Positions 1 to 20,669 of a stretch of 20,669 nt of DNA are shown piece after piece (positions within the stretch are counted from its first letter, which is position 1; every line of letters starts with the position of its first letter). The DNA is from Clostridia bacterium (GTDB lineage: Bacteria; Bacillota_A; Clostridia; Oscillospirales; CAG-272): positions 1 through 20,669 of the forward strand of contig JAFZCF010000133.1 of the NCBI GenBank assembly GCA_017552165.1. The letters run 5' to 3'. A program made the position numbers and the translations under genes. The notes under the pieces were generated by a model. That model did no database searches, was not told the origin of the DNA, and saw only the letters and a program-made list of their open reading frames with translations.

Positions 1-424
1 CTTCGTTCTCAAGGACTTCGCAGAGTTTTTTCATCCTGTCGGAATCGACGGGCTCGCGCTGTATATCCGGATGAAGTTTCACCCCGAGGAGCCCGAGCTC
101 TTTAATGTGCCTGACACCCGACGCAAAATCCGGATAATCCTGATGCATACATCCGACGGCGTACGCCTCAAATCCCATGCCGCGCGATTTCATGACGTAT
201 TCCGCAGTGTAATCGTTTATATGATCCACGTGCACGGCGTCGGTGGCGACAGGAAGCATGAGAAAGCCGCCGGCGCCTATCCTGCGCTCGCTTTCGATGA
301 GCGAGTCGAGAGTACCGGCCTCGTCAATAGGAAAATTATAGAATTTTCCGAGATTTTCGGCGGCCTTTGCGGCCACCTTATCGGGATAAACGTGAACGTG
401 CGCGTCTATTACAGTGAATTCCAT
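1..424 (-). CDS. Amidohydrolase (metal-dependent TIM-barrel hydrolase), 3'-truncated
   Basis: The first 141 residues are present; the C-terminal part lies beyond the left edge. The protein opens MEFTVIDAHVHVYPD, with the HxH metal-binding pair on the first barrel strand that is typical of the amidohydrolase superfamily. A later GVKLHPD segment matches the strand that usually carries a metal-binding or substrate-binding Lys/His in PF04909-type enzymes. The family hydrolyses or decarboxylates small metabolites, or acts as TatD-like nucleases; the substrate cannot be named here. The ATG is at 424-422, behind a weak purine-rich stretch and a good divergent promoter. It is transcribed away from hisS, so the two need not share a pathway. 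The superfamily call is secure; the specific function is unknown. Confidence 0.8.
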   Translation of the reverse strand, partial: MEFTVIDAHVHVYPDKVAAKAAENLGKFYNFPIDEAGTLDSLIESERRIGAGGFLMLPVATDAVHVDHINDYTAEYVMKSRGMGFEAYAVGCMHQDYPDFASGVRHIKELGLLGVKLHPDIQREPVDSDRMKKLCEVLENE

Positions 425-456
425 GACAAACTAAACCCCAGTTTATTATTCAGTCT

Positions 457-485
457 ATTATACCACGAAATCGCGTACAAATCAA
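457..485 (-). promoter_or_regulatory. Sigma-A promoter of the amidohydrolase gene
   Basis: On the minus strand a TTGATT -35 box (485-480) is separated by 17 nt from a perfect TATAAT -10 box (462-457). The -10 is preceded by TGG, giving an extended -10. Transcription would start near 450, leaving a leader of about 26 nt before the ATG at 424. Confidence 0.75.
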
Positions 486-494
486 TCCGGCGGA

Positions 495-523
495 TTGACA
501 AAGCGCCGGATTTGATATATAAT
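495..523 (+). promoter_or_regulatory. Consensus sigma-A promoter of hisS-deoD-ogg
   Basis: A perfect TTGACA (495-500) and a perfect TATAAT (518-523) are separated by 17 nt, the full housekeeping consensus. The expected start is near 530, which leaves only about 24 nt of leader. That leaves no room for a T-box, a common control element for Bacillota aminoacyl-tRNA synthetase genes, so expression is probably constitutive. It sits back to back with the amidohydrolase promoter, with 9 nt between the two -35 boxes. Confidence 0.85.
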
Positions 524-553
524 TTATCCTGAATGAAAGAAAGGTGTCCGACT

Positions 554-1900
554 ATGGAAAAAATACGTCCGCGGGTGCTCTCGGGTTTTATGGAGCTCCT
601 TCCGCAGGAACAGATAAAATTCAACGCGTTTCTTGATAAGCTGAGCGCGGTGTATTCCCTTTACGGGTTCACGCCGCTCGACACGCCGCTCATCGAAGCG
701 TCGGAAATACTCCTCGCCAAGGGCGGCGGGGAGACCGAAAAACAGATATACAGATTCGTCAAGGGCGACTCCGATCTGTCGCTCAGGTTCGACCTGACCG
801 TGCCGCTCGCGAGGTACGTCGCTGAGCACGCGAACTACCTCGCCTTCCCCTTCAGAAGATACCAGATCGGCAAGGTTTACCGCGGCGAGCGGGCGCAGAG
901 AGGCCGCTTCCGCGAGTTTTATCAGGCGGATATTGACGTCATCGGAGACGGCAAACTCGACATAATGAACGACGCCGAGATCCCGGCGATAATATACGAC
1001 GTATTCAGCTCGCTCGGGCTGAAAGATTTCGTTATAAGGATAAACAACCGTAAGATACTTAACGGATTTTTCGAGATGATAGGCGAAAAGGACCGCGCCG
1101 GCGACATTATGCGCACGGTGGACAAGCTCGAAAAAATCGGCGCGGAAAAGGTCACGGAGCTCCTCCTCGAGCTCGGTCTCAGCGAAGAAGCCGCCGGCAG
1201 AGTCACTGATTTCATATCAACGCCTCAGGCGGAGCTTTTCTCCGTCCTCGACGGACTGTCCGGATCTAACGAAACGTTCGACACCGGGCTCTCTGAGCTG
1301 AGGGCCGTCTGTGAAGGCGTCTCGGCGCTCGGAGTACCTGACGGGAATTTCAAGGTCGACCTCACGATCGCCCGCGGCCTCGATTACTACACCGGAACGG
1401 TCTACGAAACATCTCTCATAAAGCATCCCGAGATAGGCTCGATATGCTCCGGCGGGAGATACGACGACCTCGCAGAGCACTATACCGACCGTCACCTGCC
1501 CGGGGTCGGTATATCGATAGGGCTCACGCGGCTTTTCTACATTCTGAACGAGCAGGGGCTTATCAACCCGGATTTCCCCGCCGCCCCCGCCGACGTGCTC
1601 ATCGCCCCGATGACCGAGAACAGAGAAAAACCGGCCGGGCTCGCCGCCCTGATGCGCAAAGCAGGCATAAGGACTCAGCTCTATACCGAGAAGAAAAAGC
1701 CGAAGGCAAAGATCGGATACGCCGATAAGCTCGGCATCCCTTACGTTATATTCATCGGCGACGACGAGATAGCTTCGGGAAACGTCACCCTGAAGAGCCT
1801 CCTGACGGGAGAGCAGAACACGGTGACCCCCGACGAGGCCGTGAGCATCATCAAAACCGGTATCAGCGAAAAATCAAAAAACCTCCCGATCCGGGAGTAA
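554..1900 (+). CDS. hisS: Histidyl-tRNA synthetase
   Basis: Class II aminoacyl-tRNA synthetase that charges tRNA-His with histidine in the cytoplasm. The 448 residues contain motif 1 around TPLIE (about residues 44-48), motif 2 with GKVYRGERAQRGRFREF (about 106-122), the HisRS-specific ARGLDYYTGTVYE histidine-binding loop, and motif 3 with GVGISIGLTRL. A C-terminal anticodon-binding domain follows. The intact histidine-A loop and motif 2 arginine argue for a true HisS rather than the regulatory paralogue HisZ. An in-frame ATG also exists at 533, but it would sit at about +3 of the transcript with no leader. The ATG at 554 has AAAGGTG at 543-549 region spacing and fits the family N-terminus (MEKIRPRVLSGF). 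It is first in a cluster with deoD and ogg. Confidence 0.95.
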   Translation: MEKIRPRVLSGFMELLPQEQIKFNAFLDKLSAVYSLYGFTPLDTPLIEASEILLAKGGGETEKQIYRFVKGDSDLSLRFDLTVPLARYVAEHANYLAFPFRRYQIGKVYRGERAQRGRFREFYQADIDVIGDGKLDIMNDAEIPAIIYDVFSSLGLKDFVIRINNRKILNGFFEMIGEKDRAGDIMRTVDKLEKIGAEKVTELLLELGLSEEAAGRVTDFISTPQAELFSVLDGLSGSNETFDTGLSELRAVCEGVSALGVPDGNFKVDLTIARGLDYYTGTVYETSLIKHPEIGSICSGGRYDDLAEHYTDRHLPGVGISIGLTRLFYILNEQGLINPDFPAAPADVLIAPMTENREKPAGLAALMRKAGIRTQLYTEKKKPKAKIGYADKLGIPYVIFIGDDEIASGNVTLKSLLTGEQNTVTPDEAVSIIKTGISEKSKNLPIRE

Positions 1901-1910
1901 GGAGACATAT

Positions 1911-2630
1911 ATGGCACACTATCCGACCCCACACATAAACGCAACGCCGAAGGACATCGCGAAAACGGTCCTCATGCCAGGCGACCCGCTCCGTTCCAAA
2001 TTCGTCGCGGAAAACTTTCTCGAATCTCCCGTTCTGTTCAACAACGTACGGGGCGTCCAGGGATATACAGGGACCTACAAAGGCAAAAAGGTTTCCGTGA
2101 TGGCGAGCGGCATGGGTATGCCTTCCATGGGCATCTACAGCTACGAGCTTTTCAATTTCTTCGGTGTTGACAATATAATCCGGATCGGCTCCTGCGGCGC
2201 CATGAAATCCGAGATACGGCTCCGCGACATCATCCTCGCGATGGGCGCGAGCACCGACTCCGATTTCGCGCACCAGTATCTTCTTCCCGGCTCGTTCGCT
2301 CCCATCGCGTCATTTACGCTCCTGAGAAAGGCATTTGAAGAGGCCGAGAGGAAAAAGCTGAGATATACCGTCGGAAACGTCCTTTCGTCCGACATTTTCT
2401 ACAACAACGATACTCACGCTTCGCAGAGATGGGCAGCCATGGGTATATGCTGCGTCGAAATGGAGACCGCCGCGCTCTATATGACTGCCGCCAACGCCGG
2501 CAAAAACGCTCTCGGTATCTTTACGGTATCCGACAACCTCGTGACCAAAGAGGAACTTTCCGCCGAAGAGCGCCAGGTTTCGTTTACGCAGATGATGGAG
2601 CTCGCGCTTGAAACAGCAATCTCGATTTGA
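1911..2630 (+). CDS. deoD: Purine nucleoside phosphorylase, DeoD type
   Basis: Cytoplasmic purine-salvage enzyme that splits purine (deoxy)nucleosides with phosphate into free base and (deoxy)ribose-1-phosphate. The 239 residues match the hexameric DeoD family: PTPHINA near the N-terminus (the His that reaches the neighbouring active site), MPGDPLRS for phosphate binding, GMGMPSMGIY, GSCGA, the ribose-binding VEMETAALY, and TVSDNL carrying the catalytic Asp. Length is normal for the family. The ATG is 10 nt after the hisS stop, with GGAG directly after that stop. The 3' end overlaps the ogg start by 23 nt, suggesting translational coupling. Confidence 0.95.
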   Translation: MAHYPTPHINATPKDIAKTVLMPGDPLRSKFVAENFLESPVLFNNVRGVQGYTGTYKGKKVSVMASGMGMPSMGIYSYELFNFFGVDNIIRIGSCGAMKSEIRLRDIILAMGASTDSDFAHQYLLPGSFAPIASFTLLRKAFEEAERKKLRYTVGNVLSSDIFYNNDTHASQRWAAMGICCVEMETAALYMTAANAGKNALGIFTVSDNLVTKEELSAEERQVSFTQMMELALETAISI

Positions 2631-3420
2631 TCTTCCCCGTCCGCGCGGGTACGACATCAACAAAGTATTCGACTGCGGTCAGTGCTTCAGATTTGAAAAG
2701 ACCGCGGAAAACGTCTTCTCCGGCGTCGCTCTCGGAAAAGCCGTGACGGTCAGCCAGACGGACGTGAGCATTATCGCCGAGGGTTTTTCGTCGGATGACG
2801 AGGCGGTCTCTTATCTCGGGCTCGACACCGACTACGAGCCGATAAAAAAAGAACTCGTTGAGCGGTTCCCCGACTGTCCGGCGATGGAAGAGGCGATAAG
2901 AGTATCCGACGGCGTGGCTATACTCAGACAGGATCCCTGGGAGACCCTGATCTCGTTTATAATATCCCAGAACAACAACATCCCGCGCATAAAGGGGCTT
3001 ATCGGCCGGCTGTGCGAAAGATGCGGAGAGCCCCTCGGCGGCGGCTTATACGCTTTCCCGACGCCGCGTCAGCTCGCCGCGGTAAGCGAAAAAGAGCTCT
3101 CGGACATGAAATTCGGATACCGCGCCGGATATATCTCCCGCGTCGCGTGCGAAGTCAGCGCCGGCTCTGTCGATCTGAAAAAAGCGCGCGATCTGAGCAC
3201 CGGAGAACTGATAAAGTTTCTCACCGGTCTTTACGGAGTAGGCCCAAAGGTCGCCTCGTGTATCGCGCTTTTCGGGTATTTCCGCCTTGACGCCTTCCCC
3301 GTCGACGTGTGGATAAAGCGCGCGCTCGCGGAGTACTTCCCCGGCCACTGTATCGGCGACTTCGGAAAATACGGCGGGATCGCTCAGCAATACCTGTTTT
3401 ACATGCAGACTCACAAATGA
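2608..3420 (+). CDS. ogg: 8-oxoguanine DNA glycosylase/AP lyase (OGG1 type)
   Basis: Base-excision repair enzyme that removes 8-oxoguanine from DNA and nicks the abasic site. The 270 residues have an N-terminal OGG_N-like domain with FDCGQCFRF. The NNN-containing SQNNNIPRI segment matches the human OGG1 SSNNNIARI region. A helix-hairpin-helix, LYGVGPKVASCIALFGY, carries the catalytic Lys214, and FPVDVW carries the catalytic Asp233. This is the bacterial OGG1 branch known from Clostridium acetobutylicum, not MutM or AlkA. Translation appears to start at TTG (2608-2610) inside deoD, with GGAG at 2597-2600 as ribosome binding site. A terminator follows directly. Automated pipelines may label it DNA-3-methyladenine glycosylase, but the Lys/Asp pair favours OGG. 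Confidence 0.93.
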   Translation: MKQQSRFDLPRPRGYDINKVFDCGQCFRFEKTAENVFSGVALGKAVTVSQTDVSIIAEGFSSDDEAVSYLGLDTDYEPIKKELVERFPDCPAMEEAIRVSDGVAILRQDPWETLISFIISQNNNIPRIKGLIGRLCERCGEPLGGGLYAFPTPRQLAAVSEKELSDMKFGYRAGYISRVACEVSAGSVDLKKARDLSTGELIKFLTGLYGVGPKVASCIALFGYFRLDAFPVDVWIKRALAEYFPGHCIGDFGKYGGIAQQYLFYMQTHK

Positions 3421-3425
3421 TAATT

Positions 3426-3460
3426 GGCGCCGCAGGAAAAATCGCGGCGCCTTTTTTCTT
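3426..3460 (+). terminator. Intrinsic terminator after ogg
   Basis: An 8-bp GC-only stem (GGCGCCGC at 3426-3433 pairing with GCGGCGCC at 3444-3451) has a 10-nt loop and is followed by six T and then CTT. It begins 6 nt after the ogg stop and closes the hisS-deoD-ogg unit. Confidence 0.9.
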
Positions 3461-3467
3461 TACGCAT

Positions 3468-3496
3468 TTGCCAAAGAGGGCAAAAAATGATATAAT
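3468..3496 (+). promoter_or_regulatory. Sigma-A promoter of the DUF4091 lipoprotein gene
   Basis: TTGCCA (3468-3473) and a perfect TATAAT (3491-3496) lie 17 nt apart, directly downstream of the ogg terminator. The leader of about 50 nt holds a small GC hairpin (CCCGC at 3518-3522 with GCGGG at 3526-3530). A good ribosome binding site follows, AAAGGA at 3543-3548, 7 nt before the ATG. Confidence 0.75.
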
Positions 3497-3555
3497 GCGA
3501 GGGTGAAAAATCTCCATCCCGCCCGGCGGGGCGAAAAGACCGAAAGGATTTTCAT

Positions 3556-5316
3556 ATGGACAAAATCAAAAACAGAAAAATTATTTCGATAATTCTCTCC
3601 GTCGCGGCGATCATCGTTGCGGCCGTCGTCGCCGCGTCGTGCAGCGGCGGCGGAGAAGCCGGACAGATTTCGGGAACTCCCATGGTTTCCGATACCGCCG
3701 AAACTCCGTCGGGACCGGTCACGCTCACAGGATGGTTTGACTACGGCACCGCGCTTTATCTCAGAGACAAATACAAACCCGGCGACAAGCAGAGCATCGA
3801 GATACAGATGGCAAAGAACGAAAAAGAAGGCTTTGAGTTCGTCCTGTTCTCGAGCGGCGACATCGAAAAAGTCAGATGCACGGTTGATGCTCTGTCCGAC
3901 GGAAACGGACACGAGCTGAACGGCACGGTCTTCGTCGCCTGGCATATCGACGTAAAAAAGCCTGCCGGGATTGTGCGTTCCAAGGGCTTTACGCCCGATC
4001 CGCTCCTCGATCAGGACAACCCGTATCAGGGCGATTCATTTGACCTTATCGCCAAAAGGGCAAAAACTCTTTACGTGCAGTACGTCACCGACGCAGACAC
4101 GGTCCCGGGGACCTATACCGGCACGCTCAGGATCGTTCACGACGGCGAGGAAATGCTCTCCGGAAGCGTCACCGTAAAGGTCCGCGACGTTTATTATGAC
4201 GAAAAGACCGAGGCGGCCGGGCTTTACCAGTACGGCTTTGCAAGATATGACACCGGAGCCGGCGGCACCGGACCGGATTCCGCCCCGGATATGGACACCG
4301 GTCACTATTCACAGTTCGTAGGAATTGAAGTTAACGAGGCCGAGCGGTTCGCTCTCCAGCAGAAATACGCGGATTATCTGCTAGACAACAGAATGAGCCC
4401 CTGGCACCTTCCGATAAAAGACGCCCTCCTGAATGAAGATCAGGAGCTTGTCAGTAAGTATATGGACAATCCGCGGCTCTCGTACACCACGATTCCGAAC
4501 GATCCCGACCTCAAAAAGCAGTACGAGGCGGCGGAAGCCAACGGCTGGCTCGACAAATGCTGCATACTGTATTACGATGAGCCGGATACCCCGGAAAAGT
4601 ACTCCACAGCAGAGAGCATAGGCAGGCAGTTCCAGGCGAAATTCCCTTCGGACAACATGATCTGCCCGTTCAGCCTCGCTTTTACCAATTCGATCAGGGA
4701 CATGCAGCCATCGATGATAGAGCGTATGAGCCAGTTCTCGAAACTTCACGCGCCGAACGCGTACACCGTCATGCTCGTCGAGGGCACCTATAATACCCTT
4801 ATGCAGCTCAAAAAGGAGCGCGGCGACGTTATTCTGTGGTATGAGGCAGGATACGAACCGAACGAATACGTTTACGTTCCGCACATATATACGTCAGTCC
4901 CGGGAGTTGAAAAAAGGATCATTTTCTGGCAGCAGTACCTGATGGACATCGACGGATTCCTTTATTACCAGACGACTATGTGGAACCGCGTCGCGGATGT
5001 CTGGGACAGAGAATACGAAGACACCGAACACCCGGCGAGACCCGGCATGGACATAGCCGAGGGCGGCGGCGTGCTCATGTACTGGGACCCCGTGACCGGT
5101 GATCCCATCGGCTCGCTATCACTCGAATCCGTCAGGGACGGTATAGAGGATTTCCAGCTCATGAAAATGGCGGAGAAGATCATCGGTCGCGACGGCGTTA
5201 TGGAATACGTCAACCGCATAACGACCGGATTGTACGACTACACCCGCGACCCGGACGTCCTCGAACAGGTCAAATGCGAACTCTTCGACGTCGTTGAAGG
5301 CGCGGCGAATCAGTAA
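3556..5316 (+). CDS. Predicted lipoprotein, DUF4091/GH123-like
   Basis: 586 residues. The N-terminus has a basic head, a hydrophobic stretch (about 9-27) and Cys29 in the context VAASC followed by Ser/Gly, a plausible lipobox; the protein is probably anchored outside the membrane. The next about 200 residues look like beta-sandwich modules. The C-terminal two thirds look like the catalytic barrel of the DUF4091/GH123 group, ending in the hallmark LESVRDGIEDFQLM with DPVTGDPIGSLS just before. ILYYDEPD places Asp341-Glu342 where GH123 beta-N-acetylgalactosaminidases carry their Asp-Glu pair for substrate-assisted catalysis. Binding or hydrolysis of an N-acetylhexosamine glycan is therefore possible but unproven. 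It has its own promoter and terminator, with no sugar-transport genes beside it in this window. Confidence 0.82.
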   Translation: MDKIKNRKIISIILSVAAIIVAAVVAASCSGGGEAGQISGTPMVSDTAETPSGPVTLTGWFDYGTALYLRDKYKPGDKQSIEIQMAKNEKEGFEFVLFSSGDIEKVRCTVDALSDGNGHELNGTVFVAWHIDVKKPAGIVRSKGFTPDPLLDQDNPYQGDSFDLIAKRAKTLYVQYVTDADTVPGTYTGTLRIVHDGEEMLSGSVTVKVRDVYYDEKTEAAGLYQYGFARYDTGAGGTGPDSAPDMDTGHYSQFVGIEVNEAERFALQQKYADYLLDNRMSPWHLPIKDALLNEDQELVSKYMDNPRLSYTTIPNDPDLKKQYEAAEANGWLDKCCILYYDEPDTPEKYSTAESIGRQFQAKFPSDNMICPFSLAFTNSIRDMQPSMIERMSQFSKLHAPNAYTVMLVEGTYNTLMQLKKERGDVILWYEAGYEPNEYVYVPHIYTSVPGVEKRIIFWQQYLMDIDGFLYYQTTMWNRVADVWDREYEDTEHPARPGMDIAEGGGVLMYWDPVTGDPIGSLSLESVRDGIEDFQLMKMAEKIIGRDGVMEYVNRITTGLYDYTRDPDVLEQVKCELFDVVEGAANQ

Positions 5317-5326
5317 ACCGAATAGT

Positions 5327-5365
5327 TAAAATCAGTCCCGGCGTTTGTCGCCGGGACTGATTTTA
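5327..5365. terminator. Bidirectional terminator between the DUF4091 gene and murI
   Basis: A perfect 17-bp inverted repeat (5327-5343 with 5349-5365) has a 5-nt loop. Its GC core is flanked by AAAA on one side and TTTT on the other, so both strands read stem then U-run. It lies between two converging genes, 10 nt after one stop and 8 nt after the other, and should terminate both units. Confidence 0.93.
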
Positions 5366-5373
5366 CGTTACGT

Positions 5374-6144
5374 TCAGTTAAACGCCGCGGCGATAACCTC
5401 GCCGTCCGGGGGCGAACCGAGGAAGGTCGCCGCGTTTGCGGAAAAGCCCCCGGCGTCGTCGGTCACGTAAAACGTCACCCGTCCGGCGCCGCAGTTCCCG
5501 AGATAAGGAGCTATCTCACGCGCCGCTTCCCCTCCCGAGCTGATCACCTCGGTCCCCGGCAGGGCTTTTTTAATTGCGTCGGCAATGATCGGATAGTGAG
5601 TACATCCGAGGATAACGGTGTCCGCGCCGAAATCGCGAACGTCAGACAGATACATCTCGCACGTCAGGCGGACAAGCTCCGAATCCTGCGGTATTCCGTT
5701 CTCTACAAGCGGCACGAAAAGCGGACAGGCCCGCTGAAAGACCTCGAGCTCCCCGTCGATTCCGTGAAGCGCCTTCTCAAAAGAACGGCTCCTGACCGTG
5801 GCTCCGGTCGCGAGGACGGCAATTTTCCCGTTTTTCGTGAGCGACGCGGCGCGCCGGGACGCCGGTGAAATGACCCCGGTCACCGGGAAAGGAAATCCGT
5901 CGGTCAGCACGTCGAGCGCGTTTGCCGATACCGTGCCGCAGGCGACAAGTAGCCTCCCGATGCCTTTTCCCATGAGGAACTCGGCGCATTCGCAGGCATA
6001 TTTTTTTATGGTCTCGGCAGACCGCGTGCCGTACGGGACCCTCGCCGTGTCTCCGAGATAAACTATATCTTCATTCGGAGCGAGCTGACGGAGCGCCTTG
6101 AGCGCCGTTAGCCCCCCGAGTCCGCTGTCAAATATTCCGAGCAT
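5374..6144 (-). CDS. murI: Glutamate racemase
   Basis: Cofactor-independent interconversion of L- and D-glutamate, supplying D-Glu for peptidoglycan precursors. The 256 residues have the N-terminal IFDSGLGGLT (Asp6, Ser7), YLGDTARVPYGTRS, the first catalytic cysteine in VACGTVSA (Cys69) and the second in LGCTHYP (Cys181, Thr182, His183). In the best-known MurI proteins the first motif reads CNT; here it is CGT, with Gly70 replacing Asn. The ATG at 6144 is preceded by AGGTGA, which overlaps the stop codon of the P-type ATPase homologue, and the genes are separated by only 6 nt in the same frame. It is the last gene of the long leftward cluster. Confidence 0.93.
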   Translation of the reverse strand: MLGIFDSGLGGLTALKALRQLAPNEDIVYLGDTARVPYGTRSAETIKKYACECAEFLMGKGIGRLLVACGTVSANALDVLTDGFPFPVTGVISPASRRAASLTKNGKIAVLATGATVRSRSFEKALHGIDGELEVFQRACPLFVPLVENGIPQDSELVRLTCEMYLSDVRDFGADTVILGCTHYPIIADAIKKALPGTEVISSGGEAAREIAPYLGNCGAGRVTFYVTDDAGGFSANAATFLGSPPDGEVIAAAFN

Positions 6145-6150
6145 TTCCGA

Positions 6151-8934
6151 TCACCTGTCCTCGTCTTTTTTTCTTTTTCTCTCGCCGGAAATGAATTTTG
6201 CGATCTCACAGACCGTAAATATCAGTACGGGCACGATGAGAACGCCGGGCAGAGCCGCCGCCTGTATCCCGGAAATCCCGAACGCCGCGCCGATACCCGG
6301 CACTATGAACGAAACGGCAAAGAACAGAGCGACGAACAGTATCAGGGCAAGATGAGCGCCGTTGAACCTGACGTCTCCGCCGAAATATCCCCTGTCGAGC
6401 TTGTATTCAAGAAGCACGGTCAGCTGAGAAACCGCGAAAATCAGGAACGTACAGGTGTAAACCGAAACCGAAGAGATTATTTTGAATCTGACCATCAGAT
6501 AGATCACGGCGACGGTCAGCGCCGCCCAGAGAACGCCGCAGAAAATCGCCATCGGGTTTTTGCCTATCGGGTGCCGCAGTCTCTCCCTGTCTACGTCGGA
6601 TTCGAGGAGTCTGTACGACGGCTTTTCAAACGCTATGACTATCAGCGCGAGAAAATCGATTATCAGTCCGCAGAAAAGCACCTGAGGCGGGGTCAGCATG
6701 GTAAAGCGGGAAATTACCGACGCGAGGACGATGAATATCTTTGCAAACTGGCTCGACAGCATGTATTTGATCATGCGGTGAAGGTTGCGGTATATCGACT
6801 TTCCGCATAGGACAGCGTCGACCATCGCGTTGAAACCGCCCGTTCCTGTCTTAAGGTCCGGATCCGAAACTATAACGTCGGAGACGAATTTAAGCGCGTC
6901 GCAGCCCGTCTCCCTCGTCTGACTGGAGTTTCTCGCGTTGAGCGCGATTCCGCTGACCTCGACCGTGCCGATCGCGCTGTCGGAGATTGTCACGCTGTGA
7001 GAAAAGCCGATATCCGCGTCGCGCATCAGGATAATCTCGTCGAGTTCGGAGCACATAAAGCCGACCTTTTCGCCGTTTTCCTGGAGATATTTCACAAGCT
7101 GGCGCTTCTGATATACCGACAGGCCGACGTACACCGAATAAAGGCCCGCGTTTGCCCGGAACAGGGCGTCCTTGCTGCCTTTCAGCTCCGCCGATGTCGC
7201 GACCTCGGACGCCGACGTCGCAATACCGAGCGAAGCGGCGAAGCTGAGATTGCTCTCGTCATCTTCGTCGCACAGCATGATCACCTTGATCCCCGCGGCG
7301 CGGCAGCGCGAAATGTTCTTCGCCGCGTCGGGAAGCACCGACTCTTTGATGGCTATCATGCCCTCGAGAGTCAGATCGGTCTGGCTGGCCGAAATGCGCG
7401 TCAGATTGTTATACGTCGTGTCCTTTGACGCGATTGCTATCACGCGGTAGGACATCTTGGTAAGCTCGCGCGCCGTCGAGACGAGGGACTCCATTTTTTC
7501 GTCGTCCATGTCGTAGACCCTGCCGTTTTCGCAAAAATATCTGCATCTCGGAAGGACCTTGACGTATTCTCCCCTGATCGCCGCGACAAAGCCGTTGCCG
7601 TACCTTACGAGCGAGGTATCGAAGATCGATTCCCTGCCCCTTGAAATATGCTCGAGGAGCGGATAGTTCTCTTCAAGTTTGACGTTATACTCGCCTATAT
7701 CGCGCGAGGCGTTGATGATGCACTCCTCCTCGGAGGTATTGACGTTGTCGCGCGTCTGGTTTTTTCGGGAAAGGCGGTCGGAGCCGTAAAGCCCCGTCGA
7801 TAGCAGAGCGTATCTGAGGACCCTCGAGGCGTTTCTCCTGTATCCGTGATCCTCGGGTTTGAAAACGTCGTCGTTTGCGTAGACGTATCCGATCTGCGTT
7901 TCGCTCGCGCAGAAACCGTGCTTTTTAGGGACGATCAGGCACGTCAGATTTCTGAGAGTATTAAGACGCGACGTCGAGTTGACGAGCGCTCCGCGGTTCA
8001 CGTCCCCCTTTCTGCTTACCGCGGCGTAAACGCCGCACGCGAGGGAAATATACGCAAACGCGAGATAGAACTCGCTCATCGAGGCGACTGCCGAGGAAAC
8101 TCCGAGCAGGAAGGTGTCGAAGATGCCTCCCGTCCCCCTGCCGAAAATGACGTCTACGGCCGTCAGAACGAATATCCAGACCGTCATGAAGATGGTCCAT
8201 TTTTTGCAGAAATCGTTGACCGAGACAAAAACGTCGTCCTGTTCGTCGCGGAACGGCGGCTTGCCGCCGTTTTTGCGTCTTATCGCCGTGTCGGCACCTA
8301 TGTCGCAGCATATCGCTTTGCCGGTGCCGTGAGTCACGACGGTCGAGGCGAACGCCATGTTTCTGCGTTCAGACTCGGGTATATCGTGAAAATCGACGAA
8401 CTTAGCGTCTTTTCTCGACGCGGTGGTCACGCCGGTCACGGCCGCCTCGAGTATCTCGAGTCCGCTGCTTTCGCACAGTCTCGCGTCGCAGGGTATAATG
8501 TCGCCCGTCGCTATGAGGAAAACGTCTCCGCGGACCATTTCCCGCTGGTGGATGACCGAGAGCTTTCCGCTCCTTATCACCCTGACGGAGGGGAGACCCT
8601 GCTCGCTCACGTTTTTGAGAACGCGCTCCGAACGGATGTACGACGCTATGACGATTATATAATACGTCACGAGCACGCCGATCATGACAAAAAGATTTTT
8701 ACGCTCGTCAAAGACCGCTGCGATGAGCAGCGTGACGAGCATCAGGATCGAGGTGTAATCGAAAATAATGTGCCTCAGATAACCGCCGAATTTGCGGGAG
8801 CCGCCGTAAACGTCGTTCTCCCCGTCCTCCGATCTGCGTTTTCTGATCTCCTTTTCGTCGAGCCCGTGCGTGACGTCGGTCTTAAGGGCTACCTCGACCT
8901 GCTTTATGCTTTTGTCATACCATTTTTCTGCCAT
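6151..8934 (-). CDS. Degenerate P-type ATPase homologue (pseudo-ATPase), 927 aa
   Basis: The domain order is that of a P2A cation pump: a cation-ATPase N-terminal segment (residues 5-40), M1-M2 (about 58-100), actuator domain, M3-M4, phosphorylation and nucleotide domains, then M5-M10. M6 keeps LIIDFLALIVIAFEKP. The catalytic motifs are substituted without a frame break. TGES is TGVT (167-170). PEGL in M4 is SEFY (287-290), keeping the Glu. DKTGT is PKKHG, with Pro336 at the phosphorylated Asp. KGA is RGE (454-456), DPPR is AIKE (528-531), TGD is CDE (555-557) and GDGVND is CSELDE (628-633). ATP-driven pumping by the known mechanism looks impossible. A regulatory, scaffold or ion-sensing role is inference. 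No clear Shine-Dalgarno precedes the ATG, so translation may depend on clpE upstream. Confidence 0.85.
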   Translation of the reverse strand: MAEKWYDKSIKQVEVALKTDVTHGLDEKEIRKRRSEDGENDVYGGSRKFGGYLRHIIFDYTSILMLVTLLIAAVFDERKNLFVMIGVLVTYYIIVIASYIRSERVLKNVSEQGLPSVRVIRSGKLSVIHQREMVRGDVFLIATGDIIPCDARLCESSGLEILEAAVTGVTTASRKDAKFVDFHDIPESERRNMAFASTVVTHGTGKAICCDIGADTAIRRKNGGKPPFRDEQDDVFVSVNDFCKKWTIFMTVWIFVLTAVDVIFGRGTGGIFDTFLLGVSSAVASMSEFYLAFAYISLACGVYAAVSRKGDVNRGALVNSTSRLNTLRNLTCLIVPKKHGFCASETQIGYVYANDDVFKPEDHGYRRNASRVLRYALLSTGLYGSDRLSRKNQTRDNVNTSEEECIINASRDIGEYNVKLEENYPLLEHISRGRESIFDTSLVRYGNGFVAAIRGEYVKVLPRCRYFCENGRVYDMDDEKMESLVSTARELTKMSYRVIAIASKDTTYNNLTRISASQTDLTLEGMIAIKESVLPDAAKNISRCRAAGIKVIMLCDEDDESNLSFAASLGIATSASEVATSAELKGSKDALFRANAGLYSVYVGLSVYQKRQLVKYLQENGEKVGFMCSELDEIILMRDADIGFSHSVTISDSAIGTVEVSGIALNARNSSQTRETGCDALKFVSDVIVSDPDLKTGTGGFNAMVDAVLCGKSIYRNLHRMIKYMLSSQFAKIFIVLASVISRFTMLTPPQVLFCGLIIDFLALIVIAFEKPSYRLLESDVDRERLRHPIGKNPMAIFCGVLWAALTVAVIYLMVRFKIISSVSVYTCTFLIFAVSQLTVLLEYKLDRGYFGGDVRFNGAHLALILFVALFFAVSFIVPGIGAAFGISGIQAAALPGVLIVPVLIFTVCEIAKFISGERKRKKDEDR

Positions 8935-8956
8935 TCAAAGAGCGCCGGTGAGAAAA

Positions 8957-11281
8957 TCAGATTTTCTGAAACGAAAGCGTGCCGTCCTTTACAGTCACGT
9001 AAATACCGGCCACTCCCGGATCGTCGAATAAGATATCCGCTATCCTGTCCTCTACGTTTCTTTCGATATAGCGGCGCATATTGCGCGCGCCGAGTTTGTC
9101 GCTGAAAGAGTTTTCGGCGATATAATCTTTGACCGCGTCGTCATACTTCAGGAATATCTTCTTTTCCGACATGGCGGCGGAGAGCTGTCCGAGCATTATG
9201 CCGGCGATCCCTGCGAAGTTTTCTCTCGACAGGCGGTTGAAGGTTATTATCTCGTCGACCCTGTTAATGAACTCCGGGCGGAGGAACGAGGAGAGACCCT
9301 TCTCGGTTCTTGCGGCGTCGCCGTCGGCGCTCGAGGCGCCGAAGCCGAGCACGGAGCCAGACACGTTCGCTCCGGCGTTCGTCGTCATTACGATGATCGT
9401 GTTCTCAAAATTGACCGTCCTGCCCTGAGCGTCGGTGATTCTGCCGTCGTCGAGTATCTGAAGAAGGATGTTCAGCACGTCGGGGTGCGCCTTCTCGATC
9501 TCGTCGAAAAGCACGACCGAATACGGCTTACGGCGGATCTTTTCGGTCAGCTGTCCCGCCTCATCGTATCCGACGTATCCCGGAGGGGCGCCGATTATAC
9601 GCGAAACGGCGAACTTTTCCATGAACTCCGACATATCGAGCCGTATGAGCATCTCGGGAGAATCGAACAGAGACTCGGCGAGGACCTTGACGAGCTCGGT
9701 CTTGCCGACCCCCGTCGGCCCAGCGAAGATGAACGATACCGGCTTTCTCTTTGCCGACACGCCCGCGCGATTGCGCTTGACGGCGCGAACCACGGCGTCT
9801 ACCGCCTGATCCTGCCCCACTATGCGGGATTTTATGTTTTCCTCGAGCCGTCTGAGCTTTTCGGAATCGCCCTCTACGATGTTGCTGGCGGGAATACCCG
9901 TCCATATCTCGATGACGTCGGCGAGATCCTTTTCAGTCAGCTCGACCTTATCGGTCTCGGCCTTGAGCTCGTCGAGCTCGGCGCCGAGACGCAGGCAGTT
10001 GGATTTCAGCTCGGCGAGCTCCCTGAAATATCCCTCGGAGTCTTCTCCAGCCGGCTGAGACTCATGGGACTTGAGATCGGCGTCCGCCTTTTCAAGCTCC
10101 TTCTTCTTTTCCTGGTATTTCGCAAAAGCGCCGGAGCGCAGCGAAACGGCGGAAAGCGCCTCGTCGAGCAGGTCTATCGCCTTGTCGGGAAGGAACCTGT
10201 CGGTTATATATCTCTCGGAAAGGATGACCGTCTTTCTGAGCACCTCGTCGCTGACCTTTATGCCGTGGAAATCTACGTAGTATTTGCCGATACCTTTGAG
10301 AATGCCGATACAGTCGTTTACCGACGGCTCGTCTATCATCACGGGCTGGAATCGCCGCTCGAGGGCAGCGTCCTTTTCTATGTATTTGCGGTATTCGTTG
10401 AGAGTGGTCGCGCCTATGACCTGAATTTCTCCGCGCGAGAGCGCCGGCTTGAGGATGTTCGAGGCGTTCATCGACCCCTCGGCGTCGCCTGCCGACGCTA
10501 TGGTGTGCACCTCGTCGATGACGAGGATGATATTGCCGAGATTTTTGACCTCCTCGATGAGGTCCTTCATGCGTTTTTCAAACTGTCCCCTGAACTGCGT
10601 GCCGGCGACGATCGCCGTCATGTCAAGCAGATGGATCTCCTTGCCGGCGAGCTTGTAGGGCACGTCGCCGCGCGCTATCTTGAGAGCGAGCGCCTCGGCT
10701 ATCGCCGTCTTGCCGACGCCCGGCTCGCCTATGAGACACGGGTTGTTTTTCTGTCTGCGGCAGAGTATCTGCATGACGCGGCTGAGCTCGCGCTCCCTGC
10801 CTATCACGTCGTCTATCCCGCCGTGAGCCGCTCTGTAAGTCAGATCCGTGCAGTACGTATTGAGATTTTTCTTTTTGGGATTTTGCTTTCCCTGCCCGTT
10901 TTTATCCGTCCCGCCGGCATTTTTGGACGTCCCGCCCTGCTGCGGCGCCGGCCCGAGCCCGAGCTGGCTGAAAAGTTTTCCGAGGTTGAAGAACGGCGCC
11001 CTGCCGTTTGAAAGCCCCTCGCCGGTCGACTCCTCGACGGGATCGGAACTCTCTTCATCGGGGAACTGATCCTCCGCTTCGCTGAGACTCTGTATTTCGT
11101 TCGAGAGCGTCTCCATCGCGTCCTCGGGAAGGCCGAGGTTCTTCATAATGTTGTTGAGGTTAAAAAAATTGAGTTCCGTTGCGCATTGACGGCAGAAGCC
11201 ATCCGTCTGAGTCACGCCGTTTACCGTACGGTTGATGAATATTTCGGCGGGCCTCGTCTTGCACCTTACGCACATTTGCAT
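8957..11281 (-). CDS. clpE: Clp ATPase with N-terminal zinc finger (ClpE-like)
   Basis: Hsp100 unfoldase expected to feed proteins to ClpP or to disaggregate them in the cytoplasm. The 774 residues start with a CxxC-x22-CxxC zinc finger (Cys4, 7, 30, 33), the ClpE hallmark, in place of the ClpC/ClpA N-domain. A Ser/Gly/Asn/Lys-rich linker (about 70-140) follows. AAA module 1 has Walker A GEPGVGKT (185-192), Walker B VIDE (254-257) and Arg309-Arg310. A coiled-coil middle segment (about 385-445) precedes AAA module 2, with GPTGVGKT (521-528) and LFDE (591-594). LGF at 645-647 sits where ClpP-docking tripeptides occur. A good site, CGGAGA, precedes the ATG. No separate CtsR-type operator or promoter fits in the 18-nt gap after cvpA. 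Confidence 0.9.
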
Positions 11282-11299
11282 GTTATTGTCTCCGTTTTG

Positions 11300-12073
11300 T
11301 CAGAAAAGACCTACGTGTCTGACTATGAAAGTTTTTTCTATTATATCGGTCGGGATCGACTCGATGAGCCCCGAAAGAGGAGGCACGAGCCGGCACGCCG
11401 CGAAGCAGAATATGAAGGCGAGCAGTATCCCTTTAATAAGTCCCACTATCGCGCCGAGCAGGCGGTTGATGCCGCTGAGCGGCGCGGTGCTGAAAATCAC
11501 GTCAAAGAGCTTGATGACTATCAGAGCGAGCAAAAGCGTAGCGACAAACAGGATAATTACCGCGACTCCCTTTGAGATCTTTGTCGAGAGCGGATCCGCT
11601 AGCTCTTCCGCGGCTCCTTTAAGTGCGTCCCCGGTCTTGTCCTTTATCTTTCCGAGAAGCTCGTCGACCGAGCTGCCGAGCCGCTCAAACAGCGCTGAGA
11701 AAGTCGCGCCGCCGTTTGTCAGAGCGTCGAGGAAACTGTCGCTCTTTTCGGCTTCTTCGCTTTTTTCGGTCTCCTCGGAGCCGCTTTTTTCCTCTCCCTC
11801 CGTCGGCTGGGTTTCGGTGCCCTCCGTCTCCTCTGGCACGATCTTTTCGATCAGCTCGATGATCTTTTCGTTTACGCCTTCGTTGACGAATTTTTCGTTC
11901 AGCCATACGGCGAGCCGGTCCGAAAACGTCATTGAAACGAAAACGGCGGCAACAACGGCAAAAAGAAACGCGAGCGACTTAAAAAACCCCCGTTTTATCC
12001 CGGTTATAAGACTTATGACGATTATCAGGACGGCTATCCCGTCGAGTATCAGAGAAGGTATCGAAAATTCCAT
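11300..12073 (-). CDS. CvpA family membrane protein with acidic linker
   Basis: 257 residues, four predicted membrane segments (about 8-26, 32-50, 160-185, 200-222) and the family-like GIKRGFFKSLAF after the first helix. CvpA was named for colicin V production; in Bacillota its exact role is uncertain and generally linked to the envelope. Between helices 2 and 3 is a soluble insert with a strongly acidic, low-complexity stretch of Glu, Thr, Ser and Lys (residues 81-112), followed by a Gly/Asp/Lys amphipathic segment. The ATG at 12073 is chosen because AAGGGG lies 5 nt before it; a longer in-frame reading to 12130 would run well into the preceding gene. The start is 2 nt after the DUF5711 stop, so translation is probably coupled. 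Confidence 0.85.
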   Translation of the reverse strand: MEFSIPSLILDGIAVLIIVISLITGIKRGFFKSLAFLFAVVAAVFVSMTFSDRLAVWLNEKFVNEGVNEKIIELIEKIVPEETEGTETQPTEGEEKSGSEETEKSEEAEKSDSFLDALTNGGATFSALFERLGSSVDELLGKIKDKTGDALKGAAEELADPLSTKISKGVAVIILFVATLLLALIVIKLFDVIFSTAPLSGINRLLGAIVGLIKGILLAFIFCFAACRLVPPLSGLIESIPTDIIEKTFIVRHVGLF

Positions 12074-12075
12074 TA

Positions 12076-13674
12076 TTACCCCTTGTTCTGTTCCTTGAAA
12101 TCGAGTGGAAGCGCGCTTCCGGTATAGCACACGAACGGCTCACCGTTCGAGGCGAAGACAAGATCAAGCGCGGTCGGCAATATTTCGGCGCGATAAGTCT
12201 TTCCGGTCGACGGATCGATCTTCAGCGCGAACTCCTGGAACATTATAAGAACGCACCCGTCGTTCGAGGCGATCTTTATGAGCTCGCCGCTCTCGTTTAC
12301 GCGGATCGTTTCCTTGCCTCTCGTATCGAAGACCCTGATCTCCTTTTCGTCGCCGACAACGCCGGCGTTGCAGGTCAGACATATAAGATTGTTCGCCGCG
12401 TACGCCCTGACGAGGTTCTGTGTGACGGGAAGGACCTCGTTGAGCTTGATCCCATCGTCGCCGTAAACTATTATCCTGTCTGTGTACACGACGGCAAAAC
12501 CGCCGCCGTTCATGCATTTGACGATCATCGGCACGACGCTGTCGACCGTTATCGTGATGTCCTCTGTGCCGCTTTCGATGTCGACGACGGTGATCTCTGT
12601 GCTGTAATCTCCGTCAAGATCGTAAAGCGCGGCCGTATAGAGCTTCTTTCCGTCCGGGGACAAATCGACCGAAACGGTATATTTGTCCTTCCTTATCTCG
12701 AGACAGTTCCGCAGATCCCTGTCAAAAACGCATATTATCGACTTGTAGTTCTCGTCTCTCGTCACGAGGACGTAGCTTCCCTCGTCGCAGATGGTCCCGC
12801 ACGTTATCGGATTTGACATCGTCTTCTGGGAAAGCGCGGTAAAACTGTTATAGACCGTGTAGCCGTAGCTTGTGTTTCCCGAATCGTATACGAGGAAATA
12901 TTTGGATCCCGCGACGAGTGCCGGGGAATAATACTCGTTTTCGAGATAGAACGCCCTGGCGCCCGAACCCTTGTAAAGAGACGTTGAGCCGGGATTCACG
13001 ACCACAAGGTCGCCGCGATAGACCGCGAACAGAGCGTCAAGACCGCCGCTGTAATACATCGACTCGAAGGACCCGGTGTTGAGACTCGAAAAGTCTATGT
13101 CTTTTAACAGATACTTGAAATTGTCGGTGGTTATCGACGAGCCGAAAACCGCGAGCATTGTAAAGGCAAAAGCCGCAGCGAGCACCATCGATATGAGTTT
13201 GAGGACGGTATATTTTTTCGCGAACGAGGTGAAATATCTGTTTTCGGTATAGATATTCTCGGGGTCGAACCGTATCCGGTCCATCCTGACCGACTGCCGC
13301 TCGCGCCGCTCGGCGCGCCTGCGCCGTTCGGCCTTTTCATCCCTTTCGTCTTCAGTCAGGGATTCCTCACGGCGTATCGCCTTTTCGCGCTTTTTTTCTT
13401 TTTTGGCGGCCTTTTTCTTTGAGCTTTCGTCCTCCTCCGCATCGATGTCCGCGGCGGGCTCAACGTCGGAGTTCTTGACGTACGTCGTGAGCTTCTCGGG
13501 CGAGGTCTTTATCGAGAAGCCGCCGCCCTGAGGGACGTACTCCGTACCCTTTGAAACGTGTTTTTCCTTTCCTTCGGGATCGGAGGACGACGAAAGCGGC
13601 GCGTCCGGGTCGTTGCCGACCGTTTCGAACGTCGTCGTATCGAATATCAATACCTTTTTCGATTCGTCGCCCAT
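12076..13674 (-). CDS. DUF5711 family single-pass membrane protein
   Basis: 532 residues of unknown function. A cytoplasmic N-terminal region of about 150 residues is rich in Lys, Glu and Arg (79-135, probably disordered or coiled coil). One membrane helix (about 156-177) follows, then an extracytoplasmic domain of about 350 residues with repeated short beta-strand patterns such as LVVVNPG, YFLVYDSG, YVLVTRD, LSPDGKKLYTAAL and IIVYGDDG. These look like blades of a beta-propeller. This is the layout of the DUF5711 family, which is found in clostridia beside cvpA, as here. The ribosome binding site AAAGGATCC lies before the ATG. The extracytoplasmic domain could bind wall or protein partners; no enzymatic motif is visible. 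Confidence 0.82.
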   Translation of the reverse strand: MGDESKKVLIFDTTTFETVGNDPDAPLSSSSDPEGKEKHVSKGTEYVPQGGGFSIKTSPEKLTTYVKNSDVEPAADIDAEEDESSKKKAAKKEKKREKAIRREESLTEDERDEKAERRRRAERRERQSVRMDRIRFDPENIYTENRYFTSFAKKYTVLKLISMVLAAAFAFTMLAVFGSSITTDNFKYLLKDIDFSSLNTGSFESMYYSGGLDALFAVYRGDLVVVNPGSTSLYKGSGARAFYLENEYYSPALVAGSKYFLVYDSGNTSYGYTVYNSFTALSQKTMSNPITCGTICDEGSYVLVTRDENYKSIICVFDRDLRNCLEIRKDKYTVSVDLSPDGKKLYTAALYDLDGDYSTEITVVDIESGTEDITITVDSVVPMIVKCMNGGGFAVVYTDRIIVYGDDGIKLNEVLPVTQNLVRAYAANNLICLTCNAGVVGDEKEIRVFDTRGKETIRVNESGELIKIASNDGCVLIMFQEFALKIDPSTGKTYRAEILPTALDLVFASNGEPFVCYTGSALPLDFKEQNKG

Positions 13675-13691
13675 TTCAGGATCCTTTCAGA

Positions 13692-14423
13692 TCAGTAATA
13701 GACCTCGGCGAGGTACAGGCCGTCCGGCGGCGCCGTTATGCCGGCGGCGGTACGGTCTCCCGTTTCGAGAAGTTTTCTTATATCGTCGTCCGTCAGTTTT
13801 CCCTGAGACACGTAGACCAGAGTGCCGACGATTATACGCACCATGTTGTAAAGAAATCCGTTGCCGTACACGTCGACGGTCACGGCGCCGCCCTCCCGGC
13901 GGACTTTTATGTCAAAAATCGTTCTGACAGTCGATTTTACCGCGGCGCCTGCGGCGCAGAACGCGGCGAAATCGTGCTCTCCGACAAGGATCTGCGCGCT
14001 TTCGTTCATTAAGTCAACGTCAAGGGGCGTATGTATCTGCCACGCCCTGCCGCGCAGAAGCGGATCTCTCAGACGCGAGTCGCTTATCAGATATCTGTAA
14101 TGCTTTCCCTTTGCGTCGTATCTCGGATGGAAACCGCCGGGCGCGACGGACGCGTCCGTCACCGCGATATCCTCCGGAAGGAGCGAGTTCATAGCCAAAG
14201 GCAGTTTGTCGGCCGGTACGCTCCCCGACACGGTCTCTATCGAAGCGACGAAACCGGTCGCGTGGACGCCCGCGTCGATACGGGAGCAGCCAGTAACGGA
14301 GCACTCCCCGAAAAGGGTCTCCGCCGCCTTCGTCAGTTCGCCCTGCACGGTCCTGCGGCCCGGCTGAAACTGATATCCGCTGAAATCTCTCCCGTCGAAG
14401 GCGACGCGTATCCTGTACTTCAA
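13692..14423 (-). CDS. truA: tRNA pseudouridine synthase A
   Basis: Converts uridines 38-40 of the tRNA anticodon stem-loop to pseudouridine. The 243 residues carry the TruA signature CSRIDAGVHATG with catalytic Asp50 (most TruA have RTDAGVHA, so Thr is Ile here). Also present are YDAKGKHYRYLI, FAAFCAAGA and the C-terminal FLYNMVRIIVG. The only usable start is TTG at 14423-14421. An in-frame TGA, the stop of ecfT, lies one codon upstream, and no ATG or GTG gives the conserved KYRIRVAFDG start. Initiation may be weak and coupled to ecfT termination, since the gap is 3 nt and the nearest purine run (GGGG) is about 10 nt away. Confidence 0.94.
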   Translation of the reverse strand: MKYRIRVAFDGRDFSGYQFQPGRRTVQGELTKAAETLFGECSVTGCSRIDAGVHATGFVASIETVSGSVPADKLPLAMNSLLPEDIAVTDASVAPGGFHPRYDAKGKHYRYLISDSRLRDPLLRGRAWQIHTPLDVDLMNESAQILVGEHDFAAFCAAGAAVKSTVRTIFDIKVRREGGAVTVDVYGNGFLYNMVRIIVGTLVYVSQGKLTDDDIRKLLETGDRTAAGITAPPDGLYLAEVYY

Positions 14424-14426
14424 CGC

Positions 14427-15269
14427 TCAGTACCCCATCATCCCGATACCGGCAAGCGCCGGAGGAACGTAAACGTTGAGCAGAACGACGGCGGCTATCA
14501 CGGCGGCAAAAACGAGGAGCGAAAGCCAGTCCGTGACCTTAGGGGAGATATCCTTCATCCTCGTTCTTCCCTTCGATCCGTGATAACAGCGGCATTCCAT
14601 CGCCGTGCTCAGGTCTATCGCGTGTCTGATCGACGACGAAAACAGCGGGATGATTACGGGAATCAGCGCCTTTGCACGCTTTAACAGATTGCCTGATTCA
14701 AAATCCGCGCCCCTGGATTTCTGCGCGCTGATTATCCTGTCCGTCTCCTCGATAAGCGTGGGAATGAACCTCAGGGCTATCGACATCATCATAGAGAAGA
14801 CGTGAACGTCGACCCTGAAGAGTCTGAGCGGTTTCATCAGCTCCTCGAGCCCATCCGTGAGCATTATCGGCGAGGTTGTATAGGTTAGAATCACCGAGCT
14901 CCCGGCGAGCAGGCATATTATCCTGACGTCCGTTAGCAGCGCGTTTACCACGCCTTCACGGTATATATGGATGATCTTCCATTCAAGGAGAAGGTTGTCG
15001 CCCTTGACGAAAAACACGCTGTAAAGCGTCGTGAAAATCAGAATGAAGATAAGCGGCTTTATGCTTTTGAGTATTATCCCGAACGGGACCCCGGAAACAG
15101 CTATAAAAGCCGCCGTGGCCGCTAGGATGAAAACGAAGGAGAGAAGCGAACGGCATAGGAACACCGCGACGAGGAACATGACCGTCCCGATGATCTTGAC
15201 CGTCGGATTCATTTTGTGAAGGACGGACGTCCCCGGGAAATACTGGCCGAGAGTTATATCCTTAAGCAT
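14427..15269 (-). CDS. ecfT: ECF transporter transmembrane component EcfT
   Basis: Membrane coupling subunit of an energy-coupling factor importer, linking the two ATPases to exchangeable substrate-binding S components for vitamins, cobalt or nickel. The 280 residues have about five hydrophobic segments and the two EcfT coupling-helix signatures: AQKSRGADF and AMECRCYHG, the latter a variant of the Ala-Arg-Gly box. The ATG overlaps the last 8 nt of ecfA2 and is preceded by GGAGG. No S-component gene is in this window, which fits group II ECF systems whose S components are scattered and share this module. Confidence 0.93.
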   Translation of the reverse strand: MLKDITLGQYFPGTSVLHKMNPTVKIIGTVMFLVAVFLCRSLLSFVFILAATAAFIAVSGVPFGIILKSIKPLIFILIFTTLYSVFFVKGDNLLLEWKIIHIYREGVVNALLTDVRIICLLAGSSVILTYTTSPIMLTDGLEELMKPLRLFRVDVHVFSMMMSIALRFIPTLIEETDRIISAQKSRGADFESGNLLKRAKALIPVIIPLFSSSIRHAIDLSTAMECRCYHGSKGRTRMKDISPKVTDWLSLLVFAAVIAAVVLLNVYVPPALAGIGMMGY

Positions 15270-16128
15270 CGCGGCCTCCGTCGGGGAAAAGCCCCGAAAT
15301 CTCGCGAGCCGCCTTTACAACGTTGTAGACGGTGTCGTCGACAGGAACTCCGCGCTCCCTTATCCTGCGCATAACGCGGGTTATCTGCGGAACGTCAAGT
15401 CCGACCCTGCGAAGACCATCGGCATCCGAGAATATCCTCCCCGGGGCGTCGCTCGCGACGACCTTGCCGTGATCCATTACCGAGATTACGTCGGAATATT
15501 CCGCCATGTCCTCCATGCTGTGGCTGACGATTATAACGTTCGCGCCGCGCTGCCTCTGATACCGCCTCACGCCGCCGAGTATATCGGCGCGGCCGGCGGG
15601 ATCGAGGCCCGCGGCCGGCTCGTCGAGGATCAGCACCTCGGGTTCCATCGCCATTATTCCCGCTATTGCGACGCGCCTCTTCTGCCCGCCGGAAAGATCA
15701 AAGGGCGAGACCGTGAGGACGTCGTCTCCGAGCCCCACAAACCTGAGCGCGCGCCGTACGCGGTCGTTTATTTCCCCGGCGCCGAGACCCATGTTTTTCG
15801 GGCCGAACGAAACGTCGGCAAGGACAGTCTCCTCAAAAAGCTGATATTCAGGATACTGGAAAACGAGGCCGACCCTGAATCTCAGCGCGCGGCGATCCGC
15901 GCCCTTTTCGTTGACGTCCCGCCCGTCGATGAGCACCTTGCCCTCCGTCGGGACGAGAAGTCCGTTGAGGAGCTGGACGAGCGTCGATTTTCCGCAGCCG
16001 GTGTGCCCTATCAGGCCGTTTATTCTGTTGTCTTCGAAAACCGCGTTGACGTTGTCCAGCGCGAGCTTTTCAAACGGCGTCCCTTTCCCGTATACGTACG
16101 AGACGCCGATAAGCTCAATCTTTGCCAT
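15262..16128 (-). CDS. ecfA2: ECF transporter ATPase EcfA2
   Basis: ABC-type ATPase, one half of the heterodimer powering group II ECF vitamin transporters at the inner face of the membrane. The 288 residues show Walker A GHTGCGKST, Q-loop FQYPEYQLF, signature LSGGQKRR, Walker B VLILDEPAAGLD and H-loop VSHSM, then the extended C-terminal domain typical of EcfA proteins. The FQYPE and DEPAAGLD forms are those of EcfA2. The ribosome binding site AAGGA overlaps the ecfA1 stop codon, and the gap is 8 nt. Confidence 0.94.
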   Translation of the reverse strand: MAKIELIGVSYVYGKGTPFEKLALDNVNAVFEDNRINGLIGHTGCGKSTLVQLLNGLLVPTEGKVLIDGRDVNEKGADRRALRFRVGLVFQYPEYQLFEETVLADVSFGPKNMGLGAGEINDRVRRALRFVGLGDDVLTVSPFDLSGGQKRRVAIAGIMAMEPEVLILDEPAAGLDPAGRADILGGVRRYQRQRGANVIIVSHSMEDMAEYSDVISVMDHGKVVASDAPGRIFSDADGLRRVGLDVPQITRVMRRIRERGVPVDDTVYNVVKAAREISGLFPDGGRDA

Positions 16129-16136
16129 GTGAATCC

Positions 16137-17027
16137 TTAATCCGGTCCGTATGACCGGTATTTTTTGTTATTCAGCGCGTCGCACACTGCGTCCGCGCCC
16201 TCGTCGGGATCTATGACGTCCGACGGGACGTCAAGGCCCTGTTTTCTCAGCAGGTGGCAGAGCTCGGTGACCTGAGGGACGTCGAGCCCTATGCCGCGGA
16301 GCTTTTCGACGTTAGAAAACACTTCCCTCGGCGCGCCGTCGAGGACGAACCTGCCTCCGTCGATGACGAGCACCCTGTCGGCTGCTACCGCCTCTTCCAT
16401 GTTGTGGGTGATATGTATTATGGTGATGCCCTTCTCCTTGTTGAGCCGGGTGACGGTATCCATGATATCGCGCCTTCCCTGCGGGTCGAGCATCGCCGTT
16501 GATTCGTCGAGAACGATGCATTCCGGCTCCATCGCAAGTATCCCGGCGACGGCTATCCTCTGCTTCTGCCCTCCCGAGAGCTGATGCGTCGAGTGGCTGG
16601 CAAACTCCGTCATCCCGACGGTCCTCAGCGCCTCGTCGACCCTGACGCGTATCTCCGCCGGATCGATACCTATGTTCTCGGGTCCGAAGGCGACGTCCTC
16701 CTCGACGATCGTCGTGACGAGCTGGTCGTCCGGATCCTGAAACACCATGCCGATCTTTTTTCTGACGGAAATGATCTCATCCTCGGACATGTCGGGGGAT
16801 GAAACGTCGGTCCCGTCGACCGTCACAGTTCCCGAGGTCGGGCTGAGGACGGAGTTGAGGAGCTTTGCAAACGTGGATTTGCCCGATCCGTTGCGCCCGA
16901 GGACGCAAACGAACGATCCCTTTTCGATATCGAGCGTCACGTCCTTAAGCACGTACGCCGCGTCGTCCTTTTCAGCGGCCTTTGCGTCGTATGAGAAAGA
17001 GAGATTTTTTACGGAAATAAAAGCCAT
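16137..17027 (-). CDS. ecfA1: ECF transporter ATPase EcfA1
   Basis: Partner ATPase of EcfA2. The 296 residues show Walker A GRNGSGKST, Q-loop FQDPDDQLV, signature LSGGQKQR, H-loop ITHNM and a Walker B reading IVLDESTAMLD. DEST in place of DEPT is characteristic of EcfA1 in Bacillota. The C-terminal regulatory extension has LDVPQVTEL, closely echoed by LDVPQITRV in EcfA2. Gene order ecfA1-ecfA2-ecfT-truA is the classic Bacillota block, but here the flanks are a methyltransferase and DUF5711 rather than ribosomal protein genes. Confidence 0.94.
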   Translation of the reverse strand: MAFISVKNLSFSYDAKAAEKDDAAYVLKDVTLDIEKGSFVCVLGRNGSGKSTFAKLLNSVLSPTSGTVTVDGTDVSSPDMSEDEIISVRKKIGMVFQDPDDQLVTTIVEEDVAFGPENIGIDPAEIRVRVDEALRTVGMTEFASHSTHQLSGGQKQRIAVAGILAMEPECIVLDESTAMLDPQGRRDIMDTVTRLNKEKGITIIHITHNMEEAVAADRVLVIDGGRFVLDGAPREVFSNVEKLRGIGLDVPQVTELCHLLRKQGLDVPSDVIDPDEGADAVCDALNNKKYRSYGPD

Positions 17028-17039
17028 GCTGTACCCTGT

Positions 17040-17900
17040 TCACGCCTTCCATCTCGAGGTCGCGCCGCACGGGAGTATGCCACCGGTGCTCCTGACCGGC
17101 AGACCGAGCTCATGCGACTCTATCGACCCGAATGACGGGAGATTTTTCATAAGAACGTACCCGGTCGTCGCCGCGGACAGCCCGGTAGTGTAGGAATTGA
17201 GGATAAAAAACAGCGGTTCGGCAGTCATGAGTTCCGAAGCGAGCCCGACGAGCCCGTCGACACTGTCCTCGAGAGTCCATTTTTCGCCGCCCGGGCCGCG
17301 CCCGTAAGACGGGGGATCCATGATGATCCCGTCGTACCTGTTTCCGCGCCTCTTTTCGCGCTCGCAGAACTTAACGCAGTCATCGACGATGTATCTGATC
17401 GGCGCCGAGGAAAGTCCGCTGAGCTCGGCGTTGCGCTTTGCGTACGACACCATGCCCCGGGAAGCGTCAACGTGGCAGACCGAGGCGCCCGCCTTCGCCG
17501 CCGCGACCGTCGCGCCGCCCGTGTAGGCAAAGAGATTGAGGACCTTTACGGGGTGCCCGGCGTTCTTCACCAGCCCGTGGATCCACTCCCAGTTAACCGC
17601 CTGCTCGGGGAACAGACCGACGTGCTTGAAACCCATCGGCTTTATCTCGAATGTCAGCCCGAGCGGGGCGTATCCGACGTTCCATTTTTCGGGAAATCTG
17701 CTGTCGGGAGACCAGTCTCCCCCTCCGCCGCGGCGGACGTAACGGCCGTCCGGCCTTTCCCATTTTTCCGAAACGCGGCAGTTTTTCCATATGACCTGCG
17801 GATCCGGCCTTACGAGCGTATAGCCGCCCCACCGTTCGAGTCTCTCGCCGTCCGAGCAGTCGAGAAGCTCGTAGTCTGTCCATTTATCGGAGCAAAGCAT
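17040..17900 (-). CDS. Class I SAM-dependent methyltransferase, RlmI/RlmK-like without PUA domain
   Basis: Predicted RNA methyltransferase of the COG1092 group. SAM-binding motif I is VLNLFAYTGG (residues 120-129), an acidic HVDAS follows, and the catalytic DPPSYG (195-200) is the aromatic-base or amino-group motif. The N-terminal about 100 residues (ERWGGYTLVRPDPQVIW) form a small beta-rich module, not the PUA domain of RlmI. The target is probably 23S rRNA, but the nucleotide cannot be told. Two starts are possible: GTG at 17903 (4-nt overlap with ruvB) or ATG at 17900 in a TGATG junction. The ATG is preferred, with GGTGAG just before it. Coupled translation with ruvB is likely. Confidence 0.88.
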   Translation of the reverse strand: MLCSDKWTDYELLDCSDGERLERWGGYTLVRPDPQVIWKNCRVSEKWERPDGRYVRRGGGGDWSPDSRFPEKWNVGYAPLGLTFEIKPMGFKHVGLFPEQAVNWEWIHGLVKNAGHPVKVLNLFAYTGGATVAAAKAGASVCHVDASRGMVSYAKRNAELSGLSSAPIRYIVDDCVKFCEREKRRGNRYDGIIMDPPSYGRGPGGEKWTLEDSVDGLVGLASELMTAEPLFFILNSYTTGLSAATTGYVLMKNLPSFGSIESHELGLPVRSTGGILPCGATSRWKA

Positions 17901-18997
17901 CACTCACCGCTTTTCGGCTCGCCGCCCGAGAAAATGCTCAGCTGATTTACCGCCGAGGCGTTCCCCGTGTACGGTATCCCGAGGTGTTCGTAGGCGAGGC
18001 GCGTGCAGCATCGCCCGCGGGGAGTACGGCTCAGGAATCCGATCTGCATGAGATACGGCTCGTAGACGTCCTCTATGGTTATCGCCTCCTCGCCGACCGT
18101 GGCCGCCACCGTGTCGAGCCCGACAGGCCCGCCGCCGTAGAACTTTATGATCACCTCGAGCATGCGCCTGTCGACGGCGTCGAGCCCGAGCTTGTCGATC
18201 TCCTGCTTTTCGAGGGCGTAGTCCACTATCTCGCGGTCGATGACGCCGCTGCCCTTGACCTCGGCGTAGTCCCTTACCCTTCGGAGCAGTCTGTTGGCTA
18301 TTCTCGGGGTTCCGCGCGAACGCGACGCGATCTCGTCGGCTCCGTAGTCGTTTATCGGTATGTTGAGTATCTTCGCGCTCCTCTTGACTATCGTCGAGAG
18401 CTCGTCCGCCGTGTAGAGATCGAGTTTAAGTACGACGCCGAACCTGTCCCTGAGGGGCGTGGCTATCTGCCCGGCACGCGTCGTGGCGCCTATCAGGGTG
18501 AATCTCTCAAGCGGGAGGTGGATGCTCTGCGCCGCCGGACCCTTGCCGATTATGATATCGACGGCGTAGTCCTCCATGGCGGAATACAGAATTTCCTCGA
18601 CCGCCTTGGGAAGGCGGTGTATCTCGTCTATGAAAAGTATGTCCCTGCTGCCGAGGTTCGTGAGGAGAGCAACGAGGTCCGTCCCCTTTTCGATGGCAGG
18701 ACCTGACGTTATCTTGATATTTACGCCGAGCTCGTTCGCGATTATCGAGGCGAGCGTCGTTTTTCCGAGTCCCGGAGGGCCGTAAAGAAGGACGTGATCC
18801 AGCACGCTCCCGCGCTGTCTCGCCGCGTCGATAAAGACCGAAAGGTTGCCCTTCGCCTTTTCCTGACCTATATACTCGGCAAGGGTCTTCGGGCGGAGAC
18901 CGGGCTCGTTGAGCGAGTCCTCGCGCTCGTCGAATGCGGTCGAGACCACCCTCGATTCCCTGTCGAATTCAAATTCGTTTTCTTCAAAATTGACCAT
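17900..18997 (-). CDS. ruvB: Holliday junction branch migration helicase RuvB
   Basis: AAA+ motor that forms hexamers on DNA and, with RuvA, drives branch migration of Holliday junctions. The 365 residues have Walker [10 protein letters not shown], Walker B FIDEIHR, sensor 1 IGATTRAG, the arginine finger region LRDRFG, and a C-terminal winged helix ending [21 protein letters not shown]. It is slightly longer than usual because of a charged N-terminal tail (about 25 residues, rich in Glu, Phe and Arg) and a short C-terminal extension. GGTGA precedes the ATG, 14 nt after ruvA. Confidence 0.97.
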
Positions 18998-19011
18998 GTT
19001 TCACCGTAAAA

Positions 19012-19611
19012 TCACATTCTCTTGAGGGCGTAGCGTATAAGCTCCTCCGTGTCGGCGCCTGCCGGCGCGCCGCGGAGCGCGCTCTGCGCCTCCTGACGCG
19101 ATGAACCGAGCATCATCAGGGCGGCGACTGCGGAGTCGTAGGCGTCTCCCGCCGGCGTCTGAGTTTCCCGTACCGGCTCGTCGGCGCCTCCCGCCGTCGG
19201 GATGATCCTCGGGAGCTTGTCCTTGAGCTCGAGCACTATCCTCTCGGCGGTCTTGCCGCCTATACCCTGCGCCGCGGAAATCCGCTTGTTCTGTCCCGTC
19301 GAGACCGCCGACGCGAGCCCCTCCGGCGTGAGCTGGGTCAGCACCGAGATCGCGCTCTTTGCGCCTACCCCGGAAACACCGATCAGCAGCCTGAAGACCG
19401 AAAGCTCATCTCTCGTGTAAAATCCGAAAAGTTCCACGGCGTCCTCGCGCACCGACATATGTGTGTAAAGCAATACGTTTTTGCCGATCATGCCGGCTAT
19501 CGCGCCGCAGGTCGTGCCGCTTATCGTCAGACCGTAGCCGACGCCCCCCGCGTCTATCACCGCATATGAGGGCTCAAGCGAGACGAGCTCTCCGCTGATA
19601 TAATAAAACAT
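19012..19611 (-). CDS. ruvA: Holliday junction binding protein RuvA
   Basis: Binds four-way junctions and loads RuvB. The 199 residues match the family: N-terminal OB-fold (MFYYISGELVSLEPSYAVID), two helix-hairpin-helix motifs (LIGVSGVGAKSA and AQGIGGKTAERI), a flexible Gly/Pro/Thr linker (about 135-155) and the C-terminal RuvB-contacting domain ending EELIRYALKRM. CGGAGAG precedes the ATG. The gap from ruvC is 25 nt, the largest inside the leftward cluster. Confidence 0.96.
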   Translation of the reverse strand: MFYYISGELVSLEPSYAVIDAGGVGYGLTISGTTCGAIAGMIGKNVLLYTHMSVREDAVELFGFYTRDELSVFRLLIGVSGVGAKSAISVLTQLTPEGLASAVSTGQNKRISAAQGIGGKTAERIVLELKDKLPRIIPTAGGADEPVRETQTPAGDAYDSAVAALMMLGSSRQEAQSALRGAPAGADTEELIRYALKRM

Positions 19612-19636
19612 TTGTTTCTCTCCGATGTGAACGAAA

Positions 19637-20137
19637 TCAGACCTGATTGTAAAAATCCTTCAGCCGGGAGCGCCCCGTCTGAGCGTGGCAGACCGCTATC
19701 GCGAGCGCGTCGGCCGTGTCGTCGAGCTTAGGCATTTTGTCGAGTTTGAGGATCGACTGGGTCATGTACATGACCTGCTTTTTCTCCGCCCTGCCGTAGC
19801 CCACGACGGCGTTTTTGACCTGAAGCGGCGTGTACTCGTATATGTTCACGCCCTTTTCCCTCGCCGCGAGCAGGCACACGCCCCTCGCCTCGGCGACCGT
19901 TATACCCGTCGTTATGTTGGTGTTGAAGAAAAGCTCCTCGATCGCCATGTCGTCGGGATGATACACTGTCAGGAGCTCGAGCATCTTTTCGTGGATCATG
20001 AAAAGACGGTCCTCGACCTTTGTGTGCGCGGGGGTCGTAATCGCGCCGTAAGCGAGCGTCTGAAACCTCGGCGCCTTATATTCGATGACGCCGTAGCCGA
20101 CTATCGCAAGCCCCGGATCTATGCCGACGATTATCAT
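19637..20137 (-). CDS. ruvC: Crossover junction endodeoxyribonuclease RuvC
   Basis: Dimeric resolvase that nicks Holliday junctions symmetrically. The 166 residues hold the four acidic metal-binding residues of the family: Asp7 (GIDPG), Glu67 (AIEELFF), Asp140 and Asp143 (DDTADALAIA). An upstream in-frame TTG at 20152 is rejected as the start because GGAGGG lies between it and the ATG at 20137, 5 nt before the ATG, and MIIVGIDPG is the normal N-terminus. It is the first gene of the long leftward cluster, directly behind a strong promoter. Confidence 0.96.
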   Translation of the reverse strand: MIIVGIDPGLAIVGYGVIEYKAPRFQTLAYGAITTPAHTKVEDRLFMIHEKMLELLTVYHPDDMAIEELFFNTNITTGITVAEARGVCLLAAREKGVNIYEYTPLQVKNAVVGYGRAEKKQVMYMTQSILKLDKMPKLDDTADALAIAVCHAQTGRSRLKDFYNQV

Positions 20138-20165
20138 CCGTTCCCTCCGCAAAACTATTCAGGAT

Positions 20166-20194
20166 ATTATACCACATACCGTGCGGATAGTCAA
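20166..20194 (-). promoter_or_regulatory. Sigma-A promoter of the ruvC-to-murI cluster
   Basis: On the minus strand, TTGACT (20194-20189), a 17-nt spacer and a perfect TATAAT (20171-20166) preceded by TGG form an extended -10 promoter. The start would be near 20159, giving a leader of about 22 nt before the ruvC ATG. No LexA/DinR-like palindrome was recognised over it. It is the only clear promoter found for the thirteen leftward genes. Confidence 0.8.
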
Positions 20195-20416
20195 TCTTTT
20201 TTGCATCTCACGGTTTTCAATTTCTGCTCAGGACGTACTTGAAAAATTGTCTGCCAACGAAAGGGCTGCCTCGCAGGTGAAAACAGAAAAAATAAAACGC
20301 AAAATCAATATCGGTAACTCTACTCGAAGGTATTGGATGTGATGCGTCATAAAAGCATAAAAAAAGATTTAATTTGTCTGAGATCAAACTTCAGCATGCC
20401 TTTTTGAACGCATTTA
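20195..20416. other. AT-rich intergenic stretch without a recognised gene
   Basis: Between the ruvC promoter and the inverted repeat upstream of the last gene, this stretch is visibly more AT-rich than the coding DNA. No convincing ribosome binding site plus open frame, tRNA, or known riboswitch core was seen. A rightward open frame runs through it to 20342, but it starts antisense to ruvC and carries no recognisable domain. A small RNA cannot be excluded. Confidence 0.5.
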
Positions 20417-20440
20417 GACATGTTATTTAAAACACATGTC
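20417..20440. repeat. Inverted repeat GACATGT-N10-ACATGTC, possible operator
   Basis: Perfect 7-bp arms (20417-20423 and 20434-20440) flank an AT-rich 10-nt spacer (TATTTAAAAC). It lies 11 nt upstream of the TTGACA box of the last gene. Arm size and spacing are compatible with a dimeric regulator binding one helical face. No T-run follows, so it is not a terminator. Confidence 0.45.
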
Positions 20441-20451
20441 CAAAAACTCAC

Positions 20452-20477
20452 TTGACAAAAAAAAAAATATATACAAT
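20452..20477 (+). promoter_or_regulatory. Candidate promoter with A11 tract and short spacer
   Basis: A perfect TTGACA (20452-20457) runs into an uninterrupted tract of eleven A (20457-20467), then TATATACAAT. Taking TACAAT (20472-20477) as the -10 box gives a spacer of only 14 nt, three short of optimum. The boxes look real but the spacing is poor, so the promoter may be weak, need an activator, or vary with tract length. Confidence 0.5.
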
Positions 20478-20482
20478 TGTGG

Positions 20483-20508
20483 CAGCACGTGGGTGCTGTT
20501 GCCAGCAC
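20483..20508 (+). promoter_or_regulatory. Leader with two mutually exclusive hairpins
   Basis: Three 6-nt elements sit at exact 10-nt spacing: CAGCAC (20483-20488), GTGCTG (20493-20498) and CAGCAC (20503-20508). The middle one can pair with either neighbour, each hairpin having a 6-bp stem and a 4-nt loop. The downstream hairpin ends 1 nt before the AAGGAGG ribosome binding site (20510-20516). The pairing choice could therefore affect ribosome access. Confidence 0.5.
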
Positions 20509-20522
20509 GAAGGAGGTTCATA

Positions 20523-20669
20523 ATGAAAAACAAACGCGGTCTCTTATTTGCAATTGTATCAGTCGTCACAATCATTGCCGCCGGGATAACGGTCGCCGCG
20601 GTACAGATTTCAAAAACCAACGTCTCTGCCGGGCTCGAGGTTTCAGCAAATGAAATCCTGAACAAAGTA
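20523..20669 (+). CDS. Secreted or membrane-anchored protein, 3'-truncated
   Basis: Only the first 49 residues are inside the window. The start ATG has a near-perfect AAGGAGG 6 nt upstream. The N-terminus MKNKRG is basic and is followed by a hydrophobic segment (about 7-27, LLFAIVSVVTIIAAGITVAAV), then a polar stretch (QISKTNVSAG). This is a signal peptide or a single membrane anchor. No lipobox cysteine is present. The family cannot be recognised from this fragment. It points away from the ruv cluster and has its own regulatory region. Confidence 0.65.
   Translation, partial: MKNKRGLLFAIVSVVTIIAAGITVAAVQISKTNVSAGLEVSANEILNKV

Follow-up and report, generated by a model that had tools for sequence, protein, structure and literature searches.

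The stretch of DNA analysed here, hereafter the window, is the 20,669-nucleotide contig JAFZCF010000133.1 of a Clostridia bacterium. Its minus strand carries an ORF for a P-type ATPase homologue, hereafter the pseudo-pump, together with a cluster of genes, as follows:

6151..8934, minus strand: pseudo-P-type ATPase (the pseudo-pump), 927 aa, full A, P, N and M1-M10 architecture in one chain
8957..11281, minus strand: AAA+ unfoldase of the clpE type, 22 bp ahead of the pseudo-pump
11300..12130, minus strand: CvpA family membrane protein, kept in the gene cluster
12076..13674, minus strand: DUF5711 protein, kept in the gene cluster
13692..17027, minus strand: truA, ecfT, ecfA2 and ecfA1, the conserved upstream part of the cluster

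The last four names are those that we presume from the look of the sequences rather than from a family search. On the plus strand, positions 3556-5316 encode a putative lipoprotein (a signal-like start with Cys) matching the GH123 catalytic domain.

The pseudo-pump keeps the whole fold of a P2-type ATPase. Its ORF, coordinates, strand, length and complete P2-type architecture had been given correctly in the preliminary description of this DNA, according to the ORF list, the Pfam profiles and the AlphaFold model. In the P-type profile search proposed there, PF00122, PF00690 and PF00689 scored above the Pfam cut-off, but PF00702 (HAD) and PF13246 remained below it. The structure prediction and SERCA overlay, proposed likewise, gave a model (pLDDT 86) with the A, P and N domains and M1-M10 that characterise the P-type ATPase superfamily; its closest structures were SPCA1 and SERCA, mostly in E1 states. 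The CaE2P state of SPCA1 came a near second by Z (34.1; rmsd 9.3), and a single AlphaFold state carries little information on the dynamics of the protein. A sequencing error or frameshift was rejected as the origin of the pseudo-pump, since the same open frame was found in other genomes.

P-type ATPases are defined by an Asp that becomes phosphorylated. We compared this and the other motifs between 29 intact pumps and 65 aligned family rows, namely the window protein and 64 database relatives (hereafter the window's clade). In this alignment the window protein reads as follows:

7915..7929, minus strand: PKKHG for DKTGT (residues 336-340), phosphoacceptor Asp replaced by Pro
8425..8436, minus strand: TGVT for TGES (167-170), Val at the Glu position
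8065..8076, minus strand: SEFY for PEGL (287-290) in M4, Glu kept, Pro lost
7567..7575, minus strand: RGE for KGA (454-456) in the N domain, RG in 65 of 65 rows
7333..7344, minus strand: ESVL for DPPR (531-534)
7264..7272, minus strand: CDE for TGD (555-557)
7036..7053, minus strand: CSELDE for GDGVND (628-633)

Six of these replacements had been listed correctly before; the seventh, DPPR, had been paired with AIKE, but ESVL, which aligns with it in the 29 pumps, sits just after AIKE, the single slip in register. The phosphoacceptor is Asp in all 29 intact pumps versus Pro in 64 and His in one of the family rows, and the TGES Glu, again present in 29 of 29 pumps, is found in five of the 65. 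In M4, Glu is retained throughout the 65 rows, Pro is lost in 64 and Ser occupies its position in 63. The Lys of KGA is Arg in every row (third residue Asp or Glu in 62), the Asp of DPPR is Glu in 63, and GDGVND has lost its first Asp in all rows and keeps Glu or Asp for its second acid in 63. Thus, none of the sequence marks of the superfamily (DKTGT Asp, TGES Glu, GDGVND hinge, TGD) is present in the pseudo-pump, and, as judged from this alignment, membership in the functional P-type family fails on the defining Asp. Many of the replacement residues are themselves conserved across the window's clade, unlike the look of a decaying gene. By established P-type chemistry, no aspartyl phosphate can be formed with Pro in place of Asp, and we regard the pseudo-pump as very probably dead as a P-type pump.

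A homologue search over 5.8 billion proteins, in which the 7995 candidates with most shared words were scored, retrieved the 64 relatives at 32-92% identity and at least 482 bits, none of them with DKTG, an absence well beyond chance; scores then dropped to 178 bits, where intact pumps start. Among the matches listed, DKTGT was present in 54 of the next 56 and absent from P0071, a P-type homologue whose branch, next to the dead group, is very long, and from P0085, which reads GKTGT and has several other motifs intact. A second search, from a distant orthologue, added 26 relatives without DKTG, followed by three with it. In a tree of 48 rows (quick method, unrooted, three long branches flagged), 21 intact pumps were split from 27 dead rows by a branch with support 100, and the dead homologues thus stand apart from intact pumps, as had been anticipated. 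In the midpoint drawing, four of the 27 dead rows, all of the distant clade, group with the intact pumps (99); with this grouping in an unrooted tree, sequence alone is no proof of a single loss of catalysis. The shared gene position, described below, argues for one lineage of dead pumps.

The pseudo-pump is an old pseudoenzyme under purifying selection and not a recent casualty. The pair L002/L003 (95.5% identity) gave dN/dS values of 0.042 (NG86) and 0.051 (YN00), and three distant-clade pairs (91-93% identity) gave 0.072-0.094. For further pairs with large dS, the values were 0.182 (L004/L005) and 0.122 (window/L001; dS 2.9, saturated), while intact pumps gave 0.021-0.032 with YN00 and 0.035-0.181 with NG86. 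The close-pair values of 0.04-0.09 come from relatives, the window's own copy being paired only with L001, and are not near 1 as in a pseudogene. Recent decay was therefore rejected on dN/dS, the 64 relatives without DKTG and the tree. The preliminary description had proposed a non-pumping pseudo-enzyme under selection, to be given up if its nearest neighbours had intact DKTGT and dN/dS lay near 1; the same three lines of evidence support the proposal, and neither of these signs was found.

One further segment sets the window protein apart from intact pumps:

6835..7002, minus strand: P-domain stretch, roughly residues 645-700, enlarged by about 34 residues that end in GTGGF, derived in the window's clade

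Residues 640-706 amount to 67 aa in the window protein, as compared with 32-33 for 16 intact pumps; of 119 dead rows, 17 have this shorter length and the others are longer; pLDDT falls in the range 58-73 midway through the extra residues. Because those 17 rows have the length of intact pumps, the insertion was dismissed as a mark of all dead pumps. The 119-row table leaves aside L090, which contains a DKTG string, and the orthologues of L002, L003 and L005 (duplicate loci, read separately and without DKTG). Its phosphoacceptor column holds Pro in 89 rows and Asp in five; the latter read DREGA, DKEVA, DNSRY or DDSRY and lack KTGT, GDGVND and TGD, and one of them (L095) keeps TGE. In six distant orthologues PF00122 is kept and no match to HAD hydrolases was found up to E 0.1; a nearer orthologue, L089, passes the Pfam HAD cut-off (29.3 vs 26.4).

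All five genome hits that carry a name are Clostridia MAGs, and the titles of three point to ruminant gut (buffalo rumen, roe deer rectum and water deer colon). Of 196 genomes drawn from the same GTDB family as G002 (the L002 genome), 73 had a match of at least 367 bits, mostly full-length; motifs in this draw were read in fetched loci only, and a few matches are fragmentary or have an internal stop. One or two internal stops were seen in G342, G464, G331, G377, G306 and G330, where assembly error and true loss are indistinguishable. In the order of G002, eight of 295 genomes reach at least 448 bits over the full length, and others hold more distant orthologues. At class level (291 genomes, E 1e-100), no full-length relative was found except in the centre genome G002; 33 other genomes passed the threshold over residues up to 658 only, and all 11 fetched from these have DKTGT. 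In some uncultured Clostridia, several of them from animal guts, a full-size dead pump is retained beside the unfoldase gene clpE. Where names exist (five of the 64 relatives), they are cation-transporting P-type or Ca2+-transporting ATPase, which mislead for these proteins.

The preliminary description had suggested linkage to clpE, murI and cvpA. We annotated 40 hand-picked stretches around pseudo-pumps with the window's proteins (three come from the L002, L003 and L005 genomes again), and found a recurrent order of ecfA1, ecfA2, ecfT, truA, DUF5711, cvpA, clpE and pseudo-pump; some stretches lack individual genes, either undetected or cut off. In every one of the 39 evaluable loci, clpE immediately precedes the pseudo-pump on the same strand, the 40th stretch beginning at the pseudo-pump; the gap has a median of 20 bp and is at most 60 bp in 32 loci, and the adjacency holds for orthologues only 23-26% identical to the window protein. 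The clpE and cvpA parts of the suggested linkage are thereby sustained. murI, which gave no hit among the ORFs of 85 annotated stretches (some with short flanks), adjoins the pseudo-pump in the window only and was dropped from the conserved unit. Promoter-like sites numbered 5 versus 4.6 in shuffles and terminator-like sites 17 versus 11.7, and no minus-strand terminator-like site was found between clpE and the pseudo-pump.

Seen from clpE, which has a match (E 1e-150) in 288 of the 295 genomes of the order, a P-type homologue stands directly 3' on the same strand in 16 of 40 loci, in no case with DKTG, and none stands there in the other 24. These loci were hand-picked where the flank sufficed, so that 16 of 40 is not a prevalence; the 24 without an adjoining pseudo-pump make the latter at most accessory to ClpE. 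Taking both sets (39 and 16 loci), none of 55 clpE-linked genes has DKTGT at the aligned site, and a clpE-linked pseudo-P-type ATPase, defined as lacking DKTGT and lying directly 3' of clpE on its strand, is present in the window and in 55 stretches. The DKTG string of L090, which is among the linked genes, falls in the P-domain insertion, and the aligned site reads HKDGV. In L163 an intact pump is encoded on the strand opposite clpE.

In a tree of 80 clpE proteins (a quick, one-matrix model), presence of the pseudo-pump required 4 changes versus 20.2 with shuffled labels. Sixteen operons without it fall on one side, and seven others (L126, L129, L135, L137, L140, L142 and L152) lie among the 57 carriers. 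This pattern fits one recruitment followed by a few later losses, and loss on the other side would fit as well. In L126, clpE is followed instead by a 945-aa ORF with no membrane helices by a crude hydropathy count.

Across 45 operons, mean pairwise identity was 0.61 for clpE, 0.57 for ecfT, 0.47 for truA and 0.24 for both the DUF5711 protein and the pseudo-pump. The DUF5711 protein therefore resembles the pseudo-pump in rate and diverges as fast, though both sit among slower genes. Partial rank correlations with pseudo-pump distances in the same operons were 0.48 for DUF5711, 0.33 for truA, 0.20 for clpE and -0.11 for ecfT, and clpE was thus not singled out as a partner in this test.

Adjacency of clpE and the pseudo-pump can be inherited without function, and the true partner may lie elsewhere in the cell. 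Operons without the pseudo-pump often have CvpA and DUF5711, and largely retain the entire block from the ecf genes through truA, DUF5711 and cvpA to clpE, so order conservation is general there. Nevertheless, clpE stays directly upstream in every evaluable pseudo-pump locus, at identities down to 23% to the window protein, and we consider inherited order alone an unlikely explanation of the link.

At the cation site of the membrane core, two positions stand out:

6739..6741, minus strand: K732 in M5, where Ca pumps have a Glu ligand; Lys or Arg in all 64 rows that have a residue here
6655..6657, minus strand: D760 in M6, a retained acid; Asp in every one of the 64 rows that align a residue here

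The former position we take to be that of the SERCA Ca ligand E771. The window protein keeps the M4 Glu (E288), and has Gln for the M5 Asn and Gly for the M6 Asn, as do 62 and 63 of the 65 family rows, respectively; among the P2A Ca ligands of M4, M5 and M6, the M5 Asn, M5 Glu and M6 Asn are therefore replaced. Of the 118 rows with a residue at both positions (the truncated P0061, gapped at M5 and M6, is excluded), 100 have M5 Lys/Arg along with M6 Asp, and the other 18, all distant orthologues, have neither, so that every row is concordant. This concordance corresponds to three changes each on the tree, too few for significance. As the base and the acid co-occur or are both missing, the sequences suggest a buried M5-M6 salt bridge as likelier than an ion site.

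The retained M4 Glu and M6 Asp had raised the idea that the protein senses ions, i.e., that pumping was lost and a cation at these residues is still bound and reported, or leaked along a passive path. Both acids are indeed kept (E288 and D760; every row of the window's clade with a residue there), and M5-M6 is among the better conserved parts of the pseudo-pump (mean 0.72). The cation-binding reading is, however, weakened by the M5 Lys/Arg, the M5/M6 concordance, the Gly at the M6 Asn and the loss of the M4 Pro in 64 of 65 rows, as well as by the 18 distant rows without the M6 acid; we have downgraded it and hold an ion sensor to be improbable.

We judge it just as improbable that the pseudo-pump is a dominant regulator of intact P2 pumps in the same genome, pairing with them or competing for their partners. 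The shared fold, and the intact P-type ATPases in five of five genomes searched with PF00122, would permit this, but none of 79 evaluable loci had an intact pump on the clpE strand within 400 bp downstream of that gene.

Among known systems, P2A Ca2+-ATPases (SERCA, SPCA/PMR1 and LMCA1, lmo0841) share with the pseudo-pump the fold over nearly its whole length, the M4 Glu and the M6 Asp, and LMCA1 (6zhh) is its best PDB sequence match (E 4.8e-38). The pseudo-pump differs from them in its replaced motifs, in the Lys/Arg that stands for the M5 Glu and the Gly that stands for the M6 Asn, and in the extra P-domain segment; with the PMR1-type NCBIfam model TIGR01522, the best of 17, it reached 169.8 bits where the cut-off is 798.3. 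A built-in M5 base near an M6 acid is found also in the proton pump AHA2 (R655) and the H,K-ATPase (K791), which, unlike the pseudo-pump, are active pumps with DKTGT. iRhoms and pseudokinases are pseudoenzymes turned scaffolds or regulators, and are like the pseudo-pump in a kept fold, catalysis lost by substitution and purifying selection. A large bacterial group that lacks the Asp yet retains the entire protein, with ten helices and three domains, shows that selection can act on the P-type fold for a use besides pumping. In the literature searched, with subscription papers largely outside, we found no dead bacterial P-type ATPase, and novelty is relative to that scope; pseudo-, inactive or degenerate P-type ATPase and P-type pseudoenzyme gave no match, and queries on an operon of ClpE, CvpA and a P-type ATPase, on FUPA classes, on TMEM94 with CNNM and on motif words led to no such protein. 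DUF5711 occurs there in work on Acinetobacter.

A published likeness is ERMA/TMEM94, a mammalian ER protein with a degenerate P-type head and reported ATP-dependent Mg2+ movement; it reads DKQGI and GSSANL and has lost TGES and GDGVND (PMC13322241). By that description it shares the P-type architecture and the loss of GDGVND and TGES with the pseudo-pump, but it is eukaryotic, has a GMN motif of its own and keeps the Asp (PMC13322241), where the pseudo-pump has Pro. If ERMA reportedly moves Mg2+ with such motifs, the pseudo-pump might also be an ATP-driven transporter of unusual chemistry; as ERMA needs its Asp (D427N abolished uptake, PMC13322241), and Pro or, once, His stands here, we hold this to be highly improbable. 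Weakest of all is a decaying pump gene on its way out, to which operons without the pseudo-pump and copies with internal stops (e.g., G342, G464, G331 and G377) might point, and which is contradicted by the close-pair dN/dS, by frames that stay open over about 900 aa in orthologues 23-26% identical to the window protein and by the conserved replacement residues.

We see an about even chance that the best overall explanation is correct, namely that the pseudo-pump is a pseudo-P-type ATPase of ancient origin, which probably acts in the membrane as a scaffold or regulator and is linked with ClpE, CvpA or DUF5711. A scaffolding or regulatory role over any other is, taken by itself, somewhat favoured. 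A P2-type ATPase would have been recruited or have become inactive a single time, within one clostridial order, and would then have been inherited mostly vertically. Given the Pro at the phosphoacceptor and the altered N-domain pocket, it would form no phosphoenzyme and not pump, and may rest in one E1-like shape. A buried ion pair from the M5 Lys/Arg to the M6 Asp (and M4 Glu) would take the place of the cation and lock the membrane core, a tethered positive charge possibly replacing the cation as, we presume, in proton pumps; pseudo-pumps may thus serve as natural variants for how such a charge pair could lock a pump core. The large cytosolic A/N/P surface on its ten-helix anchor could then be offered to a protein encoded in the same operon.

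The constant position of the pseudo-pump behind clpE provides concrete candidate partners. By gene order, ClpE, CvpA and DUF5711 are the likeliest, although we put the chance that one of them is the partner a shade below even. If it is ClpE, the pseudo-pump may act as a membrane anchor or substrate adaptor; alternatively, it may belong to an envelope assembly of CvpA and DUF5711 serviced by ClpE. It is tempting to go further and to speculate, doubtful as this is, that a clade-wide class of dead P-type ATPases, recruited once beside clpE, is the dedicated membrane subunit of a ClpE-CvpA-DUF5711 assembly, where it would be a platform, frozen by its M5-M6 ion pair, for an AAA+ unfoldase in protein quality control of the envelope.

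Some orthologues extend beyond the common architecture. C-terminal tails of 75-237 residues, many of them acidic, were seen in L098 and L099, and also in L089, L096, L097 and L143; no Pfam family was found at E 0.01 in these tails (L143 left out). The stretch ADREFLGIGYLFS is common to the tails of L098 and L099 and may be a binding motif.
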